Made by a program: the position numbers and the translations under genes. 64,000 bases of DNA from the NCBI RefSeq assembly GCF_001953305.1, contig NZ_MTFE01000010.1, forward strand, positions 3,620,252 to 3,684,251, in the 5' to 3' direction. Numbering within the stretch: position 1 is the first letter of the stretch; every line of letters starts with the position of its first letter. This DNA comes from Cnuella takakiae (GTDB lineage Bacteria > Bacteroidota > Bacteroidia > Chitinophagales > Chitinophagaceae). The notes beneath the pieces were generated by a model, which was not told the DNA's origin, did no database searches, and worked only from the letters and a program-made list of their open reading frames with translations. Below, piece by piece: positions 1 to 64,000 of this stretch.

Positions 1-28
1 ATCACTAATCACTAATCACTAATCACTG
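1..28. repeat. AATCACT heptamer tandem repeat
   Basis: Four consecutive seven-base units AATCACT (the first missing its initial A) open the window and overlap the TGA stop of the adjacent minus-strand lipoprotein gene. The same word family recurs at 34414-34462, where it forms one arm of an inverted repeat. A partner arm for this copy, if any, lies outside the window. Confidence 0.75.
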
Positions 29-1057
29 ATACTGTATATACACCGGCCTTGGCACCAGCTTCAGCACATCGGCAGGCTGCATTTCTTTGGCGGCGCCTGA
101 TTTCTGTGTGTCATTTTTATAGAAAATTTTGAAGCCGGTAAACTGCACAGGCTCGCGGTAGATGAATTGCTTGTAGGTGTTCACCTTCTTTGCGGCACCA
201 CCCCAGCCATCCATATCCATCACCACCTGCACCTCGGGACGGAGTTTAATTTGCTTGTAGTTGGTAACCATGCCCTGTGTAAACCGGTGCACCACCAGCA
301 TTTTAGGCGGCAGATTGTGCTTTTTTACCAAGCCCGCCAGGTAATCGGAAACATAGTTGATGTCGGCGGCATCATAGGTGCCTACAACAGCGCCGGGCCG
401 CTGGCCGCCTTTCATTGAAAACTCGGGATCAATCCCAAAATGCACGTTGGGCAGGGACAGGTATTTTTCAAACTCAGGCACTTCCTGTTGGAGGGAGCTC
501 AGGCCCACCTGGATATCGATGAATACAAGGGCATTGATTTCTTTGGCCCAGTTGAGTACTGTATCTATCTGGTGGTGGGGCATCCGCAGCCGGTAGTTGC
601 CACCTTTGCCGGGTTCGCTTTGCGCCGTTATGGCGATATAATGCAGGGCAGGTACTGCAGGAATGGTGCTATCGGCAGCCGTCCATTTTTTCACTTCAGC
701 CTGAAGGCGACGCAGCATTTCCGCTTTGGGAAACTCACCAAGCGCTCCCATACGGGTAGAGTATAAATTGCCATAATAGCTCACGACCCTATTGAAAGGC
801 AGCACGGCGCCGGCCTTGGGATAGTCGTGTTTTACCGGCCAGCGGCCCGTTGTGTCTCCGGCATGGATGTGCTGCATCAAACGGTTGTAACGCACGGTAT
901 CCAACTTGGGTTCTGCTACAGGTTTGGGCTTTGAGGCAACCGCCTCTTTCCGCTCAGCTTGTGCAATCCCGCTTTCCTGTGCCTGCGAGGCATCGCGGCA
1001 GCCTCCCGATATCAACAATGCGGCAAGGGGCAAACAATTCAGTATTGTGTTGTTCAT
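23..1057 (-). CDS. Putative lipoprotein of unknown function
   Basis: Encodes 344 residues. The N-terminus has a short hydrophobic segment ending in a lipobox (LISGGC, Cys at about residue 20), so export and lipid anchoring are predicted. After a low-complexity linker rich in A, K and P (about 25-50), the rest is a globular domain with alternating strands and helices, including VFIDIQVG, VHFGIDPEFS and VVMDMDGWGG, that resembles a TIM-barrel glycosidase-like fold. That fold assignment is only an impression, and no catalytic residues can be named. The ATG at 1057 is the only start that keeps the signal peptide. The last codons run into the heptamer repeat at 1-28. It is divergent from the DUF1080 gene. 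Confidence 0.7.
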   Translation of the reverse strand: MNNTILNCLPLAALLISGGCRDASQAQESGIAQAERKEAVASKPKPVAEPKLDTVRYNRLMQHIHAGDTTGRWPVKHDYPKAGAVLPFNRVVSYYGNLYSTRMGALGEFPKAEMLRRLQAEVKKWTAADSTIPAVPALHYIAITAQSEPGKGGNYRLRMPHHQIDTVLNWAKEINALVFIDIQVGLSSLQQEVPEFEKYLSLPNVHFGIDPEFSMKGGQRPGAVVGTYDAADINYVSDYLAGLVKKHNLPPKMLVVHRFTQGMVTNYKQIKLRPEVQVVMDMDGWGGAAKKVNTYKQFIYREPVQFTGFKIFYKNDTQKSGAAKEMQPADVLKLVPRPVYIQYQ

Positions 1058-1181
1058 GTGTACTTAGCTATTTCGTAGGGTGCAAAAAGAAAGCCAGCCC
1101 TGCAACAGGCAGGTCGGCAGAATGCGAATATCCTTATCTTCCGCCACGATTTAATTAACCATATAAAATCATTGCGTGCAC

Positions 1182-1955
1182 ATGAACTGCAAAGCTTTGC
1201 CCACCCTTTTCCTGGCCACCCTTCTTGCCGGTGGCACCAACCATGCATTTGCCCAGAAACCAGAAGACACCGAACAGTGGAAACCAGTGCCCAAAACAGT
1301 AGTTACCAAAAGCTCTGGTCAGGCTCCCGCAGATGCCATCGTTTTATTTGATGGCGATAACCTCAACCAGTGGCTGTCGGTAAAAGACAGTACCCAACCT
1401 GCACAGTGGACCGTTAACGGCGATGTGTTTACCGTTAAAAAAGGCACGGGAAATATCCGCACCAAACAGGCTTTTGGCGACTACCAGTTGCACCTGGAGT
1501 TCCGTATTCCCAAAAACATTACCGGTAAAGGACAGGGCCGCGGCAATAGCGGTTTGTTCCTTGCCAGCATCGGCCCCGGCGATGATGGTTATGAACTGCA
1601 GATACTGGACTCTTACCAAAATGAAACTTATGTAAACGGCCAGGCCGGTTCTATTTACAAACAAACAGCTCCCCTTGCCAATCCTACCAAGGCACCCGGT
1701 GAGTGGAACCTGTATGATATTGCCTGGAAAGCGCCCCGCTTTAAAGCTGATGGCAGCCTGGAAACACCGGCAATGGTTACCGTTTTCCTGAACGGCGTGC
1801 TGGTGCAAAACCACACCATATTGCAAGGTCCAACCCAATATATTGGTAAGGCTTCGTACAGGAAAGCACACGGTGCTGCGCCCATCAAGCTGCAGGACCA
1901 TGGTGATCCCAGCGAGCCTATCTCCTACCGCAATATCTGGATCAGGCCTATTTAA
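1182..1955 (+). CDS. DUF1080 (3-keto-disaccharide hydrolase-like) secreted protein
   Basis: About 257 residues with a cleavable signal peptide ending near AFAQ. The rest matches the DUF1080 family, a concanavalin-like sandwich annotated as 3-keto-disaccharide hydrolase: VLFDGDNLNQW near the start, FGDYQLHLEFRIP, then GNSGLFL, GYELQILDSY and the C-terminal ISYRNIWIRPI. Family members act on sugars in the periplasm or outside the cell of Bacteroidota. A GTG at 1176 lies two codons upstream in frame. I prefer ATG 1182 because it places the basic and hydrophobic signal directly at the N-terminus. A strong terminator follows the stop. It fits the sugar-oxidation flavour of the ThuA/sorbosone dehydrogenase gene nearby, though they are not one operon. 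Confidence 0.88.
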   Translation: MNCKALPTLFLATLLAGGTNHAFAQKPEDTEQWKPVPKTVVTKSSGQAPADAIVLFDGDNLNQWLSVKDSTQPAQWTVNGDVFTVKKGTGNIRTKQAFGDYQLHLEFRIPKNITGKGQGRGNSGLFLASIGPGDDGYELQILDSYQNETYVNGQAGSIYKQTAPLANPTKAPGEWNLYDIAWKAPRFKADGSLETPAMVTVFLNGVLVQNHTILQGPTQYIGKASYRKAHGAAPIKLQDHGDPSEPISYRNIWIRPI

Positions 1956-1972
1956 TATTTGGTGCTACTTGC

Positions 1973-2004
1973 AAAACCCGCGACCTTGTTGCGGGTTTTG
2001 TTTT
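1973..2004 (+). terminator. Rho-independent terminator after DUF1080 gene
   Basis: Perfect 9-bp stem AAAACCCGC / GCGGGTTTT around a 9-base loop, followed by GTTTT. It begins 17 bases after the stop codon and separates this gene from the methyltransferase. Confidence 0.85.
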
Positions 2005-2028
2005 AATATCTTGTTGAAAACGCATGTC

Positions 2029-2772
2029 ATGAAAGACCTGTTTTCGGGCCACTCAGCACAGTATGCACAATACAGACCCGGCTACCCACCCGAACTGTTT
2101 CAATGGTTAGCGGATAGTTTACCTGCACAAAAAACTGCATGGGATTGCGGCACCGGTAACGGGCAGGTGGCCACCCTGCTGGCACCCCATTTTGAACAGG
2201 TTTTTGCCACCGACATCAGCAGTGAACAACTGGCGCAGGCGCCGAAAGTTGCCAACATCACTTACAGCCAACAACCTGCCGAACATACCAACATCCAAGA
2301 TCTTTCTATTGACCTGGTTACTGTTGCACAAGCCATACATTGGTTTGACTTAACTGCCTTTTTTACCGAAGTAAACCGGGTTGCCCGGCCAGGAGCTAGA
2401 CTGCTGGTTTTAGGTTATGGTTTACTGCAGGTAAACGAAAACATCGATGCCTTGATCAAACAATTGTACACACAGGTATTAGGTCCTTATTGGGCGCATG
2501 AACGGCGCCTGATTGACGAAGGTTATAAGAGCATCCCCTTTCCGTTTACCGAGTTAACCCTGCCCCAGTTCCCTAATCTTTACCAATGGAATTTGCAGCA
2601 CCTGTTGGATTACCTCCGTACCTGGTCGGCAGTAAAGCAATACCAAAAAGTAAACGGCACAGACCCGGTAACTATAATGAAAGCGGATTTCAGCAAGGCT
2701 TGGGGGCCTGGAGCAACAGCAACCATTTCCTTTCCCCTGATAGGCAGGCTAGGTGTTATTGACGGACTATAA
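2029..2772 (+). CDS. Class I SAM-dependent methyltransferase
   Basis: A 247-residue cytoplasmic methyltransferase of the Methyltransf_11/UbiE-like group. The SAM-binding motif I is WDCGTGNGQVATLL (about residues 39-52), followed by the acidic strand end FATDIS and the motif IV-like region IDLVTVAQAIHWFD (about 91-104). The N-terminal FSGHSAQYAQYRPGYP stretch is typical of Bacteroidota and proteobacterial small-molecule methyltransferases of this class. The acceptor substrate cannot be told from sequence. The frame stays open far upstream into the DUF1080 gene, but ATG 2029, 25 bases after the terminator, begins exactly where homology starts. Confidence 0.88.
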   Translation: MKDLFSGHSAQYAQYRPGYPPELFQWLADSLPAQKTAWDCGTGNGQVATLLAPHFEQVFATDISSEQLAQAPKVANITYSQQPAEHTNIQDLSIDLVTVAQAIHWFDLTAFFTEVNRVARPGARLLVLGYGLLQVNENIDALIKQLYTQVLGPYWAHERRLIDEGYKSIPFPFTELTLPQFPNLYQWNLQHLLDYLRTWSAVKQYQKVNGTDPVTIMKADFSKAWGPGATATISFPLIGRLGVIDGL

Positions 2773-2840
2773 AGTAAAGGCTGCCATTTTGAATTTGCAC
2801 ACGACCGGCGCCAGGCCTATCTTCATCAAAACCCATAAAC

Positions 2841-3275
2841 ATGGCAACCAGAATTTTTGTCAACCTGCCGGTAAAAGACCTGCAGGCTTCCATTCAGTTT
2901 TTTACCAGTCTTGGCTTTTCCTTTAACCCACAGTTTACCGATGAAACGGCTACCTGTATGTTGATTGGCGAAAACATTTTTGCCATGTTGCTCACAGAAG
3001 AACGTTTCAAGGATTTTACCAAAAAACCTATTGCCGATGCCAAACAAACCACCGAAGTACTCCTGGCATTGGATGCACCCAGCCGCGAAGCCGTAGACAC
3101 CATGGTGCAGCAGGCAGCAGAGGCCGGCGGCACTATATATGCTGAACCCCAGGATCATGGCTGGATGTACGGCCATAGCTTCGCCGACCTAGACGGGCAC
3201 CAATGGGAAGTCATGTTTATGGACGAATCGGCGTTGCCACAGGAAGAGCGGGAAGCTATAGAAGCGGGGACTTAG
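2841..3275 (+). CDS. VOC family (glyoxalase/bleomycin-resistance-like) protein
   Basis: 144 residues made of two beta-alpha-beta-beta-beta repeats. The first is RIFVNLPVKDLQASIQFFTSLGF, with the second around EVLLALDAPSREAVDTMVQQA. The end, FADLDGHQWEVMFMD, carries the Glu that is a common metal ligand in this fold. The usual N-terminal His ligand position looks replaced, so catalytic class is uncertain. Family members include glyoxalases, dioxygenases and antibiotic-binding proteins. It starts 68 bases after the methyltransferase and may share its transcript. Confidence 0.85.
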   Translation: MATRIFVNLPVKDLQASIQFFTSLGFSFNPQFTDETATCMLIGENIFAMLLTEERFKDFTKKPIADAKQTTEVLLALDAPSREAVDTMVQQAAEAGGTIYAEPQDHGWMYGHSFADLDGHQWEVMFMDESALPQEEREAIEAGT

Positions 3276-3357
3276 GAAAAGTGTTAGGATAAGGCTTAGG
3301 TGAAGGTTATGCGCATTATACCATTTTCAAATGGGTAGTTCAGCAATAGGGGAATAA

Positions 3358-3384
3358 GTCATGCCGAAATAAGTTCAGCATGAC
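3358..3384. repeat. Short palindromic repeat GTCATGCCGAA...TTCAGCATGAC
   Basis: Arms of 11 bases (10 of 11 pair) around a five-base spacer. The word GTCATGCTGAA with its complement is one I associate with dispersed intergenic hairpins in Bacteroidota genomes; that is memory, not a search. It lies between two convergent genes and could alternatively be part of a transcript end. Confidence 0.5.
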
Positions 3385-3480
3385 AATCGCCTAACGTGCA
3401 AACCGAACTACTTAATTGAAAAGAGTATTAGTTGCATTTTTCTAATCCTTTCGTCCAAACCAGCAATCACTGGCAAATAA

Positions 3481-3521
3481 AAAAAGAAAGCCGCATCCTT
3501 TGATGCGGCTTTCTTTTTTAT
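3481..3521. terminator. Bidirectional terminator between convergent genes
   Basis: Stem AAAGAAAGCCGCATC / GATGCGGCTTTCTTT with a four-base loop, flanked by A-runs on one side and T-runs on the other. It can terminate both the VOC-gene strand and the large minus-strand ThuA fusion gene that ends at 3530. Confidence 0.88.
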
Positions 3522-3529
3522 GGTATCAG

Positions 3530-6500
3530 TTACCGGGGATTAAACCGGATACTTGTTACCGCAGGTTCGTGCCGTTCGCCGGCTTTGGCGGAGCGGGCAA
3601 CAATATACAGGGTATGCATCTTGTTGTCGGTAACAGGTTGAATATCTACCTTGATACCGGCGCCACCACCAGTGGCACTGGTGGGCAGTCCGCCGGCAAG
3701 GGCACCGCTACCAATCTGCTTACCATCAGGTGCATCCAGCCTTACTTCGAAAGCATAGCCATAGAGCGGCGCCTTGCCCCAGTTCAGGTTAATGTCCAGG
3801 CTGCCGATACCCGACAGGTCGATATTGTTGAATGCAAACCAACCACTGCCCTTGGGGAAGATGAGCAACTGGTTGCCGCCATTGTCCATCAGGTTAAAGC
3901 CCTGGGTTTTGGCTACCGCACCCATACCAACCGTATTGCTGCGCAGCGCAATGCCGCTATGACTTTCCAAAGGCCTGATGCCATTGCTACCCTTATCGGT
4001 ATAAGATGCAGAGATCACCAGCATGCCATTGTCTTTGGCAGGCTTGCCCAGGGTGGCAGGTACCGTGCCATTTGCAGGCAGTGATTTGTTCAGGGCACTA
4101 CCACCGGAAAGAGAGAGGATATAGGCAACAATTTGCCTTGCATCAGTTGGCTTCAGGTTGGGGTGCGCCGGCATCGCCGTTTCGCCCCATACACCTGCGC
4201 CGCCCCTGATAATTTTATTTACCAGGTGGTTTACGGCGCCGCCATCTTTTTGGTATTTCTGCGATACCGCTGTATAGGCAGGACCTACAGATTTTTCTTC
4301 CAGCTTGTGGCAGGCTTTACAATCCAGCGACTGCACCAGGTTCTTACCCATCATAGCTTCGGTGAGCACCTGATGGCCCATGTTGGCGCCAGCCTTATCG
4401 GTGCCTTCTACATAGTCGGCCGAAACAAGCAAGGCATCGGGTGCAGCCTGGCTGCCGTCTTCCTTATCAGTATAGGTAACTGCATATGCCACCGGCTTGC
4501 CGGGGAAGTAAAAGGTCTTATTGCCAGTAACTGTTACGTTGATATCCGGTGCGGCATTGCCGGCAAAAACAGGAACGGTTTCACTCTGGGTTTTGGAGCC
4601 ATCCTTGTCCTGCACGGTTACACTCAGGGCGTACTCTCCTGCCTTGTCGAAGTTGTGCTCCAGGCGGGGCTCGCTGGTTTCTTTGGTCTGGCCATTGCCG
4701 AGATTCCAGATGTATTTCAGTTCTTTTTGCTCGGGGTCTTTGGCATCAACGGTAGCCACTACTTTCAACGGCAGCGCTCCCGATGTGCGGTCCACTTTGA
4801 TACCGGCTACTTTGGGTGCCAGATTGCCGCTGTTATAGTCGATGCGTGAAAGGGCAGCATCGGGATTCTTGCTAAACCAACCACTTCCATACTCCAACAG
4901 GTACAGTTTACCATCGGGACCCACTTCCATGTCAATGAGTGCATTGAACTTGGTGTTACCCATAAAAGGTTCCATTTTGTCAAAATCGCCATTCTCCTTC
5001 ATGGTTACCGCTTTGATCCAGCCGCGGATCCAGTCGTAGATCAAGAGCTTGCCATCGTAGTAATCAGGCAGACGGGTTTCTTTGGGGAACATGCTGGTAT
5101 AATACACTGGCCCAGCCATGGCATTGCGGCCGCCAGTGGCAACCTGCGGAAACTCCTTGGAGGCAGCATATGGGTACCAGATGAAAGGCGGCGCTACAGG
5201 GGGCAGTTCCTTGATACCGGTGTTGTTGCGCGAATTGTTAATCGGTTTATTGGGATCAAAAGCAGCACCCGTGGCACCTGTTTCGTAATTGTACTCGTGG
5301 TAAGGATAGTTGTTTCCTACAAAAAGGGGCCAGCCAAAGAAGCCTGCCTTGCGTGCCTGGTTCAGTTCGTCGTAACCACGCGGACCTCGGGTATCCAAAC
5401 TATCTGCGGCTGCATCTGGGCCTACTTCACCCCAATACAGGAAACCGTTCTTCTGGTCTACCGAAATGCGGTAGGGGTTCCGGTTGCCTTGTACATAGAT
5501 TTCGGGGCGGGTGCCGGCAGTGCCCTTAGGATAGAGGTTGCCTTCAGGAATTTCATACGATCCGTCTTCCTTGACACGGATGCGCAAAATTTTACCGCGC
5601 AAGTCATTGGCATTACCCGATGTGCGGCGGGCATCGTACTGCTCGTGGCCCGGAGCATCATTCAAAGGCGCATAGCCATGGTTCACATATTGCTGTCCTT
5701 TTTCATCAAAGGGTGTTGAGTTATCGCCGGTAGAGAGGTACAGCAAACCTTCGTTATCAAAAGCAATGGAGCCGCCGGTATGACAGCAGATTTCGCGTTG
5801 CGAATACAACTGCAAAACAACCTGCTCGGATTGCATATCCAGTTTGTCGTTAACAAACTTAAACCGCGACAGGCGGTTCACCGAAGTATCGGCAGGCGAA
5901 TAATAAATGTATACGTAGTTGTTCTTGCTGAAATTGGGATCCGCTTTCAAACCCAGCACGCCTTCTTCGGCATTTACTCCTGGCGTATTAAGGGTTTTAA
6001 AATACACATTCAGGAAGCCTGCCTGCTTCATGGCGGAATCACCATTTTTATACAAAAGGATCTCACCACGGCGCTGGGCTACCAGGATGTCAAGGTTGGG
6101 CAACACGGTCATTTCCGTAGGCTCATAAAACTGGCCACCGGCAAGCATCGTTTTGTTGAAGCGCTCTTCTTCGGGTACCTTGGCGGTGCGTGCCTTATCG
6201 AAGTTGAGTTCCTTATTGTCGCCAACAGCGTATTTGATGCCACCTGAAATATGCTTCAGCACTACCGGATCGCTAAAAGACTCGTTGGTATGACCCAGGT
6301 TGGTATACCAGGCACGGCCACCGTCATAGTCATGGTACCATGCCATGGGGTGGTTGCCGTTCATATAGCCACCCTTAAAGGAAGCTTCATCCACGGTGAG
6401 CAGCACGTTAACGGTGCTGTCCATCTTTTTAAAAGAATAAAATTCATCGGTGTGGTTAAACTTGGCGGGCATGTCTTTCATACCGGGACCGTCTTTTTGC

Positions 6501-6994
6501 ACCACAGCAAAACTTCCGGGCTGCACGTTGGGAAAGCTGTCGCGGATACCGGGATGGGTTTCAAAATAACCACCCACCAACCGGCCGTACCAGCCCCAGT
6601 CGTACTCGGTATCGGCAGCTGCGTGGATACCTACAAAACCACCACCCGACTGGATGAAGCGTTCAAATTCGGCTTCCTGGTAATTGTTCAACACATCACC
6701 TGTTGTGCTCAGAAAAACAACGGCTGCATACTTCTTGAGTGAATCTTCGGTGAAGTATGCTGCGTTGGTAGTAGTGTCTACCTCAAAACCATCCTGGGTA
6801 CCCAGCTTTTGCATGGCGGCTACACCAGCAGGAATGGACTCGTGCTGCCAGCCATTAGTTTTACTGAATACCAACACACGAGGCTTGCCCGAACGTTTGT
6901 TACAGGCAGCAAATAAGAGCGAGGCAGCAAAAAGAAACAATACAAAAATGCGGAGCGAGGGCTTTCGTTTCACGGTGTTACGTTTATATGGCAT
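3530..6994 (-). CDS. ThuA / glucose-sorbosone dehydrogenase / PKD / cytochrome c fusion lipoprotein
   Basis: 1154 residues with several domains in a row. A lipobox (LLFAAC, Cys31) predicts a lipoprotein. Residues about 37-255 are a ThuA-like domain (VFSKTNGWQHESI, GGGFVGIHAAADTEYDW). About 275-720 are a PQQ-type glucose/sorbosone dehydrogenase beta-propeller (EICCHTGGSIAFD, GNRNPYRISVD). About 735-810 form a PKD domain, and 875-965 a class I cytochrome c with haem site CKACH (892-896) and a probable Met941 ligand. A C-terminal CBM6-like sandwich closes the protein. Predicted role: periplasmic sugar oxidation with electron transfer to its own haem. It follows the symporter gene by 102 bases on the same strand, suggesting uptake and oxidation of the same compound. 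Such fusions are known in Bacteroidota. The substrate is unknown. Confidence 0.92.
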   Translation of the reverse strand: MPYKRNTVKRKPSLRIFVLFLFAASLLFAACNKRSGKPRVLVFSKTNGWQHESIPAGVAAMQKLGTQDGFEVDTTTNAAYFTEDSLKKYAAVVFLSTTGDVLNNYQEAEFERFIQSGGGFVGIHAAADTEYDWGWYGRLVGGYFETHPGIRDSFPNVQPGSFAVVQKDGPGMKDMPAKFNHTDEFYSFKKMDSTVNVLLTVDEASFKGGYMNGNHPMAWYHDYDGGRAWYTNLGHTNESFSDPVVLKHISGGIKYAVGDNKELNFDKARTAKVPEEERFNKTMLAGGQFYEPTEMTVLPNLDILVAQRRGEILLYKNGDSAMKQAGFLNVYFKTLNTPGVNAEEGVLGLKADPNFSKNNYVYIYYSPADTSVNRLSRFKFVNDKLDMQSEQVVLQLYSQREICCHTGGSIAFDNEGLLYLSTGDNSTPFDEKGQQYVNHGYAPLNDAPGHEQYDARRTSGNANDLRGKILRIRVKEDGSYEIPEGNLYPKGTAGTRPEIYVQGNRNPYRISVDQKNGFLYWGEVGPDAAADSLDTRGPRGYDELNQARKAGFFGWPLFVGNNYPYHEYNYETGATGAAFDPNKPINNSRNNTGIKELPPVAPPFIWYPYAASKEFPQVATGGRNAMAGPVYYTSMFPKETRLPDYYDGKLLIYDWIRGWIKAVTMKENGDFDKMEPFMGNTKFNALIDMEVGPDGKLYLLEYGSGWFSKNPDAALSRIDYNSGNLAPKVAGIKVDRTSGALPLKVVATVDAKDPEQKELKYIWNLGNGQTKETSEPRLEHNFDKAGEYALSVTVQDKDGSKTQSETVPVFAGNAAPDINVTVTGNKTFYFPGKPVAYAVTYTDKEDGSQAAPDALLVSADYVEGTDKAGANMGHQVLTEAMMGKNLVQSLDCKACHKLEEKSVGPAYTAVSQKYQKDGGAVNHLVNKIIRGGAGVWGETAMPAHPNLKPTDARQIVAYILSLSGGSALNKSLPANGTVPATLGKPAKDNGMLVISASYTDKGSNGIRPLESHSGIALRSNTVGMGAVAKTQGFNLMDNGGNQLLIFPKGSGWFAFNNIDLSGIGSLDINLNWGKAPLYGYAFEVRLDAPDGKQIGSGALAGGLPTSATGGGAGIKVDIQPVTDNKMHTLYIVARSAKAGERHEPAVTSIRFNPR

Positions 6995-7096
6995 CTAAAA
7001 GGCACGTGAATATAAGCCATTGAGCGCAGTAAAATACAAGCGCAAAAAGCTTTGTGTCGTTCTGGCACAAAGAAAACCCTTTACACCTGCAAAAAC

Positions 7097-8845
7097 TTAA
7101 ACAACAGTTGCTTGCTTTTGCACAAATTTACCCTGCACACCCTGCAGTAATAATCCTAGCAGCACCACGCCAAGTGCGCCGATGGCATTAAGCCATAAAA
7201 AGCTTACATCAGGCAAGAAGCTAAATAGGGAAACCTGCTCATTGAAGAATAAAACAACGATGAACAATTCAACGACCACCGCCGACCAGAATGCTGCCTT
7301 ACCTCCTACTCTTTTACAGTAAAAAGCAAGGAGGAAAATACCGAGTATCACCCCGTAAAAAAGCGAACCCAATACATTCACCGCCTCTATGAGGCTTTGC
7401 CCAAGCTGGTTGGCAAATTCGGCTACGAGCACGCAAAACACACCCCAGCCAAAGGTGTACCACCTAGACACCTGGTACTCCTGCTCCGGTGTTTTGGCAC
7501 CGGTAAACTGCTGGTGAAAATCGCAAACAGTGGATGCCGCCAGCGAGTTGAGTGCAGCGGCTATTGAGCCCCATGCCGCAAGGAAAATGATCGCTACTAA
7601 CAAGCCGCGTAATCCTGCCGGCAGGTATTCTTTTACAAAAGAGAGGAAGACATAATTGGTATCATTGGTATCACGGCTGCTGGCTTTTTTTCCTAAAGCT
7701 TTAAAAGCATCCCGCACCTCAGTGGACTGTTGATTGAGGGCAGAAAGCTGGGTAGCGAGTTGTGCTTCCTCCACTGCTTTCCCCGACTTCACCGCCTGTG
7801 CAAACGCAATGGCTGCCTGCTCTTTTTGCCCCGAAATGGTTTTGTATTGCTGCTCCAACCGGGAGAGGGAATCGGCATAGGTTGAATTGCGCACATCTTC
7901 CACCAAACCGCTATTGAAAGAGATTGGCCCGCCGTTGAATTGGTAAAACGAAAAGATCAGTACGCCTATGAGCAGGATAAAAAACTGCATTGGAATTTTT
8001 ACAATGCCGTTCAGCAGCAACCCAAGTCTGCTTTCGGTATTGTTCTGGGCAGTGAGGTAACGCCCTACCTGGCTTTGGTCGGTACCGAAATAAGACAATG
8101 CCAGGAAGAAGCCACCAATGATGCCGCTCCAAATGTTGTACCGGTCGTTCCAGTTGAACTTGCCGTCTTCAACACCAGTAGTAATGATATTGAACTTACC
8201 CAGCTTGCCGCCAATATGCAGGGCATCCACAAAGCCAATTCCGGAAGGCAGCAGGTGCACCACCATGTACCCCGCAAGAAACATGGCGCCAAAGATGATC
8301 AGGAATTGTATCTGCTGCGTATAAGCCACGGCCCTTGCGCCACCACTAACAGTGTAGATAATGAGCAGGCCACCCATCACGATATTGGTATAAAAAATCT
8401 CCCAACCAAAAAGTGAAGAGAGAATAAGCGCCGGTGCATAGATGCTGATGCCAGTAGATAAGGCACGCTGCAGGAGAAAGAGAAAGGATGTTAACAGCCT
8501 GGTCTTTTTATCAAAACGCTGCTCCAGGAACTCGTAGGCAGTAAATACTTTAAGCCGGTTGAAGAGGGGTACAAAGGTGATACAAATCACCACCATGGCC
8601 AAAGGCAAACCAAAATAGTATTGCACGAACCGCATGCCATCGGCAAAGGCCTGCCCGGGAGCAGAAAGAAAGGTAACGGCCGACGCTTGGGTGCCCATGA
8701 TGGACAGCAGTACAATCCACCACGGCATGCTGCGGTTGGAAAGAAAATACCCTTCCAGGTTGCGGCTGGTGCGGCTTTTCAGCAGGCCGTACAATATAAT
8801 TCCTGCGAGGGTTACGGATAATACCAGCCAGTCGATCCCGTTCAT
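7097..8845 (-). CDS. Sodium:solute symporter (SSS family)
   Basis: 582 residues with about 13 hydrophobic segments. Family landmarks include the N-terminal NLEGYFLSNRSMPWW, GTQASAVTFLSAPGQAF and YTVSGGARAVAYTQQIQF, so it should move a solute with sodium across the inner membrane. An unusual feature is an 80-residue hydrophilic, coiled-coil-like insert at about 315-395 between membrane helices, rich in Q, A, E and K. Similar inserts occur in Bacteroidota members of the SGLT-like branch, but the role is unknown. Its ATG overlaps the TGA of a 40-residue membrane protein gene upstream, implying translational coupling. Downstream is the sugar-oxidase-like fusion gene, so a sugar or sugar acid is a reasonable but unproven substrate. 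Confidence 0.93.
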   Translation of the reverse strand: MNGIDWLVLSVTLAGIILYGLLKSRTSRNLEGYFLSNRSMPWWIVLLSIMGTQASAVTFLSAPGQAFADGMRFVQYYFGLPLAMVVICITFVPLFNRLKVFTAYEFLEQRFDKKTRLLTSFLFLLQRALSTGISIYAPALILSSLFGWEIFYTNIVMGGLLIIYTVSGGARAVAYTQQIQFLIIFGAMFLAGYMVVHLLPSGIGFVDALHIGGKLGKFNIITTGVEDGKFNWNDRYNIWSGIIGGFFLALSYFGTDQSQVGRYLTAQNNTESRLGLLLNGIVKIPMQFFILLIGVLIFSFYQFNGGPISFNSGLVEDVRNSTYADSLSRLEQQYKTISGQKEQAAIAFAQAVKSGKAVEEAQLATQLSALNQQSTEVRDAFKALGKKASSRDTNDTNYVFLSFVKEYLPAGLRGLLVAIIFLAAWGSIAAALNSLAASTVCDFHQQFTGAKTPEQEYQVSRWYTFGWGVFCVLVAEFANQLGQSLIEAVNVLGSLFYGVILGIFLLAFYCKRVGGKAAFWSAVVVELFIVVLFFNEQVSLFSFLPDVSFLWLNAIGALGVVLLGLLLQGVQGKFVQKQATVV

Positions 8846-8964
8846 GCAAAATATTTAGTGAGCCAGTAGAAGATGCCAATGAGCAGGGCCAGGAAAGCAA
8901 TTACTAGGAGGTACCATCCTTTCCAGGATTTAAAGAGCGGTATGTGTTCTTTGGGTTCGGTCAT
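8842..8964 (-). CDS. 40-residue single-pass membrane protein, probable symporter partner
   Basis: A short gene encoding MTEPKEHIPLFKSWKGWYLL followed by a hydrophobic helix (VIAFLALLIGIFYWL) and the tail TKYFA. The last four bases, ATGA, hold both this stop and the symporter start. Charge distribution suggests the N-terminus is in the cytoplasm. Small one-helix proteins coded just before SSS transporters occur in other bacteria and may be accessory subunits; that role here is inference. Its size makes it easy to miss. The tight overlap and the clear helix argue that it is real. Confidence 0.8.
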   Translation of the reverse strand: MTEPKEHIPLFKSWKGWYLLVIAFLALLIGIFYWLTKYFA

Positions 8965-8973
8965 AATATTTCA

Positions 8974-9221
8974 CGCAAAGTCGCAAAGTAAGGAAAGGCG
9001 CAAAGGCTTTTATTTACAGTTAGATAAAAGAGGAAGAACAGGAAGTAGCTAAAGTTCAATTGCACCCAATAATTTCTTAATGCTCTTTAGAAAACACCAA
9101 TATGAATACTTTCTTCAACTGATTACAGAACGCTATTCCGGAGCAATTCCCTTTATTTATCTCTTAGAGTTTACCCATTGCAAAATCATTTTTGCTGGCT
9201 TTGCTCCTTTGCGTCTTTGCG
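8974..9221. repeat. Long-range inverted repeat with CGCAAAG arms
   Basis: The left arm (8974-9007) reads CGCAAAGTCGCAAAGT then a drifted copy and GCGCAAAGGC. The right arm (9198-9221) is the reverse complement type (CTTTGCGTCTTTGCG). The first 16 bases pair at 15 positions and the rest is degenerate. The 190-base interior holds no recognisable gene. It sits between the stop of the 55-residue protein gene and the start of the 40-residue protein gene, both on the minus strand. Confidence 0.7.
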
Positions 9222-9229
9222 AGAAAAAC

Positions 9230-9397
9230 CTACCGCCTCCTCGCCAGTAAGCCCGAAGCCAGTATCCCCAGCACCAATCCCAGTATCAATCCCAGTTGCA
9301 CCCGCTTGATGGCAAACCCGATCAGGTATCCCAACAGCACGATGAACAAAAAACTGATATTCGCCCGCTTATTATCTGGCTTTCGCTTATCATCCAT
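9230..9397 (-). CDS. 55-residue two-helix membrane protein
   Basis: Starts at the base immediately after the TAA of the PIG-L gene. The N-terminus is very hydrophilic and basic (MDDKRKPDNKRAN), followed by helix 1 (ISFLFIVLLGYLIGFAI), a short basic turn (KRVQ) and a glycine-rich helix 2 (LGLILGLVLGILASGLL) ending in ARRR. It looks like a small inner-membrane protein of the AtpZ/AtpI-like or YtxH-like size class, but I do not recognise the family. The zero-base spacing suggests translation coupled to the deacetylase. Function unknown. Confidence 0.75.
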   Translation of the reverse strand: MDDKRKPDNKRANISFLFIVLLGYLIGFAIKRVQLGLILGLVLGILASGLLARRR

Positions 9398-11890
9398 TTA
9401 AAATGCTTTCTTGTTATTAAGCGCAATCAGGTTGGCCATGAGGCGGTAGGCACCCGGAACACCTGCAGGCAACTCGCGGAAAAAAACCAAACCTGTATAG
9501 GTGAAAAAGCCTTTACCATATTTGGCAATCATCAGGCTGCCGCCGTCGCTGCTTTCACCGGGGTCGCTCATGCCCAGCACTTTTTCAAATGCAGGATCAG
9601 GGCTGGTGCCGTGGTAAATACTGCGTTCCTGTATCCAACCTTTAAAATCATCGGCACCGATCTTATTGGGAAAGTTCAGCACGGGATGGTTGGGCAGCAG
9701 GAAGCTGACTGCGGCATTTTCATCCGTTACCCGGTTGCGGGTAATGTCGAATGGGTAAGGTGCGATCCTGGCTTTCAGCGGACCTACCTGCGACGAGGTA
9801 TTATATTGCACGATCAGGTTGCCGCCTTCCTGCACATACTGCATCAGTTTTTCGTACTGCGGCTGTAGCCAATCGTTGGTATTATAAGCACGCACCCCCG
9901 TAATGATGGCATCGTATTGCTGCAGGTTGTTGCGCAGCAATCCTTTTTCATCCAACACCACTACTTCATACCCCATCTCTTCCAAAGCAGCAGGCACTTT
10001 ATCGCCGGCACCCGTAATATAGCCAATGCGTTTACCTACCGTCTTTAAGGGAAAGTGAAGCATTTTCACATCATCGTTGTAGAAATACCGGATGGTGGGA
10101 ATATGATCGTAATTGATGCTGGTAGTAGAAAGGTAGGCCTCCTGTTCATTGTTGCCTTCCTTAATGGTGGCAAAAGCCTGCAGTGCGTCCCTCTCCCTAC
10201 CCTCAACCTGCTTTGGATCGATGGTGAAATTGAAAGTACGGGCCGCATTTTTTTCCAGTGCCAATGGCTGGTAAGGCTGCGTTATTTCCTTGTCGGAGCT
10301 GCGCACGGCTACTGCCGCCGAAGCCTGTAGCCTTCGGTTGGCATTAAGCTGTACCTGCATGGCCTTCGGCTGTTCGGCACCTTTGGGATAAATCATCAGG
10401 TCGGGGGTACTGAACACGGTTGCTGCCGGCATTACAAATACAGGTTGCAGCAGTTCGCCCTTTACAGGATCGGTGTACTTGTATTGCACCGGCAAATTGA
10501 ATTGCACGGGCACTCCGGCAATGTCGAGCGAGAAGCTGGCGGTAAAAGCCGGTGTAATATCGGGCTGTCCAATCAACTGCTGGTCGCGGATGGTGAACAT
10601 GCCCTCCTGCATTTTTTCGCGCAGCCAATAAGGTTGGGTATTGGGCAGTTCGGGAGCTACATACACATGGTGCACAAAACCAATATTGCGGTTGGCGGGC
10701 AGGGCGGTATTCAACAGCGTATCCCTTCCTGCCAGTGAAAAGCGGTTCCATTTCACCGGTGCATCGTTGCGGTTAATCACGTTGATGCCTACCCGAAGCG
10801 TATCACCTTTCACGGCGTTTTGGACGGAGGTGGTGGCTTCCATAAACAAACCACTGCACCAGGCCATCAGTTGCCGAACCTCGCCCATCTTCTGGTTGCG
10901 CCAGTACCCTTCGGGCAGCTTTTCCAAGGCCTTGTAAATAGCCGCCAGCTGCGGCAGTGATTTTTGGGGTTGTAAAAAGTCGAAGCTGGTACTGGCAGCC
11001 TTGATTAATGCAGCTACTTCTGCACCACCTGCAACCCTTTTCCAGTCTGTTTCAACACCTTCAAGAATATCGCTGGTGGGCGCGGAACCTCCGGTTGTGG
11101 CAAAGTATTCCATTGCGGCGCCCCGGCTGCGCGGCACGCCAAAACCTTGGCTTTTGTGCTGGCTGCGGCTTTCGGCAGCTATCTCGCCATAGCTTTTACC
11201 CAGCACGGGGTTAAAGCCACCAACATCAATGGTAAACTGGTCGGGGCGCTGGGTATTGTTGCCGCCAAAATTGAAAGTATTCCACAGGATGCGTTTTGCC
11301 TGCCATGGCTGTACCCATTTTAACTGATCGGGAAAACGCTTGGGATCGGCAGCAGCCTTAAAGGCTTCATTGGCCAGGATGGCCGATGCCGTGTGGTGCC
11401 CATGACCACCTTCGCCTGTGGTGGGAAAACGGGTAATGATCACATCGGGCTGGAAGCGGCGGATGGTCCAAACAACGTCGGCCAGGATGGTTTCGCGGTC
11501 CCATTTGGTAAAGGTTTCCTGTGGGTTTTTGGAGAAACCAAAATCAAAGGCGCGACTGAAAAACTGCTCGGCGCCATCGATGCGGCGTGCAGCCAGCAGT
11601 TCCTGGGTACGGATCATGCCCAATGCCACTCCCTGTTCATCACCAATAAGGTTCTGGCCACCGTCGCCCCTTGTCAGCGACAGGTAGCCGGTGCGGTACA
11701 GCCGGTCTTTCGACAGCCAGGTAAGCAGGCGGGTGTTCTCATCGTCGGGGTGGGCGGCCACGTACAGCACCGAACCCAGTACATTGAGCTTCTTCAGCCC
11801 TAAAAAAATATCTGCGGAAGTGACGGTTTGCTGGGCTTTGGCGGCAAAGCAACACAGCGCAAGACCAATAATAGCAAGCGTTTTTTTCAT
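9398..11890 (-). CDS. Secreted PIG-L (LmbE-like) family deacetylase
   Basis: 830 residues with a signal peptide ending at AKAQ (about residue 20). The catalytic domain holds the zinc motif AHPDDE (46-51), a downstream TRGDGGQN loop (73-80) and the histidine cluster GHGHH (162-166), the pattern of N-acetylglucosaminide or N-acylsugar deacetylases. The C-terminal 500 residues are beta-sandwich-like, with a glutamine-amidotransferase-like/ThuA-like segment near residues 620-740 (YDAIITGVRAYNTNDWL). This is the long Bacteroidota version; classical LmbE proteins have about 250 residues. It is probably periplasmic or outside the cell, removing acetyl groups from glycans. It leads a minus-strand block with two small membrane proteins, the symporter and the dehydrogenase fusion. 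Confidence 0.9.
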   Translation of the reverse strand: MKKTLAIIGLALCCFAAKAQQTVTSADIFLGLKKLNVLGSVLYVAAHPDDENTRLLTWLSKDRLYRTGYLSLTRGDGGQNLIGDEQGVALGMIRTQELLAARRIDGAEQFFSRAFDFGFSKNPQETFTKWDRETILADVVWTIRRFQPDVIITRFPTTGEGGHGHHTASAILANEAFKAAADPKRFPDQLKWVQPWQAKRILWNTFNFGGNNTQRPDQFTIDVGGFNPVLGKSYGEIAAESRSQHKSQGFGVPRSRGAAMEYFATTGGSAPTSDILEGVETDWKRVAGGAEVAALIKAASTSFDFLQPQKSLPQLAAIYKALEKLPEGYWRNQKMGEVRQLMAWCSGLFMEATTSVQNAVKGDTLRVGINVINRNDAPVKWNRFSLAGRDTLLNTALPANRNIGFVHHVYVAPELPNTQPYWLREKMQEGMFTIRDQQLIGQPDITPAFTASFSLDIAGVPVQFNLPVQYKYTDPVKGELLQPVFVMPAATVFSTPDLMIYPKGAEQPKAMQVQLNANRRLQASAAVAVRSSDKEITQPYQPLALEKNAARTFNFTIDPKQVEGRERDALQAFATIKEGNNEQEAYLSTTSINYDHIPTIRYFYNDDVKMLHFPLKTVGKRIGYITGAGDKVPAALEEMGYEVVVLDEKGLLRNNLQQYDAIITGVRAYNTNDWLQPQYEKLMQYVQEGGNLIVQYNTSSQVGPLKARIAPYPFDITRNRVTDENAAVSFLLPNHPVLNFPNKIGADDFKGWIQERSIYHGTSPDPAFEKVLGMSDPGESSDGGSLMIAKYGKGFFTYTGLVFFRELPAGVPGAYRLMANLIALNNKKAF

Positions 11891-12020
11891 TCAGCCGGCG
11901 GTGGGGTTTCAGAGTGCCAAATAAAAGGAAAAGAAATGAAGCAAAACGGGAAGGGAAGTTAAAAGTCCTAAATAGGGTAAACCCAACAGGTCTTTAGAAT
12001 ACACCTGACAGGCTTTCGGG

Positions 12021-12057
12021 ACACACCTCACAGGTCTTAAAGACCTGTGAGGTGTGT
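12021..12057. repeat. ACCTNNNAGGT double palindrome, copy 1 (core CAC/GTG)
   Basis: Perfect 18-base arms (12021-12038 and 12040-12057) around one base. Each arm contains ACCT-NNN-AGGT, with NNN = CAC on the left and GTG on the right. A degenerate relative (ACAGGTCTTTAG...ACCTGACAGG) lies just upstream at about 11985-12013. Confidence 0.85.
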
Positions 12058-12076
12058 GAAAACAGGGGGCATAAAA

Positions 12077-12109
12077 AAACCTTGAAGGTTTGGGAAACCT
12101 TCAAGGTTT
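12077..12109. repeat. ACCTNNNAGGT double palindrome, copy 2 (core TGA/TCA)
   Basis: Perfect 15-base arms AAACCTTGAAGGTTT and AAACCTTCAAGGTTT separated by GGG. It has the same architecture as the neighbouring copies, with a different but complementary three-base core. Confidence 0.88.
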
Positions 12110-12124
12110 AACTGGTTTTAGAAC

Positions 12125-12157
12125 AAACCTATAAGGTTTTTAAAACCTTATAGGTTT
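12125..12157. repeat. ACCTNNNAGGT double palindrome, copy 3 (core ATA/TAT)
   Basis: Perfect 16-base arms AAACCTATAAGGTTTT and AAAACCTTATAGGTTT around a single T. A half-copy (ACTTTGAAGGT) follows at about 12170, right at the 3' end of the M14 peptidase gene. Another degenerate full copy is at 61945-61978. Confidence 0.88.
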
Positions 12158-12186
12158 ACCGAATGAAAAACTTTGAAGGTCTGTGC

Positions 12187-14691
12187 TTACTGCCCTACCT
12201 GGAAAACCGCATTGCAAAACATCAGCTTGCCGTTTTCCCAGAAGCTGCGGAACAGCACGTTGTCGGCCAGGTAGGTAATGTTACCGCGACCCACCTCCTG
12301 GGTACCATAGAGCAGGCCATCCTGTAAACGCTTCTGCAGTTTGTTGCCTACAAAGCCATTTACCAGGCCGCCCTTTTTGATCACGCCTACATTCCAGCCA
12401 TCTTCTTTGATGAACTCGTAAATATTATCATCCTGCTTAAGGGTATAGTAGTAGTTGGGATAACCAAAACCAAGCGGGTGGGTATTATCCAGGTCCACTT
12501 TATAAATGGAGCCGGGCGTGATGTTCTGGATATAATCGCGCTCCCTGCTTTCAAAACGGGATAGCGAGGTATATGGGTCTTTATCTGCAGTTGAGTCCGC
12601 TTTTTTCAGCTTAATGGCCCAATCCAGCCGGCTCAGTTGCGCTACCGCTCCTTCCAAAGCCACCAGGTTGCCGCCACCTGAAATCCAGGTACGCAGTTGC
12701 TCGGCGGAGGCTTTGTCAGAAAGGAAACGATAATTGCCATCGGGCAGGATCACCACGTCGTAATCTTTCCAGTTAAAGCGGGCAAGATCGGCCTGGTTCA
12801 CCAGGGTTACGGGGTATTCCAGCACCTGATCGAAGAAATGCCAGATTTCACCGGCACCCAGCGAAGAAGTGCCTTCACCGGTTACCAGGGCTACCCTGCG
12901 GTTTTTGAGCGGTACCACTTTGGAAGAACCAAAATCATTGCCCTTATCTACAAAACCGGTAGCTACAGGGGTTAGCTGCACACCGGCAGCATCTGCCAGG
13001 CTGCGCACGGTTTGCCACAGGTTAGGCTGGTACTGGTTACTGGTTTTTATGACTACAATGGCACCCCGCTCAAACTGCTCGTTGCCGATGGTAAAGGGGT
13101 TACCCGCACTGCGCAGGCGGATACCGCGTTGCATCAGCTGACCCGCCAGTTTGGCGCTGGCCACACCATTCCACCGTATGATATATGCGTAAGGATCTGC
13201 GGCAGGGTTGTTTACCGTTGCCACTGCTGGTGCCGCATCAAAGGCTATCGGCGTCCGGCTGGCGAAGGCTTTGAGCCCATATACATAAGGCATGGACCAG
13301 GCAGTAATATCATAAGTATTGGAATCAACTACGGTGGTGCGGGGCTCGAACAGCACATTTACCAGGGTACCTTTTGCCTGGTTGGTAGGGATAACCAGGT
13401 CGCTGCCGGTAGCGGCAAATGCCTCTTCCTTACCATTGTCGAAGTTGAAACCACGCAGGTTGGCACTGCGGGCAATACCATAACGAATGCCATTTTTATC
13501 CAACAGCTGGCGCAAAGCCTGGATGCGGCCGGCATCCTGGGCAGAGTATTTTACCACGTAAGACTTGTATGCACCCACGCCATTGGTTGCGGCATTGCGG
13601 TGAAAGCTCTGGAACTCACCCAACAGGCGGCCGGCATTTTGCGAACCCACTTCGATGGTGCTCAACCCGGTGGTAAAATGGTGCAGGGCACGATCAACCA
13701 GGGTCAGGGTATCACCCTCATCGGTAAGCACACCCAGGCCACCGGCGGGGCCACCACCCTGCTCGTAGGTCATGCCAATGGAGCCGTTGAAGATGGGATA
13801 GCTGTCGCCATATGAAGGATAAAGCAGGTCGAATACTTCCTTGGTAAAATAAAGCCAGCCTTTTTCATCAAAATACCTGGCGTGATTGCGGCCAATGGTT
13901 TCCTGGAAAGAACGCTGCCAGGGCGTGATCACTTCGTGGTAGGGCTGTGCGGCCGGTGCGAAATAATAAGGCTGGTTGACACCCTGCTCGTGGAAATCCA
14001 CATGGATCTGGGGCATCCACTGGTTGAACAGCTTCAGGCGCTGCTGGCTTTCCAGCTGCGTTTGCCAGGCCCAGTCGCGGTTGAGGTCAAAGTTGTAGTG
14101 GTTGCTACGACCACCGGGCCAGGGCTCGCGGTGTTCGCGGGCTTCCAGTGCGGGATTGTACTGGCGGCCTACCACGCTGTTGAACCAGTTCACATAGCGG
14201 TCGCGGCCATCGGGGTTAAGGCAGGGATCGAGCACAACCACCGAGTTTTGGAGCCAGGTTTTGGTGCGGGCATTGTTGGGGTCTACCAGGGCATAGAGGG
14301 TCATCATGGCCGCCTCGGAAGAAGAGGTTTCGTTTCCGTGTACATTATAGGAAAGCCAGGTAATTACCGGCGCATTGGCAGTGCTCCCGCTTTCTGCTGT
14401 TGCTAAACGTAAGTTGTTGGTGCGAATGGTTTCCAGGTTGCTGATATGCTGCGGCATCGACACATAAGCCACCATCAGGGGGCGGCCTTCATTGGTTTGT
14501 CCATAGGGCTGCAGCTTCATCATATCGGGCTTCTGCGCCGCCACATGGCGGAAGTACTCCACGATGCGCCAGTGCGGGGTATAGCGTGTGCCCACCTTAT
14601 AACCCAGAAACTGCTCCGGGCTTTGCAGTTGGGCCGCACACCAGTTGGCAACCAGCAGCAGCAGAAATAAGGGCGAAAAACGTTTGGTCAT
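12187..14691 (-). CDS. Secreted M14 family zinc carboxypeptidase
   Basis: 834 residues with a signal peptide ending near CAAQ (residue 21). The M14 catalytic domain occupies about 30-400. Zinc ligands are His118 and Glu121 in the HGNE motif and His234 in VDFHEQG. NPDGRDRY (159-166) and FDLNRDW supply substrate-binding residues, and MTYEQGGG carries the probable general base Glu. The C-terminal half has a class I glutamine-amidotransferase-like fold around VVILPDGNYRFLSDKAS, as in other long Bacteroidota members. Expected role: trimming peptides at the cell surface or in the periplasm. No close operon partners; the palindrome array lies after its stop codon. Confidence 0.93.
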   Translation of the reverse strand: MTKRFSPLFLLLLVANWCAAQLQSPEQFLGYKVGTRYTPHWRIVEYFRHVAAQKPDMMKLQPYGQTNEGRPLMVAYVSMPQHISNLETIRTNNLRLATAESGSTANAPVITWLSYNVHGNETSSSEAAMMTLYALVDPNNARTKTWLQNSVVVLDPCLNPDGRDRYVNWFNSVVGRQYNPALEAREHREPWPGGRSNHYNFDLNRDWAWQTQLESQQRLKLFNQWMPQIHVDFHEQGVNQPYYFAPAAQPYHEVITPWQRSFQETIGRNHARYFDEKGWLYFTKEVFDLLYPSYGDSYPIFNGSIGMTYEQGGGPAGGLGVLTDEGDTLTLVDRALHHFTTGLSTIEVGSQNAGRLLGEFQSFHRNAATNGVGAYKSYVVKYSAQDAGRIQALRQLLDKNGIRYGIARSANLRGFNFDNGKEEAFAATGSDLVIPTNQAKGTLVNVLFEPRTTVVDSNTYDITAWSMPYVYGLKAFASRTPIAFDAAPAVATVNNPAADPYAYIIRWNGVASAKLAGQLMQRGIRLRSAGNPFTIGNEQFERGAIVVIKTSNQYQPNLWQTVRSLADAAGVQLTPVATGFVDKGNDFGSSKVVPLKNRRVALVTGEGTSSLGAGEIWHFFDQVLEYPVTLVNQADLARFNWKDYDVVILPDGNYRFLSDKASAEQLRTWISGGGNLVALEGAVAQLSRLDWAIKLKKADSTADKDPYTSLSRFESRERDYIQNITPGSIYKVDLDNTHPLGFGYPNYYYTLKQDDNIYEFIKEDGWNVGVIKKGGLVNGFVGNKLQKRLQDGLLYGTQEVGRGNITYLADNVLFRSFWENGKLMFCNAVFQVGQ

Positions 14692-14862
14692 GTGAACAGT
14701 TTGTGCGGCAATATTACAAAAGGCAGGGCAGGGATAACCTACTTTAGTTGGGCATCAAAACTATTGGGGAGAAGATGTTATTTATTAAAGCGGGGAAGGC
14801 TGCATACACCCTTGCGGCCTCCCCATATCTGATTACATTCGCTACCCGATCCTTTTACGTTC

Positions 14863-16566
14863 ATGAAGCACAAAATATTTACCGTCCTCGTGGCAGCGGC
14901 AGCAAGTTTGCCCCTGGCTGCCCAGCAAACCACCATCAATCCTTACCAGTACCGCATCCAAAAAGAAGTAAGCGCCCGCAAGGGTGCCGTAGTGTCGGCA
15001 CACCCGCTTGCCAGCCAGGCGGGCCTCCTGGTCATGCAAAAAGGCGGCAACGCCTTTGATGCTGCCATCGCCACCCAGCTGGCACTTGCTGTTGTTTACC
15101 CCAATGCGGGCAACCTGGGCGGTGGCGGCTTTATGGTGGCCCGGCTGGCGAACGGCAAAACCATTTCGCTCGACTACCGCGAAACCGCCCCTGCTAAAGC
15201 GCACCGCGATATGTACCTCGATGCGCAGGGAAATGTGGATGGCGACAAAAGCGTCAACGGCCACCTGTCGAGCGGTGTGCCGGGTACCGTTGCCGGCTTG
15301 TTCGAAACATTGCCTTATGCAAAGCTGCCTTTCCGCACCCTGATTCAGCCAGCCATCGACCTTGCTGTAAAAGGGTTCACCATCAGCCAGCGAGAAGCCG
15401 CTTCACTTAACGGCTTGCAGCAGGACCTGAAAAAATACAATACTCAATCCAATGCCCTGATGCGTGACAAACCCTGGCAAGCAGGTGATACCCTGTTTCA
15501 GCCGGAGTTGGGCGCTACCCTGTTGCGTATCCGCGATGAAGGAGCAAAAGGTTTTTACGAAGGAAAGACTGCCGCGCTGATTGTTGCGGAAATGCAAAGA
15601 GGCGGAGGCCTTATTACGCCCGACGACCTTAAAAGCTATAGGGCCAGATGGCGCACACCTCACCGTTTTATGTACAAAGGCCACGAGGTAGTATCCATGC
15701 CCCTGCCCAGCAGCGGTGGCATCCTGTTGCACCAGATGCTGAAGATGGTGGAGAACAAACCCCTTCCCTCCTATGGCTTTCTTTCGCCCATGGCTACCCA
15801 CCTGATGGTAGAGGCGGAGCGCCGCGCCTATGCCGACAGGGCGGAGTTTATGGGCGACCCCGACCATGTGGCGGTACCGGAAAAACAGTTGACCAGCGAA
15901 GCCTATATAAAGATGCGGATGCAGGATTATGTAGCGGGCGTTGCAGGCAAAAGCAGCCAGGTGAAACCAGGTGTGGTAAGAAAGGAAAGCGAGGAAACGA
16001 CCCATATATCTATTATTGATGACAGGGGCAATGCAGTAGCGGTTACTACCACCCTCAACAACTCTTACGGCAGCAAAACCTTTGTAGGTGGTGCCGGATT
16101 CCTGCTCAACGACGAGATGGATGACTTTTCGGCCAAACCCGGTGTACCCAATATGTATGGCGCCGTGGGCGGCCAGGCCAATGCCATTGCACCCGGCAAA
16201 AGAATGCTTTCGAGCATGACGCCAACATTGGTACTAAAAGGCGGCAAGCCCTTCCTGGTAGTGGGCACACCCGGCGGCACAACCATCCCCACATCGGTAT
16301 ACCAAACCATTATTGACATCATCGATTTTAAACTTCCAACCGCCAAGGCCGTTAACGGTCCTAAGTTTCACCACCAGTGGCTACCCGATGAAATCGCTAC
16401 CGAGCCCTCCTTTCCCGAAAGCACCCGGAAACGCCTGGAACAAATGGGGTATAACTTAAAGCAAAGGGGCGCCATTGGCCGTACCGAAGTGATCCGGGTA
16501 TTGCCCAACGGCAGCTTCGAAGCAGTGGCTGATGGACGGGGAGATGATAGTGCGGCTGGATACTAA
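14863..16566 (+). CDS. ggt: Gamma-glutamyltransferase
   Basis: 567 residues, exported by a signal peptide that ends at about LAAQ (residue 21). This is an N-terminal-nucleophile hydrolase made as a precursor that cuts itself before the catalytic Thr in the ETTHIS motif (Thr380), giving a large and a small subunit. Other family marks are GGNAFDAAIATQLAL (61-75), NLGGGGFM, RETAPAKA and the small-subunit MLSSMTPTLVL and GTPGGTTIP. It breaks the gamma-glutamyl bond of glutathione and related peptides in the periplasm. The isoaspartyl peptidase, another self-cleaving Ntn hydrolase, lies 0.6 kb downstream, so the pair could serve peptide and amino-acid recovery. Confidence 0.96.
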   Translation: MKHKIFTVLVAAAASLPLAAQQTTINPYQYRIQKEVSARKGAVVSAHPLASQAGLLVMQKGGNAFDAAIATQLALAVVYPNAGNLGGGGFMVARLANGKTISLDYRETAPAKAHRDMYLDAQGNVDGDKSVNGHLSSGVPGTVAGLFETLPYAKLPFRTLIQPAIDLAVKGFTISQREAASLNGLQQDLKKYNTQSNALMRDKPWQAGDTLFQPELGATLLRIRDEGAKGFYEGKTAALIVAEMQRGGGLITPDDLKSYRARWRTPHRFMYKGHEVVSMPLPSSGGILLHQMLKMVENKPLPSYGFLSPMATHLMVEAERRAYADRAEFMGDPDHVAVPEKQLTSEAYIKMRMQDYVAGVAGKSSQVKPGVVRKESEETTHISIIDDRGNAVAVTTTLNNSYGSKTFVGGAGFLLNDEMDDFSAKPGVPNMYGAVGGQANAIAPGKRMLSSMTPTLVLKGGKPFLVVGTPGGTTIPTSVYQTIIDIIDFKLPTAKAVNGPKFHHQWLPDEIATEPSFPESTRKRLEQMGYNLKQRGAIGRTEVIRVLPNGSFEAVADGRGDDSAAGY

Positions 16567-16641
16567 GGGTAATTGAGCGTTGAATGATTTCACTCATACA
16601 CTTGACACACCTGAACTTAATAAAGCAACAAGCAGCTCAAC

Positions 16642-17055
16642 ATGGTTCCTCCCATAAAAGCAGCCAAAGCAATAGTGATTATCCTATTGCCCGTAATTAC
16701 TTTTCACCTTTTGGTGCTAACGGGCATCATCCCTTACACTATTGTGTGGGGTGGCCGGCTGCAAACACAAAGTGAAATGCTCCGTTTTGAAACAGTTTCC
16801 ATTGCCATCAACCTGCTCATGGTCATGCTAGCGGCAGTAAGGGCCAACTGGTTGCGGTTGGCCCTGCGGCCTGTACTGGTACAGGTGGGACTATGGTTGA
16901 TGGCGGGGCTCTTCCTCCTCAATACCCTTGGCAACCTCTTTTCCACCAACCGTTGGGAGCAGGTAGTTTTCACACCACTCACCCTGGTGCTGGCCCTGCT
17001 CAGTTTTTGGGCTGCAAAGGGCGCACCCAAGGCTAAACCTGCCGCAATCAACTGA
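16642..17055 (+). CDS. Four-helix membrane protein of unknown function
   Basis: 137 residues with four predicted membrane helices (about 8-30, 49-66, 78-97 and 109-126) and a short charged tail KGAPKAKPA. A conserved-looking loop, IPYTIVWGGRLQ, follows helix 1. It resembles the small integral membrane proteins often listed as hypothetical in Bacteroidota. I cannot assign a function. The 75-base gap after ggt and 86 bases before the isoaspartyl peptidase allow a shared transcript. Confidence 0.75.
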   Translation: MVPPIKAAKAIVIILLPVITFHLLVLTGIIPYTIVWGGRLQTQSEMLRFETVSIAINLLMVMLAAVRANWLRLALRPVLVQVGLWLMAGLFLLNTLGNLFSTNRWEQVVFTPLTLVLALLSFWAAKGAPKAKPAAIN

Positions 17056-17141
17056 GTTTGGCCCCAGGGCTTCAAGTCCTTTATAGGGTTAACAAAGTCA
17101 TTAGCGCAATCTCCCGATATTTACCGGAACAATTTTTTTAC

Positions 17142-18188
17142 ATGAGAACACTGATTTTACTCCTAACCCTTTTCCTTATGACAGACATACAGGCCCAGCA
17201 GCCCGGGGCGGGCGGTAAAAAGTTCTCTTTAGTTATCCATGGCGGTGCCGGTACCATCCTGAAAAAGAACATGACGCCTGAAAAGGAAAAAGCTTACCAG
17301 CAGGCCCTGAATGATGCCTTGCAGGCGGGGTATAAAATATTGAACAGCGGCGGCTCGGCACTGGATGCGGTTGAAGCAACTGTACGTGTACTGGAAGACT
17401 GCCCCTTGTTTAATGCGGGCAAGGGTGCCGTTTTTACCAATGAAGGAAAGAACGAACTCGATGCTTCCATCATGAATGGTAAAAATCTGGCAGCTGGTTC
17501 GGTAGCTTCTGTTACCACCATCCGCAACCCCATAACTGCGGCCCGTGCTGTAATGGAGCGTAGCCAGCATGTGATGATGGTGGGTGCAGGAGCCGAAAAA
17601 TTTGCCAAGCAACAAGGCCTTGAGATCGTAGACCCTTCTTATTTCTACACCGAAGAACGCTGGCAAGGACTGCTAAAGGTGCGTGCCGAGGACCCCGACA
17701 GCGTGGCCCTCGACCATGGCAATAAAACAAAAACTACCGGCATGCTGAAGCAACCCGAAAACCGCGACTATAAATATGGTACCGTTGGAGCCGTAGCTGT
17801 AGACATGCAGGGCAACCTGGCAGCAGCCACTTCTACCGGCGGTATGACCAATAAAAAGTTTGGCCGTATTGGCGATGCCCCCATCATTGGCGCAGGCACT
17901 TATGCCGACAACAATACCGTTGCGGTGAGCTGCACTGGCTGGGGCGAATTCTTTATCCGCCTGTCGGTAGCGAAAACCATAAGCGACCTGATGGAGTATA
18001 AAAACTTTACGGTGAAACAAGCCACCGATGAACTGATCCACAAAAAAGTGCCTGCCCTTGGCGGTGACGGCGGACTGATTGCTGTAGACAAAAATGGCAA
18101 TATCGCCATGCCTTTTAATACCGAAGGCATGTACCGTGGTTATATCAAACAGGATGGCAAACCGGTGATCGCGATTTACAAGGACTAA
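17142..18188 (+). CDS. Isoaspartyl peptidase / L-asparaginase (type 2, Ntn hydrolase)
   Basis: 348 residues from ATG 17142, which starts a clear signal peptide (MRTLILLLTLFLMTDIQAQ); the frame is open 28 codons further up, but without a signal. The family markers are VIHGGAGTI (about 31-39), SGGSALDAVEATVRVLED, GAVFTNEGKNELDASIM and the autocleavage and catalytic Thr214 in GTVGAVAVD, followed by TSTGGMTNK. The enzyme hydrolyses beta-aspartyl dipeptides and asparagine after self-processing into two chains. Export to the periplasm is predicted. It is likely in one unit with the upstream membrane protein and perhaps ggt. Confidence 0.94.
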   Translation: MRTLILLLTLFLMTDIQAQQPGAGGKKFSLVIHGGAGTILKKNMTPEKEKAYQQALNDALQAGYKILNSGGSALDAVEATVRVLEDCPLFNAGKGAVFTNEGKNELDASIMNGKNLAAGSVASVTTIRNPITAARAVMERSQHVMMVGAGAEKFAKQQGLEIVDPSYFYTEERWQGLLKVRAEDPDSVALDHGNKTKTTGMLKQPENRDYKYGTVGAVAVDMQGNLAAATSTGGMTNKKFGRIGDAPIIGAGTYADNNTVAVSCTGWGEFFIRLSVAKTISDLMEYKNFTVKQATDELIHKKVPALGGDGGLIAVDKNGNIAMPFNTEGMYRGYIKQDGKPVIAIYKD

Positions 18189-18367
18189 AGACGGGTTGCA
18201 GGTAGGTGATCCCAGGTTGGTTTATCATTCAATAAAACCCAATCCTTATCAAGCAACTGCAAAGCGGGATTTCATAATAAACCTTCCTCCGCTCCGTTCT
18301 CCCATTTGGTTATTTTTACCACCAAATTTTTAAAAGCCTGAAACGTTTTTTTGATATCACCGGTCGT

Positions 18368-21300
18368 GTGCTGCTTTCCCTGGTACTGCTAATACTGCTG
18401 GTGCTGGGGTTTTTGCATACCGAATGGGGACAGAACTACGTGGTGCGGCAAGTAACGCAAAGGCTTTCCCGTGACCTCCGTACCCGCATTGCCATTAATA
18501 ACGTGGAGATTGGATTCTTCAACCGGCTGAACCTGGAAGGCGTGCTGGTGGAAGACCAGAGAAAGGATACCCTCCTTTATGCCGGCGCACTCACGGTGCG
18601 CATCACCGACTGGTTCTTTCTGCGCGAAAAGGCGGAACTCAAGTACATAGGGCTGGAAAATGCGGTAATCAAACTGCAACGATCGGATTCCGTTTGGAAC
18701 TACCAGTTCATGGCCGACTATTTTGCATCGCCGGGAAGTTCGGGCCCGAAAAAGAAATCGGGTATTGAGCTGGACCTGAAAGAGGTAGAGCTGCGCAACG
18801 TATCCTTTTTGCAAAAAGACGGATGGGTTGGCCGTGATATGGCCGTTCGGGTGGGCGTAATGAACCTGGATGCCAACCAGCTCAGTATTACCCAACAGGT
18901 CATTGATATCAATAGCCTGGAACTGGTACGGCCTTACTTTTCCCTGTTTGATTATGACGGGAAGCGGCCACCCAAACCCATAGCCGCCAAACCTGCAAAG
19001 GATAAGGATACCACCAGTGGTCCTTTCAATGCCGACAACTGGCGCATGGCGGTGCGCTATATTTCGTTGAAAGATGGCGCTTTCCTTTCCGACCAGGACA
19101 GTACCCATGCCACACATACTTATTTCGACGGCGCCCACCTGGGCTTCCGGAAAATTACCGGCACCATTGAAGGCGTAAAGCTTGTAGGGGACACCCTGCG
19201 TGCCCGGATGAACCTGTCGACCAAGGAACGCAGTGGTTTTACGGTAAATAAAATTGCCGCAAACTTTCGCCTGCATCCCGGTATGATGGAGTTTGCCAAC
19301 CTGGAACTGCGCACCCCCGAAAGCATGCTGGGCAACTACTTTGCCATGCACTATCCTTCCATCAACAGCATGAAGGATTTTATACATGCGGTGCAGATGG
19401 ATGCCAATTTTCGAAACAGCACCATTCACAGCAACGATCTTGCTTTTTTTGCTCCCGAACTGCGCAGCTGGAACCGTACCCTGCGCATCAGTGGCAAGGC
19501 GGAAGGAACCGTAGATGATCTTTCGGCCGAGAACGTGATTGCTACCGCTGGTGCCAACACCTTTTTTGCCGGCGACTTCAGCCTGGTGGGATTGCCCGAT
19601 ATCACTACCACTTTTATCAATGTAAAAGCCAACCAACTCCGCACAACTTATACCGACGCGATTAGCCTTGCTCCTGCCCTGCGCCGGGTAAGCACACCCA
19701 ACCTGCGGCAACTGCAGTTCCTGCGGTTCAATGGCAACTTCACCGGCTTCCTTAATGACTTTGTAACCTTTGGCACCATACAAACGGCGCTGGGCACCGT
19801 GGTCTCCGATCTCAACATGAAATTGCCTGCCGGCAAACCACCCGTATACTCCGGTTCGCTTTCCACCTCAGGTTTCCGCCTGGGCAGTTTCCTCAACGAC
19901 ACAAAGCTGGGCAAACTGAGTTTTGCCGGAAATGTAAAAGGCAGGGGCTTTGAATGGCGCTCCCTTAATGCAAACCTCGATGGCACCATCAGGGCCATTG
20001 AATACAACGGCTATAATTTTCAGAACATAACCGCTAAGGGAAGGGTGGCCAACCGTACCCTTGATGGTGATTTCATTATCAAAGACCCCAATGCCGACCT
20101 GCGTATAAGAGGCCTGGTAGACCTGGCCAGCAAGGTTCCCGTTTTTCGCGCCGAAGCGCAGATAGACTATGCTAACCTGCGCCTGCTGGGTATCACGCCA
20201 CAGGACCTGGTGCTGAAAGGAAACTTTGACCTCGATTTCAGGGGCAATAACCTGAACAACTTTGTGGGCCGTGCCCGCATCACGGAAGCTTCCCTGCTTC
20301 GTGATGGACAGCCCCTGCCCTTCGATTCGTTGACCCTTACTGCCAGCATTCGTGATGGGGTCAAGAACCTGCGGGCATCTTCCAATGAACTGGACGCCGA
20401 AATCAATGGCCGTTATGACCTGGCCTCCTTGCCCGATGCGTTCACGCTTTTTTTGAACCGCTACTACCCTTCTTATATCCGGCCGCCCCGTAGGCAATTG
20501 CCGGCGCAGTCCTTTTCCTTCCGCATTACAACCGGCATCATTGAAGACTATATCAAACTGCTGAACCCCAACTTTACCGGTTTTAATAATAGCGAGATCA
20601 GCGGGATGCTGGACCTGGACTCCAACAAGATGCAGGTGCGTGCCGATGTGCCCCAGGCAGGTTTCAAGCAATACGCATTTTCCAATGTGGCGCTTAATGC
20701 TGATGGCAACCTGGAGCGGCTGATGCTTTATGGCAGTGTGGACAATGCCGTGGTGAGCGACAGCCTTAACTTTCCGCATACTACCCTCAGCATTACGGCC
20801 AGCAACGACCTGTCCACTGTTAACCTCAATACCGTTGCCAACCAGACCATCAACAGCGCGGCGCTGGCAGCGCAGGTGCAAACTTTTGAAGATGGTTTTA
20901 AGGTATTGCTCCAACCCTCGCAATTTGTCATCAATGGAAAAATGTGGACGGCACAGGAAGGCGGGGAACTGGATTTCCGGAAGAATACCGTGGTGCAGGG
21001 CGCCGTGGTGCTGCGCGAAACAGACCAGGAGATCCGGCTGGCAACCCAGCCTTCGGGGATTGGCAACTGGACGGACCTGACGGTTAACCTTACCCGTGTA
21101 AACCTGGGCGACCTCTCGCCGCTGCTGTTGAAACAAAACCGGGTCGATGGTTTGTTGAACGGCGAAATACTTGTGGAAGACCCGCAAAACCGGCTGAACG
21201 TTATCACCAACCTGCGCACCGAAGCCTTGCGCCTGGATAATGACTCGATAGGTTCGGTACTGGCGGCGATTGGGTATAACAATACCACGGGTTTATTAGC

Positions 21301-23146
21301 CGGAACGGTGGACAGCGAAAATCCCGACCAGCAGGTTTCGGTGGAGCTTGCACTCGACCTGATTGATAGCAGCAACCAGCACCAGGACCGTATTTCGGTA
21401 AAAGCAAAAGATTACCCCGTAAAGATTTTAGAACGCTTTATTGGCGGGCTTTTCTCCGGGCTGCAGGGCACCACAACGGGACAACTGGATATTTTGGGCG
21501 AGGGCGCCAACCGCGATTTTGTGGGCAGGGCACAACTGCACAACGCCGGGCTGAAAGTAAATTTCACGCAGGTGTTTTACCGGCTGGATGATACAGAGAT
21601 CGTACTCCGGGAGAATGAAATTGATTTCGGCACCATCAAAATGCGCGACTCACTGGGCAATACCGCCACCATGCGGGGCAAGATCGGGCACGAAGGGTTT
21701 CAGAACATGAAGTTTGACATCCTGGTGCGAACCGATAACAAGCCCATGGTACTGCTTAATACCACCTACCAGGACAACCAGACTTTTTATGGCAGGGCCA
21801 TGGGTACCGGGTCTTTCGAACTTACGGGCAGGCAGGATGATATGTTCATGAATATTGACATGGTGGCTTCCGATAAGGACAGCTCTTATATCACCCTGCC
21901 GCCGGGTGAAAGCCGGGAAAATGGACTGGCCGACTTCATGGTGGAGCGCAAGTATGGCCGCGAAATGACGGAAGAAGAACTGCGCGGCAACAGCACCAAT
22001 CTAACCTACCAGGTAAACCTCACGGCCAACCCGATGGTAAATATTGAGGTGATCCTGGACGAACTGACCGGCGATATCATCAAGGGCCGGGGTACGGGTA
22101 CCCTGTTCATTTCGGCGGGCACCACCGAACCCCTGAATATCAGGGGCCGTTACGACATTCTGGAAGGATCTTACCTCTTTACATTCCAATCCTTTTTCAA
22201 AAAGCCATTCACCATCCGTCCGGGTGGCAACAATTTTATAGAATGGACCGGAGATCCATATGGCGCCAACATCAAATTTGATGCGGTGTACCGTGCCGAA
22301 AAGGTAAGCTTTGCGCCCCTGGTGCAGAGTGGGCTGGTGCCCAGTGCCGCAGGCAATGTAAACGTGTCCAATTTCAGGGGCGATATCAACGTGGTAGCCA
22401 AGCTCACCGGCGAGCTGTTCAAGCCTACCTTTACTTTTGAATTGGAGTTGCCGCGTTCGCTGGGTACAGCCAACGAGTTTACCTATGCCATCCAGCAGAT
22501 TGAGAAAAACCCCAATGAACTGAACAAGCAGGTTACCTACCTCATCGTATTCAACTCCTTTGCGCCTTTTGAAAACGGCACCAACCAGGGCGGTCAGTTT
22601 AACGAACTGGCTTACAATACCATTTCGGGACTCTTTTTTGGCGAGGTAAACAAACGCCTGAACCAGCTACTGTCGAAGGTGATCAACAACAATGACCTTA
22701 CGTTCAATTTCTCCGGATCGCTGTATAACCGCGACCTGGTGAACTCCTCGCGCAACTTCAATATCAACCAGGGCGACGTGAACCTGAGCGTGGGCAAGGG
22801 TTTCTTCGACGATCGTTTTATCATCACATTTGGCAGTACGCTGAACGTGCCGCTTCAAAGTACGCTCCAGCAAACGGTACAATACCTGCCTGATGTAACA
22901 GCGGAATGGCTGATCAATGAAAGCGGCACCGTACGGGCAACTTTCTTTTACCGGCAAAACCTCGATTTCTTCGGCGGATCTTCAGCAGGCGGTGGCATCC
23001 GCACCACCCGAACGGGTGCTTCTATTTCTTACCGGAAGGAGTTCGACTCCTTAAAGGAATTCTTTTTCAATAAAAAGAAAGGACGGTTAAAAGCGCAGGC
23101 GGCTTTGGATAGTTTGCCCTCAGGTACAGATTCGGTGAGGCAGTAA
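18368..23146 (+). CDS. TamB-like translocation and assembly protein
   Basis: A very large protein of at least 1592 residues. It has a single N-terminal membrane anchor (LLSLVLLILLVLGFL) and then thousands of ångström-scale beta-groove repeats typical of AsmA/TamB proteins; TamB (DUF490) homology is strongest in the last 400 residues (LTYQVNLTANPMVNIEVILD, GRYDILEGSYLFT, NFRGDINVVAKLTGELFKP). Proteins of this class bridge the periplasm and help insert outer-membrane proteins or move lipids. The GTG at 18368 gives a start directly at the hydrophobic helix. The frame is open upstream and codes SLKRFFDITGR, a basic flank expected before such an anchor, so translation may begin earlier at a non-ATG codon such as CTG 18338. 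Confidence 0.93.
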   Translation: MLLSLVLLILLVLGFLHTEWGQNYVVRQVTQRLSRDLRTRIAINNVEIGFFNRLNLEGVLVEDQRKDTLLYAGALTVRITDWFFLREKAELKYIGLENAVIKLQRSDSVWNYQFMADYFASPGSSGPKKKSGIELDLKEVELRNVSFLQKDGWVGRDMAVRVGVMNLDANQLSITQQVIDINSLELVRPYFSLFDYDGKRPPKPIAAKPAKDKDTTSGPFNADNWRMAVRYISLKDGAFLSDQDSTHATHTYFDGAHLGFRKITGTIEGVKLVGDTLRARMNLSTKERSGFTVNKIAANFRLHPGMMEFANLELRTPESMLGNYFAMHYPSINSMKDFIHAVQMDANFRNSTIHSNDLAFFAPELRSWNRTLRISGKAEGTVDDLSAENVIATAGANTFFAGDFSLVGLPDITTTFINVKANQLRTTYTDAISLAPALRRVSTPNLRQLQFLRFNGNFTGFLNDFVTFGTIQTALGTVVSDLNMKLPAGKPPVYSGSLSTSGFRLGSFLNDTKLGKLSFAGNVKGRGFEWRSLNANLDGTIRAIEYNGYNFQNITAKGRVANRTLDGDFIIKDPNADLRIRGLVDLASKVPVFRAEAQIDYANLRLLGITPQDLVLKGNFDLDFRGNNLNNFVGRARITEASLLRDGQPLPFDSLTLTASIRDGVKNLRASSNELDAEINGRYDLASLPDAFTLFLNRYYPSYIRPPRRQLPAQSFSFRITTGIIEDYIKLLNPNFTGFNNSEISGMLDLDSNKMQVRADVPQAGFKQYAFSNVALNADGNLERLMLYGSVDNAVVSDSLNFPHTTLSITASNDLSTVNLNTVANQTINSAALAAQVQTFEDGFKVLLQPSQFVINGKMWTAQEGGELDFRKNTVVQGAVVLRETDQEIRLATQPSGIGNWTDLTVNLTRVNLGDLSPLLLKQNRVDGLLNGEILVEDPQNRLNVITNLRTEALRLDNDSIGSVLAAIGYNNTTGLLAGTVDSENPDQQVSVELALDLIDSSNQHQDRISVKAKDYPVKILERFIGGLFSGLQGTTTGQLDILGEGANRDFVGRAQLHNAGLKVNFTQVFYRLDDTEIVLRENEIDFGTIKMRDSLGNTATMRGKIGHEGFQNMKFDILVRTDNKPMVLLNTTYQDNQTFYGRAMGTGSFELTGRQDDMFMNIDMVASDKDSSYITLPPGESRENGLADFMVERKYGREMTEEELRGNSTNLTYQVNLTANPMVNIEVILDELTGDIIKGRGTGTLFISAGTTEPLNIRGRYDILEGSYLFTFQSFFKKPFTIRPGGNNFIEWTGDPYGANIKFDAVYRAEKVSFAPLVQSGLVPSAAGNVNVSNFRGDINVVAKLTGELFKPTFTFELELPRSLGTANEFTYAIQQIEKNPNELNKQVTYLIVFNSFAPFENGTNQGGQFNELAYNTISGLFFGEVNKRLNQLLSKVINNNDLTFNFSGSLYNRDLVNSSRNFNINQGDVNLSVGKGFFDDRFIITFGSTLNVPLQSTLQQTVQYLPDVTAEWLINESGTVRATFFYRQNLDFFGGSSAGGGIRTTRTGASISYRKEFDSLKEFFFNKKKGRLKAQAALDSLPSGTDSVRQ

Positions 23147-23230
23147 TACAGCTGCAGGCATTTAGGTACAAGCACCCCCAATTGCTCCACTAAGTTTTGG
23201 AAAAGGATTGATAGGTGACCATGCACTACG

Positions 23231-23262
23231 CAAAAGCCCCGCACGTTTGTGCAGGGCTTTTG
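23231..23262 (+). terminator. Terminator downstream of TamB-like gene
   Basis: Stem CAAAAGCCC(C)GCAC / GTGC(A)GGGCTTTTG with a GTTT loop, about 85 bases after the stop. It lies between the convergent TamB and ribBA genes, so it might serve both, although its T-run is weak. Confidence 0.65.
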
Positions 23263-23371
23263 ATGGTTCGATAGGCAGCAAAACCAACATTTTTTTCTTT
23301 TAACCTGGATGCTTATTACGCTCAATGCTTGCAGCTTGAAGCTAATTTTTTAGGCGCCTATTCAACTGATC

Positions 23372-24568
23372 TTAATGCAATTCATGTCCCAACTTATCCC
23401 GCTTGGTGGCCAGGTAGCGTTCGTTGTGGGGGTTGGGTGCAACCTTGAGGGGAACATTATCCATTACCTCCAAACCATAACCAATCAGTCCTACCCGCTT
23501 GCGGGGATTATTGGAAATCAGGCGCAGCTTGGTGATACCCAGGTGACGTAGTATTTGCGCACCCACGCCATAGTCGCGCTGGTCCATTTGAAAACCCAAG
23601 TGGAGGTTGGCTTCTACGGTATCCATGCCCTGCTCCTGCAGGCGGTAAGCTTTCAGTTTGTTCAGCAGGCCAATGCCGCGGCCTTCCTGGTTCATGTACA
23701 GGATACAACCCTTACCTTCCTGTTCCACCATTTCCATGGCGCCATGGAGTTGTTCGCCACAATCGCAACGCATGGAGCCCAGTATGTCGCCGGTAAAGCA
23801 GCTGGAGTGCACCCTTACCAGGATGGGCTCGCCGGGTTCCCAGCTGCCTTTTATGAGGGCAAGGTGTTCGTTGGATGTATTTTTTTCCTGGAAGGCTACC
23901 AGCTTGAAGTGGCCGTGCTTGGTGGGCATATCCACGCTTACAATCTCTTCGATCAGGGAATCGCGTTTGATGCGGTACTCGATCAGGTCTTTTATAGAAA
24001 TAATCTTGAAGTCGAATTTCCGGGCAATCTCCTGCAACTCGGGCAGACGTGCCATGGATCCGTCATCGTTGAGGATTTCAACCAGTACACCGGCGGGCTC
24101 AAATCCAGCCAGGCGGGCAAGGTCAATGGCAGCCTCCGTATGACCGGCACGGCGCAGCACACCGCCTTTTTTGGCTCTTAAGGGAAATATATGGCCGGGG
24201 CGGCCAAGGTCATCCGGTTTGGTAGCAGGATCTACCAGGGCCCGGATGGTAGCGGCACGGTCGTGGGCCGAAATACCCGTGGTGCAGCCATGACCGAGCA
24301 GGTCCACAGAGACGGTAAAAGCGGTTTCATGAAGCGCGGTATTATTGTTCACCATCATCTCCAGCTTCAGTGCATCGCACCGCTCCTCCAAAAGGGGAAC
24401 GCAAATCAGGCCGCGGCCGTGCTTGGCCATAAAATTTACGACCTCGGGCGTAATGTTCTGTGCTGCCGTTATAAAATCACCTTCGTTCTCGCGGTCCTCG
24501 TCGTCCACCACAATCACCATCTTGCCTGCCTTGATATCCGCTATCGCACTTTCTATGGTATCCAGCAT
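23372..24568 (-). CDS. ribBA: Bifunctional 3,4-dihydroxy-2-butanone-4-phosphate synthase / GTP cyclohydrolase II
   Basis: 398 residues. The first half (about 1-205) is the RibB domain with the metal and substrate motif [11 protein letters not shown] (22-32) and the HTEAAIDLA region. The second half (about 206-398) is RibA, with zinc cysteines in SSCFTGD and CDCGEQL, and the catalytic stretch [15 protein letters not shown]. It carries out the first committed steps of riboflavin synthesis from ribulose-5-phosphate and from GTP, in the cytoplasm. The gene stands alone here. A TACCTTTG -7 element sits 14 bases before the ATG. I see no FMN riboswitch upstream. Confidence 0.97.
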
Positions 24569-24582
24569 TTCGGAAATTTTCG

Positions 24583-24590
24583 CAAAGGTA
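24583..24590 (-). promoter_or_regulatory. Bacteroidota -7 element TACCTTTG for ribBA
   Basis: Exact TAnnTTTG on the minus strand, 14 bases from the ribBA ATG. The nearest TTG upstream is 15 bases away, slightly shorter than the usual 17-23 spacing, so the -33 box is uncertain. Confidence 0.45.
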
Positions 24591-24646
24591 ACAAGGAAAA
24601 GAAGGCAAGGGTTCAGGTGGCAACGTTAATTGTGGAAGGCCGGATT

Positions 24647-24765
24647 TTGAGATTTCAGATCTATGATTTCGGATTGCGGGTATCGGATTTTGGTGGGGTA
24701 ACTTAAAAGGGATTTACCACCATGAACAACATCCGAAATCCGATATCCGGCATCCAAAATCCGCT
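24647..24765. repeat. Inverted repeat with heptamer arms (ATCCGNN)
   Basis: The left arm (24647-24695) divides into seven-base units TTGAGAT, TTCAGAT, CTATGAT, TTCGGAT, TGCGGGT, ATCGGAT, TTTGGTG. The right arm (24731-24765) consists of ATCCGAA, ATCCGAT, ATCCGGC, ATCCAAA, ATCCGCT. The arms pair, and GGTGG...CCACC continues the stem towards a small loop near 24705-24712. It lies between the divergent ribBA and TonB receptor genes. Confidence 0.75.
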
Positions 24766-24864
24766 TGCCGGTAATAAATTGTTAATATAAACCCGGTCCT
24801 GTTCGGTCTGTTATTAGTTTCTTTGCAGGGGAAAACCCCTAATCACATCAGAAAATCACAGCAA

Positions 24865-27800
24865 ATGCAAAGGAAATCTACCCTCTTGCTCGGCTTTTTC
24901 TTATTAGCTGCGCAAATCCTTTGGGCCCAGGTAACCACCTCCAGTATCAGTGGTACCGTTACCGGCCCGCAAAACGACCTTTTGGTTGGTGCCACCATCA
25001 CGGCCGTTCACCAACCTACCGGCACCACTTTTCGTACGACATCTTTAACCCGCGGGGTGTACAGCATTCCCAACATGATTCCCGGCGGTCCCTACCGTGT
25101 AGAAGTTAGCTATGTTGGTTTTCAGAACTTTGTTCAGGACAATATCACCCTTTCCCTAGGCGAAAACAGCCGCATTGATGTGCCCCTTGCCACCACCGCA
25201 GGCACCTTGCAGGAAGTGGTAGTAACCGGAACCTCGGGCGCCAACCGCCGCAAAACCGGTGCCTCCACCAGCATTGGTCGCCAGCAAATTGAAAGGCTGC
25301 CAACACTGAGCCGCTCCCTCCAGGATTTTACCCGGCTAACCCCCCAGGCCAATGGCAACTCCTTTGGCGGGGCCAACAACCGCTTCAACAACATCACCAT
25401 TGACGGTGCGGTAAACAATGACGTGTTTGGCTTGTCAGGTTCCGGCACCCCCGGCGGACAGGCCGGCACCCAGCCAATTTCCCTGGATGCCATCCAGGAG
25501 ATCCAGGTGGTTCTGGCACCCTACGATATCACCTACGGCAATTTTACCGGTGGTGGCGTGAACGCCGTAACCCGCTCGGGTACCAACAAGGTGGATGGTT
25601 CGGTGTACTATTTTGTACGCAACCAAAACACCATTGGCTCCGACCCCATCAGCAAAGTGAAATCGGCAACCTTTAGCGACAAGCAGTACGGCTTCCGTGT
25701 AGGCGGTCCCATCATCCAGAACAAATTGTTCTTTTTTGTCAATGGCGAACAAACCCGCCGTACGGCCCCTACCATTTTCAATGCCGGCGAAAACGGCGCC
25801 CTGCTCACTACCCAGGATGCACAAACCCTGGGCACTTTCCTGAATAATACCTACAAGTACGATCCGGGGACCGCAGGCGTGTTTGACGCACAAACCCAGA
25901 GCGACAAACTATTTGCCCGCCTGGACTGGAATATCAGCGAAAAGCACCGACTGACCCTGCGGCATAATTTCATTGATGCCTTCGACGACAATATTTCGCG
26001 ATCGGCTACCCTGTTCCGATTTGGCAACAACGCCTATCGCTTCAACAACAACCAGAATATCACGGTAATGGAATTGCGCAGCCGCTTCAGCAATCGCGTT
26101 TCCAACAACCTGATTTTGGGTAAACACCGCATCCGCGATTTCCGGAGCACCCTTGGTACTGCGTTCCCCTCGGTGGAAATCACTGTTGGATCGGGCACTG
26201 TGCAACTGGGCTCCGAGCGCAGCTCTACCGCCAACGAACTTGATCAGGATATTTTCGAAATCACCGACAACCTGCGGATTACCCGTGGCAAGCACACCAT
26301 TACGGTGGGTACGCACAACGAGTTCTTCCAGTTCCGCAACCTCTTTATCAATAACCTGAATGGCCGCTGGCGCTTCCGAAGCCTCCAGGATTTTTACAAC
26401 AATAACCCCAACCAGCTGGATGCAACCTGGAGCAATGTGGCCGGCACAGCCCGTCCTGCAGCCCGCTTCAATGCCGCCCAGCTTGCATTTTATGCGCAGG
26501 ATGAAATCCAGTTCAACCGCCAGTTCCGCCTCACCTTCGGCCTGCGAGCCGATATGCCGGTGATCCAGGACCAGCCAGGTTTCAACAGGATTGTAGATTC
26601 CACCTTCAAAGGACAGTACTCAACTTCCTATATCCCCAACAAGCAACTGCTGTGGAGCCCCCGCGTTGGCTTCAACTACGATGTGATGGGTAACCGCGAG
26701 GTGATTGTACGGGGTGGTGCAGGTATTTTCACCGGCCGTGTTCCTTTTGTTTGGGTTTCCAACCAGTTTTCGAACAATGGCTTGCTGTTGAATACCTATA
26801 GCCAAACAGACGTAACAGCTACGCCCGCCAACGAGGTAAACAATGGGCTGGGCTTTAATCCCGATGTGAACTATGTCACCAGCCTCAATGCCAACAACCG
26901 CAACTTCGAAACCAACCTGATCGATCGCGAGTTCAAGTTTCCGCAGGTGGCCCGTTTTAACTTAGCTACCGACGTGCGACTGCCCGGTGGTGTGCAGGCA
27001 ACCTTTGAGGCCATTTACAGCAAGACCCTCAATAATATTGCTTACAGCGATGTAAACCTGACCGCTCCTGTTGGTGTGGCAGACCCCGCCTTTAACAACG
27101 GCGCCGATACCCGCATTGCCTATGCCGCTTCGGCTACTGCACGCCGCGTGAATCCCACCATTACCAATGCCATACTGCTGAGCAATACCGATCGGGGATA
27201 TTCGTACAACCTCACGGCGCAGTTTAACCGCACCTGGAAGCATGTGTTTGCGCAGGTAGCCTACAACCACAACAACTCGGCAGATGTCAACTCAGGTTCT
27301 TCTTCCACAGCACTTTCCAACTGGGAGTTTGTGCAGGTAGTTGGCAACCCCAACAACCCGCAACTGGCCATTTCCAACTATGCCCTGCCCCACCGCATCA
27401 CCGCAGTGCTGAGTACCAATTTCGAATATGCCAAGTACTTCCGCACTTCCTTCTCCCTGTTCTATGCAGGTAACTCGGGAACACGCTTTACCTACCTCGT
27501 GAATGGCGACCTGAACAACGACGGCCGCTTTGGCAACGACCTGTTGTATGTGCCCCGCAACGCCAGCGAGATCAACTTCGTGGATTTCCTGAATGCCAAT
27601 GGTACCGTGCGCTTTACAGCTGCGCAACAAGCAGCGGCCTTCCAGCGCTTTATTGATGAAGACAAATACCTGAGCACCCGCCGTGGGCAGTACACCGAGC
27701 GCAATGCCTCCAGCACACCATGGGAGCATGTGATCGATGCCCGTCTGGCACAGGACTTCTTCGTAGGTAAAGGCAAGAACCGCCACACCCTGCAGGTAAC

Positions 27801-28017
27801 TTTCGATGTGTTCAACTTCACCAACCTGCTGAACCGCGACTGGGGCCGTCAGTATGCTGTAACCAACCAGGCATACAGCGTGCTTACCACTGTTACCCGG
27901 GGCACCGGTGCTGCACAGGTGAAAGGCTATACTTTCAACGTAGGCCAGACGCCCTGGAACCCCACTTTTGCTTCCCGTTTCCAGGGACAATTGGGAGTAC
28001 GCTATTCTTTGAATTAA
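24865..28017 (+). CDS. Oar-like TonB-dependent outer-membrane receptor
   Basis: 1050 residues from ATG 24865, chosen because it begins the signal peptide MQRKSTLLLGFFLLAAQILWAQ; the frame has another 14 open codons upstream. After the signal come a carboxypeptidase-regulatory-like domain (about 25-105: ISGTVTGPQNDLLVGATI, GPYRVEVSYVGFQ), a TonB-box-like segment LQEVVVTG, a plug domain (about 125-230: QIERLPTLSRSLQDFTRLTP, NNITIDGAVNN) and a long 22-stranded-type barrel ending in aromatic FQGQLGVRYSLN. It belongs to the Oar group (outer membrane protein with protein or peptide related cargo). No SusD partner follows, so it is not a SusCD pair. Cargo unknown. Confidence 0.94.
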   Translation: MQRKSTLLLGFFLLAAQILWAQVTTSSISGTVTGPQNDLLVGATITAVHQPTGTTFRTTSLTRGVYSIPNMIPGGPYRVEVSYVGFQNFVQDNITLSLGENSRIDVPLATTAGTLQEVVVTGTSGANRRKTGASTSIGRQQIERLPTLSRSLQDFTRLTPQANGNSFGGANNRFNNITIDGAVNNDVFGLSGSGTPGGQAGTQPISLDAIQEIQVVLAPYDITYGNFTGGGVNAVTRSGTNKVDGSVYYFVRNQNTIGSDPISKVKSATFSDKQYGFRVGGPIIQNKLFFFVNGEQTRRTAPTIFNAGENGALLTTQDAQTLGTFLNNTYKYDPGTAGVFDAQTQSDKLFARLDWNISEKHRLTLRHNFIDAFDDNISRSATLFRFGNNAYRFNNNQNITVMELRSRFSNRVSNNLILGKHRIRDFRSTLGTAFPSVEITVGSGTVQLGSERSSTANELDQDIFEITDNLRITRGKHTITVGTHNEFFQFRNLFINNLNGRWRFRSLQDFYNNNPNQLDATWSNVAGTARPAARFNAAQLAFYAQDEIQFNRQFRLTFGLRADMPVIQDQPGFNRIVDSTFKGQYSTSYIPNKQLLWSPRVGFNYDVMGNREVIVRGGAGIFTGRVPFVWVSNQFSNNGLLLNTYSQTDVTATPANEVNNGLGFNPDVNYVTSLNANNRNFETNLIDREFKFPQVARFNLATDVRLPGGVQATFEAIYSKTLNNIAYSDVNLTAPVGVADPAFNNGADTRIAYAASATARRVNPTITNAILLSNTDRGYSYNLTAQFNRTWKHVFAQVAYNHNNSADVNSGSSSTALSNWEFVQVVGNPNNPQLAISNYALPHRITAVLSTNFEYAKYFRTSFSLFYAGNSGTRFTYLVNGDLNNDGRFGNDLLYVPRNASEINFVDFLNANGTVRFTAAQQAAAFQRFIDEDKYLSTRRGQYTERNASSTPWEHVIDARLAQDFFVGKGKNRHTLQVTFDVFNFTNLLNRDWGRQYAVTNQAYSVLTTVTRGTGAAQVKGYTFNVGQTPWNPTFASRFQGQLGVRYSLN

Positions 28018-28040
28018 CCATCAAGTAAATAGTTGCTATA

Positions 28041-28074
28041 AACAAAACAGCCACCGAACGGTGGCTGTTTTGTT
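28041..28074 (+). terminator. Strong terminator after the TonB receptor gene
   Basis: Perfect 15-bp stem AACAAAACAGCCACC / GGTGGCTGTTTTGTT with a GAAC tetraloop, 24 bases after the stop. It is symmetric enough to act in either direction. Confidence 0.92.
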
Positions 28075-28171
28075 ATGTGTTCGATTGAACTAAGACGAAT
28101 GCGGCCATATTACTGGCAAGTAAACAGCATTTTTATACCTCCAGTTATCAACAACACAGGGTTTTCTGCTC

Positions 28172-28202
28172 TTGACAAGAAATTGTTGGAGTTGTACATT
28201 TA
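28172..28202 (+). promoter_or_regulatory. Possible promoter TTG-N20-TACATTTA
   Basis: A TTG (28172-28174) is followed after 20 bases by TACATTTA (28195-28202), seven of eight matches to TAnnTTTG with correct spacing. It would give about a 120-base leader for the gene at 28330. The 312-base gap 28018-28329 otherwise holds only the terminator and AT-rich DNA. Confidence 0.35.
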
Positions 28203-28329
28203 TGAAAGCACATCATTAAGGCTCTGCGTTTTTCCTGCTTTTCATCCAATTAAGTACCCACGAAACCGGTCCTTTTCCCACCCTCAACTTTTTTTTGCAT
28301 CCAGCCTTCCTTCATTTCAATGCAACACC

Positions 28330-29037
28330 ATGAAAAAGCTGCATTTCATTTTCACAACCCTATTCCTGGCAGTTTACCCTGTTGTTGTTCAGGCGCAAAC
28401 TTGGGAAATCAGGGCGGGTTTGGCACCAGGCCTGTCCTATTTTGGCGGAAATGGTGCGCAGAAGGAAGCCATTTATCTATATAGAATATCCAGGCTGGGC
28501 TTTGGTAACCTGGCGCCATTTGGCAGCAGCCCCCTGCCTTCCTTAAGTGGAGAATTACAGGCGCAGCACCTTTCACCCAACCAATTCATTGGCGGTATAG
28601 GTGTTAGTTACGAAAGCCTTAGGTGCAGGCAAACGCCTAAATACCTTAATGGTGACTTGGGATGGGTAACACCTGTTACCGGAAAAATAATTATCCGTAA
28701 TAACTTCCTAACCCTTAATCCCCATTTCGGCAAAAGGCTCAACTTAGGCATGATAGACCTGGACCCGCTAATGGGAATGGATGTGGCATTTAATGTGGGC
28801 GTACAAGAAAAAACCAGTTTCACCAGTACAAATGAAGAAATTGTCATTGAATACAAACGTCATATTACTGACTTAAGGCCAAGGCTACAATCCACAGCTC
28901 AGATGGGCAATCTATCGGTAACAATTGCCTATGCTCATGGACTGACAGACTACCTTGATCTTTCAGCTGATAACGGCGAAAAATTAAATGCTTACAACAG
29001 GTACTTGCGGGCTGGACTGTATTATAAAATCAGGTGA
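28330..29037 (+). CDS. Secreted, probable outer-membrane beta-barrel protein
   Basis: 235 residues from ATG 28330, which starts a signal peptide (MKKLHFIFTTLFLAVYPVVVQAQ). The mature part has alternating polar and hydrophobic strands, with WEIRAGLAPGLSYFGGNG near the start and NRYLRAGLYYKIR at the end, the pattern of small porin-like barrels in Bacteroidota. The frame is open 85 codons upstream of this ATG, but that stretch does not look coding. I do not recognise a specific family. The gene is in a more AT-rich part of the window than its neighbours. Confidence 0.65.
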   Translation: MKKLHFIFTTLFLAVYPVVVQAQTWEIRAGLAPGLSYFGGNGAQKEAIYLYRISRLGFGNLAPFGSSPLPSLSGELQAQHLSPNQFIGGIGVSYESLRCRQTPKYLNGDLGWVTPVTGKIIIRNNFLTLNPHFGKRLNLGMIDLDPLMGMDVAFNVGVQEKTSFTSTNEEIVIEYKRHITDLRPRLQSTAQMGNLSVTIAYAHGLTDYLDLSADNGEKLNAYNRYLRAGLYYKIR

Positions 29038-29738
29038 GCACGTAACACTTCTTGCCAAGTACCCAGGCAACTATCTATTTATTACACGTAGACGCTTCCC
29101 ATTACTTTCAAACTGTATGAAGTGCTTTCATATTGCTTCTGGCAACCCACTAAAATTTAATCTCCCAATGCAACCAGAGGTCACAGTGTTACCTGATATG
29201 GATTGTTCATTCCCAATAAGCATGTAGTAAGGATTACAGTCCAATTCTTTTTATTTAATTATAATGGCATTTGCGCCATCAATTGCCTGTGTTTGCGGCC
29301 ATTACTTTCTTATCTGGCTTTTCATTTGAACGAGGTTGAGACCCGATGATTATATAACCAAAAACAAAAATATTTATTTCCATAATATTTAAATATTTCC
29401 CTTCTTTACCCTACCTTAGAATAATTAGGTGGAATTATTTAGAAAAATTTTTCAACTACATGTATTTAAAATAAATGTTTATATTTTAACACATATATTT
29501 TAAAACCAACTTTGATAATATTCTTTTTGCAACCTAGCTTAATTACCGCTAATAACCGCTAACATACTCTGTGAAAACATTTTGCCTGGTTCCTACCGCT
29601 GCTTACAGCAGCTGGTCTTGGACCAGTTGCCTCCTACAAATTCATGGGAGCAATTGCCACTATTTGCGGGTTATATACCGCTACAACCTAAAATGTTTTT
29701 TAGGTGAATAACCATGAATTCATGTTAAAGGCAATATT
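29038..29738. other. 701-base AT-rich gap without a recognised gene
   Basis: No convincing coding frame. The middle (about 29340-29540) is very AT-rich. From 29545 to 29690 the word ACCGCTA or close variants occurs four times, with a hairpin CAGCTGGTC TT GGACCAGTTG (about 29609-29629). The 11-base word CTATTTGCGGG near 29660 has its reverse complement at about 30656-30666, after the next gene. I cannot say whether this is a leader, a decayed gene or imported flanking DNA. Confidence 0.5.
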
Positions 29739-30587
29739 ATGTACAAACATTTCCTGATCACAAGGTTCAACATCAAAGTCAAGAATTGGAACCAGACCAA
29801 AAGCGGCAATGAAGTGGTAGGCACACAATGGCTTACCGATCGTTTTAAGTTGTTTGAAACTTATTGCCTGCCCTCCGTACAAAACCAATCCAACCAGAAC
29901 TTCACCTGGCTGGTCTTTTTTGACCTGCACACACCTGAATTCTTCAAAGAAAAAATCAGTCGTTTACAACAGGAATACCCTGTGTTCTCGCCAGTTTATA
30001 TTGATGATGCCGCCGAATTCAGGCCTACCATTATCAGTGAAATGCAGGCTAAAACCACTGCAGAGAATGACTACATAATCACCAGCCGTATAGATAATGA
30101 CGACCTGATCCACAAGGATTTTATTCAAACCATTCAATATTTATTCAAACCCATACACAACCTGGTTATTGATTTCCGCAAAGGTTTTCAAATGGTGATT
30201 GAAGATGACCGGAACGAAATAGTAAAAAAGGAGAATAAATTCAGTCCATTTACGAGTATCGTGGAAAAGCGCGATGCTGCAGCTTCAGTATTTTCAAGGG
30301 AGCACAAACAATGGGCAGATTCTGCTCATGTAACTGTGTATACCGAAAAGAGGCTATGGGTTACGGTTGTTCATCCCAACAATATTTGGAACGCACAAAA
30401 CCCTAATCTTAAAAGAGCCTACACCTTCAACAACATTGACTTTGGTGTACGGAAAGAAGCAGTCCCGCAAAGCAAAATGCTGCAATCAGCGTTGTATAAT
30501 TTGCGCATAGACGCAAGGCAATCTTTGTCGTCAATAAAAAAAATAGGCAAAATACTTACCACCAATTTGACACTTCGAAAAGCATAG
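29739..30587 (+). CDS. Putative rhamnosyltransferase-like glycosyltransferase
   Basis: 282 residues, apparently soluble and cytoplasmic. The start MYKHFLITRFNIKVKNW, then WLTDRFKLFETYCLPSVQNQ and the acidic metal-binding motif TSRIDNDD (around residue 116), match the putative rhamnosyl transferase family (PF11316). It should transfer a sugar from a nucleotide donor to an unknown acceptor. Codon choice is richer in A and T than in most of the window, and no other polysaccharide genes are adjacent, so it may be a lone acquisition. A 16-base hairpin follows it. Confidence 0.78.
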   Translation: MYKHFLITRFNIKVKNWNQTKSGNEVVGTQWLTDRFKLFETYCLPSVQNQSNQNFTWLVFFDLHTPEFFKEKISRLQQEYPVFSPVYIDDAAEFRPTIISEMQAKTTAENDYIITSRIDNDDLIHKDFIQTIQYLFKPIHNLVIDFRKGFQMVIEDDRNEIVKKENKFSPFTSIVEKRDAAASVFSREHKQWADSAHVTVYTEKRLWVTVVHPNNIWNAQNPNLKRAYTFNNIDFGVRKEAVPQSKMLQSALYNLRIDARQSLSSIKKIGKILTTNLTLRKA

Positions 30588-30631
30588 CTGTCCTATTGGT
30601 TTGGTATCTGCTTTCCCGAATCTTTCACCTT

Positions 30632-30685
30632 TTAGCAAATCTATCATGCTGCAGCCCGCAAATAGCGGTATGATAGGTTTGCTAA
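30632..30685. repeat. Hairpin TTAGCAAATCTATCAT / ATGATAGGTTTGCTAA
   Basis: Arms of 16 bases (30632-30647 and 30670-30685), 15 of 16 paired, around a 22-base loop that contains CCCGCAAATAG. No T-run follows, so it is not a standard terminator. It lies between the convergent glycosyltransferase and AlkB-like genes. Confidence 0.6.
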
Positions 30686-30733
30686 CTCCTGCCAACTAGA
30701 ACAGTCGAGGCTTAAGTGGTATAACAGCACTAT

Positions 30734-31360
30734 CTACCCATTAGCCGGGAACAGCTCCCGCAACATCTGAGCGACCTTACCATCCGGATTTATCGCTTTT
30801 ACCTTACCGGGTATTACTTTACGGTAGGTTATCGACCACCTTACTTCGCGGTGTTGTACCTTTCCTTCAATGGTATCTTTCTTCCTTGAGGGTATTGAAT
30901 GGTTCCATTTGTAGCGGGCATCATCCTGCATCAGGTATAAGGAACGCCGGGGAACTGCCACATCCACCACATCGCCGCCTTTGATTTTAATGAACCGCAT
31001 GATGCAGCCGCTGCCTAAATTGATGCCGCAGATTTGGTTTTCAAAATAATTCCGGTCCTTGTGCGGCCGTAGTCCCTGCCCCGGCAGGTATTCATTGATG
31101 ATCACCTGGTCGGGTTGATATACCAATAACTTGCGCGCTACCAATTGCTCGGATAATTGTTGCACTACCGGCGGCAAGGGTACAGGAATGGCAACCAGGT
31201 TGTATGGGGTTTCCAGTTCATTGCGGTAGCCGTAGTATTGCAACCTTCTGTCGTAGTCTACAACCCATGTTTGGGTATCTATTTCCTGCATCAAAGCGGC
31301 TTCCATCGAAGAATCAATAAAGTCAGGAATTACCAGCAAGCCAGGTACACCAGTCTCCAT
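30734..31360 (-). CDS. AlkB-like 2-oxoglutarate/Fe(II)-dependent dioxygenase
   Basis: 208 residues. The dioxygenase core is complete: NEYLPGQGLRPHKD gives the iron ligands His100 and Asp102, WNHSIP gives His154, and REVRWSITYR holds the Arg-x5-Arg pair (174 and 180) that binds 2-oxoglutarate. This is the AlkB repair group, which removes methyl groups from damaged DNA or RNA bases; some relatives act on tRNA or proteins. The gene stands in a minus-strand run but has its own spacing. No damage-response site is evident. Confidence 0.88.
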   Translation of the reverse strand: METGVPGLLVIPDFIDSSMEAALMQEIDTQTWVVDYDRRLQYYGYRNELETPYNLVAIPVPLPPVVQQLSEQLVARKLLVYQPDQVIINEYLPGQGLRPHKDRNYFENQICGINLGSGCIMRFIKIKGGDVVDVAVPRRSLYLMQDDARYKWNHSIPSRKKDTIEGKVQHREVRWSITYRKVIPGKVKAINPDGKVAQMLRELFPANG

Positions 31361-31434
31361 TTTACAAAGTTTGCCACATTCGCTAATAAAACTGTACCAC
31401 TCATGTCATAGTCAAAGCATACCCGTAGTACTTA

Positions 31435-32190
31435 TTATACAGTTGCTTTGTGTCGCTGCATCCCTTGTGCGCAATAATATGTAAGCGGCATCACCAACAA
31501 TATCACAACTACAAAAACCAGGTTAGGCATGGGACCATGCCCTGTTTCTTCGGATGTAATTATTTCATGGCAATAGAAAAAGGTGAGGTTGCCCGCCCAA
31601 TGCATGCCGCCCGTAAACCATAACCTGCGGGTAAGCAACAGGGGAATAACATACAATATCCCCAACAGGAAAAGGTAGGACCATACTAATGGGCCATCAT
31701 CAAGGCGGTAGATATGATTGAGCAAGTAAACTGTAGCCGAAATCAAAGCGATGATCCGGTTGTGTAATCTTCCTTGTAGGTGTTGGTATACATACCCTCG
31801 TGTCAGCAAGTCTTCGGAAAAAGATGAAAACAAATTACCCAGAACAAATAATCCAAAGGGCATCCAAACCTCGGACAATGCAGGCACCCGCAACACTTTT
31901 TCACTACCCAATAGCAGGCTACATAGAAAGGTAGCACCATAAAGGGCTATGCCCAGCAACATACCCAACAGCAATTGGGTCAGCGTGCCTTTTTTAAAGT
32001 TTAATCCCCATGCTGCCAGTCCAGGCTTGTGCTGCCACCAGGCTACCAGGTAGGCAGCAATAAAAAACATCACCTGGAAAGCTAAGAACCCCGGAGGGCT
32101 ATTCCGGAACAGGATCATGTACTCGGCAGCGTGATAGCAGAAAAATAAAACAGCAAATCCGATAAAGCAGGTAAAAGTCTTAGTTGTCAC
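31435..32190 (-). CDS. CPBP family intramembrane metalloprotease
   Basis: 251 residues with about seven or eight hydrophobic segments. The CPBP (Abi, CAAX protease and bacteriocin-processing) motifs are present: SEDLLTRGY (Glu126, Arg131), His159 in LLNHIYR and His197 in GMHWAGN. The first motif reads Glu-Asp instead of the usual Glu-Glu, a conservative change that may or may not affect catalysis. Family members cleave membrane peptides or protect against bacteriocins. No bacteriocin gene is seen nearby. The start at 32190 leads into the first helix. Confidence 0.85.
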   Translation of the reverse strand: MTTKTFTCFIGFAVLFFCYHAAEYMILFRNSPPGFLAFQVMFFIAAYLVAWWQHKPGLAAWGLNFKKGTLTQLLLGMLLGIALYGATFLCSLLLGSEKVLRVPALSEVWMPFGLFVLGNLFSSFSEDLLTRGYVYQHLQGRLHNRIIALISATVYLLNHIYRLDDGPLVWSYLFLLGILYVIPLLLTRRLWFTGGMHWAGNLTFFYCHEIITSEETGHGPMPNLVFVVVILLVMPLTYYCAQGMQRHKATV

Positions 32191-32381
32191 TGTGGCAATG
32201 TACGAGTATAAATAAATTCAGCAGCAAACACAACGGTACGGTGATTGAAAATTGGGACAGCCTGCGATTAATTTATTGATGCCATTGCAACGGTCAGATA
32301 CAGTTTACTTTATACGGGGTACCCCATGTCAAATTAGCAATAGTCCATTTTTACTTCAAAGTACTGCACTGCACGAGGCAA

Positions 32382-33191
32382 CTAAAGGAGTTTAAAAGCC
32401 CATTCCAAAAACGCCGGCATCACCCTGCCCCAGGTTGCCACATCATGGCTGCCGTCTTCGTAATTCAGGTACTGGATATCTGTAGTGTTTTTATAGCCTT
32501 TTGCCTGCAGTTCTTTTACCAGGTCGGTGGTATCGTCAATGGAATCAATGATACCATTGCCGTTGCGGTCTGCGGATTCATCAAGCGAGCCGGTGGTAAA
32601 ATAAAAACGTTGGCCCGGGTGGTACTGACCACTGCGTACCTTTTGGTGCATGATGCGGTGCTGGTCGTCGTTGTAGCCATCGTCCAGGTCGCGGCTGCGC
32701 CACCAGAAGGAACCGGAAAAAGCACCGGCAACCTGGAACACCTGTGGGTGTTGCCAAACGGTATCAAAAGCGGAAAGACCGCCCAGCGAAAAACCTGCAA
32801 AAGCAATCCTTGCAAAATGAGGTATGGCTAGTTGGTGGTACAAGAATGGCAGCAACTCCGATAAAATAAAATTCTGGTAGGCCCCTGCAAGGGCACCCCT
32901 GCCGGCATAGTCGGGCGTAGCGCCAATGCCATACTCCTGCAAACGCTCGGGACCCGCATGTATACCCACGCAAATCACTGGATGGATGCTACCGGAGCGG
33001 AACAACGCCTGCAGCATTTGCTGAAATTGAAACTGGTGAAGGTCCTGCCCGTCGTTGAGCAACAACAGGCAGGGGGCAGTGCCGGCAGGGGGCGCAGGAT
33101 CGTAAATATCCACAACTACTGACCTTCGAAGGTAATTTGTGGTCACATAATGGGATGTTACCTGTATGGATATTGGCGCCTGCTCATGCAT
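32382..33191 (-). CDS. Alpha/beta hydrolase, esterase D family
   Basis: About 269 residues. The putative esterase (PF00756) fold shows CLLLLNDGQDLHQF, then the nucleophile elbow GFSLGG (Ser135) and GSHDVATWGRVMPAFLEWA with the catalytic His. No signal peptide is visible. A peptide rich in Asp and Asn near the C-terminus (DRNGNGIIDSIDDTTD) resembles a calcium-binding loop. Members hydrolyse esters such as S-formylglutathione, enterobactin-type or carbohydrate esters; the substrate here is unknown. An ATG at 33218 adds nine residues, but a TATCTTTG element at 33196-33203 would lie inside that extension, so ATG 33191 is favoured. Confidence 0.86.
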   Translation of the reverse strand: MHEQAPISIQVTSHYVTTNYLRRSVVVDIYDPAPPAGTAPCLLLLNDGQDLHQFQFQQMLQALFRSGSIHPVICVGIHAGPERLQEYGIGATPDYAGRGALAGAYQNFILSELLPFLYHQLAIPHFARIAFAGFSLGGLSAFDTVWQHPQVFQVAGAFSGSFWWRSRDLDDGYNDDQHRIMHQKVRSGQYHPGQRFYFTTGSLDESADRNGNGIIDSIDDTTDLVKELQAKGYKNTTDIQYLNYEDGSHDVATWGRVMPAFLEWAFKLL

Positions 33192-33195
33192 GCCC

Positions 33196-33203
33196 CAAAG
33201 ATA
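33196..33203 (-). promoter_or_regulatory. Bacteroidota -7 element TATCTTTG for esterase gene
   Basis: Exact TAnnTTTG only four bases before ATG 33191, which would give an almost leaderless mRNA. No good -33 TTG at 17-23 bases, so this is a moderate call that also decides the start codon. Confidence 0.4.
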
Positions 33204-33318
33204 CCTTTGCAGAACCAATGCATCGTTGAAGCAACCCTACACAAGCCACCTTGTTGTGGTTTTCATTTACGCCTTCCCAGCTTTTTTGCCCCGAATGCCT
33301 TAGCTTGTAACCGAAACC

Positions 33319-34278
33319 ATGCGTATGAAAAAGATCGGCATCCTCTACGGCCAGGAACGCAGCTTTCCTATGGCTTTGATAGAAAAGATTAACAGTAAAG
33401 GCATTGAAGGCGTACGGGCCGAACCGGTGCGCATAACTAGGGCTGTGCAGGGAGAAGACAGTGGTTATGCCGTAATTGTAGATCGCATATCGCAGGACGT
33501 GCCGTTCTACCGCACCTGGTTGAAAAATGCCGCACTGATGGGTACGGCCGTTATCAACAATCCTTTCTGGTGGAGTGCCGATGAAAAGTATTTCAACAAC
33601 TGCCTGATGACGCAAATAGGTGTTGCCGTACCGCGTACAGCAATACTGCCCTCCTACGAACTGCCTGAAGAAACCAGCGGCGACTCTTTTTCCAACTTAT
33701 CCTACCCGCTCGATTGGGAAAGCATTTTTGGCTATGTAGGATTTCCTGCCTATATGAAACCCTTCGCCGGCGGTGGCTGGCGCAATGTTTACCGGTTGGA
33801 GCACCGGGAGGATTTTTACAACAAACATTGCGGGACAGGCAGGCTGGTGATGCTGTTGCAGGAAGAAATTGTATTTGAAGAATATTACCGCTGCTATTGT
33901 ATCGGCGGCAAATATGTGCACATCATGCCCTACGAGCCGCGCAACCCTTTTCATGAACGCTACCAAGCGGGCTTTACACCCTCGGAAGAAAGGCTGCGCC
34001 AGATGGAAGACATCGTGTTGCGCATCAACCAGTACCTGGGTTATGATTTCAACACGGTGGAACTTGCTTACAGGGACGGCATTCCCTATGCCATTGATTT
34101 CTGCAATCCTGCTCCGGATGCCGACCTGCCCAGCGTTGGCGCCGACAACTTTGCATGGGTGGTAGACAATGCCGCCACATACTGTATTGAAAGGGCCATG
34201 GCACAGGAAGCAGGGAAAGACAATTTAACCTGGGGCCAATACCTGCAGCGGAGTGTAGGCGGCAAGCCGCTGATTTAG
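33319..34278 (+). CDS. ATP-grasp domain protein (peptide-ligase-like)
   Basis: 319 residues. The ATP-grasp pattern is clear in the middle and C-terminal parts: YMKPFAGGGWRNVYRLEH (about residues 151-168, a lysine plus glycine-rich loop), LLQEEIVFEEYYRCYCIGGKYVHIMPYE, and the metal-binding end TVELAYRDG...AIDFCNPAPDAD. The fold ligates a carboxylate to an amine with ATP; the substrate is unknown. A second ATG at 33325 (MKKIGILYGQERSFP) is an equally likely start. The carboxylate-amine ligase gene follows 196 bases downstream on the same strand, and the class I amidotransferase lies 5.7 kb on. Together they suggest synthesis of a small peptide or amide. Confidence 0.82.
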   Translation: MRMKKIGILYGQERSFPMALIEKINSKGIEGVRAEPVRITRAVQGEDSGYAVIVDRISQDVPFYRTWLKNAALMGTAVINNPFWWSADEKYFNNCLMTQIGVAVPRTAILPSYELPEETSGDSFSNLSYPLDWESIFGYVGFPAYMKPFAGGGWRNVYRLEHREDFYNKHCGTGRLVMLLQEEIVFEEYYRCYCIGGKYVHIMPYEPRNPFHERYQAGFTPSEERLRQMEDIVLRINQYLGYDFNTVELAYRDGIPYAIDFCNPAPDADLPSVGADNFAWVVDNAATYCIERAMAQEAGKDNLTWGQYLQRSVGGKPLI

Positions 34279-34305
34279 GTTTTGTTTGTAGCTTCCGGCC
34301 TCATT

Positions 34306-34462
34306 GGTGGATGTTGAATGGTGAGTGGCGGTTGGTGAATAATAATTAGCCAGTGATCATTTTGATACGATATTTTTATTCCTATCCTTTATTTAGATGC
34401 AACACTGTTACCCAATCACCAATCACTAATCACCAATACCTAATACCCAACTCCCAATACCC
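34306..34462. repeat. Inverted repeat with AATCACC heptamer arms
   Basis: Right arm: seven tandem heptamers at 34414-34462 (AATCACC, AATCACT, AATCACC, AATACCT, AATACCC, AACTCCC, AATACCC). Left arm: complementary heptamers at 34306-34347 (GGTGGAT, GTTGAAT, GGTGAGT, GGCGGTT, GGTGAAT, AATAATT). The loop is about 66 bases and AT-rich. The right arm ends 12 bases before the GCS2 ligase start, so any promoter must lie in or near the repeat. Confidence 0.8.
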
Positions 34463-34474
34463 TACCGCTATCTA

Positions 34475-35587
34475 ATGAGCAATATCAATTTCAACACATT
34501 TACCATCGGCGTTGAGGAAGAATACATGGTGCTGGACCCGCATAGCCGGGAACTGAAAAGCCATGAACAGAAAATTGTGCAGGAAGGCCAGAAGGTGATC
34601 CGCGACAAGGTTAAAGCAGAAATGCACCAGGCCGTTGTGGAAGTGGGTACCGATATTTGCCGAAATGTGGACGAGGCTTTTGCCGATGTAGCACACCTGC
34701 GCAAAACCATTTCCGGTATCGCCGAGGGCTTAGGTTTAAAAATAGGCGCTGCAGGCACCCACCCTTTCAGCCACTGGGAGCGGCAGTTGATCACCGACCA
34801 TATCCGCTATAGCGAAATTGTAAATGAACTGCAGGAAGCTGCACGCAGCAACCTCATTTTTGGATTGCATGTGCATGTGGGTATGGAAACCCGCGAAATG
34901 GCCATGCATATCGCCAACAGCACGCGCTACTTTCTGCCCCACGTGTATGCCCTCAGCACCAACTCGCCTTTCTGGGAAGGCCGCAAAACGGGTTATAAAT
35001 CTTACCGCACCAAGGTTTTTGACAAGTTTCCGCGTACCGGCATCCCGGAGGTATTTGAAAGCATAGAAGCGTACGACAACTACCTCAAGCTGCTGATTAA
35101 AACCAACTGTATTGACAATGGTAAAAAGATCTGGTGGGACCTCCGGGTGCACCCTTACTACAATACCGTTGAATTCCGTATTTGCGATGTGCCGCTCACC
35201 GTTGATGAAGCCATTGCCATTGCCGCACTTTTCCAGGCCATTTGCGCCAAGATCTATAAACTACGGATGCAGAACATGAACTTCATCCAGTACTCACGCC
35301 ACCTGATCAACGAAAACAAATGGCGGGCAAGCCGCTATGGTATTGACGGCTACCTGATCGACTTTGGAAAGGAAGCAGAGTTCAATACCCGCACGCTGAT
35401 ATATGAACTGCTGGACTTTGTAGACGATGTGGTTGACCCGCTGGGTTCGCGGCACCGCCTGCAGCATGTACACCAGATGCTGGAAAAAGGCACCGGTGCC
35501 GACCGCCAGCTCCAGGTGTTTGAAGAAACAGGCAGCCTTACCAGCGTGGTCGATTATATACAGGGGCAGTTCCTGCATAACGTATAG
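34475..35587 (+). CDS. Carboxylate-amine ligase, GCS2 (YbdK-like) family
   Basis: 370 residues. GCS2 family marks: the N-terminal IGVEEEYMVLDP (metal-binding acidic cluster), AGTHPFSHW, the histidine motif FGLHVHVGM and the late NTVEFRICDVPLTVDEAIAIAALFQAI. Members join the gamma-carboxyl of glutamate, or another carboxylate, to an amine using ATP; E. coli YbdK has weak glutamate-cysteine ligase activity. Whether this one makes gamma-glutamylcysteine cannot be told. It follows an ATP-grasp gene and precedes an amidase; the context is discussed as a possible amide-forming cluster. Confidence 0.92.
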   Translation: MSNINFNTFTIGVEEEYMVLDPHSRELKSHEQKIVQEGQKVIRDKVKAEMHQAVVEVGTDICRNVDEAFADVAHLRKTISGIAEGLGLKIGAAGTHPFSHWERQLITDHIRYSEIVNELQEAARSNLIFGLHVHVGMETREMAMHIANSTRYFLPHVYALSTNSPFWEGRKTGYKSYRTKVFDKFPRTGIPEVFESIEAYDNYLKLLIKTNCIDNGKKIWWDLRVHPYYNTVEFRICDVPLTVDEAIAIAALFQAICAKIYKLRMQNMNFIQYSRHLINENKWRASRYGIDGYLIDFGKEAEFNTRTLIYELLDFVDDVVDPLGSRHRLQHVHQMLEKGTGADRQLQVFEETGSLTSVVDYIQGQFLHNV

Positions 35588-35678
35588 ATAATTACTTTTT
35601 CATGTTCCTTTTATAGCTATCGGTTTACCTACATAGCCTGGTTACCCATAGCACAACGACTATTTCCATACTTTTCAC

Positions 35679-37334
35679 ATGAGCAAAATCTTAAAAGCAA
35701 CCTTACCGTTGCTGTTGGCAGCAGCAGCAAATGCCCAAACACGGCAGGATACCATCAACCTCATTCAGCAAACTGCTGCTTACAGCGACCTGCAGTTCAC
35801 AAGGGCTGAGGCCGATTCAATGGTCGAGAGTATCCGGGAGTTTCATGATGCCTACCGCAACTTCCATGGCAGGCTGGCCACCAACAGCATTCCTTACCCT
35901 TTTGCGTTCAACCCGGCACCGGCAGGTTTTACCCTGCCCAAAAACCAGGTCAAGAAAAACATTCCGCTGCCATCGGCCGTTTCATTACCTGCCAATAAAG
36001 AAGACCTCGCCTTCTACTCGGTTGCGCAATTGGCTTCCCTGGTAAAAAGCAAGAAGATCAGCTCCGTTGCGCTGACCCAGTTTTTTCTCAACAGGTTGAA
36101 AAAGCACAACGACTCGCTGCAGTGTGTCATTTCCTTTACCGAAGACATTGCCATGGAACAGGCCCGCAAGGCCGATGCGGAACTGGCAAAAGGCATGTAT
36201 CGCGGGCCCTTGCATGGTATACCTTATGGCCTGAAAGATTTGCTTGCGGTAAAAGGCACCAAAACAACCTGGGGTTCCACCCCCTACAAAGACCAGGTGA
36301 TCGATGACAATGCTTTTGTATACGAGCAACTCACCAAGGCAGGTGCGGTACTCTGTGCCAAGCTTTCGTTAGGTGCGCTTGCCTTCAACGACCTGTGGTT
36401 TGGCGGCCGCACTAAAAACCCCTGGAACCTCCGCCAGGGCTCCAGCGGCTCGTCGGCGGGTTCGGCATCGGCAACAGCCGCCGGACTGCTGCCTTTTGCC
36501 ATAGGTACCGAAACCTGGGGCTCCATTGTATCGCCCTCGGCACGTTGCGGCGCTACAGGCTTGCGCCCCACCTTTGGTGCCGTTAGCCGCAGTGGCGCCA
36601 TGGTGCTTTGCTGGAGCCTCGATAAAGTTGGCCCCATCTGCCGCAGTGCCGAAGATTGTGCCCTTGTGTTTGATGCCCTGCATGGTACGGATAACGAAGA
36701 TCCTTCGGCAGTTGACTATGCTTTCAACTATGCCGCTGCCAAGCCGGTATCTGCACTGCGCATTGCTTACGCCGCCAACTACTTTGAGAAATTGCCAAAG
36801 GATGCCGCTGAATGGAAGGCCCTGGAAGTATTTAAGAAGATCAATCCCAATATTAAAGCCGTCACCTTTCCTGATACAGCGTTCTTCCCCGGCGATATTA
36901 TGAATATCGTGCTCACAGCTGAATCGGCGGCAGCTTTTGATGAACTGACCCGCACTGGCCGTGATGAGTTGGTCGAGCGGCAGGACAAAGGTTTCTGGCC
37001 CAATATCTTCAGGGCGGGCCGCACCATTCCTGCTGCAGAATACATTAACGCCAACCGCTTCCGTTCGGAACTGATTCGTGTGACCAATGATTTTATGAAG
37101 CAGTACGACGTAGTGATCGTTCCCTCATTCATGGGTAATCAATCTGCAATCACCAACCTCACCGGTCATCCTGTAGTTGTTTTCCCAATAGGATTTTCGC
37201 AAAACGGCAGCCCCTTAAGCTTATCGCTTGTGGGCAACCTGTACGACGAAGCTTCTATTCTGCAAGCAGCCAAAGCTTTTCAGGACAAAACAGAGTGGAA
37301 TAAAAAACACCCGCCGATGTTTGTGGGTAAATAA
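35679..37334 (+). CDS. Secreted amidase (amidase signature family)
   Basis: 551 residues with a short signal peptide (MSKILKATLPLLLAAAANAQ). Amidase-signature elements: the catalytic Lys186 in HGIPYGLKDLLAV, the Gly/Ser-rich block QGSSGSSAGSASATAAGLL (about 253-271, holding the cis-Ser) and the nucleophile Ser282 in GTETWGSI. In most relatives this last motif is GT(D/E)TGGSI, so Trp replaces the first Gly of the GG pair here; the Ser is kept. It hydrolyses a carboxamide in the periplasm. The gene is 91 bases after the GCS2 ligase and on the same strand, so an operon is possible. It is not a GatA, given its export signal and no GatB or GatC partners. Confidence 0.9.
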   Translation: MSKILKATLPLLLAAAANAQTRQDTINLIQQTAAYSDLQFTRAEADSMVESIREFHDAYRNFHGRLATNSIPYPFAFNPAPAGFTLPKNQVKKNIPLPSAVSLPANKEDLAFYSVAQLASLVKSKKISSVALTQFFLNRLKKHNDSLQCVISFTEDIAMEQARKADAELAKGMYRGPLHGIPYGLKDLLAVKGTKTTWGSTPYKDQVIDDNAFVYEQLTKAGAVLCAKLSLGALAFNDLWFGGRTKNPWNLRQGSSGSSAGSASATAAGLLPFAIGTETWGSIVSPSARCGATGLRPTFGAVSRSGAMVLCWSLDKVGPICRSAEDCALVFDALHGTDNEDPSAVDYAFNYAAAKPVSALRIAYAANYFEKLPKDAAEWKALEVFKKINPNIKAVTFPDTAFFPGDIMNIVLTAESAAAFDELTRTGRDELVERQDKGFWPNIFRAGRTIPAAEYINANRFRSELIRVTNDFMKQYDVVIVPSFMGNQSAITNLTGHPVVVFPIGFSQNGSPLSLSLVGNLYDEASILQAAKAFQDKTEWNKKHPPMFVGK

Positions 37335-37387
37335 GTCCCTGCGTTTCGAGGGTTGCCCCTTTTACAAAGCGGGCAACCTTCCACAAC

Positions 37388-37456
37388 CTCCCCCTTTGTA
37401 AAAGGGGGCGACCTTTAACAGCTTTCTAGATTAGGGTTCGGGGGATTTTCCTCCAC
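37388..37456. repeat. Left arm of long inverted repeat around the DUF559 gene
   Basis: Begins CTCCCCCTTTGTAAAAG and ends GGGTTCGGGGGATTTTCCTC. It pairs with 38066-38133: the outer 28 bases match at about 26 positions and the inner 24 at about 23, while the middle is diverged. It begins about 50 bases after the amidase stop. Confidence 0.85.
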
Positions 37457-37583
37457 CTCCGGCCACTTAAACCAACTCCAACAGCTAACTCATGTCAGGT
37501 TGGGGGATTTCCCCCAACCTCCAATCCCTCCCCTTGCTTTAGCCCCACTCTTTTTTTATTTTCTTGGGAGCAAATACCCTCCC

Positions 37584-37996
37584 ATGCTCCCCTACGACCC
37601 AGCCAACCGCTCCTATAGCCGCGATCTCAGCAACCACTCCACCTTCGGCGAAATCACCCTCTGGCAGCAACTGAAATCCCGCCAATTACGCGGATACCAA
37701 TTCTACCGCCAAAAGCCTTTAGACTGGTACATCGCGGACTGCTACTGCCCGGCACTCAAGCTTTTGATTGAGCTGGACGGCTTATATCACGAGGCTCCTG
37801 AAATACAAGCCAAAGACCAACGCAAGGAAAAAATTTACCTGCAATGGGTTTGCAGGTATTAAGGTTTACGGAAAAGGAAGCACAATACGATACAGAAGAA
37901 GTGATTAAAAAACTTAATACCTGGATCGATGATTATGAGCGAACACACCCGGAGGTAGTTGGGAAAAATGTGCGCAAAATGCGGGGAGGCGGTTGA
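37584..37996 (+). pseudogene. Frameshifted DUF559 (Vsr/endonuclease-like) gene
   Basis: Reading from ATG 37584 gives MLPYDPANRSYSRDLSNHST, then TLWQQLKSRQLRGYQFYRQKPLDWYI and the catalytic-type IELDGLYHEAPE, all typical of DUF559 endonuclease-domain proteins (restriction-endonuclease-like fold, related to very-short-patch repair enzymes). The frame then fails at an A6 run (37828-37833). Adding one A restores KDQRKEKNLPAMGLQVLRFT and runs to a TGA at 37994, a normal 137-residue length. So a single-base deletion, a recoding site or a sequence error splits the gene. It sits wholly inside a long inverted repeat and overlaps the open frame of the amidohydrolase at its end. Confidence 0.8.
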
Positions 37997-38021
37997 GGGA
38001 GTTGGTGCATCTTTGCGGGCT

Positions 38022-39785
38022 ATGAAATGGAGGAAATATTTGGAGATAAAGATACTTCCTGTTTTGGGAGGAAAATCCCCCGAACCCGATAGCAGTGAGG
38101 GGCTGCAGGTCGCCCCCTTTTTCACAGGGGGAGGCCACCTAAGCAAAGAGGGAAACCACTTAAGCAAAGTCCTTGCGGCATTGATCATTGGCTTAGCTTC
38201 TTGTAACACCAAAACAGCAGCCGACCTCTTTGTTTATAATGCTACCATCTATACTGTAGACAGCGCCTTCAGCAAGGCGGAGGCCATGGTGATAAAAGAT
38301 GGTAAAGTCCTCGCTACCGGCACCAGGGCTGACTTGGAAAAATCTTATGATAGCAAAGAGCAACTGGATGCCAAAGGCCAGTACATATACCCCGGTTTTA
38401 TTGATGCACACGCGCATTTCTACCGCTATGGGCTCGGCTTGCAAACCGCCGACCTGGTGGGCACCGAAAGTTGGGAAGCCATTCTGCAAAAGCTGCAGTC
38501 ATTTGCCCAAACCAATCCAGACGGCTGGCTGCTGGGCCGCGGCTGGGACCAAAACGACTGGCCCGAAAAAACTTTCCCAACCAAAGAAAAGCTGGATCAA
38601 CTTTTTCCCGATAGGCCCGTACTCCTTACCCGCGTAGATGGCCACGCGGCCATTGCCAATCAGAAAGCATTGGATGCGGCAGGCATAAAGGCTGGCATGC
38701 AACTGACCGGTGGCGATGTGGTTACGGAAGGTGGAAAATTGACGGGTTTGCTGATTGATAATGCCGTGGACCTGGTAGGCGCCAAGGTACCACCGGCAAC
38801 GCCAACACAAATAGCCAAAGCACTGGACCTTGCACAAAACAATTGTTTTGCCATGGGCCTGACCACAGTGGATGATTGCGGGCTGGATTATACCGAAGTG
38901 CAAACCATCGACAGCCTGCAGCAAAAAGGCGAACTCAAGATGCGTGTTTATGCCATGCTTAGCGATGCCGCCCGCAACTATGATTTCCTATTTGCCAAAG
39001 GCCCAATCAAAACCGATTTCCTGAATGTGCGTTCCTTTAAGGTTTATGCCGATGGCGCACTGGGTTCCCGTGGTGCCTGCCTGCTGCAGCCTTACACCGA
39101 TAAACCCAACTGGACCGGCTTCCTCTTATCGCCGCAAAACCATTTCGACTCGGTTGCCCGTATCATTTACAACAAAGGTTTCCAGATGTGTACCCATGCC
39201 ATCGGCGACTCGGGCAACCGCGTGGTGCTGGATATTTATGCCCGTTACCTGAAAGGCAAAAACGACCTGCGCTGGCGCATCGAACACGCACAGGTGGTGA
39301 GCCCGCAGGACTTTGCTACATTCGGTGCCTATGGCATCGTGCCTTCCGTTCAGCCTACACATGCCACTTCCGATATGTACTGGGCGCAGGAGCGCCTTGG
39401 AAAAGAAAGAGAAAAGGGCGCTTATGCTTTTAAGCAGCTGATGCAGCAAAACGGATGGATACCGCTGGGTACCGATTTCCCGGTCGAAGACATCTCTCCT
39501 TTCAAAACCTTTATCGCTTCTGTTTTCAGGCAGGATGCCAAGGGTTGGCCTTCAGGCGGCTACCAACCCAAAAATGGGCTTTCCCGTGAAGAAACCCTAA
39601 AGGGCATGACCATTTGGGCTGCCAAAAGCAATTTTGAAGAAAGGGAAAAAGGCAGCCTCGAAAAAGGCAAACTTGCCGACTTCATCATCCTGGACAAGGA
39701 CCTGATGCAAGCCAGCCTGCAACAAGTGCTCAGCACCAAAGTACACGGCACCTTTATTGGTGGTAAAAAAGTGTTTGGAAGATAA
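38022..39785 (+). CDS. Amidohydrolase (YtcJ-like), 5' end disrupted or start uncertain
   Basis: The amidohydrolase core covers about 520 residues: metal motif GFIDAHAHFYRYG, GWLLGRGWDQNDWP, SFKVYADGALGSRGA, MCTHAIGDSGNR, RIEHAQVV and GTDFPVE, as in YtcJ-type metal-dependent hydrolases that act on amide or N-formyl bonds. A lipoprotein signal LSKVLAALIIGLASC is visible, with the lipid-accepting Cys codon at 38202-38204, but no ATG, GTG or TTG lies just before it. The frame stays open back through the inverted-repeat arm to ATGs at 38022 and 37959 inside the DUF559 tail. I suggest the element's insertion replaced the native start; 38022 is only the nearest in-frame ATG. Function may be impaired. 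Confidence 0.75.
   Translation: MKWRKYLEIKILPVLGGKSPEPDSSEGLQVAPFFTGGGHLSKEGNHLSKVLAALIIGLASCNTKTAADLFVYNATIYTVDSAFSKAEAMVIKDGKVLATGTRADLEKSYDSKEQLDAKGQYIYPGFIDAHAHFYRYGLGLQTADLVGTESWEAILQKLQSFAQTNPDGWLLGRGWDQNDWPEKTFPTKEKLDQLFPDRPVLLTRVDGHAAIANQKALDAAGIKAGMQLTGGDVVTEGGKLTGLLIDNAVDLVGAKVPPATPTQIAKALDLAQNNCFAMGLTTVDDCGLDYTEVQTIDSLQQKGELKMRVYAMLSDAARNYDFLFAKGPIKTDFLNVRSFKVYADGALGSRGACLLQPYTDKPNWTGFLLSPQNHFDSVARIIYNKGFQMCTHAIGDSGNRVVLDIYARYLKGKNDLRWRIEHAQVVSPQDFATFGAYGIVPSVQPTHATSDMYWAQERLGKEREKGAYAFKQLMQQNGWIPLGTDFPVEDISPFKTFIASVFRQDAKGWPSGGYQPKNGLSREETLKGMTIWAAKSNFEEREKGSLEKGKLADFIILDKDLMQASLQQVLSTKVHGTFIGGKKVFGR
38066..38133. repeat. Right arm of long inverted repeat around the DUF559 gene
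   Basis: Begins GGGAGGAAAATCCCCCGAAC and ends TCACAGGGGGAGG, the reverse complement of the arm at 37388-37456. Directly after it comes a direct repeat of CCAC(C/T)TAAGCAAAG (38136-38148 and 38157-38169). It lies within the apparent 5' end of the amidohydrolase frame. Confidence 0.85.
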
Positions 39786-39790
39786 ATGAT

Positions 39791-39925
39791 GAACCACAAA
39801 GACAGGAAGAAACGAAGTAGCACAAAGGGGTTTTGCCATTTGCTAACAAAACCTAGCTCCAGATTAGCCCCTCAAATCATGGCCTTTCTTTGTGCCTACT
39901 TTACTCCATCCTGTCTTTGTGGTTC
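39791..39925. repeat. Inverted repeat with CACAAAG arms
   Basis: Left arm 39791-39828 (GAACCACAAAGACAGGA...GTAGCACAAAGG) and right arm 39884-39925, its reverse complement with a few changes. The outer 17 bases pair perfectly. The loop is about 55 bases. It occupies most of the gap between the amidohydrolase and the glutamine amidotransferase. Confidence 0.85.
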
Positions 39926-39949
39926 AAAAACCTGCAACCCATAACTTTG
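39916..39949 (+). promoter_or_regulatory. Promoter TTTG-N22-TAACTTTG for glutamine amidotransferase gene
   Basis: TTTG at 39916-39919 and an exact TAnnTTTG (TAACTTTG) at 39942-39949, spaced by 22 bases, which fits the Bacteroidota sigma-ABfr consensus. The -7 box ends seven bases before ATG 39957. The TTTG box is part of the right arm of the inverted repeat. Confidence 0.65.
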
Positions 39950-39956
39950 CACCGGC

Positions 39957-40790
39957 ATGAAATTACGCATCGCTATTCTTGATCTTTATGAAGGACAACC
40001 CAACCAGGGGATGCGTTGCCTGCGTGAAATTATCGGGCAGTGGAGCGAGTTTCATGGTCATGAGACCCAGTTCGACGAATTTGATGTACGCCTAAAACAG
40101 GAAGTTCCGGACCTTTCGTACGACATCTATATTTCCAGTGGCGGCCCCGGCAGCCCCCTGGAAAGCGAGGGCAACGAATGGGAGAAAGCCTACTTCAGCT
40201 GGCTCCGCTCCATTGAAAGCTGGAACAACAGCCCGCATATCTTTCCCAAAAAATTTGTTTTCCTGATTTGCCATTCCTTCCAGCTGGTTTGCCGCGATTA
40301 TGGCATTGCCACGGTATGCAAACGCAAGTCAACCTCCTTTGGCGTTTTCCCGGTGCACGTGTTACCGGCGGGCCAGCAGGACCCTGCATTCCGGGCCTTG
40401 CGGGATCCTTTTTACGTGGTGGACAGCCGCGACTGGCAGGTGATCCACCCCAACTGGGAGATCATCCGGCAGATGGGCGCCCAAGTTTTATGTGTAGAGA
40501 AATACCGGCCGCATGTGCCTTATGTGCAGGCCGTGATGGGCCTACGGTTTTCGCCCTGGATGATGGGTACCCAGTTTCACCCCGAGGCGGATGCCCTGGG
40601 TATGGCCGACCATTTACAAAAGGAAGACAAGAAAGAACTGGTCATACAACAACACGGCGCCGAGAAATGGCAAAGCATGATTGAGCAGCTGAATGATCCC
40701 GAAAAGATCATGTGGACCTACGGCCATGTACTGCCCAACTTTTTCGATACCGCTGTACAGCACCGCCTGGCGCTCAACCCGGCTAACTGA
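39957..40790 (+). CDS. Class I glutamine amidotransferase-like protein
   Basis: 277 residues, cytoplasmic. The triad of the class I family is intact: Cys105 in the nucleophile elbow ICHSFQ (less usual than GxCxGxQ), with His208 and Glu210 in GTQFHPEAD. SSGGPGSP supplies the oxyanion strand. The enzyme should take ammonia from glutamine and hand it to a partner synthetase. GMP-synthase-like, CobQ-like and gamma-glutamyl hydrolase branches differ from this sequence. No synthetase domain is fused; the ATP-grasp and GCS2 proteins upstream are candidate partners. A good promoter precedes it, and the hydrolase follows 25 bases after its stop. Confidence 0.85.
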   Translation: MKLRIAILDLYEGQPNQGMRCLREIIGQWSEFHGHETQFDEFDVRLKQEVPDLSYDIYISSGGPGSPLESEGNEWEKAYFSWLRSIESWNNSPHIFPKKFVFLICHSFQLVCRDYGIATVCKRKSTSFGVFPVHVLPAGQQDPAFRALRDPFYVVDSRDWQVIHPNWEIIRQMGAQVLCVEKYRPHVPYVQAVMGLRFSPWMMGTQFHPEADALGMADHLQKEDKKELVIQQHGAEKWQSMIEQLNDPEKIMWTYGHVLPNFFDTAVQHRLALNPAN

Positions 40791-40815
40791 TCCCCTGTTC
40801 CAATTTCCTTTGACA

Positions 40816-41766
40816 ATGAAAATCGTTTATTCTTTCCTGTTAGCCTTGTATAGCCTTGGCGTATTTGCCCAAAAAGACAGTGCTTTCGCTGAAACGCCTC
40901 TTGTGCTGCATACCGCCACCGGCGATATCATGGGCACACTGACCCTTCCAAAAGGAGGCAAAAAAGTACCGGTTGCACTGATTCACTCCGGCTCCGGACC
41001 AACTGACCGTAATGGCAATAACCCCGTGATGCAAAACAACGGCTTACAGATGCTGGCCCATGCTTTGGGTGAGGCAGGCATTGCTACCCTGCGTTTTGAC
41101 AAACGGGGCGTGGCTGCAAGTAAGGCTGCAGCAAAAAGCGAGGCTGACATGCGTTTTGACGATTTTGTACAGGATGCAAAAGCATGGGTGGAACTGCTGA
41201 AAAAGGACCCGCGTTTTTCCGGGTTATATATCCTGGGACACAGCGAAGGCTCGCTCATCGGGATGATTGCCGCTGCTGGAAAGGCTGATGCCTTTATATC
41301 GCTTGCAGGCCCCGGAAGGCCAGCCGCGGTGGTATTGAAAGAGCAGTTTGCCGCCCAGCCTTCCATGGTTAAGAATGCAGCCTATCCCATACTGGACAGC
41401 CTGGCAGCGGGCAAAACAGTGGGCCAGGTACCCCCTTACCTCCTATCCGTTTTCAGGGCTTCTGTTCAACCTTACATGGTTTCCTGGTTCAAATACGACC
41501 CGGCTAAAGAGCTGGCCAAACTTAACATTCCAATCCTGGTGGTACAAGGCACTACCGATATGCAGGTAAGTGTGGAAGATGCGGTCATTTTGCAAAAAGC
41601 CAATCCCAAAGCAAGGCTACTGACCGTACCCAACATGAACCACGTTTTGAAAACATACGAAGGCACCAGCCGGCAGGAAAACTTTGCTACCTATAGTAAA
41701 CCTGAACTCCCGCTGCACCCCCTTTTAGCTAAGGAGATCATCTCCTTTTTGAAAGGGATCAGGTAA
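40816..41766 (+). CDS. Secreted alpha/beta hydrolase
   Basis: 316 residues from ATG 40816, which starts a signal peptide (MKIVYSFLLALYSLGVFAQ); 41 more open codons lie upstream inside the preceding gene. The fold shows ALIHSGSGPTDRNGN (oxyanion region), LRFDKRGVAAS, the nucleophile elbow GHSEGS (Ser143), an acidic residue near VVQGTTDMQV and the histidine in NMNHVLK. It looks like a periplasmic serine esterase or peptidase of the DUF3887-less S9/S33-like kind. Substrate unknown. The short gap to the amidotransferase suggests joint transcription. Confidence 0.88.
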   Translation: MKIVYSFLLALYSLGVFAQKDSAFAETPLVLHTATGDIMGTLTLPKGGKKVPVALIHSGSGPTDRNGNNPVMQNNGLQMLAHALGEAGIATLRFDKRGVAASKAAAKSEADMRFDDFVQDAKAWVELLKKDPRFSGLYILGHSEGSLIGMIAAAGKADAFISLAGPGRPAAVVLKEQFAAQPSMVKNAAYPILDSLAAGKTVGQVPPYLLSVFRASVQPYMVSWFKYDPAKELAKLNIPILVVQGTTDMQVSVEDAVILQKANPKARLLTVPNMNHVLKTYEGTSRQENFATYSKPELPLHPLLAKEIISFLKGIR

Positions 41767-41792
41767 GTGCCATAACCCAAACCTCTTACCTG

Positions 41793-42101
41793 ATGCGCAA
41801 TACTATAATTGGCTTTTTGTTGCTGCTCACCGTTGCCTGCAACAAAGCGGACTTGAGCCTGCCGGAGGGAATCCGCAAACTGGTACAGGACAAAGACTGC
41901 TCCAGCCAACCTTATATGGACCTTTACCGCTGGCAGGGCCAGCAGGTATTTGTATTGAAAATGAAAGGGCCGGCCTGAAGCTGGGTACCGGCTTATTACC
42001 ATACAGATGGCAGTGCACTGGCTTTGCCATTGGGATATAATGCTACAAAGTTTGAACAGGAAGCGGTTTTCCTGTCGACTGTTTGGAACTGCGGGCAATA
42101 A
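41793..42101 (+). pseudogene. Small lipoprotein gene interrupted by an in-frame TGA
   Basis: From ATG 41793 the product is a 61-residue lipoprotein (MRNTIIGFLLLLTVAC, lipobox Cys at 16) ending KMKGPA at TGA 41976-41978. The same frame then continues for 40 sense codons to TAA 42099-42101, giving SWVPAYYHTDGSALALPLGY and ending VWNCGQ. The joined 102-codon frame looks like one small Bacteroidota lipoprotein family, with Cys expected where TGA stands (GPA-C-SWVPAYY). So a TGC or TGT to TGA change is likely. Selenocysteine is possible in principle, but I see no convincing SECIS hairpin. It follows the hydrolase by 26 bases. Confidence 0.6.
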
Positions 42102-42111
42102 CACAAGCGCT

Positions 42112-42119
42112 TACTTTTG
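42112..42119 (+). promoter_or_regulatory. Bacteroidota -7 element TACTTTTG
   Basis: Exact TAnnTTTG, 18 bases before ATG 42138. A TTTG at 42082-42085 is 26 bases upstream, a little outside the usual 17-23 range. Its position overlapping the TTG at 42117 supports ATG 42138 as the true start. Confidence 0.45.
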
Positions 42120-42137
42120 CAATCCACATCTACCCCT

Positions 42138-42488
42138 ATGATCAAAGTTTACGGCATCCTCAATTGTAACACGGTAAAAAAAGCCACCACCTGGCTGCAA
42201 CAGCACAATATTGCTTTTACTTTTCACGATTATAAAAAACAAGGCATCACGGAAAAGCAGCTGCAACAGTGGGCTGCTGAACTTGGATTTGAAAAGCTGG
42301 TGAATACCAAAGGCACCACCTGGCGTGGCCTCAGTGATGTTGAAAAAGCAACCGCAGCAACAGAAGCCGGTGCATTGAAACTGATGCAGGAAAAAACCAG
42401 TGTCATCAAAAGACCGCTTATTGAAAAGGATGGAAAGACCCTTTGCCTGGGCTATGATGAAGCGGCATACAGGCAGGCATTATTGTAG
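42138..42488 (+). CDS. ArsC/Spx/YffB family thioredoxin-fold protein
   Basis: 116 residues. MIKVYGILNCNTVKKATTWL is the YffB-type start, with one Cys in place of the CxxC pair, followed by NTKGTTWRGLSD and the family end SVIKRPLIEKDGKTLCLGYDEAAY. Relatives are arsenate reductases or transcription-linked Spx proteins; YffB-like members are small glutathione- or thiol-linked reductases of unclear role. A TTG at 42117 would add seven residues but overlaps the -7 element. No ars operon is nearby, so arsenate reduction is doubtful. Confidence 0.9.
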   Translation: MIKVYGILNCNTVKKATTWLQQHNIAFTFHDYKKQGITEKQLQQWAAELGFEKLVNTKGTTWRGLSDVEKATAATEAGALKLMQEKTSVIKRPLIEKDGKTLCLGYDEAAYRQALL

Positions 42489-42606
42489 GATTCATGCTGC
42501 CTTCAGCTAATCGCAATAGGCATTCAGCTTCAATTTTGCGCCCTTAACCTAAATACGGACCGCCACCCTTCCTACGTGTTTATTTTACCTATAAACCGTT
42601 CTTATT

Positions 42607-44748
42607 ATGTCCGTTTTTACAGGCAGCAATAGCGTTGCTACCAATGCCAGCACCAGTCCCTTCACTGGCCGTTTCACACCTATTGCCATTTTAGTAGCAC
42701 TGGTGATTACCATTTCCCTGCTTACGCGTACTGTTTTACTGTTCCATCCCAATACGCATTTCAGCTGGACCCTGGGCAATATCGCTGGTGTATTTGGCAT
42801 TGGCCTTTTTTACGACCTTTCGGTATGCGGGTATATCATTTTGCCATTTGTGCTGCATCTATGGCTCACCAATGATGGCATGTATAGCAAAAAAGGAGAA
42901 TGGTTCACCCATTTAGCATTTGCCCTGTTTATGGCGATCCTATTGTTCACCAAAATCATCCCCCCCGACTTCAACAAAGGGTTGTACAAGGCACTGAAAA
43001 TATACATAGCCCTTCGCTGGGCCATTTATACATTTTTGACTTTTCAAACAGCAGCATTCCGGAACAAGTGGCGAGCCGGAGTATTGTATGCCGTATTTAT
43101 GGTCGTTACGTTCCTGCTGCTGTTCAATGGTATCAGCGAAGGATTTTTCTGGAGCGAGTTTTCTACGCGCTACAATTTTATCGCGGTGGATTACCTGGTG
43201 TACACCAACGAAGTGGTGGGCAATATCCGCGAATCGTACCCGGTAAACTGGATTGTTGCCGGCGTACTGCTGGTAACGGTAGCCATCTTTTTCACTTACC
43301 GAAAAACCCTGCAAGCTTCCGTAGCCGCACCCTCCCGCTTTGGCAAACGTACCGCAGGTGCTCTTGCCATGCTGTTGATTTCGGGCATGTTGCACCTTTG
43401 GGTAAACGGCGAAGGGCGTAAGTTCAGTAAAAACGAGTACGCCAACGAACTGGCGGGCAATGGCATTTACTGTTTTGGCAACGCCTTCTGGAACAACGAG
43501 CTGGACTTTTACCAGTTTTACAAAACCCTACCCGATAAGGAAGCTTTTGCCCTGGTGCGCAAGGACCTGGATGTGCCGTATAGCCATTTTATCAGCGCTG
43601 ACCCGTTCAATTTGGACCGCCAAATAAGCTATCCGCAACCAGAGGCCAAACACAATGTGGTGCTCATTTCTGTGGAAAGTTTTTCGGCCGATTTCATGCA
43701 GCATTTCGGCAGCCAGCAAAACATTACGCCTTACCTCGACTCACTGGCAGATAAGAGCCTTTTGTTTACCAACCTGTATGCTTCCGGTACCCGCACGGTG
43801 CGTGGCCTGGAGGCCCTTTCGCTGGCCATTCCGCCCACACCGGGGCAGAGCATTGTAAAAAGACCGCACAACGAAAACCTGTTCTCGCTGGGTTCGGTGT
43901 TCCGGTCAAAAGGTTATACCACGCAGTACATCTATGGTGGCTATGGATATTTCGACAACATGAACTATTTCTTCGGGCATAACGATTACGAGGTTATTGA
44001 CCGTTCTGCACTCAAGCCCGAACAGATCCATTATGAAAACGTATGGGGCGTAGCAGATGAAGACCTCTTTACCCTTGCCCTCAACACCATGGATAGCAAT
44101 GCCGCGTTGGGCAAGCCTTTTTTTAGCCATGTGATGACGGTATCCAACCACCGGCCTTTTACTTACCCCGATGGCAGGATTGATATTCCCTCCACCTCGC
44201 AAAGCAGGGAAGGCGGCGTTAAATACACCGACTATGCCATCAACAAGTTCCTGAAGGAAGCAGCAGCAAAGCCCTGGTTCAACAATACCATTTTCGTGAT
44301 CGTTGCCGACCACTGCGCCGGTAGCGCCGGTTCGGTGCAACTGCCGGTGACAGGCTACCATATTCCCATGATGGTATATGCGCCAGCCCTTTTGAAACCC
44401 CACAGGGAAGAACGTTTGACAGCACAGATCGATATTGCCCCTACTATTTTAGGACTCTTGCATTTCCGCTACCAGTCCAAGTTCCTAGGACAGGACATTC
44501 TGAACCTGCCCGCCGGAAAGGAGAAAGCATTTATCAGCACCTACCAGGGGTTGGGCTTTATACAAAACGGACAATTGGTATTGCAATCGCCGGTTAGAAA
44601 AGTAAAGAGCTTTATCCCTGATTTTAAAACCGGCGATGCCAGGGAGGCGCAGGTACCCGACAGCCTGGTGAAGAAAGCAATGGCCTATTACCAGGTAGCA
44701 GCCTGGGAGGTAAAGCACAAACGTTACGGGAAAATCAACAAATCATAA
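42607..44748 (+). CDS. LTA synthase family membrane phosphotransferase/sulfatase
   Basis: 713 residues: an N-terminal membrane part of about five helices (to about 290) and a periplasmic alkaline-phosphatase-superfamily domain. The metal and catalytic residues line up with LtaS: Glu357 in ISVESFS, Thr397 in GTRTVRG, and Asp568-His569 in VADHCAGSAG. Gram-negative relatives move phosphoglycerol or phosphoethanolamine groups onto glycans or lipids; true lipoteichoic acid is not expected here. The family also contains sulfatases, so the reaction is not certain. It stands alone, 118 bases after the ArsC-like gene. Confidence 0.92.
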   Translation: MSVFTGSNSVATNASTSPFTGRFTPIAILVALVITISLLTRTVLLFHPNTHFSWTLGNIAGVFGIGLFYDLSVCGYIILPFVLHLWLTNDGMYSKKGEWFTHLAFALFMAILLFTKIIPPDFNKGLYKALKIYIALRWAIYTFLTFQTAAFRNKWRAGVLYAVFMVVTFLLLFNGISEGFFWSEFSTRYNFIAVDYLVYTNEVVGNIRESYPVNWIVAGVLLVTVAIFFTYRKTLQASVAAPSRFGKRTAGALAMLLISGMLHLWVNGEGRKFSKNEYANELAGNGIYCFGNAFWNNELDFYQFYKTLPDKEAFALVRKDLDVPYSHFISADPFNLDRQISYPQPEAKHNVVLISVESFSADFMQHFGSQQNITPYLDSLADKSLLFTNLYASGTRTVRGLEALSLAIPPTPGQSIVKRPHNENLFSLGSVFRSKGYTTQYIYGGYGYFDNMNYFFGHNDYEVIDRSALKPEQIHYENVWGVADEDLFTLALNTMDSNAALGKPFFSHVMTVSNHRPFTYPDGRIDIPSTSQSREGGVKYTDYAINKFLKEAAAKPWFNNTIFVIVADHCAGSAGSVQLPVTGYHIPMMVYAPALLKPHREERLTAQIDIAPTILGLLHFRYQSKFLGQDILNLPAGKEKAFISTYQGLGFIQNGQLVLQSPVRKVKSFIPDFKTGDAREAQVPDSLVKKAMAYYQVAAWEVKHKRYGKINKS

Positions 44749-44789
44749 AAAATCGGGAACTGGCTGAAGGGAATATGGCTTTGGCGCTT

Positions 44790-44797
44790 TACCTTTG
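44790..44797 (+). promoter_or_regulatory. Possible -7 element TACCTTTG upstream of queA
   Basis: Exact TAnnTTTG but 173 bases before the queA ATG and without a clear -33 TTG. A long leader would be required. The rest of the gap 44749-44970 shows nothing recognisable. Confidence 0.25.
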
Positions 44798-44970
44798 CCG
44801 CCCATTTTGTACATTGACCATTAACGGTGCCGTAAGACCGGTGGTTGCAGAACTCAGCGTTTAGCGATAATAAAATAGTACAGCGATAGCCCACATCAGG
44901 GCGCTGCTGCTTCTACCCGCTACACTGCCTGGTACCCACCTCATGCGGCAAGGAATAATAAAAACAGCCC

Positions 44971-46020
44971 ATGAAGCTTTCACAATTCAAGTTTGACCTC
45001 CCGCTCAACCTAATTGCTCAAAATCCGGCCAAAAAACGTGAAGACTCCCGCCTGATGGTGATTGACCGTAAATCGGGCAACATCGAAAACAAGAACTTCC
45101 GCGACATCCTGGACTATTTTGACGACAAGGATGCTTTCGTGGTAAACAACACCAAGGTTTTTCCCGCAAGGATGTATGGCCGGAAGGAAAAAACAGGTGC
45201 CAAGATCGAAGTATTCCTGCTGCGTGAACTGAACAAGGAACACAAGCTGTGGGACGTGATCGTTGATCCCGCAAGGAAGATCCGCGTAGGCAACAAACTG
45301 TATTTCGGCGACAATGAAGACCTTGTTGCTGAAGTAATCGACAATACCACATCGCGTGGCCGTACCATCAAGTTCCTGTTCGACGGTACCGAAGACGAGT
45401 TCCGCCAGGTGCTTGAAGTGCATGGTGAAACCCCGCTGCCAAAATACATCAAGCGCAAGCCCGATGAAGAAGACCGGGAACGCTATCAGACCGTTTACGC
45501 CAAATACGAAGGTGCTGTGGCGGCGCCTACTGCCGGGCTCCACTTCAGCCGCGAGCTGATCAAGCGTTGCGAGATCAAGGGTATCCGATTTGCCGAAGTA
45601 ACCCTGCATACCGGCCTTGGTACTTTCCGCCCTATTGAGGTGGAGGACCTGAGCAAACACAAGATGGATGCAGAGTACTACCGTATTGAAGACACTGCCT
45701 GCAAAATTGTAAACAAGGCCAAAGAAACAGGTCACCGCATCTGCTCTATTGGTACCACCACCATGCGGGCACTGGAGTCATCGTTTACCGCGCAAAAGTT
45801 TTTGAAACCTTCCGAAGGCTGGACCAATACTTTTATCCACCCGCCTTACGATTTCAGCATTGCCGATTCGCTCGTAACCAATTTTCACCTGCCCAAAACT
45901 TCCCTGCTCATCATGACCTGCGCTTTTGCCGGTTACGACCTGACCATGGAAGCTTATAAAAAAGCCATCAAGGACAAGTATCGTTTCTTTAGCTATGGCG
46001 ATGCGTTGTTGGTGCTGTAA
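44971..46020 (+). CDS. queA: S-adenosylmethionine:tRNA ribosyltransferase-isomerase
   Basis: 349 residues, the normal QueA length. Family motifs run from the N-terminal [19 protein letters not shown] through [42 protein letters not shown] and [12 protein letters not shown] to [13 protein letters not shown] near the end. QueA transfers and isomerises the ribosyl part of SAM onto 7-aminomethyl-7-deazaguanine in tRNA, the step that makes epoxyqueuosine at position 34. No other queuosine genes are in the window. A good hairpin terminator lies 50 bases after the stop. Confidence 0.97.
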
Positions 46021-46070
46021 TACCCCCTGTCCCCCTAAAGGGGGAACTTAGGTCAAATAATCTTTAGCAT

Positions 46071-46110
46071 GCATAAAGCCACTCTGTTTGAGTGGCTTTA
46101 TGCATTTATA
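46071..46110 (+). terminator. queA terminator
   Basis: Perfect 14-bp stem GCATAAAGCCACTC / GAGTGGCTTTATGC with loop TGTTT, followed by ATTTAT. Confidence 0.8.
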
Positions 46111-46162
46111 CCCAACATTTATTTAACTCCTCTATTTTAATTGCATTTAGGAAATGAAACAT

Positions 46163-46191
46163 GAAAGCCACCCAGTAACTGAGTGGCTTTC
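46163..46191 (-). terminator. lysC terminator hairpin
   Basis: Stem GAAAGCCACCCAGT / ACTGAGTGGCTTTC, one mismatch, tiny loop. On the plus side CTTTAT follows; on the minus side it lies 70 bases after the lysC stop. Its core AAAGCCAC...GTGGCTTT matches the queA terminator, as if duplicated. Confidence 0.6.
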
Positions 46192-46260
46192 TTTATAGGA
46201 AGATAGCTTCGGCCTAAGTTCCCCCCTTTAGGGGGACAGGGGGTGTGCCGGGGGATGAGG

Positions 46261-47580
46261 TTACAGTTTAAACACCCCACTATTAATCTTCTGCAACACT
46301 TCCTTCTTTTGTGCGGCGGGCACCAGGATAGAAATATTGTGCGGGCTGCCGCCATAAGAAATCATGCGCACATCCACACCAGTGAGGCTGTTGAACACAT
46401 CCTGTAGGGTTTCGGTGTTGTGGGCAATTTCGTTACCTACGATGGAAACAATGGTCATATCATTTTCAGTATCCACGCTACCCAGTGCTTCCAGTTCCTT
46501 GCGGATAGAAGGCAAAGCAGCATCCGTATCTATGGTAACAGATACGGCCACTTCCGAAGTGGTGATCATGTCGATGGGCGTGCGGTATTTTTCAAAGATT
46601 TCGAACACCTTACGCAGGAAACCATAGGCCAGCAGCATGCGGCTGCTCTTGATGTTTACGGCAGTAATACCATCTTTAGCTGCAACTGCTTTCACGCCTT
46701 TGCTGGCAGCTTCAGAAGTAATGGTGGTGCCTTTTGCTTCAGGCTCCATGGTGTTGAGGAGCTTTACCGGCACATTGTATTGCTGTGCAGGCCAGATGGA
46801 TGCAGGATGCAAAATCTTTGCGCCGAAATAGGCCAGCTCCGCAGCTTCGTCAAAACTTAGTTGCTCAATGGGCTGGGTTTTGTTTACAACACGCGGATCG
46901 TTGTTGTGCATGCCATCGATATCGGTCCAGATTTCGCAAACAGAAGCGTTGATGGCAGCAGCGATCAATGACGCACTGTAATCCGAACCGCCACGCTTCA
47001 GGTTATCTACCTCGCCCTTGGCGTTGCGGCAGATATAACCCTGGGTGATAAACAAGTTTTTACTGCTGTTTTGTGCCACCTGTGCTTTCAGCTTTTCGGA
47101 AATGGCAGCCACCTGGGGCTCGTCATTTTCGTCGATGCTCATGAAGTTGAGGGCAGGCAACAGCATATGGTCAATACCCTGCTCGCCGAGGTAAACGGAA
47201 AAGAGCTTGGTAGAGATCAGCTCGCCTTGCGCCAGGATATCCTTGCTCAGGGCTTCGCTGTAGGAAATTTTTAAAATGATGTTCAGGAATTCGAAATGCT
47301 CCTGGATGATGGCTTTTGCCTGGGCATAAGCATCTTCCTTTTGTACCAGTTCCTTAATGAACTCCTGGTACTTGGCCTCCAGCACGTCGATCTTCTCCTT
47401 GGCTTCTTCCCGTTTCTGTGCCGCCAACAGGTTGGCGATTTCAACGAGGGAATTGGTGGTTCCCGAAACGGCGCTCAATACCACGATCTTAGGCTCGCTG
47501 TCTTTAGTGATCAGGCGGGCTACGTCGTACATGCGTTGCGGCTTACCTACGGAGGTGCCGCCGAACTTCATAATTTTCAT
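46261..47580 (-). CDS. lysC: Aspartate kinase
   Basis: 439 residues. The kinase domain opens with MKIMKFGGTSVGKPQRM and holds RGGSDYSASLIAAAI and the substrate-binding EIWTDIDGMHNNDPR. Two ACT domains follow (about 300-439, with MISYGGSPHNISILVPA), which usually bind lysine or threonine for feedback control. It phosphorylates aspartate, the first step to lysine, threonine, methionine and diaminopimelate. It is the single-function type, without a fused homoserine dehydrogenase. A TAATTTTG element lies 40 bases upstream of the start. Confidence 0.96.
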   Translation of the reverse strand: MKIMKFGGTSVGKPQRMYDVARLITKDSEPKIVVLSAVSGTTNSLVEIANLLAAQKREEAKEKIDVLEAKYQEFIKELVQKEDAYAQAKAIIQEHFEFLNIILKISYSEALSKDILAQGELISTKLFSVYLGEQGIDHMLLPALNFMSIDENDEPQVAAISEKLKAQVAQNSSKNLFITQGYICRNAKGEVDNLKRGGSDYSASLIAAAINASVCEIWTDIDGMHNNDPRVVNKTQPIEQLSFDEAAELAYFGAKILHPASIWPAQQYNVPVKLLNTMEPEAKGTTITSEAASKGVKAVAAKDGITAVNIKSSRMLLAYGFLRKVFEIFEKYRTPIDMITTSEVAVSVTIDTDAALPSIRKELEALGSVDTENDMTIVSIVGNEIAHNTETLQDVFNSLTGVDVRMISYGGSPHNISILVPAAQKKEVLQKINSGVFKL

Positions 47581-47619
47581 GACCTGTTCGCTCTTGTGGA
47601 GGCTTTTTTAGATGAGTTG

Positions 47620-47627
47620 CAAAATTA
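47620..47627 (-). promoter_or_regulatory. Bacteroidota -7 element TAATTTTG for lysC
   Basis: Exact TAnnTTTG on the minus strand, 39 bases before the lysC ATG and 23 bases after the stop of the Ldh-type gene, implying that lysC can be transcribed by itself. No clear -33 box. Confidence 0.4.
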
Positions 47628-47649
47628 ACAGCAGATGGTTGAATAAAAA

Positions 47650-48735
47650 TCAGTAGTTGAATTCAATTTTTAGTTTATCTGATAATGCTTTCAGGTCAGC
47701 AACAACGGCTTCATGCAGCGGAATTCCGGTTTGCATGCGGATGGCCGCCATTTCTCTTTCCGGATCGCCGGGAATGAGTACGGGTTGCGCCGGGTCGGCA
47801 GGTGTGGCGTTGCGGAAACGGTTAATCCAATTGTCCATGTGCTGCTTGAATTCTTCCGCCGGACGGAAGGCATCCACCCGCATGGCACCAAAGAAATGAC
47901 CAAGACCTTCACCGGGCATGTTCTGGGGCATGGGCACGTAGGCAGGGAAAGGTGGCGCCCAGGGACCATAAGATGCACCACTGAGCACAGCTGAAAATAT
48001 ATCGACGATGGAACCCAGTGCATAGCCTTTGTGGCTGCCATGATCGCGGTCGCTGCCCAGGGGTAAAAGCGCACCGCCTGTTTTCAGGGCATGTGCATCG
48101 GGGGTTGCCTGCCCTACTTTATCCTGCACCCAACCCAGTGGCGCTTCGCCACCTTTGCGTTGTAATATTTCCAGTTTGCCGTTGGCAGCCGTTGTGGTTG
48201 CCATATCAGCAACAAAAGGCGGCTGCTCCCCTGCAGGGATGGCTACGCAAATGGGGTTGGTACCCAGCATGCGCTCGGTTGAAAAAGTAGGCGCTACCAG
48301 GGCACTGGCATTGGTCATGCTGATACCAATCATATCCTGTTGCAGGGCCATCATGGCATGATAGCCTGCAATGCCATAGTGGTTGCTGTTTTTTACACTC
48401 ACCCAACCGGTACCTGCAAGCTTTGCTTTGTCAATGGCTATTTGCATGGCCTTGGGCGCAACCACCAGGCCCAAACCTTTGTCACCATCAACGGTTGCCG
48501 TAGAAAGGGTTTCATGAATGATCCGGACATTGGGCGTAGGATTTATTCTACCGGCTTCGTATAACCGAACATAGCCTGTGAGACGGGCAACGCCATGCGA
48601 GTCGATACCCCGAACATCGGCGGACAGTAATACCGTTGTTGCCAGCACCGCATCTCCGGTAGGGCAGCCGATATTTTCAAAAACAGATTGGGTAAAGCGA
48701 AAAAGATCGCTGTAGGAGAGGATGGTTTCCTGCAT
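47650..48735 (-). CDS. Ldh family NAD(P)-dependent malate/lactate dehydrogenase
   Basis: 361 residues of the type 2 malate/L-lactate dehydrogenase family (PF02615), unrelated in fold to classical LDH. Family marks are VRGIDSHGVARL (catalytic His region, about residue 42), VKNSNHYGIAGYHAMMA, GTNPICVAIPAG and DRDHGSHKGYALGSIVDIFS. It reduces 2-keto acids such as pyruvate, oxaloacetate or ureidoglycolate-type substrates with NAD(P)H; the exact substrate is open. Start ATG 48735 is five bases after a TACTTTTG element, so the message would be nearly leaderless. Confidence 0.93.
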   Translation of the reverse strand: MQETILSYSDLFRFTQSVFENIGCPTGDAVLATTVLLSADVRGIDSHGVARLTGYVRLYEAGRINPTPNVRIIHETLSTATVDGDKGLGLVVAPKAMQIAIDKAKLAGTGWVSVKNSNHYGIAGYHAMMALQQDMIGISMTNASALVAPTFSTERMLGTNPICVAIPAGEQPPFVADMATTTAANGKLEILQRKGGEAPLGWVQDKVGQATPDAHALKTGGALLPLGSDRDHGSHKGYALGSIVDIFSAVLSGASYGPWAPPFPAYVPMPQNMPGEGLGHFFGAMRVDAFRPAEEFKQHMDNWINRFRNATPADPAQPVLIPGDPEREMAAIRMQTGIPLHEAVVADLKALSDKLKIEFNY

Positions 48736-49091
48736 GGGGGCAAAAGTAACCGGAACCGCTGATTTGTATGATTTGAAATGATTTATATGACTTTATCTCA
48801 AAGAATGCTACCCCAAATGCCCAGGCCCATGCTCAGAATATGATTGAAGGAAATTGACCAGCAAGGTTATCATCAGGATAAAACAGCGTAAAAATTCAGA
48901 AGTATCACATTCCTTTCAGCTGCATAGTCCGCCCAATTTTAATTTAGTATTCAGTGTTGTTCTTTATATGCATGCTGTAATGCATACGATTTTAAAAGTT
49001 CATCACTGCACGCATTACAGCATTGAATAGTGCCACATAAAATCTACAATAGAGTGCAACTGGTTAGGAGTTTCATATCAATCTTTCCTAA
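48736..49091. other. 356-base gap with a 12-base inverted repeat
   Basis: No coding frame is convincing. Besides the -7 element near 48741, it contains ATGCTGTAATGC (48973-48984) and its exact complement GCATTACAGCAT (49013-49024), spaced by 28 bases, in AT-rich DNA. It may be a hairpin at the end of the Gfo/Idh/MocA transcript or an operator pair; no T-run supports a terminator. Confidence 0.5.
48741..48748 (-). promoter_or_regulatory. Bacteroidota -7 element TACTTTTG for Ldh-type gene
   Basis: Exact TAnnTTTG on the minus strand, with five bases (CCCCC) before the ATG. No standard -33 TTG seen. Confidence 0.45.
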
Positions 49092-50480
49092 TCATAATAA
49101 TTTGCGGTCCATGCCATCCCAATGCATCACCTTGCCCTGGAAATAACTTTCATTGGCCAGCAGGCAGGGCGCTGCGGCACGGAAGCCAAAGAGCGCATCT
49201 TCAATTACGGGCTTGCCGGTACGCACAGCCTCGAAAAAGTTCATGTGATGGTCGAGGTGCTCATTGTAACCTTGAGGCGCCTGGAACTTGATTACCTCTT
49301 TGCAGTCATTCTTTTTATCGGCATCGCTCCAACGTTTGTTGTACGCGGCAATGATTTGTTCCTGCATGGCCTTTGGATATGTATCCATAGCATCCCAACC
49401 GCCATAACCCGGCGCTTTTGCCAGTTTATTCCGGTACACCTGTATGCCGCCACCCCCAAAATCAATTGAACCGTCCGATCCATAAAAACGAATGCGGCTG
49501 TCATCGGGCCGCTCGCCGCCGGAAGCAAAGTTTACCTTAAGGAGTACCTGGAATGCAGGGTGCTGGGGTGTTGCTTTATACTCCATCACACCCGTCATTA
49601 CATCGGGCACATTGCGGCCATCCTTCCAGTAGCTGGTATCACCCGAAGCAAATATGCGGGATGGCCCATGCGAACCGGTGATGAAGTGAATGCCCGTGAG
49701 CAGGTGCACAAAAAGGTCGCCGGCAACACCGGTACCATGCTCGCGGTAATTGCGCCACCAGAAGAATTGTTTAGGATCGAAAGCCGCTTTTGGATTGTGC
49801 CGGTTGAAGCGCTTCCAATCTACGGTATCGGGCGAAATATCCAAGGGCATGGTGTACTGCCAGGCACCCAAAGCATCATGCCTGTCGAAAGAGGCTTCAA
49901 TACAGTTGAGGGTACCAATTTCGCCCTGCTGATATAGTTCCTTTGCCTTGGCATATACAATGGAGGAAATACGCTGGCTGCCTACCTGCATGGGCTTACC
50001 GGTTTCCTTTTGGGCCTTTACCATGGCAACACCCTGGTCGATGTTTTGCATCAGCGGCTTCTCGCAATACACGGCCTTTCCTTTGCGCATGGCCTCAATG
50101 GCAATTACATCGTGCCAGTTGTCGGAAGTGGCTACAATTACCGCATCGATGTCTTTTCGGTCAAGCAGTTCGGAAAAATTCTGGGTTGTAAAAAGGTTCG
50201 CACCATACAGTTCCTTTGCCCTTTCCAGCCGGCCTTTGTAGAGGTCGCATACGGCGGCAAGTTCAACACCGGGTACCTTCAATGCAGTTCGGGTGTTGTT
50301 GAGCCCCATGATGCCAAAACCAACCACGCCGATGCGAATGACATCGTTAGCGCTGTAGCGGCGTTCGTAGGGAATGATCCGTTGTTCAATTTCATGATCG
50401 GGAATATTGGCCAGCGAGGCAAGCGGAAGCAGCAAACCGGCATTACCGAGGTTGCGTAAAAAGCGGCGACGGGTGGACAT
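49092..50480 (-). CDS. Gfo/Idh/MocA family oxidoreductase with Tat signal
   Basis: 462 residues. The N-terminus MSTRRRFLRNLGNAGLLLPL has the twin-arginine pattern for folded export. The Rossmann domain follows (IRIGVVGFGIMGLNNTRTAL, about 47-66), then AVIVATSDNWHDVIAIEAM and the EKPLMQ motif that binds NAD(P) and substrate. The C-terminal half (WWRNYREHGTGVAGDLFVHL) is the usual sandwich domain. Such secreted enzymes are common in Bacteroidota and act on sugars and inositols, with tightly held cofactor. It follows the FAD oxidoreductase gene by 84 bases on the same strand, so the two may oxidise the same sugar. Confidence 0.93.
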   Translation of the reverse strand: MSTRRRFLRNLGNAGLLLPLASLANIPDHEIEQRIIPYERRYSANDVIRIGVVGFGIMGLNNTRTALKVPGVELAAVCDLYKGRLERAKELYGANLFTTQNFSELLDRKDIDAVIVATSDNWHDVIAIEAMRKGKAVYCEKPLMQNIDQGVAMVKAQKETGKPMQVGSQRISSIVYAKAKELYQQGEIGTLNCIEASFDRHDALGAWQYTMPLDISPDTVDWKRFNRHNPKAAFDPKQFFWWRNYREHGTGVAGDLFVHLLTGIHFITGSHGPSRIFASGDTSYWKDGRNVPDVMTGVMEYKATPQHPAFQVLLKVNFASGGERPDDSRIRFYGSDGSIDFGGGGIQVYRNKLAKAPGYGGWDAMDTYPKAMQEQIIAAYNKRWSDADKKNDCKEVIKFQAPQGYNEHLDHHMNFFEAVRTGKPVIEDALFGFRAAAPCLLANESYFQGKVMHWDGMDRKLL

Positions 50481-50564
50481 GGCAATCGATTTAAGCGTGT
50501 TGATCAGGAAGTTAAGTATTTATCTTTCCTGGAAGTCAAACCCCGGAAAAGAAAAGACCCTTTT

Positions 50565-52409
50565 TTACCAGGACAATGGCTGGATGTATGCATCCAAAAT
50601 AACCGCTACTTCCCTGCGCGGCATGGGTGCTGACGGTACCAGGGACTTATTGAAAGCTTTCTGGTAAAACTGATCCAATGCCTTTGCATCAGGGCTGCCT
50701 GCAGGTTTAAAGCCAGCAGCCTGAACCTGTGCAAGCAGGTCAAACAACCAGGAACCAGTTATAAATGACGAATTGTTAGTTTCCAGGCCCTGCACCCACT
50801 TGGTTTTAAATGCCGGTACCTGTTGCAATCCAGCCAATAGTTCGGCACTTCGGGTGAGGCTATCGGGATGAAACAACATCTTATTGGCCCAGGCCTCCGG
50901 TTTGCCTTCCCCTTTCAGCAGGCCCCGCACTCCAACCCTTTGGATGGCTGCCCAATGCGGATCATCAGGTGTAAGATCGGTAAAGGGCATGAGGTAAGCT
51001 TTTGCAGCGATCAAATCGGCCTGTACTTCCCGCACCGGAACAACTGCCGGTTGACGATTTCCCATCGCTGACTTAGCTGCCAGCACACCAGCCGCCTGCC
51101 CGGTTAACAGTACTACCGGCTGCAGGCGGGTACTGCCATTTGCAATATTGGAAACGGAAATACTTTTATCGCAAACAATAAGTCCCCCGACCGTTTCCGG
51201 TATCAAAGCACCAAGCGGAATATTGAATGCGGGAATGGGCGGGAACTCCAGGTCGGGCACTTTGCCCATATACTGGCCATGGTGGTGATCTACCGGGTAG
51301 TTGCCAACAGCAATTCCTGACTGGAACAGGTTATAGTTGCAGGGATGCTGCAGGTGATGAATAGCCAGCAGTGTTTTGCCCCTTAAACGGCGTCCTTCAC
51401 GGTGATAAGGCACCAGGGCCATGCCGCCCTCCAGTTCATCATCTGCAAGACCGATGTGCTCTAAGCCGAGGTCATTTTGTAAAAAGTAGAGAAAACCTAG
51501 GGTTTGCTCTTTGGCCTTAGCATAAGCCTGCTGCCGTTGGGCTTCGGGTAATTGTACCACATCCAGATAGGTGTCATTGCCATGAATGGGCCAGTTGAGC
51601 ATGTACTTTTTTTCTGTGCTGTCCCTGGTGGTAAGACGCCCATACTCCAGCATTTTTTGCACATCGCCATTCCAGGGTTTACCGTTGGGGCAGGGTGCCT
51701 GTAGGTTGGAACAATAATACCGGGTTGCATCATACCCTACCGGCTTGGGAATGGTACGGTTTACACCAACACCATAATCTTTCAAAATGGCCGTCCAGGT
51801 AAGGTCCTGAATGATCCCATTCCTCTCCTGGGCTTCTTTTTCACCAGTTGCTTTTGGATCGTCCATACCCAGGTAAAAGGCAGCACCGGCACTTGCCAGC
51901 ACATCTCCCAGATCGGTAGCATCGATGGTGACGGTTGCCACAATGTCTAGCTTTTCGCCCTTTTTATTGGTGAACCGGGCACCCTCTATCCTGTTGCCCT
52001 TTTTATTTACCCCTGTAAACCAAAAGCCATACACCACTTCCAGGTTTGGCTCGGCAGCTGCCATTGCCTTAAGGATACTATCACCTACAAATGGCTCAAA
52101 GCAGGTATTGCTTACCCAGCCGCTACCCAGGTTGCGGGTACCATAGTGCCGGTATAGCGCTTCCCGGAACTCCTGCCACATGCCGCTGTTGAGCAGGTGG
52201 TTACCATCGGTACAGCTAACACCGGCTGCTGTAAGCATGCCACCCAGCATCGTCGTAGGCTCTATTAATAGGGTTTTAGCCCCGCTGCGTGCAGCCTGTA
52301 TAGCAGCAGCCGTGCCACCGGTACCGCCACCCACTACCAGCACCTGGGCCCTACGTTGGGATAATACAAGAAGGGGAAAACAAAGGAAGTACAGCAGCAG
52401 GCGCAACAT
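50565..52409 (-). CDS. Secreted FAD-dependent oxidoreductase (FAD_oxidored family)
   Basis: 614 residues with signal peptide MLRLLLYFLCFPLLVLSQ. The dinucleotide-binding motif VLVVGGGTGGTAAAIQAARS (about 24-43) is followed by LLIEPTTMLGGMLTAAGVSC, typical of PF12831 flavoproteins. The middle has ATDLGDVLASAGAAFYLGM and a second FAD contact, GLIVCDKSISVSNIANGS. Related proteins oxidise or dehydrate sugars or serve as heparinase-linked enzymes; the reaction here is unknown. A terminator for ssb lies immediately upstream, so this gene must have its own promoter in fewer than about 30 bases or depend on read-through. Confidence 0.88.
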   Translation of the reverse strand: MLRLLLYFLCFPLLVLSQRRAQVLVVGGGTGGTAAAIQAARSGAKTLLIEPTTMLGGMLTAAGVSCTDGNHLLNSGMWQEFREALYRHYGTRNLGSGWVSNTCFEPFVGDSILKAMAAAEPNLEVVYGFWFTGVNKKGNRIEGARFTNKKGEKLDIVATVTIDATDLGDVLASAGAAFYLGMDDPKATGEKEAQERNGIIQDLTWTAILKDYGVGVNRTIPKPVGYDATRYYCSNLQAPCPNGKPWNGDVQKMLEYGRLTTRDSTEKKYMLNWPIHGNDTYLDVVQLPEAQRQQAYAKAKEQTLGFLYFLQNDLGLEHIGLADDELEGGMALVPYHREGRRLRGKTLLAIHHLQHPCNYNLFQSGIAVGNYPVDHHHGQYMGKVPDLEFPPIPAFNIPLGALIPETVGGLIVCDKSISVSNIANGSTRLQPVVLLTGQAAGVLAAKSAMGNRQPAVVPVREVQADLIAAKAYLMPFTDLTPDDPHWAAIQRVGVRGLLKGEGKPEAWANKMLFHPDSLTRSAELLAGLQQVPAFKTKWVQGLETNNSSFITGSWLFDLLAQVQAAGFKPAGSPDAKALDQFYQKAFNKSLVPSAPMPRREVAVILDAYIQPLSW

Positions 52410-52433
52410 ACAGCAAAGGGTTTTGCTGCTGAA

Positions 52434-52467
52434 AATAAAAAAAGCCTTCCGTAATGGAAGGCTTTAG
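52434..52467 (-). terminator. ssb terminator
   Basis: On the minus strand: stem AAAGCCTTCC / GGAAGGCTTT with a five-base loop, followed by TTTTTTTATTTT. It begins about 20 bases after the ssb stop. Confidence 0.9.
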
Positions 52468-52484
52468 CAATTTATAAGGGTTGA

Positions 52485-52949
52485 TTAAAACGGCAGATCA
52501 TCAACCGGCTCGCCAATTCCACTGGAGGCAGGAGCTTCGTTGCGATTGTTGTTGTAACCACCTTGATTTCCGTTATCCTGCTGACCGTAATTATTGGAGC
52601 CACCGCCACCAACGCTATTGCTATCACGGCCACCCAGCAGTTGTACGTCGCGTACCCGCATGGTGAGTGTAGCACCGCTGGTGCCATCGTTACGGGTGAA
52701 CGTGCGTACTTCGGGTGCACCTTCTACGTACACCTGTGTTCCTTTGGTAAGGTAGGGTGCAACGGCCGTGCGGTCGGTCCAATATGCGCAGTCAACCCAG
52801 GTTGTGCGTTCCTGATTGTTGCCCTGGCTGTCTTTGTACTTCTCGGAATGTGCTACAGTAAAGTTGATTACGTTTTTACCATTTACGGTATTTACCATAC
52901 AATCTTTACCCAGGCGTCCGATAACTTGCATCTTAATCATAGTACTCAA
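52485..52949 (-). CDS. ssb: Single-stranded DNA-binding protein
   Basis: 154 residues. The OB fold covers about 1-108 (MQVIGRLGKD, INFTVAHSEKYKD, TTWVDCAYW, YVEGAPEVRTF, LTMRVRDVQLLGG). A disordered linker rich in Gly, Asn and Gln follows, and the protein ends in the acidic tip DDLPF that binds partner proteins. It coats single-stranded DNA in replication, recombination and repair. ATG 52949 gives MSTMIKMQV; the ATG three codons later (52940) is also a plausible start. A strong terminator closes the gene. Confidence 0.96.
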   Translation of the reverse strand: MSTMIKMQVIGRLGKDCMVNTVNGKNVINFTVAHSEKYKDSQGNNQERTTWVDCAYWTDRTAVAPYLTKGTQVYVEGAPEVRTFTRNDGTSGATLTMRVRDVQLLGGRDSNSVGGGGSNNYGQQDNGNQGGYNNNRNEAPASSGIGEPVDDLPF

Positions 52950-53318
52950 ATATTAGAACCACAAGATAAAAACAATCCCTCCTTTCCTGCAAGTATTTTG
53001 GTTAAAATATTTAGCAAAATGGACAAAAGAGCCCTCAAATTTAGGCCTGTAGCGGGTTCCAGCAATCTTTCCACAACTAAACCTTTTAGCATTCCCATTT
53101 TCATTCCCTCTAAAAAAAATTCCAGGACAAACAATTTGTTAATGCCCATAGAGCCCATTTGTAAAAAACCGTCATGCGCCACTTGCTACTGCGCATTCAT
53201 CAGGCACCTGCAACCGTTCACAGCGACAATAAGCCAACTACGGCTAATTGGCTAGCCCTCCCCTCCACACTGAACTAGCTTTGAATTAAGTTTTTTCAAT
53301 CACCCAAAACCTAAAACA
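52950..53318. other. 369-base gap without a recognised gene
   Basis: It separates the divergent ssb and PepSY-like genes. I see short open frames in several phases, none with convincing protein character. It contains a -7 element at 53276 and a small hairpin around GCCAACTACGGCTAATTGGC (about 53232-53251). Confidence 0.45.
53276..53283 (+). promoter_or_regulatory. Bacteroidota -7 element TAGCTTTG
   Basis: Exact TAnnTTTG, 35 bases before ATG 53319. An ATTG at 53247-53250 lies 25 bases upstream, near but beyond the usual spacing. Confidence 0.4.
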
Positions 53319-53927
53319 ATGAAAAACTATTTGCTTAGCACCCTGTTCAGTGCCGCTGCTGCACTCCTGCTCAACCCTACCAGTATCCATGCCCAATCCG
53401 ATCAACCAGTTGCCTTAGCTACTACTGCCGCCATCAGTGGCATCCAGGAAAATAGCGAGGGGAATAAAGAAAGTGGGGCAACTGTTTCAAAAGGCAATTT
53501 CCTGCCCATCAACGAGGTGAGTGCCAAAGCCGTCCGCTCGTTGAACTATACCTACAAAAACGCAAGCACTGCAAACTGGTCGGCATTAAAGGGAGCTTAC
53601 CTGGCGGAATTTGACCTGGCAGGTCGTAAGTCAAAAGCACTTTTTGCCCGCAATGGTTATATGATTTACGGCATTTGTTATGGCAGCGAAAAAGACCTGC
53701 CTAAAGAAGAGCGGCAAGTGCTGAAGTCAAATTATGTTGATTATGAAATAACCAGCGTAGCCGAAGTACAGGCTGAGAATAAAATATACTGGATCTGCAC
53801 GCTCCAGGACAAGGACAATATTGTAGTTACCCGCTCCCAAAATGGCGAACTGGAAGAATTGGAGCACATGGTAAAACGCATGGAGCCCAAAGGAAAGAAA
53901 GGGAAAGTGATTATTCCTAAACAGTAA
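53319..53927 (+). CDS. Secreted PepSY-like / beta-lactamase-inhibitor-like protein
   Basis: 202 residues with signal peptide MKNYLLSTLFSAAAALLLN...IHAQ. After a low-complexity stretch (about 28-65), one domain follows with the pattern VRSLNYTYKNASTANWSALK, YLAEFDLAGRKSKALFARNGYMIY and VQAENKIYWICTLQDKDNIVVTRSQNGELEELE. This is the PepSY-like (putative beta-lactamase-inhibitor-like) fold common in Bacteroidota periplasmic proteins. Binding partner unknown. The tail is very basic (KRMEPKGKKGK). Likely monocistronic, with a promoter element and a terminator hairpin. Confidence 0.75.
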   Translation: MKNYLLSTLFSAAAALLLNPTSIHAQSDQPVALATTAAISGIQENSEGNKESGATVSKGNFLPINEVSAKAVRSLNYTYKNASTANWSALKGAYLAEFDLAGRKSKALFARNGYMIYGICYGSEKDLPKEERQVLKSNYVDYEITSVAEVQAENKIYWICTLQDKDNIVVTRSQNGELEELEHMVKRMEPKGKKGKVIIPKQ

Positions 53928-53937
53928 TTTTCAAATT

Positions 53938-54015
53938 AAAAAACCACGAGACAGGGCGTTCTCAGACCTCCATATTCAATGTACAAAGGAGAACGACCTG
54001 CTTTCGTGGTTTTTA
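53938..54015. terminator. Long imperfect hairpin between convergent genes
   Basis: Left AAAAACCACGAGACAGG(G)CGTTCTC and right GAGAACGACCTGCTTTCGTGGTTTTT pair over about 25 bases with small bulges; the loop is about 26 bases. The closing AACCACGA / TCGTGGTT plus T-run resembles a bidirectional terminator, but the stem is longer than usual and may be a small repeat element. Confidence 0.6.
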
Positions 54016-54038
54016 TTACTACAGTAACCAATTTAAGT

Positions 54039-54293
54039 TTATTGTCCCCTACCGGTTTTCTGCTGCAGTTCATCAATTTTTTTCGAGGCTTCTGCCTTTG
54101 TGATCTGGTCGTCAAAGGTTTCGCCAGCTTCGTCTGAAAGGGTTTTTAAATAACTCCGTTGCGCCCCGGTAATGGGCTCATCGCCAGTAACCCACTCATC
54201 AGGGTCCTTCTCTGTATTATCTCCCCGAAGGTTATTGGTTTGTTGTTCCAGGTCTTTGTCCTGTTCGCGGTTATGCTGCTGTTCGTTTTTCAT
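54039..54293 (-). CDS. DUF3072 family small protein
   Basis: 84 residues, highly charged. The first 35 residues are disordered (MKNEQQHNREQDKDLEQQTN). Then comes the DUF3072 core WVTGDEPITGAQRSYLKTLS and DEAGETFDDQITKAEASKKIDELQ. The family is found in many bacteria near stress and cell-protection genes; its role is unknown. It is convergent with the PepSY-like gene and divergent from mnmA. Confidence 0.88.
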   Translation of the reverse strand: MKNEQQHNREQDKDLEQQTNNLRGDNTEKDPDEWVTGDEPITGAQRSYLKTLSDEAGETFDDQITKAEASKKIDELQQKTGRGQ

Positions 54294-54487
54294 ACTAATT
54301 TATTTAGCAAGGATAGAAAAAAACAGCAGGCCAAAACACTTTTGGGGAAAGGTCATCTTTACAAAATGGCTTAAGCAACTAATTGGAATGAATGCTGATT
54401 TTCCGCCTGCGACGACCCTATTTTCAATAAGACCACCCCAAACAGTTTTCTTAACAATCAGAAGACAATTCCCCCAATCTGCTGTTG

Positions 54488-54495
54488 TACCTTTG
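54488..54495 (+). promoter_or_regulatory. Bacteroidota -7 element TACCTTTG for mnmA
   Basis: Exact TAnnTTTG ending 11 bases before ATG 54507. No clear -33 TTG at standard distance. The short leader matches other genes in the window. Confidence 0.5.
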
Positions 54496-54506
54496 CCGCT
54501 TCAATT

Positions 54507-55607
54507 ATGAGCAGGAAAGGAAAAGTTTTGGTAGCCATGAGCGGCGGTATCGATAGTACGGTTACCGCACTGATGCTGCATGAGCAGGGTTATGAAGTTA
54601 TAGGCATTACCATGAAAACATGGGACTATGCCGCAAGTGGCGGTTCAAAAAAAGAGACCGGCTGTTGCAACCTTGATTCGTTCAACGATGCAAGGCAGGC
54701 GGCTGTGGAGCATGGTTTCCCGCATTATATCCTCGACATCCGCGATGAGTTCGGTTCTTTCGTGGTGGAGAATTTTGTGGACGAATACCTGGCCGGCCGT
54801 ACACCAAACCCTTGTGTGCTGTGCAATACCCACATCAAATGGCGGGCACTGCTGAAAAGGGCAGATGCTTTAGGTTGCGAATTTATTGCCACTGGTCACT
54901 ATGGCCAGGTGCTGCAACACGATAATGGGCGGTATTTCATCCGTAAGGGTGTGGACGAAACCAAGGACCAGAGCTATGTGCTGTGGGGACTGGAACAAGA
55001 CCTGCTGAGCCGCACGCTTCTGCCTTTGGGCACCTACCGCAAAACCGAAATCAGGCAGATGGCCCATGACTTTGGTTATCCCGAACTGGCCAAAAAGCAT
55101 GAGAGTTACGAAATTTGTTTTGTACCCGACAACGATTATCGCGGTTTCCTGAAGCGTAAAGTGGACGGATTGGAAGAGCGGGTGGCGGGTGGTTATTTCG
55201 TTGACAAAACCGGCAGGAAACTGGGCCAGCACAAAGGTTATCCCTTTTATACCATTGGGCAGCGCAAAGGTCTGGATATTGCCCTGGGCAAACCTGCCTA
55301 TGTTACCGGCATTGATCCCGATACCAATACCGTTGTTCTTGGCGATGAAGCCGACCTGGAAAAGGAAGACATGCAGGTAGGCCGCATCAACTGGATGAAA
55401 TACGATTCTGTGGCTGCAGATGCGGAGGTACTGACCAAGATCCGGTACAAGGACAAAGGCAGTATTTCAGCCCTCCATCCTACCGGTACAAACCAGGTAA
55501 ATGTTCGTTTTTACGAAAAGGCCAAAGGCATTGCACCCGGGCAAAGCGCTGTTTTTTACGAAGGCGACGATGTAATTGGCGGCGGCATTATCCAAAAAGC
55601 ATTTTAA
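54507..55607 (+). CDS. mnmA: tRNA-specific 2-thiouridylase MnmA
   Basis: 366 residues. The PP-loop ATP-binding motif MSGGIDSTV (11-19) is followed by the catalytic Cys106 in NPCVLCNTHIKW and the second active Cys in YEICFVPDNDYRGF. GQRKGLDIALGKPAYVTGID marks the C-terminal domain. The enzyme activates U34 of tRNA for Lys, Glu and Gln with ATP and puts sulfur at C2. The length and all key residues are standard. It has its own -7 element and a strong terminator, so it is monocistronic. Confidence 0.97.
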   Translation: MSRKGKVLVAMSGGIDSTVTALMLHEQGYEVIGITMKTWDYAASGGSKKETGCCNLDSFNDARQAAVEHGFPHYILDIRDEFGSFVVENFVDEYLAGRTPNPCVLCNTHIKWRALLKRADALGCEFIATGHYGQVLQHDNGRYFIRKGVDETKDQSYVLWGLEQDLLSRTLLPLGTYRKTEIRQMAHDFGYPELAKKHESYEICFVPDNDYRGFLKRKVDGLEERVAGGYFVDKTGRKLGQHKGYPFYTIGQRKGLDIALGKPAYVTGIDPDTNTVVLGDEADLEKEDMQVGRINWMKYDSVAADAEVLTKIRYKDKGSISALHPTGTNQVNVRFYEKAKGIAPGQSAVFYEGDDVIGGGIIQKAF

Positions 55608-55610
55608 ATA

Positions 55611-55646
55611 AAAAAGAAACCCGGGCTTACCCGGGTTTCTTTTTTA
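55611..55646 (+). terminator. mnmA terminator
   Basis: Stem AAAGAAACCCGGG / CCCGGGTTTCTTT with a four-base loop CTTA, followed by a T-run, directly after the stop codon. Confidence 0.93.
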
Positions 55647-55721
55647 TTCGAATTCATCCTACTAGGCAGGCTGCACCGGGAGGCTACCTTTACCGGCGAA
55701 CGACGAAACCTTACCCTTCTT

Positions 55722-56501
55722 ATGCGCCTGTTTCCCTTGCTATGCGCCTGTTGCGCACTACTGGTATTAGCTTGCACCAAGTCCACTCAAAGCATCCAAC
55801 TTCCTGAGTACGCTCCAGAAGCCATAACCCGGTTGGCGCCTGCCTACAAAGGCAAATACATCACCTACCGGCTCGACTCTATCGTGCCCATACTCCAGGG
55901 TCGTGTGCTGGCAACAAGGCGTTACCTTGCCAAAGATGTTTGGGATACTTTGATTGTAGATAACCAAGGCAAACCGGCATGGCGCATTTTCCGTTTCCTC
56001 AACGATTCGCTGGGTAGTGGCCCATGGAGCGCGAGTACCACCTATACCCTATCTGTTTACAACAACAGGCTGGAACAGTTGGAAAACAATCTGCGCACCA
56101 TACGCCTGCAACTGCCCCTGCGGGATGGAGCAGCATGGAATGGCAACCAGTACCTGCCCTTTGCAGCCTATGGCGCGTACAACAACCTGCTTTTTACCGA
56201 ACCCCTAAAATGGACCTACAAATGGCAAGGCCCCTTGCGGGAAACATGGTCAGGAAGGCAATACGACAGCGTATGGACCGTTGAACAACTCAACCAGGTA
56301 TTTGATACCTTGTCGGTGGCCAACCCCCAATACCGGCTGTATGGTATCGGTTATATTGCGGATAAATATGCAGTTGGCGTAGGACTTGTGGCGCGGCAAT
56401 TGTTGCTCTTGGAAAACAACCCCAACCAGCAGGATGCCACAACCTTTAATCCTTACAAAACCGGTTTCGGCATCCGGATGTGGATGGTTGATCATAACTA
56501 A
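55722..56501 (+). CDS. Lipoprotein of unknown function
   Basis: 259 residues. The N-terminus MRLFPLLCACCALLVLAC gives a lipobox (Cys18). The mature part begins disordered, then has repeated strands such as KGKYITYRLDSIVPI, YTLSVYNNRLEQLENNLRT and WTYKWQGPLRETW, suggesting a beta-rich domain. I do not recognise the family. It is nine bases upstream of the subtilase start, so both are probably on one transcript and may be exported together. Confidence 0.75.
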   Translation: MRLFPLLCACCALLVLACTKSTQSIQLPEYAPEAITRLAPAYKGKYITYRLDSIVPILQGRVLATRRYLAKDVWDTLIVDNQGKPAWRIFRFLNDSLGSGPWSASTTYTLSVYNNRLEQLENNLRTIRLQLPLRDGAAWNGNQYLPFAAYGAYNNLLFTEPLKWTYKWQGPLRETWSGRQYDSVWTVEQLNQVFDTLSVANPQYRLYGIGYIADKYAVGVGLVARQLLLLENNPNQQDATTFNPYKTGFGIRMWMVDHN

Positions 56502-56510
56502 AGAAAATGT

Positions 56511-58463
56511 ATGAAGACCCTGTTGTGCGCCCTCTTATTTTGCTTGTGCATTGGCGAGGCTTCGGCACAACAGTACCTTGTTTTCTTCAGGCATAAAGCA
56601 CCTGCCACGCATTCCCTGAATAATCCTTCCGCATTCTTATCACAAAGGGCATTGGAACGCCGGCAGCGTTATGGCCTTTCCATAGACAGTACCGATCTGC
56701 CAATCCCCAATACTTTTATTACCCAATTGGAAGCTGTTCCAGGTGTAAGGGTATTGAACCGCAGCAGGTGGCTGAATGCAGTAAGCATCAGTGCACCGGT
56801 TGCGGCAGTAAACCAGGTAGGCAACCTGCCCTTTGTGGCAAACACTAGGCAGGTGCGCACCAACCTGCAGCCTGCCAACAGGGTATCCAAACCAATGATG
56901 GGTGCTGAAGCAGAGGTCACAACCAGCACTTTGGGGCCCACGGGAACACAGGAAAACTTTTACCAGTATGGCCGATCCGAAAAGCAGGTAAACATCCATA
57001 AAGGCGTCTTTCTGCACAACCTTGGATTGCGTGGTGGTACAATGGTCATTGGTTTACTGGATGCCGGGTTTTACCGGTACCATTCTCTTCCTGCATTCGA
57101 CAGTACCCGCAGCAGGGGACGCGTGCTGGGCACCTGGGATTTTGTTGCCGGCGATACCAGCGTTGCAGAAGATGATGCCCATGGCATGCAGTGTTTTTCC
57201 ATTATTGCCGCTAACATGCCTGGAACCTTTGTAGGTACGGCACCTGAGGCTTCCTTTTACCTGTACCGGAGTGAAGATGCAGGCTCCGAAACACAGGTAG
57301 AAGAATTGAATTGGGTAAGTGCTGCTGAAAGGCTGGACAGTGCCGGTGGCGACATGATCAGTTCCTCTTTAGGCTATAACCAGTTTGATAATGGTCTGGG
57401 CAGTTATACCTATGCAGATATGAATGGAGGTGTATCCATCACGGCACGAGGTGCCGACCTTGCGGCCCGCAAAGGCATACTGGTGATCAATTCGGCAGGC
57501 AACGAAGGAGCCAGTGCCTGGCGCTACATCAGTACACCTGCCGATGGCGACAGTGTGCTTGCCATCGGTGCAATAGATACTGCTGGCAATTCTGCGGCTT
57601 TCTCCAGCTATGGCCCTGCAAGCGATGGAAAAATTAAACCCGATGTGGTGTCGGTAGGTGTGCGTACGGTATTGCAAAGCGCCAATGGCAGCATCGCTAC
57701 AGGTAACGGCACTTCATTTTCCTGCCCCAATATGGCGGGCCTTGCTGCCTGTTTGTGGCAGGGCTTCCCGGAACGCAACAACTGGGAGATCATGGAAGCA
57801 ATGCGCAGCTCTGGATCCTTAGCTACTGCACCCAACTCCCGGTTAGGATTCGGCATTCCGGATATGCGGATAGCAACCGGAATTTTACTAAAACAAAATG
57901 CAAGTGCAACTATTTCGGCGGCAGCCTGTGGTGCGTTGATCCAATGGCAAAGCAAGGATGTAGCCACCATGCGTTACCAGATCGAAAGGCTGGACCCGGG
58001 CAGCAGTAATTTCAAGACCGTAGGTACTGTAAACGCAAACGGAGAAAATTGGGGCAACAAAAGCTACCAGTTCACCGACAGGCCTGAAGGTCTTACAGGC
58101 AATTTTACTTATCGCATCCAACAGGTGCTGGATACATCTGCAAATAGCTTTTACGCGGTTTACCTTGATACCATTTCCATCAGCAATTTACCTGCATGCC
58201 ACACCAGCCAACGATATAATATTACCCCTAACCCAACAAATGGAAACGCGCAATTACAGTTGAACTTTTCGGAAACACTTTCCAGGGTGACGTTGCAGTT
58301 GTACAACCAGGCCGGGCAGCAGCTATGGAAACAACAGCTCGATAAGCCTGCTGGCCTTTACCAGCAAAGCCTGCCCACTACCCTGTTGGCTGCCGGAAAA
58401 TACTACCTCCGCATAGCCTCGGAAGATCGAATAATAACGACGCTGGAGTTGGTTAAACTATAA
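56511..58463 (+). CDS. Secreted subtilisin-like (S8) peptidase with type IX secretion signal
   Basis: 650 residues. A signal peptide (MKTLLCALLFCLCIGEASA) is followed by a propeptide-like region to about 150. The S8 triad is visible: Asp184 in IGLLDAGFY, His224 in DDAHGMQ and Ser402 in GNGTSFSCPNMAG. The C-terminus (about 570-650: ITPNPTNGNAQLQLNF, LLAAGKYYLRI, TLELVKL) is a type A sorting domain used by the Bacteroidota type IX system to export and anchor proteins at the cell surface. Likely an extracellular protease. Its stop overlaps the convergent methyltransferase stop by six bases. Confidence 0.93.
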   Translation: MKTLLCALLFCLCIGEASAQQYLVFFRHKAPATHSLNNPSAFLSQRALERRQRYGLSIDSTDLPIPNTFITQLEAVPGVRVLNRSRWLNAVSISAPVAAVNQVGNLPFVANTRQVRTNLQPANRVSKPMMGAEAEVTTSTLGPTGTQENFYQYGRSEKQVNIHKGVFLHNLGLRGGTMVIGLLDAGFYRYHSLPAFDSTRSRGRVLGTWDFVAGDTSVAEDDAHGMQCFSIIAANMPGTFVGTAPEASFYLYRSEDAGSETQVEELNWVSAAERLDSAGGDMISSSLGYNQFDNGLGSYTYADMNGGVSITARGADLAARKGILVINSAGNEGASAWRYISTPADGDSVLAIGAIDTAGNSAAFSSYGPASDGKIKPDVVSVGVRTVLQSANGSIATGNGTSFSCPNMAGLAACLWQGFPERNNWEIMEAMRSSGSLATAPNSRLGFGIPDMRIATGILLKQNASATISAAACGALIQWQSKDVATMRYQIERLDPGSSNFKTVGTVNANGENWGNKSYQFTDRPEGLTGNFTYRIQQVLDTSANSFYAVYLDTISISNLPACHTSQRYNITPNPTNGNAQLQLNFSETLSRVTLQLYNQAGQQLWKQQLDKPAGLYQQSLPTTLLAAGKYYLRIASEDRIITTLELVKL

Positions 58464-59627
58464 TGCTTTAAATGCAGCTGCAAAAAGCGTATCTGCTTTT
58501 TGTCCATAACCTTTGAAGTATTGCGTACCTACTGGCTGCATGCCTGTTTCCTGGCTGATATGCGCCACCACTTCCTCGTTTTCGGCTTTAAACACAGAAC
58601 AGGTAATGTACAATAATACGCCACCTTTGGTCACCTGCTTTGCGGCACGTACGGCAATGCGCTTTTGCAAAGCTGCATAATGGTTGATCTTTTCTTCCGT
58701 GAAAAAATACAGTTGTTCGGGTGTACGGCCCCAGGTACCCGACCCGCTGCAGGGTGCATCGCAAATCACCAACTGGAAAGACTGGTTGCAGGAAAATTCA
58801 GGAGCGCCGATATCACCCACAAAAGAATGGTAATCGGAAATGCCGGCAGCAGCAAAACGTTTTTTCAGGTTTACGATGATCGAACTCCGGATGTCGGAAA
58901 CAGTGATGCGGGCATTTGGGTAAAGGTCATGCAGGAGGAGCGACTTACCTCCGCTTGCAGCACAACAATCCCAGGAAGAAAAAGCAGTTTTACGGTCGGG
59001 AAAATGGGGCTCCAGTAAAGAAAGCACCTGCTGCGAACTTTTATCCTGCACTACGGCATCGCGGTTCAACATCAGCAGTTCGTCCAGCTTGGCGGCTGGT
59101 GGCAGTCCAATACAATTGGGCACAACAGTATAGAAATCTATTCCTGCATCATTTAGCTGGGCTTTCACCTTTTTTTCTTTACCGGGACGTAGTCGCAGGT
59201 AAGTGTCTGGTTGAACCAGGAAGGATTGGACAAATGGTGCCTGCTCTATTGCATCCGATAAACAATGGGTAAAAGGGAAAATTTCCTCCAATTGAAAAGG
59301 ATAGCGTTCTGCAAGCAGTGCCATTTTTTCTTTAAGAGTTGATGCAGCAAGCGCATTCCATTCAGGTGCCAGTTGGGCCAGCACGGGTTGCGCAACATCA
59401 CTGCACAAAAAAAGGGCAACCAATAAGCGCTCCTGCACCGGTGTGTCTTTCATGGCATGTCCCAACCGGAAATAACAATAACAAAGATGGCTGATCTGCC
59501 TGCGATCGCGGGAACCGAACTTTTTGTTGGCTGCAAAGAACTTTTTCAGGAAAGAAGGCAACGGTTCCTCACCATGATATTGATCGAGGATGAGTGCGGC
59601 GGTGTCGAGGTAAGCACGTACAAACAT
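58458..59627 (-). CDS. RsmB/NOP family RNA cytosine-C5 methyltransferase
   Basis: About 389 residues from ATG 59627, which begins MFVRAYLDTAALILDQYHGE; ten further codons upstream look non-native. The N-terminal RNA-binding helical part is short. The SAM domain has the motif CCAASGGKSLLLHDL, then SDIRSSIIVNLKKRF, and the catalytic cysteines in CDAPCSGSGTWGRTPEQ (motif IV) and YITCSVFKAENEEVV (motif VI). It should methylate a cytosine in rRNA or tRNA; the exact target is unknown. The six-base overlap with the subtilase stop on the other strand is unusual but harmless. Confidence 0.9.
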   Translation of the reverse strand: MFVRAYLDTAALILDQYHGEEPLPSFLKKFFAANKKFGSRDRRQISHLCYCYFRLGHAMKDTPVQERLLVALFLCSDVAQPVLAQLAPEWNALAASTLKEKMALLAERYPFQLEEIFPFTHCLSDAIEQAPFVQSFLVQPDTYLRLRPGKEKKVKAQLNDAGIDFYTVVPNCIGLPPAAKLDELLMLNRDAVVQDKSSQQVLSLLEPHFPDRKTAFSSWDCCAASGGKSLLLHDLYPNARITVSDIRSSIIVNLKKRFAAAGISDYHSFVGDIGAPEFSCNQSFQLVICDAPCSGSGTWGRTPEQLYFFTEEKINHYAALQKRIAVRAAKQVTKGGVLLYITCSVFKAENEEVVAHISQETGMQPVGTQYFKGYGQKADTLFAAAFKAL

Positions 59628-59680
59628 GAGGACACAAAAAAAGCGATTGTAGCGCAAACAATCACTTTTATCATTCCTAC

Positions 59681-60526
59681 CTAGTTGTAACGGTAAAGCA
59701 CTTCTATTTGGTTACTATCAACTGTAAGGGTCGCCTTTTCAGGCCGGTTGTCGGAACGGTAGGTATAAGTAGCACTAATAAAATCCACGGGTGTACTTCC
59801 GGGCGTTGCCAAATCCCGGGCGGTTACCTTGGTGAAATTGGCTGGAGATATAAAAAACAGAAAGTCGGTCAGAACGCCTTCCACGCCTAAAGCAAGAGGG
59901 TTGACCTTACCATCATACTGAAAACCCAACTCTACCAGGGGCACCAGGTTGGTAGTTGAGAAATCGGTAAACAACAAATTAATGGTTGCAACATTGCCGG
60001 GTCCATCATACGCAAACTTTGATTGCGAGAGCTCGCCGGACAAACCGCTGACAGGCTCTTTGATATAGTATCGCGAGGTTTCCACTTTTTGCCCATTGTA
60101 CACAAATACCGTACTGTCCAAATACACATTTCCGGCACTGTCCTGCAATGTTGCCAACTTGTGGGTATACTGCCTGCGGCTGGCATCGTAAAAGACATTG
60201 TATGTAGTTTCTTCGGTGCCCGTGGTAGTAGCATCACGGTAGGTATATGACTGGATTATGCCGGTACTGTTTCTATTGATGGTAAAAGCCAGGTGATCGC
60301 CCATTAAGGGTTCGCCATTGGGCGCTGTATAGCCAATAAACCGACCGGAAGCATCGTAGCGCAACTCTGTTACCGAACTATCTGAGGCGCTGTACTGGTA
60401 AACCAGCCGGGCAATGCGGGCACCGTTGTTACCACCGCCGTTGGTTGTATCAATGGAAGTTTCCTTTTGGCAGGCGGTGAACATTATACAGAGCAGCAGC
60501 AAAAGGGGCAGGTAGGTCTTGGTCAT
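59681..60526 (-). CDS. Lipoprotein of unknown function
   Basis: 281 residues. Signal MTKTYLPLLLLLCIMFTAC with lipobox Cys19, then a Gly- and Asn-rich linker (TTNGGGNNGA). The mature domain has many short strands such as LRYDASGRFIGY, YNVFYDASRRQYTHKLATL and ATYTYRSDNRPEKATL, similar in style to the DUF4595 or RHS-like repeats of Bacteroidota lipoproteins. Function unknown. It begins 54 bases before the RsmB-type gene's start codon and is on the same strand. Confidence 0.75.
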   Translation of the reverse strand: MTKTYLPLLLLLCIMFTACQKETSIDTTNGGGNNGARIARLVYQYSASDSSVTELRYDASGRFIGYTAPNGEPLMGDHLAFTINRNSTGIIQSYTYRDATTTGTEETTYNVFYDASRRQYTHKLATLQDSAGNVYLDSTVFVYNGQKVETSRYYIKEPVSGLSGELSQSKFAYDGPGNVATINLLFTDFSTTNLVPLVELGFQYDGKVNPLALGVEGVLTDFLFFISPANFTKVTARDLATPGSTPVDFISATYTYRSDNRPEKATLTVDSNQIEVLYRYN

Positions 60527-60625
60527 TTATCAGGCTTTTAGTTGAGGGAAAATTGGTAAAGGCCACAGTCCCAAATCACCACAACACAATATAACAACTA
60601 AGCTTAATGCTTGCACTTAGGGGTA

Positions 60626-60655
60626 TAAAAAAAGCGGTCCGTTGCGGACCGCTTC
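60626..60655 (-). terminator. sucB terminator
   Basis: On the minus strand: stem AGCGGTCCG / CGGACCGCT with loop CAA, followed by a seven-base T-run. It starts about 20 bases after the sucB stop. Confidence 0.93.
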
Positions 60656-60673
60656 CAAATAATTTGACCTGCA

Positions 60674-61909
60674 TCAGAGTTGCAGCAATGCTTTCACCGG
60701 GTCTTTGCCGAAAAGCAGCAACTCCGGATTTTCCAGCAGTTCTTTTACGCGTACCAGGAACCCTACCGACTCGCGGCCATCGATGATGCGGTGGTCGTAG
60801 CTGAGGGCCAGGTACATCATGGGGCGCGCTTCGATCTTACCATCAATTACCATTGGGCGCTCCTGTATTTTGTGCATACCCAGGATGGCCGATTGTGGGA
60901 TGTTGATGATGGGCGTGCTCAGCAAGGAACCAAATACACCGCCATTGGTAATGGTGAACGTACCGCCCTGCATTTCTTCCATCGACAACTTGTTGTCGCG
61001 AGCCTTGGTTGCCAGTTCCACCACCTTTTTTTCAATCTCGAACATGCTCAGGCTTTCCGCATTGCGGATAACAGGTACGACCAAACCTTTGGGTGCAGAA
61101 ACAGCAATGGAAATATCGCAGTAGTCGTGGTACACCAGGCTGTCGCCATCGATATAAGCATTTACTGCCTGGAACTCCTGGAGCGCAAAGCAACACGCCT
61201 TGGTGAAGAAGGACATAAAGCCCAGGTTCACGCCATGCGCTTCCTTGAACTTGTCTTTGTTTGCAGCGCGGATGGCCATGATGGCGCCCATGTCTACCTC
61301 GTTGAAGGTAGTAAGCATGGCAGTGGTGTTCTTGGCTTCCACCAGGCGACGCGAAACGGTTTTGCGCAGGTTGCTCATTTTCTCCTTACGCTCGTTGCGG
61401 CCGAATGCTTCCGTACCAGGTTTGCGGCCGGGATTGGCCAGAGCATCCAGCACATCGCCTTTCAGTATTTTACCATTGAAGCCGGAAGGCTGTATGGATT
61501 TGGGATCTACTTTTTTGTCCGCAATGATTGCCGAAGCAACCGGCGTGGCTTTGATATCATTGGCTACAGCAGTAACAGGAGCAGCGGCAGGTGCGGGCTG
61601 AGCTGCAGGTTTGCTTTCTGCAACAGGTGCAGGTGCAGCAGCTGCGGCAGGAGCAGCAGCGCCTTCGGGCTTGGGTGCAGTCTCGTCAATCTGGGCTACC
61701 ATGTCGCCGATATTGAGGGTGTCGCCTTCTTTACCTACGGTCTTCAGCAAGCCGGCTTGTTCGGCGTTGAGTTCGAAGGTGGCTTTTTCGCTTTCCAATT
61801 CTGCAATCACTTCATCCCTTTCAACGTATGCGCCATCCTGTTTAAGCCATTTTACCAGGGTTACTTCGTTGATCGATTCACCCACGGTAGGAACTTTGAT
61901 ATCAATCAT
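60674..61909 (-). CDS. sucB: Dihydrolipoyllysine-residue succinyltransferase (2-oxoglutarate dehydrogenase E2)
   Basis: 411 residues. A lipoyl domain occupies 1-75 with the lipoylated Lys42 in ESEKATFEL. An Ala/Pro-rich flexible linker (about 83-120) leads to the E1/E3-binding domain (about 125-157: [20 protein letters not shown]). The catalytic domain (about 185-411) ends with [10 protein letters not shown], holding the active His and Asp. It transfers the succinyl group to CoA in the citric acid cycle. It follows sucA on the same strand, with a palindromic repeat in the 96-base gap, and is closed by a strong terminator. Confidence 0.97.
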
Positions 61910-61944
61910 GATTCAGTTGTTTCTTGTTTTTGAACACCTTTTGC

Positions 61945-61978
61945 AAACCTATAAGGTTTAAAAAAGCCTCATAGGTTT
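61945..61978. repeat. ACCTNNNAGGT double palindrome, degenerate copy in sucA-sucB gap
   Basis: AAACCTATAAGGTTT (61945-61959) and AAGCCTCATAGGTTT (61964-61978). Same design as 12021-12157, with mismatches in the outer ACCT and the core. It lies between two genes expected to share a transcript, so it would be in the mRNA. Confidence 0.7.
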
Positions 61979-62005
61979 TTCCAAGCGGTGCAGTTCGTTT
62001 TTATT

Positions 62006-64000
62006 CTAAATTGAAAAAGCGGTGTCAACAATCTCGGCCTGCTCCTGCGCATGCACTTTGGAATAACCGGTAGCCGTGGCAGCACCAGGCTGGCGGCTGA
62101 TGATACCAAAGTTGATGTTCTTCAGGTTCATCTGCAGGAAGGAAGCGGCACCCATGTTCAGCGGTTCTTCCTGAACCCAGAACCAGGTGGCATTGCTGTA
62201 CTTGTCGTACAGCGCTTCCAGTTGTTTGGCAGGCAGCGGGTACAGTTGTTCCATGCGGATGATGGCAACATCTTTACGGCCTTCCTTGGCTTGCTTTTCA
62301 GCAAGGTCGTAATAAACCTTACCGCTACAAAACAGCACTTTGCTTACATCCGATGCGTTGCCAACAAAAGCATCGTCAATCACCTCTTTGAATCCACCCG
62401 TGGTAAATTCTGTGATATGCGAATAGGTGGCTGGCAAACGCAATGGCGCCTTTGGCGAAAAGTTGATCAGCGGCTTGCGGAAAGGCAGGGCCAGCTGGCG
62501 GCGCAGCACATGGAAGAAGTTGGCGGCAGTGGTGATATTGGTAACAAACATGTTATTTTCCGCACACAGCTGCAGGAAGCGCTCCAGGCGGGCACTTGAG
62601 TGTTCGGGGCCCTGTCCTTCATAACCATGGGGCAGCAACATCACCAACCCATTCATCCGCTGCCATTTCGTTTCGGCAGAAGCAATGAACTGGTCGATGA
62701 TGATTTGTGCACCGTTGGCAAAATCACCAAATTGGGCTTCCCACAATACCAGGGCATTGGGGTTGGCCATGGCATAACCATATTCAAAACCCAACACGGC
62801 ATATTCGCTGAGCAGGGAGTTGTAAATTTTAAAACACTGCTTGCCATCGGCGGCAAACTGGTTTACCCGGTTGAATTCGGCATTGGTGTTTTCGTCGCGT
62901 ATTACAGCATGGCGATGCGAGAAGGTACCACGTTTCACATCCTGTCCGCTCATACGCACTTCCTTGCCTTCAGCAACAAGTGATGCATAAGCCAGCAGTT
63001 CGCCAGTAGCCCAGTCAATCTTTTGTTCCGCATCAAAAAGCTTCACCTTGTCCTGGAGCAGCTTGTCCACTTTACGCAGCGGCTGAAATCCTTCTGGCGA
63101 TTTCATCAAACCTGTAAAGAGGCGGCGCACTTCCTCTTCAGAAACAGCTGTTACAGGCGATGCATCAAAGTCGTTGGCCGTTGCCCGGCGCAGGCTCTGC
63201 CACCACAGTTCGGGTTGCTGGAATTTATAAGGCAGCGGGTTTTGTTTGATCTCATCCAGGCGGTCTTGCAGGTCGCTCCAGAATTGCTTTTCCATTTCCT
63301 TGGCCAGTTCCTGTGCATCGCTTTCGCCATGTTGCAGCAAGTACTGTACATAGGTTTCGCGTGGATTGGCATGTTTGTCAATCAGCGCGTACAGAGCAGG
63401 CTGGGTAAACTTCGGATCATCACCTTCGTTGTGTCCATGGCGACGATAGCATACCATATCAATGAAGATATCAGAATTGAACTGCTGGCGGTAACGGGTG
63501 GCAATTTCCACGCAGCGTACCACAGACTCGGGATCATCGCCGTTAACATGCAGTACAGGTGCCTGCACCATTGCAGCTACAGAGGTACTGTAATCGGCAC
63601 TGCGTGCATCATCAAAGTCGGTAGTAAAACCAATCTGATTGTTGATCACAAAGTGCATGGTACCACCGGTGTAGTAACCTTTCAGGTTGCTCATCTGCAG
63701 TATCTCGTACACAATTCCCTGGCCTGCAACAGATGCATCACCATGGATCAGGATGGGCAGTACGGCATCAAATTCAGAGTCGTACAACACATCTGCTTTT
63801 GCACGGCTATAACCCAGCACAACAGGATCCACCGCTTCAAGGTGCGAAGGGTTGGGCGCCAGTTTCAGGTTAACAGTATTGCCGTTCACGGTTTGTACTT
63901 CTGAAGAAAAACCAAGGTGGTATTTTACGTCACCGCTGCCCATAGTTTGGTCGGGGATTGCGGTGCCTTCAAACTCGGTAAAGATTTGTTCGTAAGTCTT
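62006..64000 (-). CDS. sucA: 2-oxoglutarate dehydrogenase E1, 5' part outside the window
   Basis: 664 residues of the C-terminal two thirds are visible; the frame runs without a stop to the window edge and already codes KTYEQIFTEFEGTAIPDQ there. An ATG at 63943 is internal (SGDVKYHLGF). Motifs: LAPNPSHLEAVDPVV, GDASVAGQGIVYEILQMS, NNQIGFTTDF, CYRRHGHNEGDDP (thiamine diphosphate site), SGQDVKRGTFSHRHAV and LPHGYEGQGPEHSSAR. It decarboxylates 2-oxoglutarate and loads the succinyl group on the E2 lipoyl arm. The two genes are in the classical sucA-sucB order. Confidence 0.97.
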   Translation of the reverse strand, partial: KTYEQIFTEFEGTAIPDQTMGSGDVKYHLGFSSEVQTVNGNTVNLKLAPNPSHLEAVDPVVLGYSRAKADVLYDSEFDAVLPILIHGDASVAGQGIVYEILQMSNLKGYYTGGTMHFVINNQIGFTTDFDDARSADYSTSVAAMVQAPVLHVNGDDPESVVRCVEIATRYRQQFNSDIFIDMVCYRRHGHNEGDDPKFTQPALYALIDKHANPRETYVQYLLQHGESDAQELAKEMEKQFWSDLQDRLDEIKQNPLPYKFQQPELWWQSLRRATANDFDASPVTAVSEEEVRRLFTGLMKSPEGFQPLRKVDKLLQDKVKLFDAEQKIDWATGELLAYASLVAEGKEVRMSGQDVKRGTFSHRHAVIRDENTNAEFNRVNQFAADGKQCFKIYNSLLSEYAVLGFEYGYAMANPNALVLWEAQFGDFANGAQIIIDQFIASAETKWQRMNGLVMLLPHGYEGQGPEHSSARLERFLQLCAENNMFVTNITTAANFFHVLRRQLALPFRKPLINFSPKAPLRLPATYSHITEFTTGGFKEVIDDAFVGNASDVSKVLFCSGKVYYDLAEKQAKEGRKDVAIIRMEQLYPLPAKQLEALYDKYSNATWFWVQEEPLNMGAASFLQMNLKNINFGIISRQPGAATATGYSKVHAQEQAEIVDTAFSI

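Follow-up and report, generated by a model that had tools for sequence, protein, structure and literature searches.

The 64,000-nucleotide stretch of Cnuella takakiae DNA analysed here (the window) appears to carry, between an amidase and an amidohydrolase gene, a small mobile element in decay: one DUF559 (Vsr/EDxHD-fold) gene between inverted arms. Sequence comparisons point, at a probability of about 0.65 for the reading as a whole, to a DUF559 nuclease that moves together with its arms as one unit, has given rise to MITE derivatives and is linked to no known transposase. Such a unit of nuclease and inverted-repeat frame had been proposed by an earlier, sequence-only reading, and is supported by arms around DUF559 genes elsewhere, by empty junctions in relatives and by the covariation of arms and nucleases. 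In a literature search, we found no description of a mobile unit made of a DUF559 nuclease and inverted arms. The features of the locus, with one further element from the window, are as follows.

35679..37334, plus strand: ORF that we take to be an amidase, upstream of the insertion and forming the left flank of the empty site; it adjoins the amidohydrolase gene in 11 relatives.
37356..37407, no strand assigned: left double palindrome, a REP-like hairpin (inverted pair of 18 nt, 94%), outside and overlapping the left arm.
37387..37454, plus strand: left repeat arm of 68 nt, with 79% complementarity to its partner on the right.
37500..37862, plus strand: N-terminal part of the DUF559 nuclease ORF, with a likely ATG at 37584, ending early by frameshift.
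37850..37996, plus strand: what is probably left of the C-terminal part of the DUF559 domain, in a different frame and read by eye against the family consensus.
38067..38134, minus strand: right arm of the inverted repeat, pairing with the left arm and containing a hairpin.
38123..38164, plus strand: imperfect 21-nt tandem duplication (76% identity) at the right end of the element.
38172..39785, plus strand: amidohydrolase gene (PF07969), its own start lost at the right end of the element, as judged against 11 empty junctions.
46022..46244, no strand assigned: nuclease-less MITE-like element with a 23-nt perfect inverted pair and type-A arms as in the DUF559 copy L002.

The arms, first placed at 37388-37456 and 38066-38133, are real and were measured as 37387-37454 and 38067-38134, separated by 612 nt; they make up the longest inverted repeat detected in the window. 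Their ends match well (26/28 and 21/21) around a diverged middle, as had been described from the letters alone. The left palindromes lie at 37356-37373 and 37390-37407, and as single-stranded DNA the segment 37356-37410 folds at -14.8 kcal/mol (z = -4.3), with the hairpin in the right arm (38104-38140) folding at -8 kcal/mol (z = -2.05). No transposase was found in the element. The ORF at 37500-37862 matches DUF559 (PF04480) with an E value of 1.3e-18 and a score of 67.2 bits, above the curated cut-off of 20.6; within a single frame it covers positions 4-77 of the 109 in the profile. By eye, the C-terminal part appears to resume in a different frame, at about 37850-37996. The D..ExD..H nuclease motif is present. 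The claim that a DUF559 gene stands alone between the arms holds in that this is the only ORF recognised there, with the correction that the gene is broken. By structure comparison, the DUF559 fold matched 3hrl, I-Bth0305I (3r3p) and Vsr (1cw0).

Amidohydrolase loci were fetched for 20 of the 48 genomes with a match, and the amidase-amidohydrolase junction proved empty in 11 of 14 genomes compared; a related element sits at the same junction in genome G007. In the 11 empty-junction relatives, the amidohydrolase gene begins less than about 70 nt after the amidase stop, with ATG in ten and GTG in one as read by eye, which bears out the suspicion that the gene in the window had lost its start. 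Its in-frame upstream ATGs, at 38022 and 37968, both lie within the element.

Arm pairs were sought around other DUF559 genes, one of the checks set by the sequence-only reading, most of which favoured it. A DUF559 match was found in 30 of 58 genomes, comprising 83 rows, 64 of which were used; the 19 excluded were G030:C2:65698 and 18 rows with E values no better than 5e-8, many of which match at the C-terminal end of a large ORF (for example L004, from this genome). Inverted arms flanked 43 of these 64 copies from this genome and its relatives, as against none of 320 shuffles and none of 118 shifted windows. In named Bacteroidota they flanked 59 of 78 copies; further controls exceeded the threshold in 1 of 234 and 2 of 140 cases. 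The named Bacteroidota copies came from the best 80 of 564 records by similarity to the DUF559 alignment, all Bacteroidota by title, two of which were too short for the arm test. No arm pair over threshold was seen at 40 of these 142 testable copies (64 plus 78 from the best 80 of 564), and one of the 43 arm-bearing copies (L036) is a longer repeat array rather than a REP pair. Mispaired arms from different copies also matched in 27 of 377 combinations, because arm families are common to several copies. Arm similarity tracks nuclease similarity (Spearman 0.346, 0/999 permutations). A generic arm pattern, CACCCC..CCCTCTCC..GGAGAGGG, proved too strict, with only 6 matches in 58 genomes.

Strong arms around DUF559 were also observed in S. 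meliloti, Deinococcus, Sphingomonas and a cyanobacterium. Among the 12 records from outside Bacteroidota, seven reached the arm threshold, four a score of 22, and five fell under the threshold, which 4 of 48 shifted windows also reached, with scores of up to 32; an E. coli record with DUF559 had no arm pair (score 9). A strain-level insertion was sought in 150 S. meliloti plasmid records, of which one covered at least 80% of the query; no clean empty site appeared among them, and no such insertion or movement was caught. From another set of 60 plasmid records, 13 were fetched.

Arms also occur apart from the nuclease. The type-A arm, which belongs to the DUF559 copy L002 and not to the window element, is present in 109 copies in this genome, as against one in a reversed control, and at least 80 of the 109 lie in inverted pairs, mostly nuclease-less. 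Among the 40 pairs fetched, 38 measure 144-332 bp and hold no nuclease, and one encloses DUF559; 32 of the 38 have interior sequence in common with another pair. One MITE-like pair encloses an unrelated 106-aa ORF. These MITE-like pairs have 31-bp terminal inverted repeats. In folding, the type-A arms did not surpass their shuffled versions (z = -0.12 and 0.13). Direct repeats at the 40 pairs showed no clear excess that would indicate target duplication, the best case being a 3-mer in 4 of 40, at one offset among many tried. The sequence-only reading had regarded widespread nuclease-free arms as a sign against the link. Such arms are indeed widespread, but they form MITE-like pairs with the arm sequence of a nuclease element, which fits non-autonomous derivatives. 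Across the genus, at least four arms were found in 13 of 14 members with DUF559 (E up to 1e-10), versus 0 of 4 without it (Fisher 0.0016; 0.012 at the looser E of 1e-3). G004 has DUF559 and lacks type-A arms.

In 75 of 144 DUF559 copies (the 64 plus the best 80 of 564), the nuclease lies in an open frame running through a host gene. The hosts include LeuRS, IleRS, MetRS and MetH, names that come from scanning one or two members of each flank cluster against Pfam. The test detects only insertions that leave the frame open, so that being always in frame describes the survivors found. As signs of selection, by a pattern of our own the nuclease motif is intact in all 75 in-frame copies and in 140 of the 144 overall, a set that includes the best 80 of 564, and dN/dS was 0.06-0.13 in the nine of 16 pairs that were not saturated. 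LeuRS loci were fetched for 30 of the 57 genomes with a match, and the DNA of 17 was compared. At LeuRS site 1, 20 of the 30 loci are empty, five bear the nuclease, two hold arms only and three could not be assigned; at site 2, the corresponding numbers are 22, two, two and four, and the element replaces approximately 13-15 nt. These sites fall within variable linkers rather than at conserved codons. The LeuRS with an in-frame nuclease in genome G029 is the only close gene of its kind in that genome. A nuclease tree with 22 host-site labels requires 31 or more changes between them, indicating repeated host switches, with starred pairs in different hosts such as RecQ/LeuRS and UvrD/LeuRS. Altogether, nuclease-arm units occupy many unrelated sites, either between genes or in open frames through them.

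DUF559 could instead be cargo, its arms and the MITEs being moved by another cell enzyme, either a RAYT or an unlinked transposase. We consider this unlikely, though it would account for MITE-like copies far outnumbering nuclease copies and for the arm pair that holds a different ORF. RAYT/Y1 genes are also common in the genus, and their presence shows a weak association with arms that depends on the threshold (Fisher 0.099 at E 1e-10, 0.044 at E 1e-3). Against it, the arm core is absent from the 2-kb stretch fetched around either RAYT of this genome, with 3.2 and 40.7 kb separating these genes from the closest type-A arms listed. G015 and G011 (62% complete) carry 26 and 34 arms with no Y1 match at E 1e-10, G013 and G002 have Y1 matches yet neither arms nor DUF559, and the nuclease recurs between arms of very different sequence. 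An improbable alternative is a homing element, in which the nuclease cuts an empty allele at a fixed site, recombination copies it in, in the manner of free-standing homing endonucleases, and the arms are secondary. The fold is that of I-Bth0305I (PDB 3r3p; TMq 0.69, probability 1.00), with detectable sequence similarity (E 8.3e-7), and we take that protein to be an EDxHD homing endonuclease; many loci are occupied at identical LeuRS and MetH sites, and related elements share one amidase junction in two species. In contrast to such endonucleases, no intron or intein host was seen here, inverted arms and MITE derivatives are present, and the LeuRS sites lie in linkers; sister nucleases in unrelated genes and nuclease-less pairs scattered over the genome also argue against homing.

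Two further readings carry very little weight. An ordinary cellular Vsr-like repair gene that lies near GC-rich terminator or REP hairpins by chance would agree with Caulobacter VsrA, for which PMC12907096 gives a DUF559 domain and a proposed role in mismatch repair. We regard it as highly improbable: symmetrical arms far exceed the shuffled and shifted controls, junctions differ in presence and absence, many unrelated genes have a copy in an open frame running through them, and no conserved, single, syntenic position was seen across relatives. Least probable of all is an intein or self-splicing intron that is removed from the host protein or RNA, even with a homing-nuclease-like domain in frame within essential genes. 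No intein family (Hint splicing domain) occurred among the Pfam matches with E values up to 1e-5 in 28 scanned loci, some of which lie outside the 75, and no intron family was found over the element in ten in-frame loci; moreover, in all 75 copies the frame stays open both before and after the element, which an intron would not need. Separately, locus L222 has a group II intron match at 3601-3675, approximately 1.2 kb from its element.

If the nuclease and its arms do form the mobile unit, we infer copying by a repair- or homing-like route without a transposase. Each arm would typically comprise a short tag and a palindrome, as in REPs; the nuclease may cut or nick DNA in or close to either the arms or the target, after which the repair or replication machinery of the cell may copy the element in. 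Cut-and-repair copying of this kind would fit both the replacement of host bases and the absence of duplicated target sequence. Within genes, the survivors would be those copies that keep the host frame open, the nuclease presumably being carried as a tolerated extra domain of a host protein such as LeuRS.

The unit resembles several known systems. As described in PMC3733652 and PMC6006769, REPs are short tagged hairpins in inverted pairs that occur in many copies per genome, flank one enzyme gene and are also found within coding genes. REPtrons (REP/REPIN with RAYT, or TnpA-REP) share dispersed hairpin arms in inverted pairs (here 109 type-A arms, 80 of them in 40 fetched pairs), but their enzyme is an HUH tyrosine transposase rather than a DUF559 nuclease of Vsr/EDxHD fold, and only 5 of the 102 arm pairs here have a GTAG tag in each arm. 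CGTC-tagged REPs, including Rickettsia palindromic elements, are likewise palindromic and within genes and lack a dedicated transposase, according to PMC3733652; CGTC is found in both arms of only 3 of our 102 pairs. MITEs are matched in terminal repeats, size, missing nuclease and shared interiors, with the differences that no target duplication was found here and that the partner seems to be a nuclease, not a DDE transposase. Vsr and the Caulobacter VsrA share with our nuclease the Vsr-like fold and, for VsrA, the DUF559 domain (PMC12907096); the gene here differs in being bounded by repeats, with relatives scattered over many sites.

For CGTC REPs, PMC3733652 gives no known moving enzyme. 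DUF559 proteins might supply the dedicated enzyme so far lacking for a large class of non-RAYT palindromic repeats that extends across phyla, which would make a new class of mobile element with nuclease-triggered copying, MITE satellites, in-frame insertion into essential genes and the nuclease as an unspliced domain; we put the chances of this wider proposal just short of even. If DUF559 moves such repeats, a widespread domain of unknown function (30 of the 58 genomes searched) would gain a role, and REP-like repeats would gain a new kind of partner. Essential enzymes with an in-frame, apparently intact nuclease, such as the G029 LeuRS, make an unusual example of a domain insertion that is tolerated, and protein annotations may contain such in-frame nuclease inserts.

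The DUF559 gene between the amidase and amidohydrolase genes had been read from sequence alone as the only gene within a long inverted repeat. The repeat is borne out, with 68-nt arms that are 79% complementary; no longer inverted repeat was detected in the 64-kb window. A single DUF559 gene does lie within it (PF04480, E 1.3e-18), but its reading frame is broken, and the remainder of the domain seems from the sequence to continue in another frame. The left end holds two palindromes that jointly fold well as ssDNA (-14.8 kcal/mol, z -4.3), and the right-end hairpin is weaker (z -2.05). The features discussed are as follows, in window coordinates.

37387-37454: left arm of the DUF559 element
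37862: stop of the DUF559 ORF
to 37996: apparent remainder of the domain, in another frame
37968 and 38022: in-frame ATGs of the amidohydrolase gene, within the element
38067-38134: right arm of the DUF559 element
39790-39926: 31-nt inverted repeat with a 75-nt gap between its arms, directly past the amidohydrolase gene
46022-46244: 223-bp nuclease-less MITE-like element, intergenic

We fetched 20 amidohydrolase loci, the window's included, and identified the upstream amidase in 14. The junction exists without the element in relatives: the two genes are adjacent in 11 of these 14 loci, with 89-147 nt between the amidase stop and the first matched codon. The same distance is 901 nt in the window and 702 nt in relative G007, both of which carry a DUF559 element, and 564 nt in relative G011 (L136), where imperfect repeats spanning about 450 bp and containing TTGCTTGG..CCAAGCAA palindromes are unlike the DUF559 element. 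The suspicion that the amidohydrolase had lost its start here also held, the in-frame ATGs falling within the element; in the empty relatives the gene has, by eye, its own start codon (ATG in 10, GTG in one). On a nuclease tree the window and G007 elements are each other's nearest (98/85 support, with the window row truncated and on a long branch), which points either to retention of a single old insertion or to two insertions at this site.

Arms were scored as the best inverted match between the 350-nt flanks on either side of the domain, with a threshold of 14. Other DUF559 genes do carry such arms: in a first set, 64 of 83 DUF559 rows from the own genome and 57 relatives, 43 of the 64 copies reached threshold, against 0/320 Markov shuffles and 0/118 windows shifted along the same loci. 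Mispaired flanks reached 14 in 27 of 377 cases because arm families are common to several copies. A second set comprised 80 loci from named genomes, picked by protein similarity and all Bacteroidota by title; 59 of 78 testable copies reached threshold (controls 1/234 and 2/140). The common arm form is CCTCACCCC-NN-CCCCTCTCC-loop-GGAGAGGGGAG, inverted on the opposite side; CCTCACC or a close form occurs in both arms of 33 of 102 pairs, with strong differences among the others. Weak DUF559 matches within large ORFs, such as L004 of the own genome (G000:C1:3362829-3363083, a 1574-aa ORF) and similar ones in several relatives, belong to a different protein class and were excluded from the counts.

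Among 12 plasmid records from outside Bacteroidota, seven scored at least 14; five fell below, including another Sinorhizobium and a Synechocystis with hairpins visible by eye. Since 4 of 48 shifted windows there also reached 14, one scoring 32, only the four top-scoring records are convincing. An E. coli DUF559 record scored 9.

Arm scores of non-Bacteroidota records at or above threshold
S. meliloti: 104
Pseudanabaena: 61.5
Deinococcus: 56
Sphingomonas: 22
Picosynechococcus, two records: 17 and 14.5
Azospirillum: 14

On a Synechocystis sp. B12 plasmid (L291), a BREX PglX methyltransferase gene is immediately preceded by a DUF559 ORF, which is flanked by visible hairpins and possibly lies inside that gene. 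Arm-flanked DUF559 genes also occur within gene clusters, in Sphingomonas between transhydrogenase subunit genes (L292) and in Deinococcus in the paaD-paaZ interval (L293).

Across different-genome pairs of the 102 elements over threshold, arm and nuclease similarity are correlated (Spearman 0.346, 0/999 permutations), also within the genus (0.337, 0/999); this shows joint descent without proving recognition of the arms by the nuclease. All 75 in-frame copies and 65/69 others retain an intact nuclease motif, the remaining four having stops in the domain; the window copy's frameshift falls outside this count. dN/dS was 0.06-0.13 in 9 of 16 pairs tested, six being saturated and one lacking synonymous change; eight of the nine came from in-frame copies, several had dS >1, L219 was used twice, and constraint acting on the host protein to which the domain is fused could explain part of the low ratio. 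A structure model of DUF559 (pLDDT 82.9) has Vsr (1cw0) among its matches, together with 3hrl and the homing endonuclease I-Bth0305I (3r3p), and sequence searches agree on the latter two.

Of the 144 sampled copies, 75 lie in frame within a longer ORF, one that extends at least 100 aa ahead of the domain and at least 60 aa beyond it (18/64 of the relatives' set, 57/80 of the similarity-ranked set). The domain's own frame is open for 300 nt on both sides in 75 of 135 testable copies and no other sense or antisense frame is, a test that cannot detect disruptive insertions. Arms inside host genes are read as peptide, for example LTPNPSPKERG and GEGLGVR.

Hosts named by Pfam scans of representative ORFs (the host of L054 received no assignment)
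tRNA synthetases: LeuRS, IleRS, ValRS, MetRS
DNA-related: UvrD-like helicase, Lhr and RecQ-like helicases, UvrA
Other: MetH, tryptophan dioxygenase, M23 peptidase, GH31, IspG/GcpE, MeaB/methylmalonyl-CoA mutase
Other: adenine deaminase, DegT aminotransferase, ABC protein (which we take to be of the ABC-F kind), MazG

Two insertion positions in the LeuRS gene were followed through 30 loci. At site 1, 20 loci are empty, five carry a nuclease, two carry only an arm and three are unresolved; the corresponding counts for site 2 are 22, two, two (arm-only or an arm remnant) and four. At the DNA level, site 1 nuclease inserts start with CCTCA in 4/5 and end with TGAGG in 5/5, and the site 2 insert replaces about 13-15 host nt. 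In genome G029, a single 1315-aa LeuRS ORF (L076, G029:C90) carries two different DUF559 domains, at sites 1 and 2; as it is the only close LeuRS match there, the fused enzyme is presumably functional. A tree of 75 in-frame nucleases requires at least 31 host-site changes for 22 labels (minimum 21), on a short alignment with many forks unresolved, and its starred pairs join unrelated hosts (RecQ/LeuRS, UvrD/LeuRS, Lhr/LeuRS, GH31/ABC-F).

The second DUF559 element of the own genome, L002, has arms of another type, ACCCCCTGTCCCCCT..AGGGGGAACTTAGG (type A), with 109 genomic copies at up to 3 mismatches versus one for the reversed pattern. We fetched 40 inverted pairs, accounting for 80 of the 109 arms. 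Thirty-eight lack a nuclease (144-332 bp), 32 of these having interior sequence in common with another pair (E 1e-3) and many an interior hairpin; of the other two pairs, the DUF559 element itself measures 501 bp, and L173 (G000:C1:1476491-1477281) is a 591-bp pair around an unrelated 106-aa ORF, perhaps a small membrane protein and an alternative cargo. The element at 46022-46244 is one of the 38, with near-perfect arms ACCCCCTGTCCCCCTAAAGGGGGAACTTAGG that fold no better than shuffles. No clear target duplication was found at the MITE-like pairs.

PMC3733652 describes intragenic REPs as well as CGTC REPs for which no transposase is known, and PMC6006769 describes RAYT subclasses. RAYT/Y1 transposases were weighed against DUF559 as partners of type-A arms in 18 genus members. 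At E <=1e-10, at least four arms occur in 13/14 genomes with DUF559 and 0/4 without (Fisher 0.0016), whereas RAYT/Y1 fits less well (11/13 with versus 2/5 without, 0.099). At E 1e-3 the difference is smaller: 13/15 versus 0/3 for DUF559 (0.012) and 12/14 versus 1/4 for Y1 (0.044). Genomes G013 and G002 have Y1 and neither arms nor DUF559; G015 and G011 (62% complete) have arms and DUF559 and no strong Y1 match; G004 has DUF559 and no type-A arms. Neither of the own genome's RAYT genes adjoins type-A arms.

Judged by its listings, the literature searched, which covers a minority of subscription papers, has no description of DUF559/PF04480 as a mobile element, and the novelty of the DUF559-arm element is limited to that literature. 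A Caulobacter DUF559 protein is required for a DNA-damage response (PMC12907096). The nuclease may open DNA at the arms or the target, and repair or replication would then copy the element in. A break-repair route accords better than DDE transposition with the lack of target duplications and the replacement of host bases, though these do not prove it. Comparison among the genomes supports a picture in which nuclease and arms form a unit that is scattered among sites, has nuclease-less satellites and is tolerated in frame within host genes.
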